Shown: one piece after another, positions 1 to 64,000 of the stretch
Numbering within the stretch: position 1 is the stretch's first letter
Layout of the letters: each line of letters starts with the position of its first letter
Origin: Tetraselmis striata
Taxonomy: Eukaryota > Chlorophyta > Chlorodendrophyceae > Chlorodendrales > Chlorodendraceae
DNA length: 64,000 bases
NCBI GenBank assembly: GCA_006384855.1
Contig: VCJN01000110.1
Coordinates: forward strand, 62,001 to 126,000
Reading direction: 5' to 3'
Notes under the pieces: generated by a model
Database searches by the model: none
Seen by the model: only the letters and a program-made list of their open reading frames with translations
Told to the model about the DNA's origin: nothing
Program-made: the position numbers and the translations under genes

Positions 1-745
1 GAATGCGGCACTACCATAGACCCCGCAGTAACTTTCTCTAAAACGCATGATGCCCTTATTGGTGGTGCCGGCTTCCCGTAACGTGCTATGGAGTTGTATC
101 TGGACTGCGATGGTAAGTGCGTCGCACTCTGCACGGTGAGCAAGATTGTTCAACCCTGACTAGGGTATACTTCTTGCCCTAATTCGGTTTGTAGTAATGA
201 GCCAAATCTGAAGGTCCCACAGACCCACGCTGCTCGGTGCCGTCGGACTCAAGGGAGGCTGCAATAGGCACTTGGATGCGCAACTCCCCCAGAGGCTCGG
301 AGCTATATTTGTTGTATATGTGAGGTCGGCAACTGACAATCTAGCCGAATGCCAGATGTTGTATTCGGCTCCATATGTATGCTTTACGACTGCGGGACTC
401 ATTTCCACATTGTAAACCGCAGTATCCCCTCCCCGGGGATATCTTTACCAAAACGCGTGGTATTGCACCACCCCTCTCTGTCACACGACTCCTCCGCTTT
501 TAGTTTGGAAGTCGCGCCTCATGCTCGTCGCGCCCGTGTAATCTTGCCATGTATAAGCATATATGGGGGGGGGGGGGGGGGGGGGGGGGGCAGCTGAGAA
601 TATGGTCGGCCAGGAGATAAGATTGTCGTATATACGATGTCGGCAATGTACAATCTAGCCGAACGGGTAAGTCATTCGGCTCCGTATATGCATTAAGACT
701 GCGACACTACCACATAGACCGCAGAAACTTCATCAAAACGCATGA
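1..745. repeat. Diverged repeats, about three copies
   Basis: Related blocks recur at about 1-70, 328-440 and 640-745. Shared words include the acaatctagccgaa motif (near 335 and 650) and a block around gactgcg followed by accgcag. Spacing is roughly 300-390 bp and the copies are strongly diverged. A G-only tract of 26 bases (565-590) sits between copies two and three. No gene is recognisable. Confidence 0.5.
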
Positions 746-1369
746 TGGTGCCGGCCCGCGGCGCTGCGGACCTGCTTTCTGTATCACACGACTTCTTCCC
801 CATTGGTGTGCCGGCCCGCGGCGCTTATATACTCGCGACTTTGCGGACCTCCTCTCTGTATCACACGACTTCTCCGCTCTTATTTTGAAGCAAGTCACGC
901 AGGAAAGGCCCAAACCGGGCTCGCGCGGCACAATCTCGGCGGCTGGAGAGAAAAAAACTGCCCACTGATTGCACCACCCAACTTCCTTTCGGCTTGCCGC
1001 CCCCGGTATAGTCGCTACATACGGGTACCCGTAGGTATTACCTCGGTCGTAGCCACTGCTTGATGATATTTCGCGGGATTGCGCCACTGCATACGGCTGG
1101 GCGAGCGCGGCGGCTTGCCCGCCGCAGCTCGCGCAGCCGTGGCGCCGCGAATCGTATCGTAGTATTATTAAGACGACGTGTTAGCCATATCTCGCATTGG
1201 TCTGCCGGTACCGGTATCACGCCCCGACGGAGATTGTAGTGAGTATGCTGGGGATAAAGGGGAGATTGAGAGTAATTCCTACTCGCTACCAGTAGTCGCT
1301 ACCGGTAGTCGCTACCTTGCTAGATATGCACGCCACAGGCACCGGCAAACATACGACGAGTCGTCGCGA
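746..1369. other. No gene seen; small local duplication
   Basis: A ~50-bp block starting gtgccggcccgcggcgct and ending tatcacacgacttct occurs twice (about 750-795 and 806-880); the second copy carries a short insertion. The rest of the stretch shows no coding signal I trust. Confidence 0.4.
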
Positions 1370-4300
1370 CAGGGCAACAATCTGCGGCGGGGCGCAACAA
1401 TCTGGGGCTTTACGTAAGCCAATGTGAAGTTCTCAGGCGAGCACCTTGCTAGCAATCGGATTTTGTCATACAAGTATGCAACAAATACTTGGACAAGGAA
1501 AGTGTTTCAGCCGTGTAGGCATTTACTCCTGCCGAAGGCAACAATCTCCGGTGCAGCACAGCAATCTCGCCGTTGCAAATATGATGTTAGTACATGAGGG
1601 TGTGGCTATTTATCTGTGTCTTATCGTCGAGCCCTTGCGCATGCATAATACTTCTGTATGCCGCATTATCCGGGTACTGCAAGGCGTGCAGCCGTGTATG
1701 GATTTAAAATATGCCTAAGGCAACAATCTGCGGCGGGGCGCAACAATCTAGGGCTTTCACTAAGCCGAAGTGAAGTTCTCGGGCGAGCACCTCGCTAGCA
1801 GTCGTACTTTATCGTCAAGCCTTTGCACTTTTGTCATACAAGTATGCAACAAATACCCAGACATGGAAGGTGTTTCAGCCGTGTAGGCAGTTACCGCCTG
1901 CCGAAGGCAACAATCTGCGGCGCAGCGCAACAATCTAGGGCGTTCAGTCCTAAGCCAAAGTGAAGTTCTCGGGCGAGCACCTCGCTAGCAGTCGTACTTT
2001 ATCGTCAAGCCTTTGCACTTTTGTCATACAAGTATGCAACAAATACCCAGACATGGAAGGTGTTTCAGCCGTGTAGGCAGTTACCGCCTGCCGAAGGCAA
2101 CAATCTGCGGCGCAGCGCAACAATCTAGGGCTCGCCGTCGCGAATATGATGTACCTAGATAGGGGGTGTGGCTATCCACGAGTTTCTTGTCGTCGAGCCC
2201 CTGTGCATGCATAATACTTATGTACGCCGCATTATCCGGGTACTGCAAGGCGTGCAGCCGTGTATGGATTTAGAACATGCCTAAGGCAACAATCTGCGGC
2301 GGGGCGCAACAATCTAGGGCGTTCAGTCCTAAGCCAAACTGAAGTTCTCGGGCGAGCGCCTCGCTAGCAGTCGTACTTTCCCGTCAAGCCTATGCGCTTT
2401 TGTCATACAAGTATGCAACAAATACCCGGACATGGAAGGTGTTTCAGCCGTGTAGGCAGTTACCGCCTGCCGAAGGCAACAATCTGCGGCGCAGCGCAAC
2501 AATCTAAGGCTCGCCGTCGCAAATATGATGTACCTAGGGGTGTAACTATCCACGAGTTTCTTGTCGTCGAGCCCATGCGCATGCATAATACTTCTCTATG
2601 CCGCATTATCCGGGTACTGCAAGGCGTGCAGCCGTGTATGGATTTAAAATATGCCTAAGGCAACAATCTGCGGCGGGGCGCAACAATCTAGGGCGTTCAG
2701 TCCTAAGCCAAAGTGAAGTTCTCGGGCGAGCACCTCGCTAGCAGTCGTACTTTCTCGTCAAGCCTATGCGCTTTTGTCATACAAGTATGCAACGAATACC
2801 CGGACAAGGAAAGTGTTTCAGCCATGTAGGCATTTACCGCCTGCCAAAGGCAACAATCTGCGGCGCAGCGCAACAATCTAGGGCTCGCCGTCGCGAATAT
2901 GATGTACCTAGGGGTGTAACTATCCACGAGTTTCTTGTCGTCGAGCCCTTGCGCATGCATAATACTTCTCTATGCCGCATTATCCGGGTACTGCAAGGCG
3001 TGCAGCCGTGTATGGATTTAGAACATGCCTAAGGCAACAATCTGCGGCGCAGCGCAACAATCTAGGGCTCGCCGTCGCGAATATGATGTACCTAGGGGTG
3101 TAACTATCCACGAGTTTCTTGTCGTCGAGCCCTTGCGCATGCATAATACTTATCTATGCCGCATTATCCGGGTACTGCAAGGCGTGCAGCCGTGTATGGA
3201 TTTAGAACATGCCTAAGGCAACAATCTGCGGCGGGGCGCAACAATCTAGGGCGTTCAGTCCTAAGCCAAACTGAAGTTCTCGGGCGAGCACCTCGCTAGC
3301 AGTCGTACTTTCTCGTCAAGCCTATGCGCTTTTGTCATACAAGTATGCAACAAATACCCGGACATGGAAGGTGTTTCAGCCGTGTAGGCAGTTACCGCCT
3401 GCCGAAGGCAACAATCTGCGGCGCAGCGCAACAATCTAAGGCTCGCCGTCGCAAATATGATGTACCTAGGGGTGTAACTATCCACGAGTTTCTTGTCGTC
3501 GAGCCCATACGCATGCATAATACTTCTCTATGCCGCATTTTCCGGGTACTGCAAGGCGTGCAGCCGTGTATGGATTTAAAATATGCCTAAGGCAACAATC
3601 TGCGGCGCAGCGCAACAATCTAGGGCGTTCAGTCCTAAGCCAAAGTGAAGTTCTCGGGCGAGCACCTCGCTAGCAGTCGTACTTTCTCGTCAAGCCTTTG
3701 CACTTTTGTCATACAAGTATGCAACGAATACCCGGACAAGGAAAGTGTTTCAGCCATGTAGGCATTTACCGCCTGCCGAAGGCAACAATCTGCGGCGCAG
3801 CGCAACAATCTAGGGCTCGCCATCGCCAATATGATGTACCTAGGGGTGTAACTATCCACGAGTTTCTTGTCGTCGAGCCCTTGCGCATGCATAATACTTC
3901 TCTATGCCGCATTATCCGGGTACTGCAAGGCGTGCAGCCGTGTATGGATTTAGAACATGCCTAAGGCAACAATATGCGGCGCAGCCTGCCGAAGGCAACA
4001 ATCTGCGGCGCAGCGCAACAATCTAGGGCTCGCCGTCGCGAATATGATGTACCTAGGGGTGTAACTATCCACGAGTTTCTTGTCGTCGAGCCCTTGCGCA
4101 TGCATAATACTTATCTATGCCGCATTATCCGGGTACTGCAAGGCGTGCAGCCGTGTATGGATTTAGAACATGCCTAAGGCAACAATCTGCGGCGGGGCGC
4201 AACAATCTAGGGCGTTCAGTCCTAAGCCAAAGTGAAGTTCTCGGGCGAGCACCTCCCTCGCAGTCGTACTTTCTCGTCAAGCCTAAGCGCTTTTGTCATA

Positions 4301-5300
4301 CAAGTATGCAACGAATACCCGGACAAGGAAAGTGTTTCAGCCATGTAGGCATTTACCGCCTGCCGAAGGCAACAATCTGCGGCGCAGCGCAACAATCTAG
4401 GGCTCGCCGTCGCGAATATGATGTACCTAGGGGTGTAACTATCCACGAGTTTCTTGTCGTCGAGCCCTTGCGCATGCATAATACTTATCTATGCCGCATT
4501 ATCCGGGTACTGCAAGGCGTGCAGCCGTGTATGGATTTAGAACATGCCTAAGGCAACAATCTGCGGCGGGGCGCAACAATCTAGGGCGTTCAGTCCTAAG
4601 CCAAAGTGAAGTTCTCGGGCGAGCACCTCCCTCGCAGTCGTACTTTCTCGTCAAGCCTAAGCGCTTTTGTCATACAAGTATGCAACGAATACCCGGACAA
4701 GGAAAGTGTTTCAGCCATGTAGGCATTTACCGCCTGCCGAAGGCAACAGTCTGCGGCGCAGCGCAACAATCTAAGGCTCGCCGTCGCAAATATGATGTAC
4801 CTAGGGGTGTAACTATCCACGAGTTTCTTGTCGTCGAGCCCATGCGCATGCATAATATTTCTATATGCCGCATTATCCGGGTAATGTACGGCTTGCAGCC
4901 GTGTATGGATTTAACATATGCCTAAGGCAACAATCTGCGGCGGGGCGCAACAATCTAGGGCGTTTATATAGTACTAAGCCAAAGTGAAGTTCTCGGGCGA
5001 GCACCTCGCTAGCAGTCGTACTTTCTCGTCAAGCCTATGCGCTTTTGTCATACAAGTATGCAACAAATACCCGGACAAGGAAAGTGTTTCAGCCATGTAG
5101 GCATTTACCGCCTGCCGAAGGCAACAATCTGCGGCGCAGCGCAACAATCTAGGGCTCGCCGTCGCCAATATGATGTACGTGTAGGGGTGTACCTGTCCAC
5201 GAGTTTCTTGTCGTGGAGCCCATGCGCACGCATAATACTTCTGTATGTCGCATTATCCGGGTACTGTAAGGCGTGCCGCCGTGTATGGATATATTAAAAC
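1370..5300. repeat. Satellite array, ~187-bp monomers in ~374-bp dimers
   Basis: The word aaggcaacaatctgcggcg recurs about every 185-187 bp through the block (for example near 2474, 2658, 2848, 3033, 3218, 3406, 3592, 3779, 4177, 4366, 4551, 4740 and 4925). A second word, ttttgtcatacaagtatgca, recurs mostly every ~374 bp (2398, 2772, 3330, 3704, 4292, 4666, 5043). The array therefore has two monomer types, A and B, forming a higher-order dimer. Extra or missing monomers produce the 558- and 588-bp steps and the ~179-bp step near 1832-2013. Open frames of 85-144 codons on both strands are by-products of the periodicity, not genes. The first copies (1370-1700) and the last (after 5160) are the most diverged, as expected at array edges. 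Confidence 0.9.
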
Positions 5301-5876
5301 ATGCCTTACCTTCGCGGCGCTAGATCGGTGGAGGTAGCGCCACTTTTCGCCGAAGTCGAGAATATCAGTCTTCAAGGCCTTGTACGACTCCCACTCTCTT
5401 TCATCTACAACCGGCCTTAACCACTCATGATCATGTCCTCCTGACTTGGAAGGTTGGTGTTCTTGGACCGGGACGCTGGTAGAAGGTTGCGTGCGAGGCG
5501 GTAAGCGAGTCCCGGTACGGGTTGGGGTTGTAGCTTCCGGCCGAAACTTTGGCAGCGACGCAAGGGCTTCACGGTCTGCGGGCACCCCCCCTCGAATGTT
5601 TGACGCCTCAGCCGGTGCTGGGAACTCCCGGTCATTAGGCCCGACGCTTGCCTCCTGTCCAACGCTGCCATGTGTTGGAGTCGCACCAGTTCGTGGAAGC
5701 ACCGGAACCTCAGCCAAGGAGCGGTCGACAAATCTAGTCAGCAAGCCCCGTGCCGTATCGGCACCAAGCGCAGGTTCCAGACGCTGCGACATCGACCACA
5801 CACGCTCAGAATTGACCTGCATGTACTGAAACATGCCGTCGATATGCTCGCCATTGGACCACGCCGAATTTGACAT
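5253..5876 (-). CDS. Hypothetical ORF beside the satellite, possibly a retroelement ORF1 remnant
   Basis: An uninterrupted 207-codon frame begins with Met-Ser-Asn-Ser-Ala-Trp at 5876. Its middle is low-complexity and rich in Pro, Thr, Ser and Arg. A more ordinary C-terminal segment contains HDHEWLRPVVDEREWESY followed by KTDILDFGEKWRYLHR. The last ~40 bp run into the satellite, so the natural C-terminus is probably lost. I do not recognise the family. The shape (disordered first half, short charged helical block) would fit a gag-like or ORF1 protein of an algal retroelement, but no zinc knuckle is visible. It could also be a chance frame in GC-rich DNA. Confidence 0.3.
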   Translation of the reverse strand: MSNSAWSNGEHIDGMFQYMQVNSERVWSMSQRLEPALGADTARGLLTRFVDRSLAEVPVLPRTGATPTHGSVGQEASVGPNDREFPAPAEASNIRGGVPADREALASLPKFRPEATTPTRTGTRLPPRTQPSTSVPVQEHQPSKSGGHDHEWLRPVVDEREWESYKALKTDILDFGEKWRYLHRSSAAKVRHVLIYPYTAARLTVPG

Positions 5877-6599
5877 GGCTATAAGGTAGGAGGCCTATGG
5901 GGCACGGCACGGGTGTGGCGAGTGATGCCCCCCCTTGCGAAAACCGTTGACGACACAATCTAGAAGCCGCGGTCGTGCCAGCGCCATGATCCCAGTACTT
6001 AATGCAACTGTACGAAACCCTAAATTCGTCCTTTTCGGTATAACGAGATTTGGCTCACTTTGCTCGGATTAGGGCTCAAAAACAGAGCCAAAACACGGTG
6101 CGCGTGATACATTACCTTTTTGCTCGCGTTTTGGCCCCCTCCCCTCGGTCGTGCGCTACCAACGACGTCTACCGGAAGATGCCCCGTACGCCGCTGCGGG
6201 GTACGACTGTCGGCGTATGTCCCGCGTCTCGGCATGTCCTCTTCCCCTTGCTAGACCGTACGCTGGCCTATGCTGACCGCTTCCCTCCTACCGACGACCG
6301 GTCTTACGGGGCCGAAGGCGATGTCTGCGTATTTGCGGGGCTAGTACTGCGACCCTACCCATCCAGCAGCCCCGCAGTTGTGCGGAAATTGGCGGAGCGG
6401 CGGGTGCGGCTGTGGGAGGCGGGGGACGCAGTGCGCGCCGGCTTCTCGGTGTGCGGGTTGCAGCAATTGCGGCGCGAGTCGCGGGATGGCAGCGAGATAC
6501 ATAATTACCAGATGGAGGCGGGTGAGCTGCCAACAACCACATCTCGGAGTGCCCGCCGACGGAAGCACCGGCGATCTGCGAGGGCGCGGGCGGCTTCTG

Positions 6600-9500
6600 C
6601 AAAGGCTGCGGAGGGGGGCGCCGATGCTTTGGCGGAGGGGGGCCGCCGGCGGTGGTAGATGCTCACCGCCGGGCGACGAAACTCATCCCCGTGCAGGAGC
6701 TGCGCCGCGCTCGCCAGGCGCTGGACACCGCCGACCTCGGTATGGTTTCCGACGCCGCTGCGGCGCTCCTTGTCCTTGAAGCCCTCCATCCGCCTCCTCC
6801 TGCCACAGCCCCGGAGTACTCCCCTCCCGAGGAGCCGCCGGACCTGCGGCGGGCGCCGCCGTCGTGGGGTGGCAATGCGAATGAGGTTCGGCGGTGGGGG
6901 AGGACCATAGGCGGGTTATGCGCCGTGCTCCCCGGCTTTACGTTGGGCACGTGGACTTGTGGCGTTGGAAGCACATCATGGACCTAGACGTACCTTCATG
7001 GCGCCCGTGGGTGAACCGCTGCTTGGCGAGGCGGTGCCACTCGCGCACTGCGGCTTTCTTTGGCGAGTGGCACCGTCTTTGCGCTCCACAAGGACGACCC
7101 CGCCGCGTGGGCGAAGACCGGCGAGCCGCTCCGAGTACGCCCACTTGGAGTCGGCTCCGTGCTGATGCGCCTGTCCTCCGCCCACGCTCTCTTGCATGTG
7201 GGTGGGGATGCGCGGGAGGCCATGGGCCCGGTACAACGCAGCTTTCAGTCGGGAGCTGGTTGTGAGACAGCGTATATGAGGATGCGGGTGGCGCTACAAC
7301 TTTTCGGCGGGCGTGGTACTGGCGGGAAAGGGCTACTACTCCTGGATATTTGGAATGCCTTCAATGAGGTGCGATAATTTACGGCTCGCTTCAGCACCCG
7401 CGTCTACATGGCATGATCCCTTTTTTTCGGATGTTGTACGATCCTCCCAGCCAGCGACATGTACTACTACGCGCCGGATGATCCCGGTACGTTGCGCGCC
7501 ACCCTACATTCTCGTACGGGTGTGCGCCAGGGTGAAGGCCCCGCTATATTGCTGCCTCGCTATCGCGGGTCCGGTTCAAGCGGTTGTGGCTCATACCGCC
7601 GCTGATACTTCTGCAAGAGTTTCGCGGATGATTGCGGCGCGGCTACACCCGCGGCTAACGTTCCGCGTGTTTTGACGAGTATTGTACGGAGCTTTTCAAA
7701 GTCGGACTGGTGGTACATGACAGTAAGACGCGGTACTTTGTCACCCCGGTGACATCGAGGCCGAGTTGCGGGCAGTGCGGGCGAAGTTGGCCCCGGGAGG
7801 GTTTCGTACCCCGGCCGACAACCTTGTCCAAGATGGCGCCGTGCACATGGGTGCTCCTATTAGCCAGTACCCCCGGTGGATGACCGGTGCGTTGGGGCGG
7901 CGCCGGGTGGCCCACGCCGAACGGTTGGAGCGCATCGCCTCCTTTGGCACGTCGGGATACGGCTGCCACCATGGGCCATGCGGCTGCTGGTCGTATGCGC
8001 AGTGCGGCACACCGGCTTCCTCAACCGCATGATGCCGCCATCGGAGCTGGACCCTTTCTTGGCGGCCGTGGACGCTGCCAACATTTCGGCTGCGTTTTCG
8101 TTGCTTGGTTTGGACGCTTGCGACCAGTCTACACCGCGCATGCTGGTGGCTGCGATCGTCCAGATAAGTATGCCCGCGGATTTTGGCCGTTTGAATATGG
8201 CCTTGCTCCAGTAGTCTGAGGCCCCCGCGGCGATTTATTCCGATCGTTTCATTTCTGCCAAAGGTGGTACGGGAGTACGGGCCCGCCCTCGGCCCCTTGT
8301 ACGAGGCGGTTCGCGCCGAGGTGTCGTCCGTGGCTACGAGTGCTTTGCCATGGGCGCGCGAGACGCGCCGCGTATACGAGACTGTACGGGCCCTTACCAC
8401 GTTATTACCGCAAAGCAGATGTGCAACGCGCACGCGCCGCGTACGGGCACGCCCACGAGATCTTCGAGTGACTTACGGTCGGTAATGCTACGACCACCGC
8501 TGCACCGGATCCGTCAACTGGTGCTACGGCCCGTACGGGTACGAGCACTAGCGGAGGACTGCGCGTCACCACATCTCCTTTTACGGCCACTCCCCGTGGA
8601 GTTGGTATTGGTGAGGCTGCCTCTGTTGCCCAACAATTGCTTCCCATCGGTGCTACGAGTACGGCCAATACCGAAACTACATGCGCTTCTGTAGCTCTCA
8701 AGATACATACCGTCGCCCCGCACCCCCTCCGTCTGTGGCATCTCCTTCCCTACTAGAACCTCAGCCATGCGGTACTACAGCTCCGCCCTCGGCGGGTATT
8801 GGTACGGGTGCTGCCTCCGATGATCAACCCACGACGACCATACATGGTTGTCCAGCGCCACCTCAGCCGTGCGATTCGCTTGCGTGACTTCGTGGCCCTC
8901 GCTCTTGGCTTCCAGCGCATGGGTGCCGCGGCCTCGCGCCTTGATACCTTGCGCTTGTACAACGCGTGCGGGCCGGGCTCCCTATATCGCTTTTCCAGTC
9001 GGATCACGAGTCAGCCCGCAAGATTCCCCATACATGCTGCTTATTCGGCCGCCGCTGCGCGGGTGCCGGGCCTTCGCCCGCGCGGGGGTTCCGCGCTTGT
9101 CACATGTCCAAGCCCCACGTGTGGTATTATTGACCCCTTATGGCTTCGCTCTACGGATGGCTCGAACCAGAATGCCAAGGATTTCGTCGTGGATCATCTG
9201 CCCATCTGCCCCGTTGCGAACAACAAGCACCGCATGCATACCGCTTTGAAGAATCTGTGGGCTTCCGTGGCGATCGAAGGGGGGGCGGTGCTCGACCGGG
9301 GCCGCTCGGGAGTCGACGACTTGACCCTTGAGTCGAATGGGCTGCGCCCATCGGACCGCTCGCTCGCGGCCGTCAGATTTGACGTTGGCGGGGTGAGGGG
9401 GTCCGGCGTGCGAGTACATTATCGATTTCGCGTGCGTGTCCTCCACGACCCCCATTTGGGGCAACGACCCGCCCGCTGGTGCACCCCGGGGATCACGGCG

Positions 9501-9935
9501 ACCGAGGCGGAGCGCAACAAACTAGCGGCGGACCGGGCGTGTTCCGCCCCGGTGCAGGGTGTTCACCGGCACTACCCTTTTGTGGTTAAACACCGCGGCC
9601 GCCTCGGAAACTCCGCTGTACCGGTGGTCTACATCTTCGCGGTGTTACTCGCTGTGCGCAACTTCCCTGGCGGTCCTTCCGCCCCGACTTCATGCTCCCT
9701 TCGTGGTCAGTCCATCCAGGCTCTTCGAAACTTTGTTGCCAATCAACCCGCTGAGTTCCGCCATCACCTGTCGCGCACGCGGCGGGGGTTGTTGCAGCGA
9801 GTCTCAGCTTGCGTGGATGGTACCTTGGGCGGCATTCTCTCTGCCGGAGTGCAGACGGCCAAGTCTGATGCGTTTGCCCGTGCTCATTCTGCACCCTCGT
9901 CTTCTGGTGCTGCTTCCACCGCGCAATTGTTGTAG
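6600..9935 (+). pseudogene. Decayed RT retroelement with endonuclease-like C-terminus
   Basis: Coding signal jumps between frames, so this is a frameshifted relic. In order: an N-terminal block with RRARQALDTADLG at ~6700; an RT segment ending LLLLDIWNAFNEVR with catalytic motif A Asp at 7344; a GVRQGEGP segment near 7530 equivalent to the ARQGC box of the intact element at 33 kb; a Phe-Ala-Asp-Asp catalytic box at 7621-7632; and a C-terminal domain whose last recognisable block is HRHYPFVVKHRGRLGNSA near 9580. That C-terminal layout resembles the intact 33-kb protein, so both probably belong to one broad class of algal non-LTR-like elements, but they are different families. Many frameshifts and stops mean it cannot be active. 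Confidence 0.65.
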
Positions 9936-9944
9936 TGGACGTTT

Positions 9945-10020
9945 TCTTTTGCCTATTCGGGTGGTTTCCTGCTCGCCTTTTGCAGCTAGCTCATGTAACT
10001 ATAAATCATGGCGCTCCCGA
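9945..10020 (+). repeat. Retroposon 3' tail, family 2
   Basis: The block around gccttttgcagctagctc ending in catgtaact recurs at 41,640-41,720 and 41,870-41,945. Here it lies just after the decayed RT coding region, so it is probably that family's 3' untranslated end. Confidence 0.55.
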
Positions 10021-10690
10021 GTTAGCCACTCTTGGACAATTGCAAAACAAGTTGCGGCCGTCACCATTCGCGCAGCAACCGCAATTGGGGAACCCCCTCC
10101 CGACGCCGCCACGCCGTTCACGTATCCCAGCGCGCGATTGCAGCAGCGGACGGTAGGGCGGGTCGTAGGTGCACCCGCCCACAAATCGCGCCGCCAGCCA
10201 ACGCGCGACGCGCGTGTTTTTTTGCCGCGGGCGAGAAGTAGCGGCGATATGAGATATAGTAGCCGTTGCGCGTGCCGTAACGGCAGTGCGGCTTGTAGTC
10301 GCGCCCCATCGCCGATCCGCCCCATCAGTCGCACGTGCGGCGGTTTTCATGGGCGTGCGTGTTGATTCAGTTCAACCTACATGATCGTCGCCATGTTAGT
10401 TGTCACCTGCCACGCGTCTTGGCGGCGCGTTGGTTCGTGCCCCCGTCGTCGCCCCGCAAGATGATGCGAGGACTGAGCGTCACTTCGGTGGGGCCGGGCC
10501 GCCGCGTTGGAGCCCCGTCTACACCATGTTATGCAATTTGCCATATATACCCCGATTTGCACCCAGTTTTGCAACCTGCCACTGCTCGGGATTGCACCCT
10601 GTTTTGCAAAAGCGGGGTTTGACCCTGTTCTGCTAGGTAAGGCAAAATTATACCCTGTTTCGCATTCTTCCCTAATTAAGATTGCTGCAG
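10021..10690. other. No gene recognised
   Basis: GC-rich stretch with overlapping chance frames on both strands and no recognisable motif. A short local triplication of a cctgttttgc-like word lies at ~10,545-10,660. Confidence 0.4.
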
Positions 10691-10691
10691 C

Positions 10692-10775
10692 AGCTGCTGC
10701 TGCTGTGAATTACAAAAAAGGCAGTTCCCCAGAGTTAGAAAATCAACACAGCAAGCCGCTTAAAAGCGGCCCGCA
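10692..10775 (-). repeat. Dispersed repeat R1, copy 1
   Basis: Read on the minus strand, this runs from a short hairpin (ccgc, ttaaaa, gcgg) through a gcttgctgtgttgat word to a tgtaattcacac-like end. Related copies lie at ~18,485-18,585 (+), ~20,130-20,215 (+), 28,060-28,130 (-) and ~49,030-49,135 (-). Confidence 0.6.
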
Positions 10776-10799
10776 TCCCGCATAAGGCGGGATGGATGA

Positions 10800-10994
10800 T
10801 CTTATAGCCCTGGTGCAGGGCACGGGCGTAGGCCCCTGACGAGGGGGCAGCCGAGTGGGAGGGGCAGGAGGATGCGGTGAGGTTAAAGGAAGTGTGTGGC
10901 GTGCGCAGTGCCCGCGCCGCCATGTAGCGGCGCGTGCGCCTGGCGGGCGCCCAGGATACTGCTGTCGCTGCGCTAGTACTAATGTACTATAACA
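10800..10994 (-). repeat. 3' LTR of the small LTR element
   Basis: 195 bp. Its copy of the internal ORF's start region reads ctg where the other LTR has atg, so the start codon exists only in the 5' LTR. Confidence 0.75.
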
Positions 10995-11391
10995 GCCCCT
11001 CTCAAGCATAGTCCGGTCATACAGTTGACTAGTGCCCATGCTTGTCTAAGCAGCAGGGTGTGAGTAGGTTCTGGCAGGGCTTTGATGAGCCCATCCAATG
11101 GCGGCACCATTGAGCATGCTGATAGCACCGGACTGAGAGCGCCAGTTGCTGGTGTCAGTTGCTCAGTCGGAGTCTGAGTAGACTACGAGGCGAGCCCCCC
11201 CCGGTTCAGTGGCCCCGTAGGTGATGCCCAGGCCAGGGGTGCCTTCGAGATGGCAGAGCACGCATGAGGTGGCAGGGTCTTCTGCGGGGCAGACTGAAAC
11301 CTTCTGAGCACGCTGATAGCGAAGGCGAGGTCTAGTCCGGTGCACATCGTGACGAAGTTGACAGAGCCCAGGAAACCAACACCGATGCGGT

Positions 11392-12234
11392 TCATGGTCC
11401 TCTCGGGGGAGCGGGGCCTTGTCGGTGGCGATGGCGCTGGCAAGATGGCGGCGACTGAAGGGAGAGCGGCGGGCGCTGAGGTGCTGCAGCAGCGAGCGGG
11501 AAAGCGGCGGGCGCTGATATGGAGGCGGCAAGTACGGGCTCCGGCCGCGCGGGCGTGGGCGGTGGCGGCGCGGGGGCTGCAGGCGGCGGAGGCACGAGCT
11601 CCGGCTGCGCGGGGGCGGCAGGCGGCGGAGGCACGGGCTCCGGCTGCACGGGGGCGGCAGGCGGCGGTGGCGCGGGCTCCGGCTGCGCGGGGGCGGCAGG
11701 CGGCGGAGGCACGAGCTCCGGCTGCGCGGGGGCTGCAGGCGGCGGAGGCACGAGCTCCGGCTGCGCGGGGGCGGCAGGCGGCGGAGGCACGGGCTCCGGC
11801 TGCACGGGGGCGGCAGGCGGCGGAGGCGCGGGCTCCGGCTGCGCCGTTCGGTGCTGGAGAGAGAGCCGGGGCAGGTCATGTGCCTGCAGAACCGCGCGGA
11901 CGGCGGCCGTGGTAGCATCGTGCGCGTCATCTCGCATCAGCGCGAGCAACTGAGACTTCAGTTCGGCTGAGGCAGCTTGCTGCATTTGCACGGCGTGTTG
12001 GACCGCTGCAGAGCTGACTTGTCCCCAGGAGGCAGGGGATAGGAGGCCAAAGGATTGGTCGAGTGCGGGCCACTGGTCGGAGGATCCGCCGGCGCCTGGC
12101 GGCGGCGGGGCAGGCATGACGTCGGACATACAAACGCTCACGGAGAAACCGGGCGACATGGCCAGGAGAGCGCGCCGTGCAGGCGGGAAGCGACGCTGTG
12201 AGGCTAGGAGGGCATCATAACCTCTTATAGCCAT
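11392..12234 (-). CDS. Proline-rich putative gag-like protein of the LTR element
   Basis: The 280-codon frame starts with Met-Ala-Ile-Arg-Gly-Tyr at 12,234, inside the 5' LTR, and runs through the expected primer-binding site into the internal region. Residues ~1-130 contain a helical, Gln/Ala-rich part (for example SSAAVQHAVQMQQAASAEL). Then come about seven tandem copies of a 13-residue unit of the type QPEPVPPPPAAPA, encoded by a 39-bp minisatellite (about 11,540-11,850). No zinc knuckle, protease or RT motif is present. The position inside an LTR pair is the only argument for a gag role; the repeat itself would be open in several frames. Confidence 0.45.
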   Translation of the reverse strand: MAIRGYDALLASQRRFPPARRALLAMSPGFSVSVCMSDVMPAPPPPGAGGSSDQWPALDQSFGLLSPASWGQVSSAAVQHAVQMQQAASAELKSQLLALMRDDAHDATTAAVRAVLQAHDLPRLSLQHRTAQPEPAPPPPAAPVQPEPVPPPPAAPAQPELVPPPPAAPAQPELVPPPPAAPAQPEPAPPPPAAPVQPEPVPPPPAAPAQPELVPPPPAAPAPPPPTPARPEPVLAASISAPAAFPLAAAAPQRPPLSLQSPPSCQRHRHRQGPAPPRGP

Positions 12235-12417
12235 GGTGCAGGGCACGGGCGTAGGCCCCTGACGAGGGGGCAACCGAGTGGGAGGGGCAGGAGGATGCGG
12301 TGAGGTTAAAGGAAGTGTGTGGCGTGCGCAGTGCCCGCGCCGCCATGTAGCGGCGCGCGCGCCTGGCGGGCGCCCAGGATACTGCTGTCGCTGCGCTAGT
12401 ACTAATGTACTATAACA
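12223..12417 (-). repeat. 5' LTR of the small LTR element
   Basis: 195 bp, starting TGTTATAG on the minus strand. It contains the ATG of the internal ORF near its downstream end. Confidence 0.75.
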
Positions 12418-12789
12418 GATGAGCTGCTGCTACCTGTAGCTAGTACATTTACAGGGTACCGATAACGCTGCTGTCGTTATCGCTGCAGTGATACTACCCT
12501 CCTGTCTCGGGGGCGGAAAAAAGAACTACCCTAAAATGAACCCCATATAATGATCCCACCCCAGTAGTGAACTACCCTATACGAGGATGGGGCCATAAAC
12601 AAGAATGTTAGTTTTTTTTCAAAAGAATGTTAGTACTTTAGTTGACACCCCTAGAATGAACCTACCCATACTTTTATACTGAATAAGGGGAGGCCCCCCG
12701 AATGTTCATAACTGAAACCCTTAGGTCACTGTATCATTTTAAATGACTCTCCATTGTAATTAGGATTATTATGATCATTATTGCATCAG

Positions 12790-12890
12790 CAGGGCTTAGA
12801 CAGATGCGCACTACAAATAGAACTAAAAAACACTATGAAAGGTTGCCAGCAGAAGAGAGACACAAGCCTGAAAACGAGGCTACTTATGTA
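12790..12890 (-). repeat. 3' fragment of the 33-kb retroelement family
   Basis: On the minus strand it matches the 3' untranslated end found at ~36,650-36,775, including ctcttttgctggcaacctt-like and gtagtgcgca words. It is a short, 5'-truncated copy. Confidence 0.6.
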
Positions 12891-12899
12891 AGTAGGATT

Positions 12900-14105
12900 A
12901 TCGTCTGCTGATACTACGACGACACACTCATCCTTCATTTATTGTATGAATCTTTTTTAACCCGCGTAATTCGTGCTTTCTTTTGTTTCCGCCCCCGGCG
13001 CGGCCGGCCGGCCGGGGCGAGACAGAACTGGCATCATCATCTTCCCGCTGCTGCATCATCAGTCCCCGCGGTGCGTGGCCGCGCCGGCTGAGGATATCAC
13101 GCTCGGTCATGCCGGGCTGCCCACCCGCACGTAGCTGTGTAAGCGTGCCTCATAGTGACTCATAGTCCTAGCTGCCCGCTCGCTAGACGCGCCGCTGTCG
13201 CAATCTTGCAGCAGCCTACCCCTTCGACGGCAGTTTGCAGCAGGTATCTAGGTACCTTGCCCCATCTTTCCCCAGCCAGCCGCCAGATCTGGGAGCCGCT
13301 GCCGCTGTGCGGTGGGTGCACCATCGCTTTGGCTATTATGGGCAGTACTTTGGGCAGTATTCAGCTACCGCCGAGCCACGCCCCGCACCTGCATCGCACC
13401 CGCCGCCCGCAACTCGCTGTGTATGTCTACGTCAGACGTGTAAACTTCCTTTTCTGCTGTTGTCATTGTCGTTCTATTCGGTGGCCCACTCTGGACTCCG
13501 CTCCTGCCGGGCTGGACACTGCCAAGCTGGTGTCGTATGAAGCGCTAGGGTTAGCTTCCGCTGCTGACTTGTGCACACACCAACGCTCGCAGCGTTCATG
13601 CCCCCCTCCGACCGGCTGTGTCACGTGTGCTACTGTCGTCCCTTCCCACTTCCTCCGTGCAGCCCCACCTCTCCCTTTAATCCCGTTTCCCATGCACTAG
13701 GTTCACTGAGCTGCATTGACTTGGCAACGGCCCCTTCTCGGTCTGGCAGAGCTCGGGTTGGAGTTTTCCGGAACGCGTTCGACGTCGCCCGCCCGTGCTC
13801 GCGCCCCTTTTTGGCCTTTTTGATCTACCCCGTACGCTGTTGCTGTTTTTGCCTGCTTACCGTTTGGTTTTCCGTTACGGTCTTGGTTCCAGGACATCGC
13901 ACTGCCTGTTCTGTGTACGCATGCCATAGCTGGCGCAGCTTCGCCGATCGGTCACCAGGCTTGAAATTTTCACCCGCAAACCTGTAGCTTTGGGTTGCAG
14001 ATTATGAGTAGTACTGTCAGTGTGTACACGTGTGTCTGGCTTGCACAGTGGACGCAGAGTGACAAGCTGTGTCCTTTGTTGACGTGCGCAGGGCGGATCT
14101 CCAAC
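12900..14105. other. Upstream region of the CCCH/WW gene; no separate gene recognised
   Basis: Overlapping frames of up to 181 codons on both strands are compositionally unconvincing and carry no motif. The segment presumably holds the promoter and 5' UTR of the gene starting at 14,106. A tgcgcag acceptor-like site just upstream of the ATG allows a 5' UTR intron. Confidence 0.35.
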
Positions 14106-15160
14106 ATGGATGGCGGAGCTCGCACATTAGCTGGCGGAGAGGGCGAGTTTTATGAAGGAGGCTCCCCTAACGGCGGCGGTGGCCGCGGTGGCGGCGGTGA
14201 TAGGCGCGGGTTCCGTGGCACTTCTGAGAATGCCAAAACTAAGCTCTGTATGAGGTAGCGGCTCCCTTGCTGCTCCCTGCAAATGCCTCGGAAAACCTCG
14301 GGGGATATTGCCTGCATCTCATGTTGCGCTGCCTTGATATATGTCGATGATCCGGGGAGGCGTATGACCTACTGTTTATTGTTTCTGATGCCGATTGTCC
14401 TCAGCGACCTCCGAGTCTTAGATGGAACTGGATCTGGCTTTCCTTGTGGCTGACGTGTTGCTGATACGCACCTGCTGCAGGTGGATGTCCCCTGAGGGCT
14501 GCCGATTTGGAGACCGTTGTAATTTTGCCCATGGTGAGCATGAGCTTAGGAAGCTGCCACCTCGTGGGGGCGGCGGCCCTGGCAGGGGAGGAGGCAATGG
14601 AGGTGGCCGAGGTGGTCATGGAGGTTTTGGCGGAGGTGGGTGGCAAGAGGGCTATGGAGACAACCGTGGCCAACCAGTGCGCCCCCCCCCCCCCCCCCCA
14701 TTCCCTTCCCCTTTCTCTCTCTTAGCTCTCCTGACTCCCCGTCATGATGCTGACTGCTGTGCGGCATCTGCAGGGCTTTGATGACTTCTACAGGGGGGGC
14801 TATGGCATGCAGAGACCCCCTTTCCCCGGTGGCCCGGGTGGATTCCCTGGTGGCCCTGGCGGATTTCCGCAGGGCGGCATGCCTCCGGGCGCCAACATGC
14901 CGGGCGGCAATGGCCCTGGCAATGGATACCCACCCCTGGGCGGAGGTGCCCAGGGCCCGCCTGGCTCTGGCCTGGCTGTCGGCCAGGGCCGCACTCCGCA
15001 TGAGAGCGTAGAGAACATGGCCTGGATAGCATCTGGCTGCCCTGTCACTGGCCCTGGCGGCTGGACACAGTACCGCTGCCAAGAAACTGGGGAGTACTAC
15101 TATCACAATCACCGCACCCAAGCCACGACTTGGGACAAGCCCGCCGAGTGGGGCGCATAA
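14106..15160 (+). CDS. CCCH zinc-finger and WW-domain protein
   Basis: Three exons (14,106-14,254; 14,481-14,676; 14,774-15,160) join in frame at GT-AG introns and encode 243 residues. The first intron splits the zinc finger. After joining, Cys48, Cys57, Cys63 and His67 form a textbook C-x8-C-x5-C-x3-H finger of the RNA-binding type. Gly-rich linkers (RGGGG-like before the finger; GGPGG-like and Pro-rich after it) surround it. A C-terminal WW domain has Trp212, the aromatic block GEYYYHNHRTQATTW and Trp235 followed by Lys-Pro. Known CCCH fingers of this spacing bind RNA, and WW domains bind Pro-rich partners such as RNA polymerase II or splicing proteins, so a nuclear role in mRNA processing is a reasonable inference. 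Intron 2 opens with gtgcg and then an 18-base C tract. I chose the ATG nearest the Gly-rich start; an upstream in-frame ATG at 13,995 is possible but looks like 5' UTR. Confidence 0.85.
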
Positions 15161-16130
15161 GGCGTGCCATAGCCACCTTCCTTTCCCGCGTTCGTGAATG
15201 GTACCTTCAATCACCTGCCGATGGTACGCAGATTTGTAGCACACCCGTGGTCGGCGCAAATGACGCTGCTCCGTCCACATTAACCGATCCTAGATCTTGA
15301 CCCCAGGGGGGGGAGGGGAGGGGGGAGAGTGATCGCTCCTGCCGCTGACATAGAAATGGCCGCCGCGGCCACCTAAGATGATAGCGATGCAGCTCCACCG
15401 AGACACCTCTTGTTAGTGCAAAGCGGCTCATATCGCCAGAGCTGCTCTTTAGTGAAGGCCTCGACAGGTAGGCTGCATGAGATTGATTAGCAGGAAGAGC
15501 TTTGAGAACAACATTTTAGTGGATAATAGCTTGATTCAACAGTAGCGGCAGCCACTGGCTCCTCCAGCTAGGCGCTGAGAGTATTTAACATCACTCAGGA
15601 GGCCTGGTCGAACATTCAGCCCCTGACGGGGGACCGATCCACTGGAGGGCTATTTGCTTCCCTGTGATCAACAGCTCAGTCACAACATTGCTCTTATGTG
15701 TCCTCTGCCACTGTAAGCTTGGTATTATGCTGTGCCGTCTTCCATCCAACCCCCTGGCCTGGCCTTCAGCACACATCTTGCTGCGATAGCGCGTCTCGGC
15801 AGATGCGACAGGCTGCACTAGGGGTGACCTTCAGCAAGCTCAACCTGTCCACCAGTGCTTTCGGCCTGTCCGTACGAATGCCAGCAACTTGTCAATTTGG
15901 AGTTATGTGGTCTTGATACTGCATGCATTTGCATTCAACGATGATCCAGTTGTTACGTTTACAATTTCATTCCGCTATCGAAATTGCGCTCCTGGCCCCT
16001 TGCGCCCTCCATGGCATGGGTAACGTTCATTATGGCATTGGGCGTGCTCCGAGTATGTTAGTACGAGTGCATGAGAGCGGTTGGCCGCTCTGTACAAAAC
16101 TTGCACTTTTTTTTTTATAGCTCCAGGTTG
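15161..16130. other. Intergenic, no gene recognised
   Basis: 3' flank of the CCCH/WW gene. Includes a short G-rich stretch near 15,305-15,330. No coding signal or repeat family is evident. Confidence 0.4.
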
Positions 16131-16134
16131 AATG

Positions 16135-17643
16135 GCTACGGTGTGGAGGAAGCTGGTCCATCCTCGGTTCTCCTGCACCAGGCAGACAGGGACAGCAAAG
16201 TTATGGTATACATCATGGGATGTAAGCCCTCCAGCATCAAGACGTTTTCTAGGAGGGGGAAGGGACGTTGCGCAGGACACCATCCACCTCTGTTGCAGCA
16301 GCTCCAGATCCTTGGCCACAAGATGGTGCGGCTTGTTGCTTGCCATGCCGGTCACATCCGCGATCATGCCTGCGTAAGTGCTCAGGGAAGTACGGAAGGA
16401 GCCCCATGCCTGCAGACGTGACCCACGAGCAGGTTTTCGCTTGCTAGAAGGCGCCGGCCTGCGGTCCATGGAGCAGGGAAAAGAAATCAAAACGCACGAG
16501 CACAATGCTGTCAAACTGTGGCCACAGTTCACTTCTGGATGTCGAAGAACGCAAGCTGGTGCTCTCATCCCCCGCCAGCCTCTGCTGAAGACGATGGAGT
16601 ATGTTCTATGTAATGTGAATCGTTTAATCCGTTGCACAGCGTAGACCAGCGTGTTTAAAAGCCAGGGAGGGAGGTCACCTGCCACCAGGCTGAGCTCCGG
16701 CTCTATCCCTGGCCTGCTGTTCGATGAGCCTCAGCACAGCGCCTGCCTCACGCGCCGCTAGGCTCATCACCCGCTCCTGCTCCTCGAAAATACGCGACGC
16801 CTTTGCGGCCTCCCTGCATGCCAGCCGTGAGTCGATGAGAGAAGGCAGTATTCGGAAAGAGAGGGGAGGATTAGAGGAGCCGGCCCTCATTCTCTACGCT
16901 AGTTGGCGCCCGTACTCAGCTCAGGCTCATATCTGGCGCTGCGGCCGCACCTTGCGCTGACGCCCCGCAGAATATCATCTGACTCGGTTGCGGTCCCTGC
17001 CTGGCTGCCGCTCTCACCTGTATGAGCGACGCAGCAAAAGCACACCGGTGAGAGCCTAGTGGTACCCCTCCGTGCCGGTACTATCTACACGATATACCTG
17101 CATGGGTACTGCAGCATAACATAATATGCTGCACATTGCCTTTATCCACATTCCTGCCGCCACGTACGTTGCGGTACGAACAGACAGGACGAAAGGCGTG
17201 TAACATTGCAGCACATCTCTGCTTTCTTGCATAAGTGACCTAACCAACAGATATGAGATACTCTGCAGGGATACAGTTTACATGCCGGGACTGTTTGTTT
17301 CCTTGCCTGGCGATGCGGCACCAGACTGGGCTGGCCTGGGCTGGGCTAAAGGGAGGCCCCAAGAAGTGCGCCTACCGTCAGACGCGTCGCCAATCGACTG
17401 TCGCAAAGGGCTGAGCAGCTCCTGTTCTACAGCACCCCTGCAGCTACAACTCCCGCTCCAACCCGGCGAGGAGATAGCCCCGGGGTAGAGCGCCGGCGGC
17501 AGGCTCACGCTGGGCGCCGGCATGCCTCGCGTCGCCTTTTCTGCTGGCCACAGCAGAGCACCCCGCCGGCGGTCGTTGCATGTAAGTGACATAAGTGACA
17601 GCAAGTGACGCGGTGTGCCAAGCAGGCACCGGCACCTGCGCAC
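16135..17643 (-). CDS. Putative multi-exon gene, uncharacterised, coiled-coil segment
   Basis: Several minus-strand pieces look like exons. Near 17,400, codons for GAVEQELLSPLRQSIGDASD run between a ctgcag acceptor and a gtaggc donor. At ~16,820-16,682, after a gcatgcag acceptor, a charged helical segment contains EAAKASRIFEEQERVMSLAA and ends at a gtgacc donor. At ~16,465-16,295, a basic segment (SSKRKPARGSRLQAWGSF) leads to HHLVAKDLELLQQR and a gtggat donor. Reading frames between these pieces were not fully reconciled. I do not recognise the family; the long helical block suggests a structural or scaffold protein. Limits are approximate and the whole call may be wrong. Confidence 0.25.
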
Positions 17644-17814
17644 GTAGCGCGGCAGGCGCGCGGCCGGCGGGCAAGCAGCAGTACCGAATACCTCAGCAGT
17701 AGTGCCGCTGCTCCTGTAGTGAATGCGGGGATTTTTATTGTACGACTTCCCGGATGGAGGTACTCGTACCAGTAGTACTCTTTATATGATCCTACTTATA
17801 CCACTAGTACTGCT

Positions 17815-17857
17815 ACTATTAGTGCGCTTTTGTGAAAGCCCTGATGTAATTAAATAT
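17815..17857 (+). repeat. 3' tail of the 33-kb retroelement family
   Basis: The word gtgaaagccctgatgtaat, preceded by a tagtgcgct word, matches the ends at 36,752 and 49,880. This is only the last ~40 bp of the element. Confidence 0.55.
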
Positions 17858-17889
17858 ACTGCTGCGACTATTACGATCAGTATCATCCC

Positions 17890-18590
17890 CCGAGCTTGAA
17901 GCCCACTTGCAACGCTGCTGGAGTTCAAGCCCATGCGGTACGGGCCGGTGTCAAGTACACTGCGGTACCCAGAGCCACGGCTGTGAATGGGTTTGAGCGC
18001 TCCCTGTTGGGCGACATACAACGGGGGTTGGCAGTGCGGGATGCGGCGTGGCACAACACGGATCCGGGAGAGAAGGGCGTCGTCTTCGAGACATCATTGA
18101 CATGTCGGAGTATACGGGGCCGGCATGGTCTGGCTCAGAGGGTGAGGTAAGCAAGGGGGTGCGCCGTACTGTGCGCGGTGTCGCATGCCTGCCCGCGGAT
18201 CGGAATGCCCTCTCATCGCGGGGCACTCGGTGCTCCCACCACCCGGGCTCACCAGGAGGCCTTACTGGCAAGAGATTTCCTCGGGTTCCTGAGCTTGGTG
18301 GCCGCTCGAGAGCGTGCTCGCTGCCTCATCAAACGGCGCAAATTTGTCCGCCATCCCGTTGCCGATGAAGCTGCACCGGACGTCCGTGGGTCACCCTTGC
18401 AAACACGTGCACGCGTGGCCCGGACTCATCTGAACCGTTCGGGCGCATCACTCATCGTCCGTCCAGCCTCCGGCGGGGTGCGGGGCGCTTTGAAGCGGCT
18501 TGCTGTACTGTATTGATCTTTTTGTACTGCTTCTAGCGAAGGAACTTCCTGGCATTTTTAATGTAGTTCGCACCAGTTCTCTTAATTAAT
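17890..18590 (+). repeat. Retroposon fragment with R1 3' end
   Basis: Degenerate open frames (for example 18,178-18,516) end in Leu-Lys-Arg-Leu-Ala-Val-Leu-Tyr just where R1 similarity starts (gaagcggcttgctgt at ~18,492). The R1-type end, taatgtagttcgcacc, is at ~18,570. It is probably a 5'-truncated copy of an R1-ending element. No RT motif is visible. Confidence 0.4.
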
Positions 18591-18785
18591 ATCAAATCAT
18601 GTAGTCTAATTGTACGCAGGTTTTTTGTGGCTCGCACCGCCGGACCACACTCGGCATAGATTCCAAAACGCGATATCCAAAAGGCGGTTGCCTGACTAGG
18701 ATACCAAAGCGGTACGTTTTGGATATTGCAGCCCTCAGAGGCTCAGGCCCCGACTCGGCATAACCATAATCCAAAAGGGCCTAAA

Positions 18786-18878
18786 TTTTGGGGATTTCGT
18801 TTTGGAGATGAGCGGCGCCACCTCCATAATCGGGCCCGATTATGGAGATGGCGCCGCTCCAAAACGAAATCCCCAAAA
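18786..18878. repeat. 93-bp near-perfect palindrome
   Basis: Left arm from ttttggggatttcg and right arm ending cgaaatccccaaaa are reverse complements around a central GGGCCC (18,832-18,837). The only notable mismatches are a 4-5 nt insertion in the left arm and one substitution. It could extrude as a hairpin or be a very short fold-back element. Weaker related words (ccaaaacgcgatatccaaaa, ttttggatat) lie just upstream at 18,660-18,730. Confidence 0.85.
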
Positions 18879-19007
18879 GGCGCATGCGATGTGCCCGCGC
18901 CTGCTGGCCCCCTCCCTCCGAGGCCCATCCGCACACATATCATCCGTACCCACCCGCGCCGGCCCGCGCCAGATCATGACACTCGTGCTCGCTCGACCTA
19001 GGGTCAT

Positions 19008-19871
19008 GTGGACGGGTTGCGACCACGTGTGAGTGGTCGGACGGTGCCACCATGGCGGAGCCGGGCAGCCGGCGCAGCAGGCAGTGGGCGGCCCGGCTCC
19101 GCACCCGGTGTAGAGGAGGCGACAATAACACTGGGCGAGTCGCCCCCAATCCAAGGACGCGGACGCTGCGCCGGGTGCGCCGCGGACGCTGCCACGGACG
19201 GAGAGAAAGAGGCAGGCACCGGCCCCGCCGAACCCGCTGGCGAGGCAGGTGGGTCTGGCTCGAAGACGGCCAAGGGCAGGAAGGCGGGCGTATCGAGCTG
19301 GGCGCCCATTATTGAGGCTGTCGCCTACGTCTGGGGGGCGCAACTCGCCCAATGCGACGAGGAGCAAATTCAAGAGCCAGGGTTCAAAGGCCAAGTACTT
19401 GTCGAAAGCGTTGGAGTTGAAACGAGAGGGGCGGTGGTTGCCGAAGTCATCCGGCGGGCGAACGCCAGAGCAGAGCGCCGCCATGCGAGCCGGGTTAGAA
19501 ACTACCCCCGAGTCCTTTTGGGGGAAGGCCGACAAGCTCATCAAGGCCAATTAACGCCATCAGCCACGCACATCGTTCCAATTTGGTGGCAGCTGAAAGA
19601 CGAGCAACACAGTGCTGGCTGGGACATGACGGAGTTTTGCGAAGGAGGCGCTTGCCATTTGCCCCCCCCCCCCCCCCCCCCCCCCGCGCGCCCTCTACTT
19701 ACCCTTTTCTTGGTTACTCATGGTTTTTCACCAACACCAACCTTGTTGCATGCAAATAATACCGCAGGTACATGCGTCAAAGGACTGGCAAGATGCAAGA
19801 TTTTTCCGTCCACCCTCCAGAGGGATGGACATGCCCAGAATGGGAGGTGTTTCTGTTTCTTGATGCTCTGA
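19008..19871 (+). pseudogene. Coding-like fragment, possibly frameshifted, function unknown
   Basis: A 287-codon frame exists, but the most protein-like stretch lies in another frame at ~19,350-19,554 (NATRSKFKSQGSKAKYLSKA, ending WGKADKLIKAN and a stop). The upstream part in the 19,008 frame (EAGGSGSKTAKGRKAGVSSW) is basic and plausible. The split suggests a broken gene, perhaps a transposon DNA-binding protein. A 24-base C tract (19,662-19,685) follows. I recognise no family. Confidence 0.25.
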
Positions 19872-20129
19872 AGCCCATCTCCGAACCCGCGGGGGTGGGA
19901 TTGGTGGACCGTCCCAACGTAGGGCGGTAAAACAAAGGAAGCGGGCAAGGGCGGCGTGAGTCTGGGTCTGAACTGCATGGATCCATTGCGCCCACCAATA
20001 GTGCTGTGAAGCAGGCAAAGTCTGGTGCCCCGTCGGAGACAACGATGGCTAAGCAGAACGGCAACGATACAAAGCAAAGTGCAGCGCCGCTTACATTTAG
20101 CGCTATTTCTACGCGGCTTCCTGCCTGCT

Positions 20130-20215
20130 GGATCTTATTGTACTGCTTTATTTACAAGCGGCGGATTTGTTACTGACCTTTCTGTAATTCACACCAGTAC
20201 ATGTACGGGCAGTTC
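20130..20215 (+). repeat. Dispersed repeat R1 copy
   Basis: Contains ctggatcttattgtactgct and ends tgtaattcacaccag, like the other R1 copies. Confidence 0.5.
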
Positions 20216-20592
20216 ACATACATCAAGTGCAGGTACACGGGCAAACAGGTACCTACAGCAAAGTCAACCTCATCAGCACATAGTCGCTATCATATCAAGT
20301 TTACATGAAAAATCCCCATTTAAAAACCCCATTTAAAAGGATTTATCGATCCTTACATCAGCCTCAGCATATGGTACAGGTAGGCTAAATGAAGAATGTG
20401 ATATTTCACAGCCGCGCGCCGCCATCATCCGGCGGTGAATCGGTGATACGCACCCCCAGGTGGGCATGTGCCTGCAGCGCCGAAGGTCTGACGCCGCTGT
20501 GCCACTTTGCTGCTACAGCGTCCTCCCGGGTGCGCTACAGACGCTGGCGGGTTCGTCGTACACTCGGCCGGCGCAGTGGCGCGGGCGGTGCG

Positions 20593-23500
20593 ATGCGGAG
20601 CCACTCGCACGGCGTCGGAGTGTGGAAGTGCGAGCACTGTGGCTACAGCGCCAACACCGCCGAGGCCTGCTCAATCTGTAGTCGCCGGCCCCGCCTCAGC
20701 TCACACTACACCGCACCGCTTCCGGCCGACCCCTACTTCCGCCGCTATGAGCCCGCCGCGGACCCGTCAACGCCGTCAGTCTACGAGCGGCTCTCCACCT
20801 CGGGTGGGGAAAGCGGCTACTATACAGGGTTCAACAGCATCACCAGCGGGCTGAGCCACTCGGAAGCCGCGTATGATTCATCCGGATGTACTGGTAATTC
20901 TCCGAACGCCCTTCCTGCCTGGGGCCCCTCCCTATCCTCAAAACCCAGCAATTTCATCTTGCCCCTACCTCCCCCCCCCCCCCCCCCCCCCCCCCCCCGC
21001 CCCCCTCTCCCGCTTGGCCATATTAGTGGCGACGTCCTGCTGCCACACCCACTCGTAGCACGTACTCGCACCTCTCCTGCCTCTGTCCCGCGGGACCTCC
21101 TCATTCGCGCGGCACATACCTCCTCCGGAAATAATGGCTATTTTGTTTGGGGTTTTTTATTGTTATAATATATTATTCATTATTGTTTTCGTCATTTTTT
21201 ATTTTTTATTGTTTGTTGCAAGTTCCCTGGTCGGTCCGACCATCAGACCCGGAAACTTAAGCTGACTGGGGCGCACAGTGACAACGAATATGTAAGACGG
21301 CGGCTCGATATCGGCCGGGCCGGGCACCAACGGCTGATTGGCAGCAGCCGGTTTAAGGTACCCTGTAGAAGGATGGTCTGGCATCGGGAAAATTCCTTAC
21401 TGCAATCGACTCTAAGGATTTTGCCACACCCGCACAATACTGGTAAACTATTGATATCACGCACCTCTGTCCACCGGGTGGCCGACCCCACCTCATGGGA
21501 TACCACGCACGATCGCGGGCTCAGTTAGCACCTCTACAGCCCTCTAAGCACGAGGCAGTGGATCAACGCGATTGTTTTCGGCCTCCCTTGTAGTAACGGC
21601 GGAGGAATGGGCGTCGCGCGAATACTCGGTGGGTGATTGGGAGAGGGTCCGCGACCGCTCCGCGCCTATCAAGATAGCACTAAATACTGTTATAAGGGTG
21701 ATACCGCACCTTCCACCTTCCACAGCCGCACAGGCGGCGGCATCACGCAACAACGGCCTCTAAGCAAGCCGCACAACCTGATACGGGGTCTAGCGTCAAA
21801 CTATAGTCTGCCAGCATGCTTTTACTACGGCAATTGTGTGCGGTCGGTCGCAGAGTGTGTGTGGGGGGGCCGGGGGGGGGGGGGGGGGGGGGGGGAGGCT
21901 GTTCCGCCCGCCGCAGAGATCGATATCGTCCCTTTACCCATCGGTCATCGGCCGCTTCCACACAGTCAAGACACCCGCCATAGGTTCACCAAGCACTTAA
22001 TTATGCCCCATGTAACTCCCCCCATGGCCTACACATCTTCTAGGACGGGTTGTTGGCGATAGTCAAGCCGTCTGTAGGAACTTCTGTGGCTAGACGCGCT
22101 GATAATGTAGCTTCCGGCGCATCTGCGAGTCTGCGACCTACCCGTCCGTCGATCGGAACCACGCTCGCGCGCACCGGATACTCGACAACAAGTGGCCAGC
22201 TCACCCTAGCAAGGCCTAGATCTGGGCTGTAAGTTGCGCCAAACAGCTTAGCAAACGGTTAACGTCGTGAAGTTCTGCCAGGAAAGGTAGGAAACATGGC
22301 CAAACGCTTGTGTGGCCACTTGGGTAATAGTGCTCGTAACATGTAGGATTCTTGTTCCCGTAATAATCCTTACCGGGAATCTTCTTCCTGGGGGCGGAAA
22401 AATGGCTCAGCATGTTTGCTCGCTTCCTGCAGGCTCCCGCCTCACCGCCCTGCCTGACAAGTGCCGCAGCTGCTACTCCCGGGACACCGACGTCACCCGC
22501 CTGACTGCATGTGGTTGCAAGATATGCGCTGAGTGCCTGAGGCCGCTGCTCCGGCTCAGCCCGCATGCACCCCTGGAGCGCCTATTTGCACCCTTCCACT
22601 GCCCAGGTGAGGGGCTGCATAGCCCCGCTGAATCCTTGAGAGGGTGGAGGGTGCTCAGCAGCTGCCTGAAATGACGGAGAGGCGTGGCTCACACTTGGGT
22701 GGCGGCGGCAGGCTGTCGCCGGGAGATGGCGGGCGCCGATCTGCAGGCCCTGTTGGGCGAGGAGGGCGACAAGTTGGCTCAGGGCTACGTGTTTGACATT
22801 CTGGAGAAGCACGTGGTGGAGTCCGGCGGGCGGGGGACACTCTGGCTGGGGGACAACAACGTCATGACGGGCGTCAAGATGTGCAAGGCCGTGCTGATGT
22901 TGGAGAACGCGCTGCACGACCCAAGGTAGGCCTGCGTCCGCTGCAGCCATAGGGTGAGGGCACCTCGTGCTGCGCAGGGTGAACAGGGCAGGGAATGGCA
23001 TGTCCGAGGTTGGGTGAAAGGGGATGTCTGGGATCCCGGGCGGGAGGCAGGGGGATTCTCGGCTCAGCACCTGAACACTGCCCCCTGTAGCCTGGACACC
23101 AAAGGTGGAGGAGAGCCTGCGCACGCTACGCTGGGAGCTGCACGGCATCCGCACCAGCAGCGTGCTTGGCGGGCGGTTGGGCGAGTACAGCGCGCGCGCG
23201 ATTCTGTTCCGCGGCGGCATGCACAAGCTGCTGCGCGCCTGGCTGTCCCGGGCGTATTGGATCCTGGAGGGCAAGATGACACTCGATGGCATCGACGAAA
23301 CGGTGCGCTGGCCCGTGTTTCCTTTGTGTTGCTCCCGGATTGCAGTGGATGATGACGCGTCCAGGGGTTCAGACTCGTTCCCTACTTTCAATCCACAGAA
23401 TGTTGATACTTGGATTGAATATGCATATGCGTACGCGATGAATCGGGGGATTAGTAAGCATTAAGGGATGTTGTTGCCCTGCGCTACCTGATACCTCTGG

Positions 23501-26500
23501 CATCATCCGGCAGAGCGCACACGATGTAATCTGTCTGGGCGCCGACCCTGAAATTTGCCCACGGGCGCTTGTACCGTGAGGGCTGCCCATCACCCGCAGG
23601 GTGCATTCTGTCTGTTTCACCCCTGCGTCTAATCGCCGGGGCGCTGCAGGTCCTGCTGCTCATCAGCGAGATCGCAGAGAGCCCGGCGCTGCTGCCGTGC
23701 CTGGAACAGCCCACCAAGACCAGTTACAATGCGCCAGTGCCCGACGAGTATCTGCGCGCCACGTCTGCGATGCTGCAAGAACGGCGCTCCGTGTACATCG
23801 ACCTGCGCCAGCTGCGGAAGTTAGCTTGGAACCTCATGGAGAGCGGCTCCTGGTAGCCCCCCCCCCCCCCCCCCCCCCCCCCCTTCCTACCTTCAGGACC
23901 TTGATTGTCAACTTCTCTCCCTCATCTGCGAGCACCCGCCATCCCTTCTTCCTGGCCCCACACCCATTCCACTGATGGAAGCTGTGCGGCACCGCCACAG
24001 GCACACTGCCAGTCGCAGCCTGCAGCGTTTCTGTGATGATGTGGTCCACACCGCAAAGGCCGTTAGTCGCGCTGTCAGAGAGTCTCAAGACCGCCGCCAT
24101 CACCAGGAGCAGCTGGAGCAGAAGGCAGCCCCAGGCGCGCCGGCTGCCATCCCTCCGGCTCCTCAGCAGCCACGGCCGCAGTCTATCGTGGACCTTCAGG
24201 CAGAGGAGCAATCGCCAGCGCTCTCATCTCCATGCAATGAGCGGGAGAGCGCTGCCCGCTTGCTGTTCTCGGACGCCCACGCGCAGAGGGCCTCCCCGCC
24301 GGCGGCCCCACTGTCAGAGCGGCAGCAGGCGGCTCAGTACCTGTACTCCGACAAGGGCGCGCTGCCGCTGCAGCCAGAGGCCTGGGCCCCACAGACGCCA
24401 CCGCCACTGCCACCTCGAGCATCGCCCAGCGGAGGGGTGTCGGAGAGGTACCAGGCGGCGCAGCTGCTGAATGCAGACAAGGACAAGCACTACACCGTCT
24501 CCGGCCCCTTGCTCCATCCACCCAGCAACACACAGGCCCCCACCAGCTCGCAGAGCATGGGCCACCACCAGAACTCCTCCCGGCCTGCGGCGCCTGATGG
24601 CGTTCCCGACGGCTACAGCTCTGGCAGCAGCACCCCCACGCCGCTCTCATCAACAGGTGCGCAGCCCTCCGTGTTCTTGAGCCTGCGTCATGCTGCCAGA
24701 CCAGCGCAAAGGTTGAGCGTGTTGTGGCGTTCCTTTCAGCATGCCGCATTGAAATGTGCCCCCCACTCAGTGCGGCTCTGCTGTTGTGTCTCCGGCTTGG
24801 CGCTGCTCACAACGGGAGGCACCGAACTGACCCCACCAAATGCTTGCTGCTCGCAGGCCAGCAGCGGACCTTCCCACAGCGGATGGACTCGCTTGACCGG
24901 GCGGCTGTCGAAGAGGACATCATCCAAAGCGTGATCCAGATGTCGATAGCCGAGCAGCCGAGCGAGGCAAGCGACACCGCATTCCGGCGGCGTGGGGGGG
25001 GGGGGTCAGCGCACGCGGCTGTTGATGGGCAACGCTGCTGCAGTCTCCAAAGTCGACCTAAACATTCGTGCATGTGTGTTTGTGTGCGCCCTCCAGGTTG
25101 AGCCAACACCAAGCTGCGCCGCCAAGCCGCCGCCTGCGCCCAAACCCAGCACCGCGAGCAGTATACCCATCCAAGTTCCTTCCCGTGAAGTCTCTACCCA
25201 GATCCCAGGTGAGGAACACAGGCCGGGGGGGGGGGGAAGCCCTGCGCTGTGTGGCCACTCCTGACCCGGTGATTGTCTTCAACGCGTGTCGATGTTTCGT
25301 CGCGTGCGCCCAACACCCCTCTGAATGACTCTTCAGGTCCGATCCGCAGCAGCTCCCTTGACAGTGCCGAGGAGGCCCTACTGGAGGTGGCAAAGCGGGA
25401 GTCGATGATGCCTGCGCCGAAGGTACGCGACCTGGCCCAGCGGCGGCCCGAGCATTTGTCTCAGCGCCCGCGATGGAGCGACTGCATCCCCGGCTGTCTT
25501 CACTGCTCGTTGCGGTGTGCCGTTGCAGTTGCCGCGAGCAGACAGCTTCACCAAGGCGGACCTGGGCAACAGCTACCTCCGGGAGCAGGCGCTGGTGGGG
25601 GAGCGCCTGCCGCTGCAGAAGCTGATTGAGAGCTGCGGACGGGAGCTCGCCCGGCGCCTGAGGGAGCTGGAGCCCAGGTTTGCCGATTGGCGGTCCATCA
25701 ACGGTGACGGCAACTGCTTCTACCGCTCCTTCCTCTTCCTCTTGCTCGAAGGCCTCCTCGGGGACCGCAGGCAGGCACGGGCGGTGCACAGGTGCGCAAG
25801 CCCGCCCGGTCACGCTCACAGCTGCGCCGCTGACGCTAGCAGCCCATTGCACATTTATTAATCGCACTGGACCACGCAGCTGAATGATGCTGAATGATGT
25901 CCACCCATCCTTTGCACAATCCGCCCTGAATCAGCTACATACTGCCGTACGGTCCTCACTGCAGGTGCTTCCATGCGCATGCAGCACCCCATGTCATGTC
26001 TGTCCGCCATCGCGTGCCTGACGCAGCTCTGTCTCTGCCCAACAGGCGCCTCGAAAGGGTGAAGGACAAGATGCTGGCGACGGCGCACGGCGAGCAGGAG
26101 TGGGAGGGCGGTGCTCTGATGCTGGAGGGGGTGCGCATACCCCACCCCCTTTTGGCCCTCTGAGCGACGGCTGATTACATGGCTGCGGCGCGCTTTGTCG
26201 CCTGGTATGGGTTGGTGTGCGCTGAGAGGTGGCACTGAGTCGCGCAGCGATTGCCACGGCCGCAGATGGTTCAGGAGATCAGTGAGGGCCGCGTGATCCT
26301 GTTCCGCCTATTGATAAACATGAACGACCGTGAATTTGCGGACCCCATGATCCTCTTCCTGCGCCACATGACCAGCTGGGAGATGCTCAAGCACGCGGAG
26401 CGCTACGAGAACTTTATTCTGGAAGAGGAAGAGGAGGACGAGCGCCGGGGGGGCCGGAGGCAGACTGCGGCGGCCCGGGACGACGACGCAGGGGCAGAGG

Positions 26501-26790
26501 GCGAGGCAGAGGCGGGGGCGGCCACGCAGCGCCGCCGCATGCAGAGGCACTGCCGCAAGTTCGTGAACCCGATGGGGCAGGAGGCGGAGGAGTGGCACAT
26601 GAACGCGCTGAGCCGGGCGCTGCAGGTGCCTATCAATGTGGAGAGCATCGGCGACCGGGACCGGTCGTTCAGCATCCGGATGTGGCACGGCGATGACAGC
26701 GGCAGCCCCGAGTCGCGCCTGCCGGCTCCCAACGTGCCGGCCTGGCTGCTCTACGTGCCAGGCCACTACGAGATCATCTACCCTCGGTAG
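20593..26790 (+). CDS. NZF-RING-UIM-otubain protein: ubiquitin-editing enzyme
   Basis: Twelve exons join in frame: 20,593-20,893; 22,433-22,606; 22,712-22,925; 23,116-23,302; 23,650-23,852; 24,001-24,656; 24,857-25,020; 25,097-25,208; 25,337-25,422; 25,529-25,791; 26,046-26,130; 26,266-26,790, giving 989 residues. A RanBP2/NZF finger (WKCEHCGYSANTAEACSIC, residues ~10-28) comes first. A RING follows with Cys111, 114, 127, 129, 132, 135, 157 and 160; Cys129 replaces the usual His, and the last Cys pair is built across the 22,607-22,711 intron. Residues ~160-360 are an unrecognised helical region. A disordered part holds three SERxxAAxxL-like repeats. UIM-like helices lie at ~597-611 and 682-693. 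The peptidase C65 (otubain) domain has INGDGNCFYRS (Asp759, Cys762) and C-terminal GHYEIIYPR (His982). Known otubains cleave ubiquitin chains or block E2s, and RINGs recruit E2s. Least certain junctions are 22,925/23,116 and 25,020/25,097. An in-frame ATG at 20,389 would add 68 residues. Confidence 0.85.
20894..22432 (+). other. Long first intron of the otubain/RING gene
   Basis: 1.54 kb between donor gtaatt and acceptor cctgcag; the phases match (one base before, two after). It holds a 28-base C tract (20,971-20,998) and a 24-base G tract (21,872-21,895), and no other gene that I can support. Confidence 0.7.
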
Positions 26791-27559
26791 GTCGGCGGAG
26801 CGTGCTTCTTGTCAAGCACCGCCCCAGGCCCGTCGCGGGGCTCGAGACTCTTCGGAGCAGGCGGCAAGCGCCCCCGCCATGCGCGCCGCTGACTGCGCCC
26901 CAGCGGCGAGTAGAGCGTTGCTGTTGCTGTATATTCGTCGAATGCACAAGATCTATAAATATATATGAATCCCGTCGCTGGGCTTAGAACCGGCCTGTAG
27001 CCAGATGTGACAAAGTTTGGAAGGTCACGCGCGGTGCCTTCTTGGTGCAACCTGCTGCATTTTGTCAGCCCACCCGCTGGTCACTGCCACGTGTATCATC
27101 CTGCAGACGGGCGTGAACGTCCATCCCCGCCTCATATACCCGCCTCATATACTGCGTCTACCAATGGCGCCACGATGGACGTTACGAGGACCCCGTGCAC
27201 GCATGCTGCGCGTGTGCATGGCTGGATGCAGGTTTAGGGTGCGCGGAGGTTACACCGTCGTCGTCCTTTATCTGCTGCCAGCTTAACACCTTGGCCGACG
27301 AGGAATCCCGCAGGCCGCCCTTGCGGCCGCCAAGCGAGGTGTCTCGTCAGCGTGCCGTCGCTCCCGGTCAGCGGCCACCCGCGGACATGGTGTAGTCGTA
27401 CCTGCGGTCGGCCGCACAGGAGCTCGGCCGTCAGCCATAGACCTTCCGGTGTAATTTGCGGCCGCGGCGGGGGGATTTTTGTTCGTGGTATGTCGTGAAG
27501 TATTCGGGGAAATAACAACCAGGTAGCGCGAGCCCATTAATAGTAGATATAGCGACTAC

Positions 27560-27625
27560 CGTATACCGTAAAAGTAAAGTTAAAAGTAAAGTTCGCCCCG
27601 GGACATCGGCCGAAGCCGCCCCAGC
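27560..27625 (-). repeat. Fragment of the B repeat (SINE-like)
   Basis: Shares aaagtaaagttcg, cccgggacatcggccgaag and neighbouring bases with the direct repeats at 32,940-33,247 and 36,788-37,086. Confidence 0.55.
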
Positions 27626-28059
27626 ACTTGACCTCGTGCGCCAACTGCAGTCGTAGGTCTGGCATAGCCCATAGACCATTGCCCCATTCGAACCCCGAAG
27701 GGCTAATGCATCAACCGAGTAAACCCGGGACACGCCGGGCCGATATTGCCGATATTCCCGTATACCGTATACCGGTAGTAAAACGCTTTACGTGAAAAAC
27801 TGCGAATGGGATGAAAAACACGGAAGCACGCGAATCTGTACCGCGCCTCCGGGGCAAAATCACGGACCCAAAACCCTGACGCGAAATGGCACAAACGTAC
27901 CGTGATTTTTATCAGCTACTCTCGTACCGAGTTTTTTCGATCGGGTTTTTTCCTACGATGAGCCGTAAGATTTAATTATCTGCAAATGTAGCCGGAAAAA
28001 CCCCGACCGATTAGACCGCTGTCATGTCACACGTTTAAAATCAGCTCCGGGAGTGGTAC

Positions 28060-28135
28060 CTGTGTGAATTACAAAAAGGGCAGTTCCCCAGAATTAGGAA
28101 ATCAACACAGCAAGCCGCCTAAAAGCGGCCAGGGA
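28060..28135 (-). repeat. Dispersed repeat R1, closest match to copy 1
   Basis: Nearly identical to 10,705-10,772, including aaggGcagttccccagaat-type and aatcaacacagcaagccgc words. Confidence 0.65.
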
Positions 28136-28276
28136 GTGGTACCTGTACTAGTAGTCGGAAGGAATGGTCTGTAATGATGATAGATAATCCTAGATAATAG
28201 GTACTCCTTAATAGACTTGGACTGCTATTTTGTCGCTACAAAGTCTGCTCACAGGCTTGTGCGATAATGCAGCCCT

Positions 28277-29823
28277 CTAAATGTTATGGACAGTTTGCGG
28301 GCACAGCCGAGGTTTGGCAGTGTGAGCGGGGCGGCAGCGCGCGGGGTGTAGAGGAGGCGGAGGAATGCGGCTGGAGAGTGCGCACTCGATGGTGGGGATG
28401 ACCGACGCGATGAACTTGATGAAGAGTACGAGGTAGTCCTTCACCTCGATCTGCTGCCCGCCCGCGCCCAGCCGCTCCACCAGCCGCTTCATCACCTCCG
28501 CGTGCTTGCAGGGGTGGATGGACGCGGCGCGCACGGCGGGGTTGTTGGGGTGCGGGTCCACCGTGATCGTCTTCTTCGCGTGCTCCTCGCTCACGTCCTG
28601 CAGGATCTGCGCGCGGGGGGGCAGCCGTCCTTTCCGTCAGCCGCCTGGGTAGGGGCTGGCAGTTGCCAGGTCCCCCCCCCACCCCCCACCCCCACCCCCA
28701 CCCCCACCCCTTTCCGCCGCGACCTTTCTAAACGTCTTCAAGCACTATGTTACATCACACGGGTGGGTGTGATGTAACGAGCATCAGCACGGCAGTAGGT
28801 AGGAGAAGGGGTCGGGTGCTCGTGCCAGTAGGAGTGATCGTCTGGCCTGAATTCAGGTAACTTTCCTGGTTGCGACACGTCTCCCACCTGAACTGAACTC
28901 GAGCCTAACGGAGGGCTGAAGCGGACTGGGCAATGAGGTGCCACGACATGACGCAATCACGTCACTATGATGGTGGTCGTGTCGTCATGCCCGCATGGTG
29001 ATTCAAGCATGGCGATGGCTGTTGTCTGCAAACCCAAGTCCTTCAGCAAACCCTCGTCCTCTGACCCTCTCGGCGCCCTATCCCTCCCCGCTGCAGTGCG
29101 GCCCCTCTGCACGCGCACAGCCTCTGCGTCTCCCATGTACAGCAGACCTACAACCAATCCGAGCGCAACTATATATATATATATATATATATCATCCATC
29201 ATACATCTATGTGTATGTATGATCTAAGTACATACATATGTACGTACATACATATATACACATGTTCTATATATATTCAGGCCACGCACCATCGCGGGCG
29301 GCAGCGGCTGCTTGGACTCGCTGTAGCCGACGAGCCAGAAGCGGGGGGTCTGGTAGTACTTGTCGTAGCTGATGGAGAGGTCGTAGGTGCGCGTCTTGAC
29401 GATGCCCGCATTCTCCGCCCCCGCGGCCTCTGACGGCAGCGACCCGCCCACCAGCACCGCCTGCCAGGGCCGTGCAGCGCAGGCCAGGTCAGGTCAGCTC
29501 TTCATCCGCTCCCGCCGCCGCGAGGACTGCTGACTGCGCCCGGGAGGCTCAGCGGCCAGCAAAGTGTTGCTCTATATACTTCCAAAAGCAGAAGACTCGT
29601 CTAAGCTTAGGAATGCTGTCCCTGGACCTACTACTGGGGGAGAACCAGATGGACCAGTCTCATATGGCCACGCCACAGATGGACCAGTGTGATTCCCAAT
29701 TGCTGCCAGGTTGCTGCACTTTGTCATCCCGCCACCTTGTTTACGCATTGCAATGTCATTCCCACCTTAACGACACAATGGGCAGTGCTGGCCAGTAACG
29801 CTGCGCGTGCTTATTGCCCCGGA

Positions 29824-29856
<33 letters not shown>

Positions 29857-31850
29857 CCCGGCGCCGCACCTCGTCCTCGTCCTCGTCCTCGTCGTCTATC
29901 GCCAGGTCGTCAATGTCCGGTATGTCGTCAATGTCGGGGATGTCTTCCTCGCCGCCTGCCGCGCCCGCCGCGCCCACCGGCCCGCCGCCGCCAGCTGCCG
30001 GTTCGTCCTGCTCGATGCTGCCGTCGCGGCGGTGGGTGCATGCAAGGGTGAGGGCGTGGGAGGCAGCATCGGCGTCAGCGCCGCCAGGGCTGTCAGATCT
30101 CTGCTGGGGCTATTGCGGGCAGCCCCGCAGGCAGGTGGGCCAGGGCGAGGGGGGGGGGGGGGGGGGGGGGGGACCAGCGCACCCTTCGCCCGAGATAGTG
30201 GGCAGCTCCACAGGCTCACTGCCCCCCGCGCCAGACTGGTTGCCGTGCGTGGCCACCCAGTCGCCCGAGATGTCGTCGCCCTCCAGCATCTCCTCCTCCG
30301 CCACCGCACCCGCCACCGCCGCAGCGCGCCGGAAGCACGGCACTGCCAGGTAGGGGGCGGGGGAGGGGGGATGCGCCAGGTCAGGATCCCGCAGTGTGGA
30401 CTGCCCTACACAATCTTTCCGCGGGACAGTGTGTACTTCTCTTCAACATCGAAGTCATCGCGTCATCGTGGAATGGTGGTAACATACTGCCGCACCAACA
30501 TACTCTTTTCCACAAGCGTTGTCATATGATGACATGTAAGCTTAGCTCCTCAAGAGATATCTTTCCCCACAAACGCCCCGCATGCATTACAACTCCGCGT
30601 CTCAAATGTACTGGCAATATGCTGCGCAGAGAATGAACATGATCACAAGGTGCCGTCGACTTGGCGCTTAGCAGGCCGCGGTGACTGCCAGATGCTTCCC
30701 TGGGGCCCTATGCATGCGGACACAACCCCCGTACAGTTTATTCCTGCCTCGCCCACCCGCACGCCCCTGCACCCCACACGGGCGGCCTCCTCTGGGGCGG
30801 CCATCCTACGCGCCATGATGCCAGGGCGGCACAGGGTGGACACGGCCCGGGGGGGGGGGGGGGGGGGGGAGGGGGGCACCGTTGCGGGTGACCAGGTACT
30901 GCTTGTCCGCCGGCAGGAAGGCGCGCCGGTGCTTGGGGTCGCCGCCATCCCTGGCGCCCGCAGCGCACCCTCAGTCGCCTGCCCATGCCTCCCTGTCTCC
31001 CTGCGCGCTGTCCCGCCCTTCGTGGTAGCCTCCGCTTGGTGACCGGCGAGCGGAGTAGGTGGGTGGCATAGATGAAGGTGGGCATGGATGAGAACGAGCA
31101 GAGACTAGAGAGGAATCTCGAAATAAATTAATTATATACATACATAATATGTATATATATACACAACATACATAAAACACTGTGTCCTAGGGGGCGCACA
31201 AAGGAAGCCCTGCAGGCAGGATGGGGGAGTATGCAGGACGAGGAAAAGTGTACGCCGAGTTCGCAGTGCTCACCAGGACCAAGTGGGGCAGGCCGCCACC
31301 AGCGCGTCCCCCGAGAGCACAAACTCCTCGGGCGTCAGCACCTGCAGCCAGAGAGGCGGCCCCGCGTGAAATCGCGGTGCGGTGCAAGCCGCCCTCGTAT
31401 CTTCCGCCCCCTTCCCCGTCCCTCACCCCGGTGGCTGGGGTAAGGGGTTTGCTGCCTTGGCCACCGACGCTGATGTAGCCACGTTCAACTAGCTCGGCAG
31501 AAACGCGAGTTCCCCACGCGTGCTGCGGGAGGCATCTGAGCCAGGGGGCATTTTTCTTTCCCGCCTCTGGGCCGCTTGAGTCAGGTCCCGTCCGAGCCCC
31601 GCTCCGCCGTAGACTGAACACGGGAGCCTTAGCCTTGGGCCTAGCGCACCCGTCTAGCTGTCTCCTCTGCCTTGGCCAGCAGGGCGGGCCCTGGACCCCA
31701 GCAAGCGACACGAAAACGGCAAGGAGATACGGTACTGTCAGGGAGGCCGCGTACCCCCTTCTCCTTGAACGCCGAGCGGCTGAGCACGGGCATCACCATC
31801 TCCGCCGTGCTCTTGAAGGCGCCGTGCAGCTGGTGGCGAAGGCCGTCCAT
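28277..31850 (-). CDS. ATG3: ATG3, E2-like enzyme for ATG8 lipidation
   Basis: Seven exons on the minus strand (31,850-31,755; 31,341-31,274; 30,950-30,880; 30,342-30,183; 30,017-29,870; 29,460-29,290; 28,606-28,277) join in frame at GT-AG introns and give 347 residues, the usual ATG3 size. The N-terminal segment ([13 protein letters not shown], then [19 protein letters not shown] and CPTWSW) is the membrane-sensing helix and start of the fold. Next come [23 protein letters not shown] and a very acidic loop ([20 protein letters not shown]), the ATG7/ATG12-binding flexible region. The E2 core has [19 protein letters not shown] and the catalytic block [14 protein letters not shown] with Cys271. 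[12 protein letters not shown] closes the fold. Known ATG3 accepts ATG8 from ATG7 and passes it to phosphatidylethanolamine on autophagic membranes. Odd point: after VIPTIE the frame runs ~35 Pro/Arg-rich residues further than usual. Introns 3, 4 and 5 each begin with a long C tract on the sense strand. Confidence 0.95.
29168..29193. repeat. (TA)n microsatellite
   Basis: Thirteen TA units inside ATG3 intron 6, followed by gtatgtatg- and tacatacatatg-type repeats up to ~29,275. Confidence 0.9.
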
Positions 31851-32740
31851 ACTGTAGGCGGGCGCTGGTAAGACGGCTGGGCGGAAGGGAAAGGGGATGG
31901 AGGGCAGCTGGAAACAAGGCGATAGTCCCGTCTCCGCTAAGGGTAATCCTTATGTTCGCCCGGCGCGGTGTGAGCGTGTGCTGCTGGCGGGAGCAAGCAG
32001 CAGCAGTACAAGTACCTGTATACGAGTTGCGTTGAGTAATATGGAGATACATACTCAACCGTACCACAACTCGTCGTACTGCGAGCGAGTAAATATAAAT
32101 ATGACTCGTCAACACCCATCATATGTGATCATTCCTTACCGCTTTTATTCGATTTGGATTTGGTTTAGTACTTTTTCATACGCATGCATGCATGTGCACG
32201 GTATTCTTAAATATATTGCCTGCATACTGTACATGAAGGAGTATATTCTGCGAGTATTTCATTTGTTCTTTAGGTACCCTGTGGCCCCCTTTTTGGCCAC
32301 ATTATAGAAGTGAGATATTCTGGCTATTAACACTGAAGTACTGTTAAAGTACTGTGAATGGGTTGTTTGGATGCATATGGCACGGCATGAGACCAAGTTA
32401 GCAGCAGCAACACCATTATTTGGCAGCCCAACAAGAACACTAGGCAACAATAGAGCATGCAAAAGGGCAACAAGGAGCATATGCACAATGCACATGGCAA
32501 CATATAGGGTGCACAACAGACATCATGATTACATGTTGTGGTTGCTATGCCCCCGACCCTCCCGGCCTCACGGCCTACATATGGTTGCTCTGTTGCTGAC
32601 TGAAAACTGCTGACAATGTAGTAATCATAATGCTGTAGCAAATTTCCGGACGGAGCGTCTCATAACGGGTTGCTTTATTTGCACACATGTGCAGCCTGGT
32701 GTTGCACCGTTGCTGCTCGTCCGGTGGGTTTCTCATTTTT
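31851..32740. other. Upstream flank of ATG3
   Basis: Presumed promoter and 5' UTR of ATG3, AT-richer than its surroundings. No reliable core element or separate gene is seen. A minus-strand frame of 104 codons (32,327-32,641) is Leu/Cys-rich and carries no motif. Confidence 0.4.
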
Positions 32741-32768
32741 GAGATATCAAGCTCGAAAAGGCACTACC

Positions 32769-32922
32769 GATCGGACTTCGATGTCATCATCCGATATTAT
32801 TGTAGAGCTCGTATACCGGTCTGAACCGGGCCGGGGATCACACCACAAGACTGTACGAGGTACTGTCCCAACACCCCTCATGGTCCCGAGGAGAGGGAGG
32901 ACCGGAAAGTCCGGGTAGAGAA
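32769..32922 (+). repeat. Inverted repeat A, left copy
   Basis: Reverse-complement match (about 85% by eye) to 37,087-37,255. The shared core is tctgaaccgggcc, gatcacaccacaagact and ggtactgtc. It is preceded by a gatatcaagctcgaaaa word that also ends the B repeat. Confidence 0.75.
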
Positions 32923-32939
32923 CCAAGGACATGAGCTAT

Positions 32940-33247
32940 AGGAGCCGGCGGAATCATCCGCACTTGATGAGCAGGCATGTAGGAGAATATTGGGAATCGA
33001 TGATCGTATCACCAGAAGCTACGAATCGGACTTGCGCCAGATGATATAGTCGCTAGCGGATTAAGGAGAACTCTTGAATTCATGAAATGCGGAAGCAAGT
33101 GGGAGTCGAACCCTAGTAAAAAGTAAAGTAAAGTTCGTCCCGGGACATCGGCCGAAGCCCCGAGTCGGACCCCAGTCTTGCCATACTTCTAGGCTCGCCA
33201 CCTTAGCTACGAAACAATGTTGAGATTTCAAGCTCGAAAAAGGTGCC
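32940..33247 (+). repeat. Direct repeat B, left copy, with Pol III box-like words
   Basis: About 96% identical to 36,788-37,086 apart from three short gaps. On the minus strand it holds a GGTTCGACTCC-type word like a tRNA B box and a TAGCTAAGGTGGCGAG word like an A box, so B may be a tRNA-related SINE. Confidence 0.75.
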
Positions 33248-33376
33248 TTGGTCAAACCCCACCATGACGCCGCCCTTCCCTACGCTCTCTCGTTCAAAGG
33301 CCGCGCCAGCCAATCTGAGGCTGCCCATGCTGCGTGGAGTGCCTACCTCTTGTTCTTCAGGTTGATATTGCGGCCC

Positions 33377-36300
33377 ATGGCTGACTCCCCGCCAGGGTCT
33401 TTACCCGCCGACCCGGTGGCAGACTACCGTGACAACCGTCTGTCGCATTGGGAGCTTGGTGGCCTAGACACGTTGTTTGCCCTCGCGCGTACGCATGCAT
33501 CTGTTCGGGCTACTCCTCATGATTATGTGGCTCCGGCGTCGGCCAATTGTGGGGACCCACCGCCGGTTACCAAACGCCAAGCTGCTCGGGCCTCGGCTTT
33601 GGCCGCGGTGGGCGAGTACAGCCGCGCAGCTGCCGCCCTTCACTCAGTCCCGCTCGCGCCCACTGGCCCGCGGCTTCACGAAGAGCTCCTCCGCTTGCAT
33701 CCCCAGACCCCGGACCATGTTCCTTGCGCGCTCCCGGATCCGTTCTCGTTGGACCGCCTCACTTTCCCTGAGGCTTCGGTGGACGTTTGCGAGGTGTTGT
33801 CCAGCAGCCCCAATGGTTTTGCCCCATTCCTCGATGGCATCCGCTTTGAGGCTCTCCGTGCCCTCTGCTCGCGCTCCCACCTCCGTGGCATAGCCGAGGC
33901 CATCGCGAATGCGGAGTTTCCTCCTGGCGTCGCCCATTTCCTTTCCTCCGCTACCTTGGTTCCCCTAGATAAGCTCACGCCGGCGGAGCGCAATGCGTTG
34001 GAACTAAGTGCCGGAGACATGAAGGGGTCCGTTCGGCCCATTGGCATCGGCAGCGTGCTTGTCCGGTACGCTATTCGCGTCCTCTTGCGCGCTCATGGCG
34101 AGCCCATCGCCCAATGGCTTGCCGCCCGCGGCCAGTTCGGTTTTGGCGTTAAGGGTGGCGTGGAATTAGTTCAATTCCTTGTGCGATCTCTCCTAGACTT
34201 GGATCCATCCCTCGTCTTGGTGCAGCTTGACGCCGAAAACGCGTTCAATTCCTTCTACCGCTCCGAAATGTTCCGCACACTGCTCGAGGACCCTGTTTGG
34301 CAGCCTCTATTGCGTTCGGCGATCATGCTTTATGGTCAAGAGTCCAATCTGTACGTTTTCGACGGCTCCCAACCCGGCCCCTTACTCCGCATTCCAAGCC
34401 GTCGAGGGGCCCGCCAGGGTTGCGTCCTCGGCCTCATCCTGTTCGCCGCCGTCGTTGCCCGAGTGTATGCTCGCATCGGCGCGGCTGCCCCCAGTCACTC
34501 AGTGTTGGCGGCTTTCTCAGACGACGTCAACCTGGTCGGCACTGGTGACGGACTTGCGCTTGCTACGTGGGTGGCCCCGTCCGCTTTTGCCGCCGTTGGG
34601 TTAAGCGTCACCATTCGCAAACGACAGGTGTATTGTCATCTTGGCTCTTCGTCCCCGTTCGACGCCCTTCCTTTTGGGCATTTGTTGCATGGTGTTGCAG
34701 CCTCCTCGTCCGGAATCAAGGTGCTTGGTGCCCCTGTGGGCTCGGCCTGTTTCGCCCGGGAACTGTTGGACACAACGGTCGAAAGATTTCACCAATTCGG
34801 CTCCCGGCTTATCGGTTTGGCCGACCACTTCCACTCCCACATTGCTACTCGTTTGCTGCAAGTTTGCGGCCGTCGTTTTGGCCACCACCTCCGCTCCACG
34901 CCTCGGGGCTTGGGTCGATCCGAGGGGTATGGCGACACTATTACGTCTTTCCTCGAAGATGCAGACGCCGCCGCATTTTCAACGCTTGCCGGCATATGGG
35001 GTGTTAGCCCCGACCTCTTGGATACGCCCTCCATGCGCACGCAGTTGTCCCTCCCGGTCCAATTTGGGGGCCTCGGCATCGGCGATAATGTGGTTATAGC
35101 AGATGCCTCCCACATCGGCGCTGCCGCCCTCGTGGTTGGCCAAGCTGTGACTTTCCTCCGTGCTGAACACGCCACCCTGAGCGACGCCGGGGCGTTCTTT
35201 TCCGACCCGTCCGGCGTATCCAGCCCTCATAGCCTCTACCTTGTTGGGGCGTCCTCGATCCACATGGCTTTGGCCACCCCAACGTTGGAGCCCGATGCCG
35301 GCGCCAACGCGTCGGCGCCGATGTGGGCTGTCGAGCTTCGCGCCGCGCATACCCGTGTCGTTGACGAGTGTGGAGACGCGGTGCTCGAGGATCTAGCGGG
35401 GCCGTTGGCCTCTGCCCTAAAGTTGCTCCCCTCCAAGCGCTCCCACGTTGCCCGTGCCGGCTGCTCGGCCGCAGGGGCTGAGCCGGCGTCTGCAATGCGC
35501 TCGGCGGCCGACCTCCAAGCTATCCCGCATTACTCGGACTTCCCCTTGCACTCCATGCGGAAAGTACAGGAAACCCTGAGCCACCGCATTCACACGGTCC
35601 GTTTCGCAAAGCTTGCTGCGCGTATGCCTACAAGCGGCCCTGACAGCAACCGCTTCCGAGGCCGCCTCTTATGCGCTGCGACAGCGTTCCTGGTGACCGA
35701 TCCTCCAAGTGAGGGTCGCCTTGGTGAAGTTCGTGAGCGTTTCCCTGAGTACTACGATTCCATGTTCCGCGTTGCCGCTTGCCGCCCATTTGGCCTCCCG
35801 GCGGCTCCTGTCCTCTCCCTTGGCGAGCCATGCCCTTGTGCTTTTTGCTCCTTCTCGGTACAAGGTATGCTGGCCCGTTTTGAGGATGCTGGCGTGGATT
35901 TCACTCCTTCAACCTGGGCGGTCGCACACGCTGATCACATGGCACGTTGCTCTGGGGGCGACTCCAATCACGCCGCACACGAGTGGGCGGCACATGGCCT
36001 TTCCGACATTTGCCACGACGTAAAGTCCGCGCTGGGCGTGGGTGTCAAGATCCTCACGGACCCGTCGGTGCTTGTTTCTCTTCCGAAGGGCAGCGACGGC
36101 CGGCCGGCCGATGTTGGGCTTTTTGGGTATGGCGGTATCCGCGGGAACACGGTTGCTGTCGATAATACCCTTGCCCCTATCCTCGGCGTGTCAAGCTCGG
36201 ATCCAACGACTGCTTTGCGGGCTGCAGAGCGCCACAAAATCCAGAAGTATGACGAGGGTGTCCGAAACGCCGCCGGCATGCTTCGCTTTGTTCCTTTCGC

Positions 36301-36622
36301 CGTTTCCAAGTTTGGCTCGCTGGCTCCGCACGCCGAGGCTTTCTCGGTGGAGCTCGCGAAAGCTAGCCACACATACACTGGCAAAAAAAACGGCCATATC
36401 TTGTCTGCGTGGCGCCGCCGTTTCTCCTTGCTCATCAACATGGCTCATGCAAACAACGTTCTTGGCGGGGTCGCGGCCGCGCGTGCGGCACGTGATGGTG
36501 CTCCTGCGCCTACGTCGCTCGTCGGCATGTGTTGCTATGACCCGGGTCATTGGCTGCAAGCGTCCTCGCCTCGGCCGATAGCCTACCCCGGGGCGGGGGT
36601 CCCTTTGGTTCCTGGCAGCTAA
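33377..36622 (+). CDS. Retrotransposon RT with zinc motif and PD-(D/E)XK-like endonuclease
   Basis: An uninterrupted frame opens at 33,248; the first ATG in it is at 33,377, giving 1,081 residues. The protein has an N-terminal region of unknown function, then RT. RT motifs: GSVRPIGIGSVLVRYAIR; QLDAENAFNSFYR with the first catalytic Asp at 34,229; RRGARQGCVLGLILFA; and AAFSDDVNLVG, with FSDD at 34,514-34,525 in place of YADD. The C-terminal third has CPCAFC and HADHMARC zinc-type residues (about 35,830-35,950). It also has RPADVGLFG followed 16 residues later by an Asp, then HKIQKYDE. That order resembles the restriction-like endonuclease of non-LTR elements; this is inference. No RNase H, integrase or protease is seen. 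The 3' UTR ends gccctgatgtaat at 36,778. The intact frame contrasts with the truncated relatives at 49.2 and 50.3 kb, so this copy is young, though the 5' end may be incomplete because the B repeat abuts it. Confidence 0.85.
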   Translation: MADSPPGSLPADPVADYRDNRLSHWELGGLDTLFALARTHASVRATPHDYVAPASANCGDPPPVTKRQAARASALAAVGEYSRAAAALHSVPLAPTGPRLHEELLRLHPQTPDHVPCALPDPFSLDRLTFPEASVDVCEVLSSSPNGFAPFLDGIRFEALRALCSRSHLRGIAEAIANAEFPPGVAHFLSSATLVPLDKLTPAERNALELSAGDMKGSVRPIGIGSVLVRYAIRVLLRAHGEPIAQWLAARGQFGFGVKGGVELVQFLVRSLLDLDPSLVLVQLDAENAFNSFYRSEMFRTLLEDPVWQPLLRSAIMLYGQESNLYVFDGSQPGPLLRIPSRRGARQGCVLGLILFAAVVARVYARIGAAAPSHSVLAAFSDDVNLVGTGDGLALATWVAPSAFAAVGLSVTIRKRQVYCHLGSSSPFDALPFGHLLHGVAASSSGIKVLGAPVGSACFARELLDTTVERFHQFGSRLIGLADHFHSHIATRLLQVCGRRFGHHLRSTPRGLGRSEGYGDTITSFLEDADAAAFSTLAGIWGVSPDLLDTPSMRTQLSLPVQFGGLGIGDNVVIADASHIGAAALVVGQAVTFLRAEHATLSDAGAFFSDPSGVSSPHSLYLVGASSIHMALATPTLEPDAGANASAPMWAVELRAAHTRVVDECGDAVLEDLAGPLASALKLLPSKRSHVARAGCSAAGAEPASAMRSAADLQAIPHYSDFPLHSMRKVQETLSHRIHTVRFAKLAARMPTSGPDSNRFRGRLLCAATAFLVTDPPSEGRLGEVRERFPEYYDSMFRVAACRPFGLPAAPVLSLGEPCPCAFCSFSVQGMLARFEDAGVDFTPSTWAVAHADHMARCSGGDSNHAAHEWAAHGLSDICHDVKSALGVGVKILTDPSVLVSLPKGSDGRPADVGLFGYGGIRGNTVAVDNTLAPILGVSSSDPTTALRAAERHKIQKYDEGVRNAAGMLRFVPFAVSKFGSLAPHAEAFSVELAKASHTYTGKKNGHILSAWRRRFSLLINMAHANNVLGGVAAARAARDGAPAPTSLVGMCCYDPGHWLQASSPRPIAYPGAGVPLVPGS

Positions 36623-36787
36623 GCGACTTCGTGGTTCCCTTGGCTCCTTCTTGGTTCTTGGCTCTCTGTCCTCCTGCTCGACCTTGGTTTCATGCTTATG
36701 TCTCTCTTTTGCTGGCAACCTTTCACAGTTGCTGTTGGTACTGTTTGTAGTGCGCATTTGTGAAAGCCCTGATGTAATAGAAGAAAT

Positions 36788-37086
36788 AGGAGCCGGCGGA
36801 ATCATCCGCACTTGAGCAGGCATGTAGGAGAATATTGGGAATCGATGATCGTATCACCAGAAGCTACGAATCGGACTTGCTCCGGATTATATAGACGCTA
36901 GCGGATTAAGGAGAACTCTTGAATTCTTGAAATGCGGCAGCAAGTGGGAGTCGAACCCCAGTAAAAAGTAAAGTTCGTCCCGGGACATCGGCCGAAGCCC
37001 CGAGTGGAACCCCAGTCTTGCCACACTTCCAGGCTCGCCACCTTAGCTACGAAACAATGTTGAGATTTCAAGCTCGAAAAGGTGCC
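36788..37086 (+). repeat. Direct repeat B, right copy
   Basis: Starts immediately after the retroelement 3' end (gatgtaatagaagaaat) and runs to aagctcgaaaaggtgcc, then directly into inverted repeat A'. Confidence 0.75.
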
Positions 37087-37255
37087 GATCGGAGTCGGAT
37101 CTCTACCCAGACTTTCCGGCCCTCCCTGTCCTCGGAACTAGGAGGGGTGTTAAGACAGTACCTCGTTCAGTCTTGTGGTGTGATCCTCGGCCCGGTTCAG
37201 ACAGGTGTACAAGATTACAAGCTTTACAATATCGGGTGATGACATCCAAGTCCGA
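37087..37255 (-). repeat. Inverted repeat A, right copy
   Basis: Mirror image of 32,769-32,922. Together the two A copies enclose both B copies and the retroelement. Confidence 0.75.
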
Positions 37256-37915
37256 TCAAAGGCTGAACAGTCACAGAGACTCGCCAGGCAACACTGAAAA
37301 GACACCACAATATGTCATTTTCCGCACGCTGCCAAAAGCTGCCATTTTCCGCACGCTTGCGGGCGCGATGAGGACCTTTCGAATAAGGCTTCACGGCGAC
37401 GTAGCGACTACGCCACCATTGATTTCTCCTCTGCCCTTTGCGCCATGGGCGACATGTTCAATAACGTATGCCCCAATCTGCACACTGGCTTCGTCGGAGC
37501 TTTGGGCAAGGGGACGAGAGCCAGTGCTCCGCGCACTACGGTGCGGATGATAAATGCATGCACCCATGTACTCGGAAGCAGCACCTTTATATGTGCTATA
37601 CGTTCCGCCCGGGTGCGAAAAATGTGCCACTTTTACTTGCAGCGGCAAGTAGGGGACGCCGCTCATCATCTTGCGCCTTATTGGAGAATCTTTACAAGTT
37701 TGCACACAACACAACGTCTGCGTTACTTATTTCCCCTTCCCGCAATAGAAACACCATGCACTGCGATGACACCATGGATGCGCGCCTTGGGCCCACGTGT
37801 ATTACAGTCCATACACCTATGCATTGTCATGGGTACCGAAAGGAGCGCGCGCACCTACATGGCCGACGATGGCTGCTTCGCCAATAGCTTAGCCCCCTAT
37901 GCATCGCCTGTTTTT
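37256..37915. other. No gene recognised
   Basis: Frames of up to 160 codons occur on the plus strand (37,445-37,927) and overlap one another without recognisable motifs. A local doublet of cattttccgcacgct at ~37,315-37,360 is the only structure noted. Confidence 0.35.
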
Positions 37916-37917
37916 AG

Positions 37918-38655
37918 GCAATTTTAGCCTTGGGCTCGATAATGTCATTGCAGGAAAGATTTTCAAATTTTGCAGTGCGGCAATTCAAAGAAACGGTCGC
38001 GCCTCATCGGCGTGGAGGGTTTGCATACTGTGGAATATAGTGCCTCATGGTTGCAAAGCCCGTCACTTCGCCGCCAAGGTAAACAGTTTTACATACAACC
38101 GGTTTTCTAAGTTTACATGTTTTGTGGCCTGATGTATAATTATTGCTTCCATATCAATGTGAATAATAATCAGCCGCCGCCGATTTGGCAACAGGAGACT
38201 CCCCCACCCGTCGGCCATAGCGCGCGTGCACCGGCAACACAGGCCATGAAGGAGGGGACTTTGCCACAGCTCGACAGCGGACAGTAAAAGTTTTTAGCCT
38301 TGTGCTCGAGAATGCCATTGCAGGAAACAATATCTTGCAAGTACGGCAATTCAAAGAAACGGCCGCGTCTCCTCGGCGTGGAGGGCTTGCATACTGTGGA
38401 ATTCAGAACCTCGTGGCTGCAAAGCCCCGTCACTTCGCCACCAATGTATACAGCTATACACCCGGTTTTCTAAGTTTACATTGTTTGTGGCCTGGTGTAT
38501 ACTTCGTACATCCACCAATAAATGATTGATAACCAGCCGCCACCGATTTAGCAACAGGAGACTCCCCAACCCATCGGCCATAGCGCGCATGCAAGGGCAA
38601 CACACGCCACAACATAGGAGGCTTCGCCACAGCTCGAAGGCGGACAAGACAGCAC
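37918..38655. repeat. Two-copy tandem repeat, ~368-bp unit
   Basis: Unit 1 (37,918-38,288) and unit 2 (38,289-38,655) align along their whole length. Landmarks are ttttagcctt, the ggtttTctaagtttacat block at ~38,101 and ~38,464, and gcaacaggagactcccc at 38,188 and 38,551. The repeat lies just beyond the 3' end of the cyclase gene. Short frames differ between the two units, so coding is unlikely. Confidence 0.8.
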
Positions 38656-39032
38656 GTTCCCACCCCCCGTACTTTACACACGCCAATGAGGCCAATCAGG
38701 CCCGGAGATCGAACTAGGAACTGCGGTTGATTACATTCTTTGTGATACATAAATACTACATAACGGCGCTAGCACTCTATTATTGATTTGATGATTCGCC
38801 TGTCTAGTGTGTGAGGCACCCGGCATCTTCACGGCAATGCCGGCCGTGTTGATGTTCGTCACCTGCCTTCTACTTACTCTCATCATCCCGCTGACTATAT
38901 CCACTGTCGACGAGGTACAATCGCCATTCCAACCTCTCCTCTGAAAACAAAGCGATCGCAAATGTCTGGTCGTCCCAGCTGCCAAGCCGCTTGATCCCTC
39001 ACAGCTGCAGCAGGCCCATCAGACAGGCCGCG
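38656..39032. other. 3' flank of the cyclase gene
   Basis: Minus-strand downstream region of the gene ending at 39,033. No further gene or clear poly(A) signal was found. Confidence 0.4.
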
Positions 39033-42000
39033 CTAGCAGGCAGGCGCGCCGCCGCTGTCCAGCGCGTCCTGCTGCCGCATGAGCTGCCGGCGCAGGTGCA
39101 CCGCCTCCCACAGACTGTGCGAGTCCGCGGTGTCTGCGGGGCTCTGCACGGTGTCCACCGCCAGCCGCTCGCCGCGCACCGTCACCGCCGCCAGCAGCTC
39201 CGTGAGGTGGCGCAGCGCTACCACCCGCGCCGCCGCACTGCCGAGCTCCACCCGCCGCACCTCCACAGCCACGGCCGCCTCATGCCCCTCCCGCCCCGTT
39301 GCGGGGAGGCTGGCAGGCACCACCACCGCCGCCGGGGTCCGTTGCGCCCGGACCCCATCCTGCCCTGCCAGCAGCCGGGCCACCACCACGGTCGCCGGCA
39401 GGCAGGCCGGCATCACCTCCCCGCGCCCCATGCCGATGCGCTGGGCCAGCAGCAGTCCGCCGATCACCGCACTCAGGCCAGTGGCATGCGCGCCCGTGCT
39501 GCCGGGAGGGTACGACCCGTGCACGCCCTGCGGGAGAGTCACTGCCTCCGGCAGCGCCGTCCGGCAGCCCTGGCTCACCAGCACCCACTGGAACAGGTGC
39601 AGCATGGCGCGGCCCATCACCAGGGTGGCCGGGAAGTAGGTGTACTCCCCAAAGACGTTGCAGCCGTTGTCAGCCCACTCCGCCAGGCAGCGTGACAGCG
39701 CGCAGCACAGCACCTCCAGCTGGGCGGCGGAGCGGCTGGGCAGTGCGCCCGGCGCACCGAGGCACCCGGCAGCGGCAGAGAACAGCAAGCGGCAGCCATG
39801 GCGCACGCAGAAGGCCGCGACGCATGCTCGAGGAAGCGGAAGCGCAAACGTCGCCGACTTTCGTGCAGCGCCGTTTGCGCCGGCCAGGCGGGCTGCCAGC
39901 TCGGCCAGGACCTCGCTGTCTGATGCGTCGCCCTCAGCCGGGTGGGCGGAGTTGCTCGGCACGCGCTGCGCCGCGGACTCCGCCAGGTACAGCTCGTCCA
40001 GGCACTCTGGCTTTCCCCACCACTGCACACCAACACGGAACAGCTGCGGTGAGACCTGGGACGCATGGGTGCGGGGCGGCCACTGATGGGGCAGGGGCTG
40101 GACTTACGGGCGGTGTCGGACTCCCCGCCTGGACTCTCTGCGTGCGCACCCGCTGCACGCGCGGCGAGGTTAACGGCTCCCACGCCGCCTCCAGGCACTC
40201 CCAGTACGACGCCATGAAGCCGCACTGCGAGGCCTCCAACGCCTCAAAGACACCCCTGGCCGCGTCCTCGGACGGGCCGGCAATCACACCCTGACACACT
40301 CGGTTCAGCATGCCTTCCGCGATACCGATCATGATGGAGTAGCCGCCGACCTCCGTCATCCTGTACGGGGAGCCCGCTCGCTGGAAGGCCTCGTAAATGG
40401 TTTCCGACAGCTCGGCAAACTCCCAGCACGGCAACGAGTTCTGCAGGACGATGATGACATGAGACCCGCGGTAGGCCGTCTCGACGTCGCTCCAACCTGG
40501 CAGCCCTTCGTAGAACCTGGCGCGCGAGCGGTACACATCCCACCTCAGCAGGAGGCGAAGTGGAAAGGCGGGGCGGCTCGCGCAGCACGGGGGCAGTCAA
40601 TGGAGGCTGCTTCCAAGCGTGAGTAAAGCGGCAGGGAGTAGAAAATTGCGGCGGGGCTGAAGGGCTGGGGGAGCCTGCATGCATGTGGTCACACAGCTGC
40701 AGCGGGCACGCACTCTTTGGCCACCTGTGCGCATGACTCCGGCCTCATAAACCCCATGCTCGTGAACATCTCCTCCAGGAAGGGCTGATAAACCGCTGTG
40801 GTCTCAACGCGCCTTGCCAGGGGGAGGTTGCTGCCGCTGCTGAGGTAGGTGGCCTTGGCCTCCGGGGCTGTGCGCTTCAGCTTGGCAATGGCCTTCCGCA
40901 GCTCTCCTTGGCGAGCAGACAGCTCCTGCAACCTACAAGGTTCCAGCAGGATGGGGCAAGGAGCGGAGTCAGCACAATAGACCCCCCCCCCCCCCCCCCC
41001 CCCCCCCCCGGCGCCCTCCTGTTCGTTTCCTTGGCGGGGCTTTGCAAAATCACATGTAGCACTCTCCAGAGTGTTGCCCTCAAGATGGGTTGTGAGTGGG
41101 GGGGGGGAAGGGGGGGGGGGGGGGGCTGACCGGACCTTTCATCTAGGGTTCAAGGGGGTTGTAAACTAGGTTAAAAATGCGTTTCAGACTAATGTTTTAC
41201 AGCGTATGGTAAGGTACACGGAGGGTTCCGTGAGACTCAGGGTAGTTTCCCAGAGGTTTTTTAAGGTTTCCGGAGGGTTGCGCAAGGTGGGGTGTGTGTG
41301 TGGGGGCACTATTTTCGCCCGGACGCACCAGTTTACTTGGATGCAAGTGCGGCAATTGGAATGCAATGGAAAATGTCTTGATAGTTTGGTTTTTCTTGAA
41401 AACAATCTGACAGATGCATTTCAGACAAATTGCGAATCGATTTCGGAAAGCAGTAACGACATTGTTTGATTGTGAATTGATCATTTGGTATGGATGGGTT
41501 CAGGTTCCTTATTTTCCATTTTCGGTCGTGCCGGGTATGTTTGCAATCGGATATTCTCATCCTGGTACGAGTAGGAGTGACATCAGGATTATTGCATACC
41601 AGTACTACCGGTAATCACTAATCACTAATCACTCATGGACGTTTATTCCTATTGTCTTTCAGGGTGATTTCCTGATCGCCTTTTGCAGCTAGCTCATGTG
41701 TAACCATACCAGTCGTAGACACTCAGCAGTTGCCCGTAACGTTGTAGTTAGCGGTAGTTTCTCGTTACTTGCGCTCTTCTAATCCAAACCAGTCATCACT
41801 GATCAGCAGCATTAGCGACTACATGCAGGTCGCAGTCGCTGTCGCTGTCGCTGTAGAGGACCTTTCTAATTGTCCCTTTTTTTGGTGATTTCCCGATATG
41901 GCCTTCTGCTGCTAGCTAGCTCATGTAAATATTTAATCATCAGCAGGTGCTAAACTCGTACCGGTACTAATCGTGATAGTACCACTACTCGAGTAGTCGG

Positions 42001-45000
42001 GGTTATTGCAAGCGGTGTATTGCAACGCTGGAAGGGTCGCCTACCCAGGGCTTTCCGTGACTGGATTGCTGCCTAAACGGCCGTCGTGGAGACGCTGCAA
42101 GGGTTTCACTGCCAGTCCTGTCCCGGGGGCGGGAAAAAACGCTGGAAGGGTGGCAAATTTCTACATGGCCAGGCAGCGACGTTTTAAAGCAACGTACTGC
42201 CACCTACGCGCAGTATTGTAAATTTCCATTACCCCCTGCTCGCACCCGTACCCGTATCAGTGGTAACAAGACCCCATATTACTCTGGGCAACTGTCGAGA
42301 GCTTGCATATCACACTAAACAGTGCGCACACCCCGGGGGTGTGTGTCATGGGGGGGGGGGGGGGGGCGGGGGGGGGGCACATACTTGGCATGGTGGTCCT
42401 GGAAGAGCGTCCGAATTACACTTGGGCAAAACAAGAGGACAGCGGTGATGGCGTTCTGCAGCTGGTCGACTGCGTCGCTCTCCTTCAGGAGCAGCGTGCG
42501 TGACTTGATGCTGGTGATGGTGTTCTCTTTATACAGGAGGGCCTGGACTTGCAGCTGTTAGCAACACGGCGGTTGACCCATGTCAGTACGCTCAGATCAC
42601 ATTAGCGTCACATGCTCCCATGGCATGCATTGCCGCCCATTCCGGGCCAGGGGCGACAGAACTTGGCATGCCCGCTGGCATGGAATGCAATTGTGTTGTC
42701 TTGCAAACATCACACTTGTGGGGATCGGGTGATGTCAAGGTCCCCTTTGATGTGAACAAAGAGAAAGAGTACATGGGTAGCAAGGAGGAGGGGCGGGAGG
42801 GTAAAGGGGGGGGGGAGCTAGAGCGGTGTCATTTGCAGTACGGCAGCCGTTTGAGCTCACCCGGTATTGAAAGGCCTCCTTGTATATCCCCAGGGCATGG
42901 CTGGCGATCGCCGCCTCAATGAGGGTTTCAGCAAGAAGCAACACCCTGCGCTTGTGCTCGTTCTTTCCTTTGTCAGTAGAGCCCCCTGAGCTGTGCACTG
43001 CCCGCATCATGTGGTGCACCAGGGCCTGAAGCGGCCGCCGAGAGTCCAAATGGCCATGCGCCCGCAACAGCTGCTCCCTCAGCGCCTCGGCTGCCTTGTA
43101 GTGAAGTGATCGCCGATGCCTGTGCGGCAGGCTCTGGTACACCACGTCTCGGTGCAGGACGTTGCTGAACTGCATTCGTAGGGACACCAACCCGGCCCGG
43201 TTAGCCTGGATTCATCCAGCTTATCTGATATCCATGCGGCCACAGTTTCCACGGTAGCCTACCAGTCTTATTTGGATGCAACTGCGGTATCAAGAAATGG
43301 AATTAAAATATACTAGGAAAATATGTTATCATTTGGTTTCTTTGGAATGAAAACTGATTGATATATCTTAGTCTTATCGCGAACTGATTTCGGAAAGCAC
43401 TAAGTACCTTACTTGATATTACATTAATTACCCGTTTACAATAGTGGAAAGTGGTAAAGGACACGTAGCGACTACAACGTTTGAAATTAGATGGCGATAA
43501 ACGAATGCCTGCCGATGCACAACGAGAACGTTTAGTACCCGTAATAAGTAGGTACCTGTAATATCCTTAATCGTATCGTCATAATCCTTACGAATATATA
43601 CTGGTGATACCGGATGAAATTTTCCAGTTCATTGAAAGTAAACGTACATTAAATTAGATAATAGCATTACACGAATGCGTACCGATGCACAACGAAAAGA
43701 TTCCGTTGTGGTTTACAACCCGTAATTAATAGGTACCGGGTAATATTCTTATCGTGTGGTCGTAATCCTTACGAATACTGGCGGTGATACCGGGTAGTAA
43801 AATTACTGGGTAAAAGTGAGGCGTACACCACGCCCATACGCTGGTAAGGATTATAAATTCGGGCGTTTTGTAAGGATTACAATTTACACCAATCTACAAA
43901 GATGGAACAAATTTAGCAAAAATAAGAATAAAGTCTGGAATAGCGGAATAGAATAGAATTAAAAAAAACGCTAGACGGGTGGCAAACTAAAGGCCATGCC
44001 CCGCCGTTGTAATTATTTGCCACCTACACGCTAGTACATACCAGGTTGCGGTGACACAGGGCATAAAACATCCAACATCACGCTACCGGTTGCAAGAGTA
44101 TGGCTACTGCGGATCATGGCACAGCATTGCGGGGCCGATGTTGATGCTATCTTGAAATAGAGACCTCAGCCGAATATCAAGAAAGGGCAGCAGAATCTCG
44201 CAGAGGCAACAGGGTGCCGCAGCAATCAGATTACCCCCCCCCCCCCCCCCCCCCGCGGAAAACTCCTCTCTTAGCGCAGCTTCTGCCTGGTAGCCGCCGA
44301 ATGAATGGGTGGTGCGCCCACCTTCCAGATGTCATCGTGCTCGCTGTAGCCGCATGTTCGATCATACTCACGGCGCCCCGCAGGGGCAATCAGGTTACTC
44401 TCCTGCAACGCGTGTAGCTGGTAGTCCAGCATCTCGGCATCCCCAGAAACACGGTGGGAGAGCATAGCCTGGAGGACGCCAGCGTTGAACATGACCCCCA
44501 GCACGCTGGCAGAGCGGAGCACCTCAACCAGGGATGTTGGAAGTTGGTCCACCTGCGCCTGCACGATGGCCGTCAAGCTGTGCGGCACCAGCTTCCCCAG
44601 CTCTACACCCGCGGCCTTGGCCGTCAGCTGCCCGCCTTCCACCAGTTGCTCCCACTTCAGCCATTGGCAAATGTCCACCACATGGAGCGGGGTGCCGCTG
44701 GACCGGCCTGCGGCAACCATGGCATGCCATCAGCCACCTGCCTTGCTTTGGGCCCCAAGCGACAGCCGCACAGAAGTTCCAATGGCGGACACATTAATTC
44801 ACTGCATGACTTCTCCGACATTCAGGCACGCGATGCTGCCGCAGGAAGGGGCCGCGTACTCGTGATGGTGGCAGCGATGAACCTGTCCAGCTCCTGGCAG
44901 CCAAGCGTCAGCTTTGCTATCTCCACCACATCTGTCTCATCCAACTCACGCAACGGCACGTTCACCACGCCATCGACATCGTGCAGCGCCCGCGGTGCTT

Positions 45001-48000
45001 CGTCGTCGCATCCCTCCAAGGTGAGCGGTCGTGTTGTAGTGCACAGCAGGACACTCTTGTACACCGTCTCAGATTCTGTGGGCCGCTGCCCCTTCAGACC
45101 CCTGGCAATGCCATACAGCGTGGCACGGTCCTCCTCACCGAGTCGCTGCGTATCGTCCAGAACGATGAAAAGTGGCGCCCTCGCCAGAGCATCGCAAATG
45201 ATGTCTGCATACAGATGCTGCAACAGACCTGTCTTGTCGTCACCGCTGCCACGCATAGCGATGATGCCCGTGACATGACGTGCCAGAAGATCCGGCAGGT
45301 CGTCGCCCAGATTGTAGTCACCCTGGACATCCATGACAGGGACAGCCAATGAACTGGTCAACAGACACCCGCTCTCTAGTCTGACAAGAGCTCGCTCAAT
45401 CCTAAGCATGAGAATAGTACATCACATCTAGAACCGTTGCCTTGCGCCCTGCTGGCATGTAGGCAGGTGGCAGGCCTGGCGCGGGCCAACTCACCAGCAG
45501 CCACGCCAGCGCCTCTGTGTCTGACGCTCCTTCCTGCTCCAGCAGCCAGCATAGGACGCTGTGCCAGATGACAAATGGCGAGTCGCCGCGCTGGCATTGG
45601 AACATCATCCCGGCGTGCGTTGCCTGTCTACTCTTGTCGCTCCTGAACCTCCTGCAGCAGGCCCTCAGCCAGGGTGGATCGCCCCAAGCCATGCCTGCCC
45701 TCGAGCAGAGCTACCACTGCACCTAAGCTGCCAGTCGGCGTCTCGGCGTTGCTGCCTCCCAGCACCGTCTGAAGCATGGCACGCTCTGTGTCACGGCCCA
45801 CGATCTTGGTGGCCACTCCTTCCTTGTGTTTATTGACGTCCGCTTCAGGACGATAGACCTTCACCTCCCCTCGCTTCCCCTTCAGCGGTATGCATCCAGC
45901 CGGCTGGAGGACCAGCTGGTGAGCAATCAGCTGGTGAGAAGTGATGGACATGACCACATCCTGACTGCACAGCAGCATGCTGCCCTGCTCGGCGGCCGCT
46001 ACTGCAAGCCGTGCTGCGGTGTTGACGCGGTCTGTCACAGTGGGCAACGAAACGAGACAGGATAGCGGCCTCAGACCAGCTCATGCTCACAAGCCAACCA
46101 TGCGCGATTCAGCACGCTGTCAATCGTGCAACATATCCATGACAATGCCTCGAGGTGGCCCCGGCAAGAGGGATACAGAGGGGAAAGCATACGCACCTCC
46201 CATCACCATGTACTCGCATCGGATGGAGGGGTCCCCCACCAGCCCACAAAAGCACATGCCCATTGTGACACCTGCAGTGCAGGCCAGGCCCGCTGCTGAC
46301 ATCATGGCCACCACCTTACGGCCCGCCTGGAGGCATGGCATGGAGACCTTGCTGCACTGGTATCCCGGCAGCCCGAAAACAAAGATCATGGCTAAACCCT
46401 TGTCGTCCACGGTGATCTGCACACGCCAGCCGCCACCTACTCAGCCCCGCGTCTGTGAGCTGCATGATGTTGTACAGTGGCAAGTCTGTCGGTGGACGCT
46501 CACCTGCCGGGTGGCGCCACCCATCTGGCCCTCTACGGTGTCTATGCAATCGCCCAGCAGGCTTTGCAGGCCGCTGGTCCATTGCCGGTCACTGTACTTG
46601 CTCTCGTGGCTCTGGATGAATCAGCACATGTTAGTCACTTGGTGCTGCCTTGCTTGGTTGTAATAATCTAGCACGCTCAGAGTTGCAGCTCGGGACGCAG
46701 GGGGGGAGGGGGGGTAGGGGAAAGCAGCACACCTTCATGTCCGCAATGCAAAACAGGATCGACACCATGCGGTGCTCCATCAGGCCTTGGCTGCCCCGCC
46801 CCTCGAGGCAGCTGCGCTGCACAAAGCTGGGGACAAAGCGCAGCAGGGCATCCATGCCCATGCGATCTAGCTCCGCAGGATCCTCCGCCGTCGCTGCTTG
46901 GATCCCGCGTCCTGATTCCAAGCCGCTGTCAGTGGGAAATGATGTATCACTCCAAGTCCTTCCCATGGGCGAGAGTAAGGAACGGCACAGCGGCGATGCA
47001 GGCGTCTCTGGCTGCGTGATCGTGGTCATCTCCCGTGACATTCGGCGAAGAAGCTGATCCGGAAGGCTTGCAAGGGTACCATCCGGGGCTCGCCGCTGCA
47101 TCAGCTCAATCACCCTACTGTTCGTTGCATGTGCCAGGTCCCTGCTGTCATCCTCTCCCCCGATGCTAGTATAGCTCCCCAACATCGGTGCCGCTGCATC
47201 GGAGTCGGCAGGCGTGACAGGCGCGGTGCGGATGTGGCCGTCCGCGAGCTCCACAACCCGCCAGCCTGGCGCTCCAGCTTGGACTCCTCCCAGAAGTTGC
47301 GCTGCACTCGGAGCGAGGACAATCTCCGACTTGCTCGACAGTGCCAGCGCCGTTGCGATCTCGGAGAGAGGTGCCCCAATCACAAATGCCTCTGAGCGCT
47401 CCACCAGCCGTCCTCCTGGCAATCGAGACAGAACACATCAGCAGGATCTATTAGGTACCACTTCAGTGAGATAGGTGCAAGACGCACTCCCATTGACTCC
47501 GTGTTCCAAGTGGCTAGAATGGAGGTGAATTTGTAGGGTTGGTTGCGGTCCATAAGAGGCAGCGCACCACACTCCAAGCACAACAGCTCTCCTGCATCGC
47601 CACAACAGAGCGAGATGGCGTCCAGCAGCAGCAATGGTGTCAGTATGCAAGCGACATCCACATAACCTTGGGTTGAAATAAAGCTCAGCTAGGCTCAGCG
47701 GGGAAAAGCATTCGGTGGATACGGAAGACTGTGGACGGGATATACTGCCATCAGCACGCCACCTATACAGTATCGAATGCTGACTCACCTGCCGCCAATG
47801 CCGAGTGCACGCTCAACGGCGGGTCCGCTGGCTCGTGCCGGAAGCCGTCGAGCCTCCGCTGTACATCCCGGGCGCACGCGAGAGCCCGCCGCAACGGCTC
47901 CACAAGCCGCATCGCCGCCGGATGGCTATCGGCCCCACCAGACGGCTCGAACACCACCAGCACCGCATCGCCCGCGAAGCAGTCCACGTCACCACCGTAT

Positions 48001-48665
48001 TCGGCTATGAGCCGAATCATTACGGCGAAGAAGGCGGATAGCGACAGGCTGAAGCTCTCCACTCCCTCGCTGCCAAGCCTCTGCCGGGCATCTTCACTCA
48101 GAGCAGTAAATCCGCTGATGTCGACGATAAGTACGACCGCATGGGTGGGCCGAGGCACGGGTGGCCACAGCGCGAGCGCGCCTGTGGCAGTGACGCTTTC
48201 CGGCTGGATTTCTATCCGGCTTTTGCTCCTGGTGCATCTGGCGGAGGATGCAAGGCGCCCGTCCGCGAAGTACACCGCCACGCGGGTGGGTACGAAAGGT
48301 AGGCTCGCCGCCACCAGCGCCCTCGCCCGGGCGCACCACTCCGCTCTGGGGCTGTCGCCCACGTCTACCCACACGTCGTTAGAACACGCGCCCGTAGAGA
48401 CTGTCGTTCTTTGTACACATACTTTGCGTCCCGGGAATCCCGCTTGGCGGCGGAAGTCGGATGGGTGCATGAGTCGGGTCAGCCATGTTGCTGGCAGGCA
48501 GTACGCCAGGAGGTCGTCCAGTCGATTCGGGCGCCTGCTGCGACGACATATTCGGCGATTTTTTAAGTCGCTGCTGTCGGTACGAATACGACCCGTGGGC
48601 GGCGGCCCGGGGACATGCCCTCCCCCGTCTTCGTACACCGCGGGAGTGGACGTGCTGCAGCCCAT
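39033..48665 (-). CDS. Soluble-type (ADCY10-like) class III adenylyl cyclase with AAA/NACHT-like ATPase
   Basis: About 13 minus-strand exons. Well-supported ones: 48,665-47,789; 47,415-46,733; 46,611-46,504; 46,416-46,197; 46,031 onward; 44,707-44,322; 43,169-42,861; 42,554-42,420; 40,925-40,725; ~40,550-40,108; 40,043-39,033. Cyclase domain C1 has VDISGFTALSE (Asp182) and FAGDAVLVVF (Asp233), the two metal Asp. C2 has VDDKGLAMIFVFGLPG (Lys562), FCGLVGDPSIRCEYMVMG and DRVNTAARL (Asn633, Arg637). Then come a P-loop-like LEGRHGLGRSTL, Walker B LFIVLDDTQ, a winged-helix/AAA lid (DIWKFSNVLHRDVVYQSL) and a long helical C-terminus. Known relatives make cAMP in the cytosol, often bicarbonate-stimulated. 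Starting at 48,665 gives MGCSTS, a myristoylation-type N-terminus; an in-frame ATG at 48,815 is less likely. Odd: Walker A Lys is Arg747, and a stop near 45,630 needs a 25-nt intron or a 1-nt correction. Junctions around 45.4, 44.8 and 40.6 kb are unresolved. Estimated length ~1,800 residues. Confidence 0.85.
41200..41640. repeat. Intronic repeat shared by two cyclase introns
   Basis: The block from ttacttggatgcaagtgcgg to cgatttcggaaagcagtaa matches 43,258-43,430 (atttggatgcaactgcgg to ctgatttcggaaagcac) with clear divergence. Both lie in introns of the cyclase gene. Confidence 0.6.
41640..41945 (+). repeat. Two family-2 retroposon 3' tails
   Basis: Copies at ~41,650-41,720 and ~41,870-41,945 share ggtgatttcc, gccttttgcagctagctc and catgtaa with 9,945-10,020. 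Confidence 0.55.
42005..42215 (+). repeat. Dispersed repeat, inverted copy at 50.14 kb
   Basis: The words gcctacccagggctttccgt, attgctgcc, aacggccgtcgt and cagtcctgtcccgggggcgg recur as the reverse complement at 50,140-50,245. An internal doublet, acgctggaagggt, lies at 42,026 and 42,139. Confidence 0.65.
43258..43810. repeat. Intronic repeats in cyclase intron
   Basis: Contains the partner of the 41.2-kb repeat (43,258-43,430). It is followed by a two-copy repeat: 43,500-43,620 and 43,675-43,800 share gatgcacaacga, cgtaat.a.taggtacc and ataatccttacgaata. The following ~400 bp to 44,230 show nothing further. Confidence 0.55.
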
Positions 48666-48815
48666 CTCAACTGCGCCAAGCCCCCGACGATCTGTATGCA
48701 GCCGAGAAGACGGACACGGCTTGCAGCGGGGAAGTGGAAGACGGGGTGCAGCGTGAGATGACACCTCGCATAGAAGAGTCGCTACAGTCGCTACACTCGT
48801 GAGTATCCTGACCAC

Positions 48816-49160
48816 GACAGCTCATCGACTACGGGTACTCTGGCGCGCGGGGGGTATAGTCGCTACCGTCGTATATTACAGCATCACTATCGTATGCGGC
48901 GGGGCATCGTCAGGTTTATTTTTGGCCGTATTCCTAGCAGTACGAGGACCAGGGGCGGTGCCCGTATTCGTACCCGTACCTGGGGTGTCTGGCGCACCCT
49001 CAGCAAAGTAACAAAGTACCCGTGGTCGCTACTGGTGTGAATTACATGAAGGCTAGTAACAAACCCATCATGAAAAGCAGTACCAGAAGATCAACATAGC
49101 AAGGCGCGAAAATGCCGCCTAAAATCCTAGTAAAACCCGCCACTGCTACTGCCACCACGA
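48816..49160. other. Upstream flank of the cyclase gene with R1 copy
   Basis: Presumed promoter side of the cyclase gene. A diverged R1 copy (gtgtgaattacatgaagg to aatgccgcctaaaat, minus orientation) lies at 49,030-49,135. Confidence 0.45.
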
Positions 49161-49901
49161 TGAGTATCGCCCCGGGAACACGGTTGCTGTCGATAACACT
49201 ATTGCCCCTATCCTCGGCGTGTCAAGCTCGGATCCAACGACTGCATTGCGGGCTGCAAAGCGCCATAAAATCCAAAAGTATGACGAGGTCTGTCTGAAAC
49301 GCCGCCGGCATGCTTCGCTTTGTTCCTTTCGCCGTTTCAGAGTTCGGCTCGCTGGCCCCGCACGCTGAGGCATTCTTGGTGGAGCTCGCGAAAGCTAGCC
49401 ACACACACACTGGCCAAAAAATCGGCCAGCTCTCTGCTCTCAGCTGTCTGCGTGGCGCCGCCGTTTTTCCTTGCTCATCAACATGGCACATGCAGACAGT
49501 CAACTAACGTTCTTGGCGGGGTCGCGGCCGCGTGCGCGGCACGTCATGGTGATATTGCGCCTGCGTGCGTCGCTTCGCTCGTCGGCATGTGTTACTTTGA
49601 CCCGGGTCATTGGTTGCAAGCGTACTCGCCGCGGCTAATGGCCTACCCCGGGCGGTGGTCCCCATTGGTTTCATGTTCCCCTTTCGGTCTTTTTGGTCGT
49701 TCCTTGGCTTCAGTGCTTCCCTTGACCCTTTGATTCCTCGCACCTTGGCTACTTCGTGGTTCCCTTGGCTCTTCCTTGGTTCTTGGCTCCCTGGCCTCCT
49801 GCTCGACCTTTGTTTCAGGCTTATGTCTCTCTTTTGCTGGCAACCTTTCATAGTAGCTGTTAGTTTGGTTTGTAGTGCGCATGTGTTGAAGCCCTGATGT
49901 A
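49161..49901 (+). mobile_element. 5'-truncated copy of the 33-kb retroelement
   Basis: Begins cgggaacacggttgctgtcg, matching ~36,148, and follows the C-terminal coding region and 3' UTR to gccctgatgt, then six A. The coding part is frameshifted (for example a small insertion near 49,290). 5' truncation with an intact 3' end is typical of target-primed reverse transcription. Confidence 0.85.
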
Positions 49902-49906
49902 AAAAA

Positions 49907-50261
49907 GTTAAATACACGATGCGTATCGGACTCATCATACAGCCGGTGATACCCCCACCGGCTTTATATGGATACCTGTACTCGTCCTACGAGCAGCGAC
50001 CAGCACTGGATTTTAATTCACACCAGAAGCGACTACGGGTATACCTACGTAGCTACAGGTACATGTATCCGTACCCGCCGTAGTTATCCAATGACGAATG
50101 GCGACGCAATAATACAAACTACTATGTCCTTGTTTTTTTCCCCCGCCCCCGGGACAGGACTGGCACTGAAACCCTTCCAGTGTCTCAACGACGGCCGTTT
50201 CGGCAGCAATCTAGTAGTTACGGAAAGCCCTGGGTAGGCGACGCTCTGTTATAGTTTTCTT
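49907..50261. other. Spacer between opposed retroelement copies
   Basis: Contains the inverted partner (50,140-50,245) of the repeat at 42,005-42,215. No gene is seen. Confidence 0.45.
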
Positions 50262-51287
50262 ATTACATTAGAGCTTTCACAACTGCGCACTACAAACAGA
50301 ACTAACAGCAACTATGAAAGATTGCCAGCAAAAGAGAGACATAAGCCTGAAACCAAGGTCGGTCAGGAGGACAGAGAGCCAAGAACCAAGAAGGAGCCAA
50401 GGGAACCACGAAGTCGCTTAGCTGCCAGGTACCAAAGGGACCCCCGCCCCGGGGTAGGCTATCAGCCGCGGCGAGGACGCTTGCAGCCAATGACCCGGGT
50501 CATAGCAACATATGCCGACGGGCGACGCGACGCAGGCGCAAGAGCACCATCACGTGCCACACGCGCGGCCGCGACCCCGCCAAGAACGTTGTCTGCATGT
50601 GCCATGTTGATGAGCAAGGAGAAACGGCGGCGCCACGCAGACAAGATATGGCCGATTTTTTTGCCAGTGTATGTGTGGCTAGCTTTCGCGAGCTCCACCA
50701 AGAAAGCCTCGCTCGGCGTGCGGGGCCAGCGAGCCAAACTCGGAAACGGCGAAAGGAACAAAGCGAAGCATGCCGGCGGCGTTTCGGACACCCTTCGTCA
50801 TACTTGTGGATTTTGTGGGACTTTGCAGCCCGCAAAGCAGTCGTTGGATCCGAGCTTGACACGCCGAGGATAGGGGCAATGGTGGTATCGACAGCAACCG
50901 TGTTCCCGCGGATACCGCCATACCCAAAAAGCCCAACATCGGCCGGCCGGCCGTCGCTGCCCTTCGAAAGACAAAACAAGCACCGACGAGTCCGTGAGGA
51001 TCTGGACACCCACGCCCAGCCAGCGCGGACTTCACGCCGTGGCAAATGTCGGGAAGGCCATGTGCCGCCCACTCGTGTGCGGCGTGATTGGAGTCGCCCC
51101 CAGAGCAACGTGCCACGTGATCAGCGTATGCGACCGCCCAAGTTGAAGGAGTGAAATCCACGCCAGCATCCTCAAAACGGGCCAGCATACCTTGTACCGA
51201 GAAGGAGCAAAAAGCACAAGAGCATGCATGGCTCGCCAAGGGAGAGGACATGAGCCGCCGAAAGGCCAAATGGGCGGCAAGCGGCAA
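50262..51287 (-). mobile_element. 5'-truncated copy of the 33-kb retroelement, opposite strand
   Basis: Reverse-complement match to ~35,770-36,770, including the zinc/endonuclease coding part and the 3' UTR (gaaagattgccagcaaaaga on the plus strand). It breaks off inside the coding sequence at about 51,287. Several frames are needed to follow it, so it is inactive. With the copy at 49.2 kb it forms a tail-to-tail inverted repeat. Confidence 0.85.
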
Positions 51288-51748
51288 CGCTCCGTTATAG
51301 TCATCACGCAAATTGTCAAAGCATTCTGCAAGAATAATTGGAGGCCAGTGATGGAATTTCCAACGCTGTTGGATCACCGTCTAAAACACTGCCGTGAAAA
51401 TATCCGGCACTGACCACGAAAGGTCCGCCCTACCCCTTTGGGCGTCGGCCCATTCGAGTACTGCGAGTTAGGGCAAGCCCCAACCCGCGGAGCAAAGCAT
51501 TTCGGAAGTGCGATACATGTGCAACAGAGAAGGCAACGTGAGGGAGGGCCCGACGCCATAGCTGAAAAATTCCCATTCCCAGTAAAATCCAGGGCGCGGT
51601 GAAGGCGTGAAGGGAGGGGGGGACTCCACCCAAAGTAAAGGCAATTAAGTCCTCATGTGTTTTGACACAATAACCTGACTACTAAAAAATTCCCGAACTC
51701 CGGAACTAACAACCCAAAATTATGACGGTGATACCCCCACCGTGGGCA
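51288..51748. other. No gene supported
   Basis: Minus-strand frames at 51,374-51,633 (for example ALPHVAFSVAHVSHFRNALL) may be more decayed retroelement coding sequence but carry no motif. Confidence 0.3.
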
Positions 51749-51889
51749 CTACTCCACCAACATATGTTCGATAGTCTCATATTCACCTCCGCCACATGCA
51801 TGGCAATGTTCAAGGAACCGCTTAGGCATGGCATGAATCCGGGCCAATCGGCGGGCAGTGGGAAATACCCGGGTGCGTAATTGTATCAT
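51749..51889 (-). pseudogene. LINE zinc-finger (zf-RVT) relic
   Basis: A 46-codon frame ends HCHACGGGEYETIEHMLVE and a stop. The Cys-x2-Cys followed by Glu-Thr-Ile-Glu-His is the C-terminal zinc-binding signature of many non-LTR RT proteins, in which another Cys normally follows shortly after. Only this short end is left. Confidence 0.55.
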
Positions 51890-51959
51890 AATGTGCAGCC
51901 CGGCCACAACCCCCGCGGGGACACCCACACCGTACTATGGCAACAGGTTTGACGCATAA

Positions 51960-54005
51960 GACGCGTGGACATATATATACCCCAGGTTTTAGTGCGTGTT
52001 AACGATGCCGACGATTCTTAACGCGCCCACACGGGTGCCTTTACTAGTTAAGCGGCATCGCGCGCGGCTAGTGACCTCCACTCAAGTGGAAGGTGCGCCC
52101 CTTCAGCTAGCCCTATGTTCGCCCTAGCTGTATCCTTGTTCCGGCATAATTCAAACATGCAATGGAGTCTGGTTTAGCCAAAAAACATGCGGAGGCAATT
52201 TTACACCGAAGCGCCAATTTATGGCTAGGAAGGCTCAGCGAGTCAGCGAAAGAGGGGGGGGGGATCCTGCAAGGCGGAAACGGAGAAGGGCAGGTGCTGC
52301 CGAAGGAAGCGAGCTGGAAGATGGTGGGCGAGCTGCTGGTGGCTGTCCTATGTAGCTCCTCGGCCGGGAGCTCATGGCTCGCGGCTATGGGGCCGCCCGT
52401 GTTGAAATAAACATGATGGTACCGGTACCGGTAACTTAGCCGGTTGAAACCACGAACATACCGTACGGGTCGCACTACGATAATTGAACTGTTAGGAAAC
52501 CCCATTAAAAGGTTTAGATCATTTCAAACATGCAATCGAGCCTGGTTTTTGCCAGTTCGACGCGGTTCGTTTACGATTGCGAGCATGGGCAGTCGGCGCA
52601 TGCGTACCGACCAGATAGAGTAGCAAGGCGGAAGATGTCTTGAGTTGAAGAAGGGTCTCGCGTGGAGAGGTTCGGACGAACCTCGATCGAGGCGCATGCG
52701 AAAAACAAACGCGGATGGGAGATGTTGACGGCGCAAACGCCGGCCCGACATAGGCCGGACGTGTAGCGAGAACAAGACGCCATCTCCCCACAACGCCATG
52801 CAGCAATTGCCGCGCGCCGTGACGGCCTGCGACATGAACCGGGACGGTTCTTATGTGTGTTGGGTCCGTTGCCGGCGACGTCGCAGAAGAGCCGCCGACT
52901 CGGAAGGTTGTCGGCGCGGGTCCCGCATCGCGGAGTGTGGCGAGGCGGCCGCCGCTATTGCACCATCGATAACCGGAGGCCACCTCACAAGTCGCAGACC
53001 TACGATGACGGCGCCACGAAATGCATTAAGTGGCGGAGCTGCCCCCCGGCGGGCAGGTCGTCGTGTTGTCAAATGTGGGATGTCGTGACGTCGGGAACGG
53101 GTTAGCCGGTGTAGTGGCTTTGACATCCTTCGCGGGCCCGCAGCAATGCCAATGTTGTCGGGACGAGGGTAATGACGAGACGGCCGCCGCTGCTGCACCA
53201 GCAACGGCTGCCGAGGTTCCAAACCCGGAGTCGGAAAAAGTGGTTTCGGTTACCACGAGACGTCGAGCACGCCATGTGGTAGAGCTGCCCCCCCGGCGGG
53301 CAGTTGCATGTTGCCGCGGTCCTCGTGACGACGACATTACATTAGGAGGCGTCGGAGATGCGCCGGGCCGAGCCGTGTAGATGCTTCCCACTGCAACCAC
53401 AGCAAACGTTGCTGCGGCACAGTTAGGGCGAGGGCAACGAGCCCTGTCAAAACACATGCGCATGAGCGGCGCCATCCCCGTAACGGACCAATTAAGCGGG
53501 TAGACTCGACAAACCACAGCGTGTTACGACCGTCGATGCCACGACGACGCCATGCTGCGAGGACACGTGGACCGGGTTGAAGTGTCTTGCTAGCTATGCT
53601 CGTACAACCGATACTCGGCTGCCGCCCCGTGATCGATACTCGTATAACGCGATTTATGACCCTAGGGGGCACGATTTGCCAGAGAATGTCAGCTCGCTTA
53701 CATTGATGGCTACGACAAGAACTACAGGCTTGGCCTGGGTGTCTCCTAGCGCAGAAAGAGGGCCGAGGGTGAGTGGGTACGCGAGCCAAAGGAGGTGAGC
53801 GCAAAACAGAGAGTGCATGTGCCCGAGGGTAAATCCCTAAGGTCGTGGTGCTGGTGCGGGCCGGCGGGCACTAGTCCGTGCTCCGACTGCGCGGGGCGTC
53901 GTGCGCATGACAAGATAGCTAATTTATTGTACACCTTTAGATGACTACATCTGACCATTTACTCTAGGTGGCACGATTTGCCAGAGATAAAGGCCAAAAG
54001 CGAGC
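51960..54005. other. Repeat-rich region without a supported gene
   Basis: Two blocks share tcaaacatgcaatggagtct-like words (52,148 and 52,524). Two blocks share gaggcggccgccgct and gagctgcccccc words (52,940-53,060 and 53,180-53,310). The word ggcacgatttgccagaga recurs at ~53,669 and ~53,971. Frames of up to 163 codons exist on both strands, but composition alone explains them. Confidence 0.35.
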
Positions 54006-54014
54006 ACATGTGGC

Positions 54015-54536
54015 TTAGTGCAGCGGCTGGATGGGGACGAGCCACCCGAAGAACCGCCAGGCCGCGGGAGTCGGGCGCATGGTGGGGTCAATGTACTTCC
54101 ATGTAACCACCTCGTTGTCCTTCGACCAATCGCCCATGTGCTTGATGGCCGGCAAGGGGACGCCGATGCAGCTCGCTGCCAAGGCCGCGCCCTTGCGCAA
54201 ACTGCGCGATGTCCACTTGAAACCGGGGGGCGGTCGGGCGCCCGCCGCCAAGTAAGCGTCCCGCAACCAGTCGGAGAGAGTCGTGTCGGAAACTTACCAA
54301 GTGGCGGAAGGCTCCAAGGGGGAGACGCTCTAGAACTTGGGCGGCGGGTTGGCGCCGTAGAAACGGCGGCAGTAGGCGTCGCGACTTGTGGTGTACCAGT
54401 CAAGCAGGTCAGCGAGGTCGGGGACTTCGGCGATGGGCAGGTTCAGGAGGGGCTTAGCGGAAGCTCTAGTACGTTGGTCGCCCTTTTGTTCACGGACGTA
54501 CAACAAAATGCTCCCAGATGGCCGGTCGACCACCAA
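54015..54536 (-). pseudogene. Tyrosine recombinase catalytic part of the DIRS-like relic
   Basis: Two adjacent frames cover it: 54,536-54,330 (AKPLLNLPIAEVPDLADLLD) and 54,266-54,015 (Arg of SLRKG, His of KHMGDW, Tyr of YIDPT). The change of frame between them is a disabling lesion or an indel. Confidence 0.65.
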
Positions 54537-55329
54537 ATTGCCGGTCTCGCAGCTAATTCCGGACTCCGCGCGGCATACGAAGGCGTACCACGTAATCGTC
54601 GCGAGCGCACCTCTGAAGGCGCGGATGTCCGCGATATTAGCGGGTTCTCACTCCAATGTCCGCCGAAGTTCAATCGCGGTGTCCAGGATGTCCGCCGCGA
54701 CGGGCGCGGGCAGGGCGACGCGGGCGTCCTCCTCCTCAAATCGCTCATGCTGGATGGCCAAGCCGCGGCGCGCGCCAAATCGCCGAGGGTGACCGGAAAA
54801 TATCTGGGGTCGCCACACCATCGACCGCTTCGCTGCAATGGAGAACGCGCCGCTCCCGCGCGTACAACTCCCGTTGGCGCGACCCTACAATGAGGCCACC
54901 GACCGCCTACGCCTTTCCGACGGCGCGTGGCATCGCGAGCACAAGTGGTGCACCCCTCCCAGGGCCTCATTGACGATCTCGTCATAAACTTCACACCTCC
55001 CGGCGCTGGTGGTTGCGGAAGTACTTGTTGATGGAATAGTAGTACTGCTGAAGGGACTCCGCGCCGACGGACCCATGCAGGCCCAACCATGCAGTGTGGC
55101 GAACGATAGTGCCGGTAGTAGCCTGCAACGGGCGCAAGCCATCCTGCTCGCAAAACGTAGCGAAAGTGCGCATGCCGCTGTCGTAGTTGCGGTAGGTGCC
55201 GGCATCCAGCAAACTTGTAAGCAATGGGAGCGTTGTTTGACGAATGACGTCGGTTCCCAACATGGCTCGGAGCTCGGCCGCCATCGACACTGTCCAGGGC
55301 GCTCCTTAGCCGCGGCGCACGGCAAGCCG

Positions 55330-55980
55330 GCCGGTAGCGTGCGCGCCGCGCGTGGGGCAGGCGGCCCGGGTAGTGTATACCGTACTACAACGATGGTTAC
55401 ACGGCCAGGGACCGGCCTGACTACTCACGCGGAGGTGCAGCCAGGCCGGCGTGGCAGCCGAAAGGTAAAGACGCTCCAGCCGGGCCGTCCGACCCCCGCG
55501 CGCGCCCCTAGTCGTCCATGATAGAAGCTGAGGTCACACCGGTTCCCCGGGTACTCGCAAAATGAAATCCTCCCGGGGTTGAAGCTGTGTATAGCGGGGT
55601 CACAATCCTGAGATGCAACTGCCGAAACGAGTTTGAGTAGTGATTACTATCCGGTTGATACAGTCAAATATAACGTCATTTGATCAAAACTCGGAGCCCG
55701 CATGACCACCCGTCTCGCCAACCCATCCCGCCCCAACGATGCCAATCAGACACACCGGCCGGCACCATCACGCGCACACCGCGGTAGCAGCGCGCTAACG
55801 TAGGCATATGGTGGCGTTCATGTGCCTCGTCTTGTGTGTTGCGGGCAGGGATGGGCTGGCGGCGGGATGATGAGGGAGGAGCGCGAGCGGTCACGTGCTA
55901 ATATTACGCGCATAGCGCGTGCCACGTAACCAAAAAGCGTTGCCGGCTACACATATCGGATTTGAGACCCGTTTACGGTC
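55330..55980. other. Linker between recombinase and RNase H parts
   Basis: No motif found; presumably decayed element sequence. Confidence 0.3.
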
Positions 55981-57358
55981 TTCAGAAACGAGTACCTGCG
56001 CGAACCGGTGGGGTCGCGGGTAGGCAGGTAAACGATCGTATCGGTGGCGAGGTCTTGCAGGAGCTGGTACCACCGTCGTCCTGGCTAGTGCCGCGCGATG
56101 ACCGTGGCGGCTGCGCCCGACTGTTGTAGTTTGTCCGCCAAATCGTCCAACAACGTCCACAGGGGATTTCAAGAATCGCGTCCCCCTGCGTTACAATTCG
56201 TCCGGCAAATGGAGAGAATCCACCGCTTTGCAACGCGGGTCGCGCCAGCGGGAAGTGTACCGTGGAAGTTGCGCGTATCCCATCGACGCAAATCTGTCGA
56301 TGGTGTGGGCGGGGGCTTACAAGCGCTGTAGGTACGCGAAAATCCGCGGATTGAGCTGCCAATCGGCATCGTCCAACTCCTTGCTGAGGCGGTTCGCTCA
56401 AACGTTGGCCGCGGACTGGATGTACCGGGGACCTGATGGAGATGTCGTGGATGTCCAGGAGGTGCCACGGCTTGCGGAGCTCCTCCATCATCATGACCGG
56501 CGATCGAGAGGTAAGGTTGGTCAGCGCTGCCACTACGGCCGTGTTGTCCTCGTGCAGCAAGACGCGCCGTCCTCGGAGCTGCGGCAGGAACGATTCGACC
56601 GCGTGACGTACCGCGCGAAGTTCCGTCCACGTGGTGTGATGTGCGCGATCCAGCAAGATTTTTTCGCGACCGGCTTGCACATAGAGCGACCGTTGTGCTG
56701 CGCGGGTACCTGGGTCCACCATTCCATATCGCGGCGCATCTGGCTCGTCATCTTATTGACGCGCCCGCCCCAGTCCTGCCGGGTTACGAGGACGCAGTGC
56801 AAGCCCGCAAGAAGAAGCGGGCTGGCGCGATCGTTAGGTACAGAAATTGACCCCTTCCCGCAAAAGACGCCGGCTGCCGGGCTGGGCGCTAGCGCGTGTC
56901 GGAGGCTGCGCGGCCCAGGAGAGAGCGGGCGGCCTTGGACAGCGTGAGGAGCTTCTCCTCGGGGGCGCGGAACTCGCCGCGCTGCGCATGTCGACGATGA
57001 GCCCAAAGTGAGGGCTGACTTGGGTGGGCTCATAGTCTCCATTGTTGGGGTTGCGCAGCAAGCCGAGGCGGTCCATCAGGGTGTCTAAATTGTAATTGAA
57101 ATTGATTTACAACATGCTGACTTGCTGCTCTCCACTGCCCAAGCCGAGTTGCTTTTAGGACCTGCTTATCCAACCGTTGTGGGAACCCTAGGGATTACGG
57201 ATGCAGCTTCCGGCCTTCCTCTTTGTCGCCCACGCCCCTCCTCCTTCCATGCCGCTTGGTATTGTCCCCCCTGCCGTGGCGGGGGTGTCGTGTACGGTGG
57301 TCTGCGGAAGCGTGTAGGTTAACGGTGGGTGTGCGTGCGGGGTTTGTGGGAGGTATTG

Positions 57359-57665
57359 GGGTTGGACATCGCAGGTTTGAGGGACTGTCGGGATATGCGG
57401 AGGAGAGTATGTAGCCATCTGATTGAATGTCGTTGGAGTTTCCTACAGAGGCGGGTTGCAGCGGCGCTGGGAGGCGGAGGGGGTTTCTCCCGGGGTTTAG
57501 GGTTTTGGGTTTAGGGACATCGCAGGTTTGAGGGACTGTCGGCATATGCGGGGGAAAGTATGTAGCCATCCGATTGAGTGTCGTTGCAGTTTCCTACAGA
57601 GGCGGAGTGCAGCGGCGCTGGGAGGCGGAGGGGGTTTGTCCCGGGGTTGCTTCTTGGGGCGGAGG
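57359..57665. repeat. Two-copy tandem repeat (~155 bp) with telomere-like junction
   Basis: Copies at 57,365-57,500 and 57,520-57,650 share gacatcgcaggtttgaggga, tatgtagccatc and gaggcggagggggttt. The junction reads gggtttagggttttgggttt followed by aggg, i.e. two TTTAGGG units around a TTTTGGG. Confidence 0.75.
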
Positions 57666-58280
57666 ACCGTGAGGCTATGGATGGCTTCTAGTGTGAGTTT
57701 GTGCATGGTGCCGCCGCGGCTGAGGGTGACGGGGATGATTTCAATCGGACACTGCCGGCCTTGTTGACGTAGGGCGCGCACCATGGGAAAAGCGCAATAT
57801 TATAGCGTAAACGGTAGAGGCCACTATACTTCACTTTTGACTCACTGAAAATGGGACAATTTACTAGCTCACGCGCCAAACAATGTACTACAGACATACA
57901 TATACAGCGCAAAGTACTGTACTCGCCGTCGCCGCCGCCATCCCTTATCCCGCCCACTCGAGTGGAGGGGGGCTGCGCAGTACTACTAGTCGCTACTAGT
58001 ATACCTTTCCACCACCGCCAAGGCTGCCCAAAACCCAAACCGGGCCGTGGCAGACAGTTAGCGACTATTCATAGGAAAGGACCCCACGCGACACAGGCAT
58101 GCAGGGTCTTAACTTACACAAAAAGGCGCGAACGCCCGGATCCGTGACATGAATGGACTCCGCCTACCTTCGGCGTAGGTCTGCACGGCTGGTGAGTAGG
58201 CAGCTATAGAGACTTGCAGCTCACTCTATCGGTTACTGCCATGCAGGCTGGGGTAGGTCCCATCGCGATGGAAGTGCCTA
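57666..58280. other. No gene supported
   Basis: Minus-strand frames (for example 57,497-57,784, with IEIIPVTLSRGGTMHKLTLE) might be the end of a retroelement protein, but the evidence is weak. Confidence 0.3.
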
Positions 58281-58369
58281 GCAACCCCCCCCCCCCCCCC
58301 CCCCGCTTCCCCCCCGCACGCGGCCACCCTCTCGAGAGTCTGCCAGCCGGTCCGCCCGACCCGCTCGAC

Positions 58370-58870
58370 CAAGGGCTGCGTCTGCTCGACGTGCCCCCAC
58401 CCAACGCTCTCGTCGCGTGGCGGCCCTTGCCGTTGGACCTAGCCGGGCCGATACGCAGTCAGTGGCGGGTCATGGGCAGGGCCCGCCAGCGGCAGACATG
58501 TCGCCGAGCTTGGCTGTCGCTGGCGATGCGGCCGAGGGCTGGCCTACGCATAGCGATAGCCAGGCTGGGGAGAGCGGCGGGCAGGGAGCCGGCGCGTCGG
58601 CAGCCACACCCTGTGGACTTGCGCTCGCATTAGGCGGGGGTGGGGGCGTGCCGGATGCCAGCGGCTCGGAGGCTGGTAAAGGCGCGACAACCACCATGCT
58701 CACGGTAAGAGCTGTGGAATAGGCGGGATGGAGGGCGGGGGGCGGGGGGGGGGGGGGGGAGGTTGTGACCGTGCTGTGATGTAATGCTGTGGTAGTGTGG
58801 TGCACCTTTGCATTTTCATACGGCTTGCTATTTGTGTCGCCATTACACGTTCGACTGACAGCCCCCGACT
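58370..58870 (+). repeat. Segmental duplication, copy 1
   Basis: Matches 60,865-61,365 at high identity from ccaacgctctc through ggacctagc.gggccgatacg and the coding-like block to the ctgacagcccccgactccaa word. Spacing is ~2.49 kb. Contains a 16-base G tract. Confidence 0.8.
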
Positions 58871-59860
58871 CCAAAAACTAGCACGAGCAACGCACTCCCT
58901 GCCCCCGCTGCCGACGAGTTGCAGCCCGCCTCAAAAGAAGCAACGCCAGTCGCCAAGGTGGGCGGCCTTGCTGCGATGTAATGTTGTTGTCATGGGCTTC
59001 TGTTGTTTTCGGCTTGCTAATTATGTCGCCATCGCGCGTTCGACCGACAGCCCCCGATTGCAAAGCACGAGCGACGCACCCGCTTGCCTTGCTGCCGACG
59101 AGTCGCAGCCGGCCTCAAATGAAGCGACGCCAGTCGCCACGGTGGGCGGCCTTGCTTCGATGTAAGTCTATGCTAGGCTGTTTTAGTTTTCGACTGGCTA
59201 ATTATGTCGCCATCGCACGTTCCACCCACAGCCCCCGAGTGCAAAACGTGGCACAAGCGACGCACCCCCTTCGCCTTGCTGCCGACGAGTCGCCGCCGGC
59301 TCGCATGCGCCACCAGTCGCAAGGGTGGGCGGCTTTGCTGCGATGTATGGTTAAGCTAGGCTTTTGCAGTTTCCGGCTTGCTAAATATTATGCCGCCATC
59401 GTACGTTCCACCGATAGCCCCCGAGTCCCAAACCTTGCACGAGCGACGCATCCCCTCGCCCGATGCTGACGAGTCGCAGCCGGCTTCAACCGAGGCGACG
59501 CACGTCGCCAAGGCGGGCGGCCTTGCTGCGACATAATGATGTTATCCACCTTTGCATTTTTATGGCTTGCTAAATATGTCGCCATCGCGCGTTCGACCCC
59601 CCCCCCCCCCCCGACTGCTAGCTGCACGAGCGACGCATCCCTCGCCTTGCTGTCGGCGAGTCGCAACCGGCCTCAAAAGAAGCGACGCCAGTCGCAAGGT
59701 GGGCGGCCTTGCTGCGATGTAAGGCTATGTTGGGTTTTTTTGAGTTTCCGACTTGCTGATTATGTAGACGCCATCGCACATTCGACCCATACCTCATGAC
59801 TGCAAAATATGGCACGAGCGACGCACCCGCTACCCCCGATGCAAAAGGCCCGAACGACCC
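58485..59860 (+). CDS. Possible repeat protein gene made of exon-intron repeat units
   Basis: A first exon-like block (GPPAADMSPSLAVAGDAAEG to GKGATTTMLT) ends at a consensus gtaaga donor near 58,705. Downstream, ~185-bp units each contain a ~95-bp exon-like part (first unit TSTSNALPAPAADELQPASK, then EATPVAK before gtgggc) and a ~90-bp part beginning gtgggcggccttgctgc and ending in a pyrimidine-rich ttcgac..acag. Units start near 58,870, 59,050, 59,230, 59,410 and 59,600. Single-base indels break the frame in later units. The product would be Ala/Pro/Ser/Glu-rich and unlike any domain I know. It may instead be a non-coding minisatellite that captured splice sites. Confidence 0.3.
58755..59860 (+). 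repeat. ~185-bp tandem repeat array
   Basis: Words cttgctgcgatgta (near 58,967, 59,331 and 59,708; variants at 59,150 and 59,521) and gacgagtcgcagccggc (near 59,096 and 59,468) show a unit of 180-190 bp, about five units. Diverged units continue at ~60,470-60,860. Confidence 0.8.
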
Positions 59861-60864
59861 TCACCGTTTGCTCACAGTTGCGGCAATCCTTTGGTGACGC
59901 ATGTGCAGGCCGGGAGAAGCAAAAAGGGGGGAAAGGCAAGGGCAAACGCGGGCAGGGTGGTGCTGGCTCCAAGCGCGGCCGTGAGGAGCGATCCCGCCGC
60001 CGATTATTGCCACTCCCGTCACTTCCTCTTCACCCACCTCCCCCGGAGCACCGCACAAGTCCGTCCCATCCGCTGCAGTCAAGCCGCCGCGGTCCTGGAC
60101 CATCGTTCCCCAGGACGTGAGGAAGAGGGCGGAGCGCAGGATCGCTAGCTCTACTATGGGGTGGGCACCGCTGAAGTGGTGCCGGGCGCAGCGGAGCCTG
60201 AGACCCTGGTGATGTATGCAAAAGTGCCCGCCATAGATAAAGGTGGCTGCACTGCCGGCACCTTCTGGACTCGTCGCAGTCGCAGGAAACCCCATTGCCG
60301 CCCGCAGAAACGCACTTCAGTCGACAACAAACTCTGTGGACGGCTTGCAAGAAGCGACAAGGTTGGGGCAGCAATCCTCGCCTACTGTTGGTATACGCGA
60401 CAATGCGCGCATGGGTGACCTGGTACTCGGAGTGGCAGTCGTGTTGTATGGCAGTCGTGTTGACGCACCCCCTCGCGTGCCTGCTGCCGAGCCGCAGCCG
60501 GCCTCGACAAGGGCGACGCGAGTCGTCAAGGTGGGTTGGCCCCGTTGCACGTGTTGCCATTGCGCACCTATTACTTTTACGGCTCGCTAATATAGTCGAA
60601 ATCGCACGTTGGCCCCGCATACCCCGAGCGCAGAGGCTTGCCCGAGCGACGCACCCCCTCGAAGCGCTGCTCCCGAGTCGCAGCCGGCCTCGACAGGGGC
60701 GCCTCATGTCGCCAAGGTGGGTTGGACCCGCTGCACCTTTGTTGCCGTTGCGCACTTGTTACTTTTACGGCATGCTAATTGAGTCGCCATCGCACGTTGG
60801 CCCCCGCAGATCCCAAGCGCAAAAGCTGGCCCGAGCGACGAACCCCCTCGCGGCGCTGCTCCTA

Positions 60865-61365
60865 ACCCGCATGCCAAACGCTCTCTTCGCGTGGCGGCCC
60901 TGGCCATTGGACCTAGCTGGGCCGATACGCAGTAAGTGGCGGGTCAGAAGCAGGGCCCGCCAGCGGCAGACATGTCGCCGAGTTTGGCGGCTGCCGCTGG
61001 CGATGCGGCCGAGGGCTTGCCTACGCCTAGCGATAGCCATGCGGGGGAGAGCGGCGGGCAGGGAGCCGGCGCGTCGGCATCCACACTCTCTGGACTGGCG
61101 CTAGCATTAGGCGGTGGTGAGGGCGTGCCGGATGCCAGCGGCTCGGAGGCTGGTAAAGGCGCGACAACCACCATGCCCATTGCAAGAGATGCGGAAAAGG
61201 CGGGATAGAGGGCAGGGTGGAGAGGGGGGGGGGGGGGGGGGGGGGGGGGGTTGGCCGTGCTGCGATATAATGTTGTGGTGCACCTTTGTATTTTTGTACG
61301 GCTTGCTAATTATGTCGCCATTACACGTTCGACTGACAGCCCCCGACTCCAAAAACTAGCACGAG
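60865..61365 (+). repeat. Segmental duplication, copy 2
   Basis: Second copy of 58,370-58,870, with the block GPPAADMSPSLAAAAGDAAE, a 27-base G tract (61,224-61,250) and the start of another ~185-bp unit up to ~61,430. Confidence 0.8.
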
Positions 61366-61430
61366 CAACGCACTCTCTGCCCCCGCTGCCGACGAGTTGC
61401 AGCCGGCCTTAATAGAAGCAATGTTATGTA

Positions 61431-62760
61431 CTCTACACTGCTGTACTTTGTACTGCGGGAGCCGACGGAGGAGCGAAGAACTGGCGACTGAGGCGGACGA
61501 GAACGAGTACAAGCCAAGCGAAGTACGAGTATGAGCATTGCGAGTGCGAGTACAAGTGAAGGCGAAGTACTGGTACGAGGACGACGAGGCGACAGTACGC
61601 GCGACTACAAGGCGACTAGTAGTGCAGGACAGTATTACGAGTACCCACATGGGGTGCAAGTAACCTGTACTTACGCCTGCGTACCAGCAGGAGCGCGATT
61701 GTTGTGCGCGCTGGTAAAATACCTAGCGTTAAATAGAGCGCTGCCATAGGAGCGTATTACCAGTAGGTACTAGAACCTACTGGAACCATCTAGAACGCTA
61801 TGGCATTTGCTATAGCAATAGAAGACAAATATAATAACCGCTGTGCTGCGGACAGACGAAGGTGCTAGGAACCGTGTCTGTACTTAGTAGTATATGACTA
61901 AAATAGCGACGGGCCGCGGGTTAGGACCGCACACGTCGATTTTAGAATTAGTCTAGTAGTTACACGCAGCACAGGTGGCGGAAATTGGATCGGTACACAG
62001 CGCACGGAATGACGGAAACCACCGACTATAAATAGGCCGGCAAAACCACCGCCGGGCCAGTCACCCAGGTTACCGGCATTCCGGTACTGTAAGAATCCCT
62101 TTTCCCAAATCTCTGCTCATTATTCCTGGCCGTGCGACGAAACACTTGGTTTCGGAGCGGTGACCGGAGCACATGGTTCCGGATTCCACAAGAGAAGCGG
62201 CATAGCGACGAGAGCGAGAGGCGAGAAAGGGACAGAAGAAGACTTCAGATGTCAAGGATCCTATGGCGGGGACGCCCACCGAGGATGCGCACCGGCTTTG
62301 ATAGATGGAGTCAAGTTCGACGTGGCGAGAACGATGTAGCGACGATGAGGAGGATGCGACAACGAGCGAGCGAATTTATGAACTAGCGAAGGGACGAAGA
62401 TTGCGAGTACCAAGGAGCAGCCGAACGTTCGATCTGAGATGTGTAACGATGACGCTGCAAGCTGCGAAGCCATGAGGGCGGAGCAACGTGCGACTCGCGA
62501 CCCCAGCTACAGTTCCGACGACGCGAGTTGGCGATGGCGCGACATCCACCAGAACCGACCTGTATCAGCCGTTGCCGGCACAGTAGCGACTACTGGTAAC
62601 GAGCTGGTATAGCGAACAAGAAGAACCGCAGATTTTTTTTCTGCGATGATGAATGAACATGCCACACGAAAATCGAACTCAGAAGAAGAAGACAGAACAG
62701 CTGTGGTTACCGGTACAACCATGAGGTGCTGTGAGGATATATCCTATACCCTCACTAGCC
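61431..62760. other. gtac/cgag-rich region, no gene recognised
   Basis: Rich in short words such as gtacgag and gagtac (61,440-61,600) and cgacgag or cgagcga (62,130-62,400). Short frames only, with no motif. Confidence 0.35.
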
Positions 62761-63044
62761 CTAATCATCATAGCACATTAGGCGCGTAGCGCGCGCCCGT
62801 CAGATGACGGGCTGCGCCCGCGCCCTGTCGGCCACATCGCGCCGCCTGATATATCAGGCACGGCGCCTGTCGGCCTGTAATCAGATCATACTTGACCACC
62901 ATAGTGGAATAGCCACCACCAGCGCACATTCCCTCACATTTGGTGCTTCTACCTACTCGATCGCTCCCTCGCGAGCTTTCATCAACCACACCATACGCGC
63001 CTGTAGCGTAGTCACGGCGGCGGGCGCAGGCAATTACCCCGCCG

Positions 63045-63765
63045 AAGGATCATAACGGGCTTTTCCGGAAGCTACGGCCCTGCCAAGAGGCAGCACCATA
63101 CACCAGAACTTTCTCGACCACTGAGTCGAGCTTATCATAACTCCGCCTTGTCTTGAAGCGGATGCATACAATATATCTTTCACCCTCTGCGCTACCTTTT
63201 CACTCGGAGCGCTTCACATATAATGCCCGCGCTTGTCGTGTGGCGACTGCGGGTGTCGGCAAATACCCCGCTGAAAAATCATAAGAGGCTTTTCTAGAAG
63301 CCACCCTGCCAAGAGGCAGCACGATACAGTCGAACCTACTCGACCACCGAGTTGAGTGAAACATAACTCCGTTCTTTCATAAGGCGGAAGCATACCATAT
63401 TACCATATTCTGCGCCACCTTGGCGATACTTTCTCCCCCGGAGCTTGGAGATTACGGGGCCGCGACGCTACCTCAGAAATGCGGAGCGTCGTGGAAGAAA
63501 TACTATAACAGGCTTTTTCGGAAGCCACAGTTTCAAAGCTGAACTGCAAATAGGCAGTACTATATTCTCGAACCTTCTCGGCCATCGAGTCGAGTGAAAC
63601 ATAACTCCGTCCTTTCATAAGGCGGAAGCTTACCATACGCCTACTATATCTTCTGCGCCACATCGGCGCTACTTTCTCGCCCGAAGTTTGGACATTACCG
63701 GGACGCTCGTCGCTGCCTGTAGAGCTCGGAGCGTCGTTATTCTTTTTCTCAGTGTATGAATCGAA
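63045..63765. repeat. Diverged tandem repeat, three units of ~220-250 bp
   Basis: Each unit runs through ggctttt..gaagc, gaggcagcac/taggcagta, tctcgaccac, gtcgag, cataactccg, aaggcggaagc and ctgcgccac. Units start near 63,055, 63,285 and 63,508; the first is the most diverged. Confidence 0.7.
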
Positions 63766-63889
63766 TTGAGGTAAGCGGCCTATTAGGTAAGCCACTCCAA
63801 ACCTAATCCCGCCTCATCCCTCATTGAAGCATATTCACAACATAACGACCATACAACATCAATGCAGTATCAAAAATCATAAGCTGTTG

Positions 63890-63965
63890 CATCGGAAACC
63901 ATATTGGGTCCACTGAGGCCTGAAACAAAAAATATATTGAGCCCACAGAGGCCTGAAATCAAAAC
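63890..63965. repeat. Short tandem doublet
   Basis: Two ~38-bp units containing ccactgaggcctgaaa / ccacagaggcctgaaa, close to the window end. Nothing else is seen from 63,766 to 64,000. Confidence 0.6.
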
Positions 63966-64000
63966 CATATCCAGCAGGATGAACCCTGGCTGTGTCGACA

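Follow-up and report, generated by a model that had tools for sequence, protein, structure and literature searches.

A Probable OTU2-Type Otubain Fused to a RING-Like Finger in the Green Alga Tetraselmis striata

Introduction

According to the main text of PMC8894339, Otu2 of the green alga Chlamydomonas reinhardtii is a long OTUB-family protein (1166 or 1174 aa) with a C-terminal otubain domain, a loop insertion, and a UIM. The same text gives the catalytic triad as D901/C904/H1151, an OTU construct of aa 731-1174, and a 55-aa loop inside the otubain domain, which is called unique to Otu2 homologues. The plus form, Otu2p (GenBank OL770090), cuts K48 and K63 chains and, during gametogenesis, shields TOC proteins from the proteasome. 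It guards the chloroplast import machinery and the chloroplast DNA of one parent, and this protector role requires the catalytic Cys (PMC8894339, main text). OTU2 genes were reported there for core-Reinhardtina, their multicellular relatives, and Sphaeropleales, and none for Chlamydomonas eustigma. The passages on OTU2 in De Hoff et al. 2013 (PMC3757049) describe an otubain-related protease and give no further domains, and those in a 2025 review (PMC12079397) add none. The whole words "RING" and "zinc" are both absent from the main text of PMC8894339. A natural fusion of a RING and a C65 otubain was not found in open-access literature searches.

Here, I analyzed a gene in a DNA stretch of Tetraselmis striata (GCA_006384855.1, contig VCJN01000110.1, positions 62,001-126,000, forward strand). 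The whole stretch of 64,000 nucleotides is hereafter called the window, and all coordinates are those of the window. The gene is a real fusion of a RING-like finger with an otubain, and most likely the OTU2 of this Tetraselmis alga.

Results

A first-pass annotation of this DNA had proposed a gene of 12 exons that keep phase and encode 989 aa. A phase-keeping chain of 12 exons (20593-26790, plus strand) could indeed be rebuilt from the window, and it encodes 971 aa. The catalytic residues are Asp741, Cys744, and His964 in this model (759, 762, and 982 of the earlier numbering minus 18). Of its introns, ten have GT-AG ends, while the one at 24967-25096 has GC-AG ends. In a search of 5.8 billion proteins, the sole match among the 8000 candidates scored was P0001, a protein of 886 aa encoded on a 3088-base JGI contig. 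P0001 differs from the 12-exon product in its first exon and where exons 3 and 4 meet, and the single earlier product is superseded at these two places. The features of the locus are listed below.

20593-20893, plus strand: NZF-like exon (W-x-C-x2-C-x9-C-x2-C), a doubtful first exon; its phase fits the RING exon, and it is not in P0001
21607-21628, plus strand: exon 1b, coding portion, seven codons (MGVARIL) plus the opening base of the eighth; the first exon of P0001
22433-22606, plus strand: exon 2, Cys 1-7 of the likely RING (model, Pfam, P0001)
22712-22925, plus strand: exon 3, final Cys of the likely RING, Arg at the linchpin position, and the beginning of a region that looks helical and has no Pfam match
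23091-23302, plus strand: exon 4 as implied by P0001 (phase-keeping alternative start at 23116); the window is one base off P0001 near its start
23650-23852, plus strand: exon 5, without a family match (model, P0001)
24001-24656, plus strand: exon 6, linker in which an ER-x2-AA motif occurs three times (Glu codons at 24239, 24317, and 24443)
24857-24966, plus strand: exon 7, UIM-like helix 1 (EEDIIQSVIQMS, 24910-24945), followed by the GC-AG intron
25097-25208, plus strand: exon 8, linker (model, P0001)
25337-25422, plus strand: exon 9, UIM-like helix 2 (EEALLEVAKRES, 25369-25404)
25529-25791, plus strand: exon 10, otubain domain with the catalytic Asp (25706-25708) and Cys (25715-25717)
26046-26130, plus strand: exon 11, otubain domain (model, Pfam, P0001)
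26266-26790, plus strand: exon 12, otubain domain, including a charged loop of 41 residues (about 26419-26541), the catalytic His (26764-26766), and the stop codon

From exon 1b to the stop codon, the gene occupies 5.2 kb in the window, introns included, whereas the 3088-base contig holds all 886 codons of P0001. Thus, the source of P0001 must be intron-free, and from the protein record and the contig size I infer that it is a transcript contig. The order in P0001 is the RING, the helical-looking region, the linker, both UIM-like helices, and the otubain domain to its end. From exon 1b onward, 866 of the 878 window residues are identical in P0001, with 12 substitutions and one 8-residue gap. 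The GC-AG intron after position 24966 is backed at the protein level, as QPSE is joined directly to VEPTP in P0001. The first-pass annotation had placed the RING and the otubain in one chain, a claim that would fail if the two sets of exons belonged to separate genes. P0001 joins exons 22433-22606 and 22712-22925 with 25529-26790, and from exon 2 on it matches the model protein at all junctions but one, which makes a wrong joining of two genes extremely improbable. In a strain or near relative, the RING and the otubain lie in a single spliced product. When the otubain part was used as a query among long proteins (about 490 aa and up), P0001 was again the only match, here among 7577 candidates. 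NCBIfam gave no match for P0001, and an AlphaFold prediction from its sequence alone was of no use (mean pLDDT 41.6).

The N-terminus of P0001, MGVARILG, is encoded by 21607-21628 inside intron 1 of the earlier model, and exon 2 is entered in the same phase. A possible acceptor, TTGTAG, lies immediately 5′ of exon 1b (AG at 21592-21593). Where exon 3 meets exon 4, P0001 is 8 residues longer than the phase-keeping model. The extra residues fit an acceptor at 23089-23090, with which the window frame is one base off P0001, and there is no read-through in the window as assembled. The one-base offset reflects an error of assembly, a difference between strains, or a broken copy; exon 4 of the assembled window may therefore be defective in the genome itself or misassembled.

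The otubain domain with its Asp, Cys, and His had also been described in the first-pass annotation, and it is certain. Pfam Peptidase_C65 (PF10275) matches the model with E 9.2e-34 and P0001 with E 7.3e-34 (117.8 bits against a cut-off of 24.3). The match begins at residue 615 of 886 in P0001, where the triad is kept as DGNC at 656-659 and His 879. The top PDB match of the domain is 6k9p (E 1.4e-22). The loop between ENFI and QRHC is 41 residues long here and 8 in 6k9p. It was also considered whether the gene is an ordinary OTUB1 orthologue. The genome has a second otubain with the canonical RGDGNCFFRSF motif on another contig (C1101), and thus the gene at 20593-26790 is not the ordinary otubain. 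A near-identical pair of otubain-like frames was found on two further contigs (C2429 and C2145).

Is the N-terminal finger a RING? In P0001, its eight Cys follow the cross-brace spacing C-x2-C-x12-C-x-C-x2-C-x2-C-x21-C-x2-C, a pattern that arose in none of 20000 shuffles of P0001 residues 1-330. All five Pfam families matched at E<=1 by the 92-residue RING piece are RINGs (best E 0.0058), while every score lies below the family cut-off (17.1 bits against 50 for PF24921, and 16.7 against 27.9 for PF14634). The whole of P0001 matched one RING family only, with E 0.37. When the piece was shuffled nine times with its Cys residues fixed, a RING family was matched by one shuffle (E 0.27) and other families were matched weakly by four, one shuffle having both. 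The top PDB match of the piece is RING1 of RNF31/HOIP (E 0.015); the PDB matches lend the RING little weight because, of the 12 at E<=10, four are RING ligases (RNF31 three times and RBBP6) and 8 are zinc-finger proteins of other kinds. The first-pass annotation had called this element a complete eight-Cys RING. All eight Cys are in place, but the profile scores fall short of a full family assignment, and the element is likely a RING by its pattern.

E2-binding RINGs usually have an Ile, Leu, or Val in the first zinc loop for the E2 contact. The first loop here is C-R-S-C, with a Ser and no hydrophobic residue. The element could then be a structural zinc module, serving dimerization or the folding of the following region and binding no E2. 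The sub-threshold RING scores and the first loop are consistent with this, as is the lack of relatives of the first 300 model residues (3932 candidates of about 165-525 aa gave no match at E<=1). On the other hand, the positions between the Cys residues are RING-like too, given the five RING families matched by the real piece and the RING match in only one of nine Cys-fixed shuffles, and I regard a purely structural role as unlikely.

A likely RING in one chain with a protease also bears on the boldest claim of the first-pass annotation, that of a self-contained ubiquitin-editing enzyme. Such an enzyme would use an active RING E3 to build one chain type and the otubain to remove another, by analogy with A20. 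One spliced record does hold both parts, and the UIM-like helices could hold chains. Active RING E3s have a Pro in the last Cys loop and a linchpin Arg or Lys after the last Cys, and the last loop here is CPGCR, with the Pro inside and an Arg right after the final Cys. The Ser at the position of the usual hydrophobic E2 contact argues against an active ligase, as do the weak RING scores. Moreover, the protector role of OTU2 needs the protease Cys, and the passages on Otu2 in PMC8894339 mention no ligase activity. The fusion itself thus stands from that claim, while the editing activity seems improbable.

Two sites in the linker of P0001, at 512 and 579, fit a UIM-like pattern (acid-acid, hydrophobic, small, Ser), and a third, at 286, falls within the region that looks helical. 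At least two such sites occurred in 0.14% of shuffles of P0001 residues 301-596, with a pattern that had been loosened afterwards to admit both linker sites. When an Ala is required, the site at 512 is lost and those at 286 and 579 are kept. Pfam UIM gave no match at E<=1 in the model or in P0001. The two UIM-like helices of the first-pass annotation are therefore both present by the loosened pattern, and only the second when Ala is required.

The NZF finger fared worse. Its pattern, W-x-C-x2-C followed by C-x2-C, spans model residues 11-29, occurs once in the six frames of the window, and arose in none of 20000 shuffles of exon 20593-20893. Nevertheless, the exon is absent from P0001, the sole spliced record found, and Pfam zf-RanBP did not match the model at E<=1. 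The coding score of the exon is 0.01 in its own frame, compared with -0.43 and -0.28 in the remaining two. This is above the introns and lower than for 10 of the 11 other exons, which served to train the codon table and are favored by it. The NZF as part of the gene product is doubtful, and its exon would be an alternative first exon at best.

There may be two isoforms with alternative first exons, a long one with the NZF (20593-20893) and a short one without it (exon 1b, as in P0001), the NZF providing an extra contact with ubiquitin or a partner. This is compatible with the other readings of the gene. Both first exons join exon 2 in equal phase, and the top PDB match of the NZF exon is the NZF of RNF31/HOIP, although its E value of 0.12 is not significant alone. 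The peptide at residue 69 used for an antibody against C. reinhardtii Otu2p fits best at model residues 86-99, the end of the NZF exon, but this fit falls short of significance (p 0.11 for exon 1 and 0.30 for the whole protein; score 20 against 19 at residue 564). A second Otu2p antibody peptide, from the loop, has its best model window at 866, inside the loop, with near-equal windows elsewhere. Besides the missing exon in the single spliced record, the search with the first 300 residues gave no NZF-bearing fragment among proteins of about 165-525 aa. The intron of the NZF exon is 1539 bases long and the other ten are 105-347, but the intron of exon 1b (21629-22432) is also long, at 804 bases. 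Ubiquitin-binding NZFs carry a TF dipeptide, and GY is found here instead. That some message with the NZF exists is conceivable but somewhat short of an even chance, and I hold the two-isoform arrangement to be just as tentative.

The gene is followed downstream by an ATG3-like gene of the minus strand, and Rab3GAP and sialyltransferase-like exons were found elsewhere on contig VCJN01000110.1, which has 126,327 bases in a genome of 224 Mb. Is the gene linked to a mating-type locus? In a partial scan, 20 coding-looking stretches of the contig were searched: 10 of the 27 listed in the window, eight of which are the RING-otubain gene itself, and 10 of the 17 listed outside it. Pfam matched five of these stretches (ATG3-like twice, the Rab3GAP catalytic subunit twice, and sialyltransferase-like once), and no mating-locus gene was recognized among them. 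None of the ten RWP-RK matches lies on this contig. No mating-type linkage was thus seen in this partial scan.

Discussion

I consider it rather probable that the gene encodes an OTU2-type deubiquitinase of green algae, in which an N-terminal RING serves mainly as a docking module. The otubain would cut ubiquitin chains off clients, as Otu2p of C. reinhardtii does for the TOC import machinery, while the two UIM-like helices just N-terminal of the catalytic domain would hold the chain. The RING may dock the protease at an E2 or at a partner RING E3 (for example, an SP1-like one), where clients would be ubiquitinated, and it may add weak ligase activity of its own. The one spliced product, the kept triad, and the RING-like pattern are observed; I infer the enzyme activity and the clients. 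By analogy, the likeness to OTU2 suggests a role as a deubiquitinase that keeps chloroplast-envelope proteins from the proteasome.

The RING joined to an OTU2-like otubain may be an overlooked part of a known regulator. If the RING is true, it may recruit the protease to whichever E2 or E3 marks the chloroplast envelope, an answer that is direct and testable. It is improbable, though of interest, that a RING-otubain chain acting as both ligase and protease underlies the whole OTU2 lineage, which decides the surviving parental chloroplast DNA in Chlamydomonas; this would be a green-algal ubiquitin-editing enzyme with a RING that has gone unnoticed below the family cut-offs.

How does this protein compare with other known systems? 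It shares the protease family C65 and the catalytic motif with OTUB1 and OTUB2 and with chains 6k9n and 6k9p, which I take to be plant OTUB1. Unlike it, the latter two chains have only 225-290 residues or so and lack a RING, UIMs, and the long loop. In A20/TNFAIP3 and TRABID/ZRANB1, an OTU protease is likewise joined to zinc fingers in one chain, and A20 both removes and adds ubiquitin. However, they belong to other OTU subfamilies, have other fingers (A20-type and NZF, respectively), and have no RING. RNF31/HOIP, an RBR ligase, is the best PDB match of both fingers, neither match being significant alone. An RBR ligase of the HOIP kind was ruled out, since Pfam shows no IBR in P0001 at E<=1.

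The closest relative is C. reinhardtii Otu2, and orthology is highly probable on the basis of layout rather than alignment or a tree. P0001 is shorter (886 aa against 1166 or 1174), has a recognizable RING where the main text on Otu2 names neither RING nor zinc, and comes from a gene whose partial contig scan, in contrast to OTU2p and OTU2m, revealed no mating-type linkage. On the other hand, it shares with OTU2p and OTU2m a long N-terminal part followed by a C-terminal otubain with the Asp-Cys-His triad. Both have an extra loop in the domain (41 residues here and 55 there), likened by description and not residue by residue. The UIM there may have its counterpart in the two UIM-like helices here, and the Tetraselmis genome, too, has a separate ordinary otubain.

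Repeated motif and reading frame

In the linker that precedes the otubain domain of the gene encoding the RING-like finger and otubain chain, an ER-x2-AA-x2-L motif occurs three times (window 24239-24490). The copies lie at residues 355, 381, and 423 of P0001, the independent 886-residue relative. None of 5000 shuffles of the linker gave three ER-x2-AA copies, this pattern having been picked post hoc, after the motif was noticed. The copies could represent a repeated binding helix. At the start of exon 4 (window about 23091-23116), the reading frame of the window is offset by one base relative to P0001; this reflects either an assembly error, a strain difference, or a broken copy.

Neighboring and related sequences

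Two other regions of the window, both on the minus strand, carry coding or coding-looking sequence:

28367-29490: a gene resembling ATG3, in which two stretches match Autophagy_act_C (E 8e-21 and 1.3e-11)
39045-40952: stretches that look coding, among them the one that scores highest in the window (140.9); no Pfam match at E<=0.1

In the same genome assembly, some RWP-RK matches are paired at equal score across contigs (C175/C1294 and C1623/C1794), hinting at duplicated or haplotype contigs.

The genome also has a near-identical pair of otubain-like reading frames, L004 on contig C2429 and L005 on contig C2145 (both at 808-2223). Since TGNS stands where the catalytic DGNC was placed by eye, they are perhaps dead otubains.
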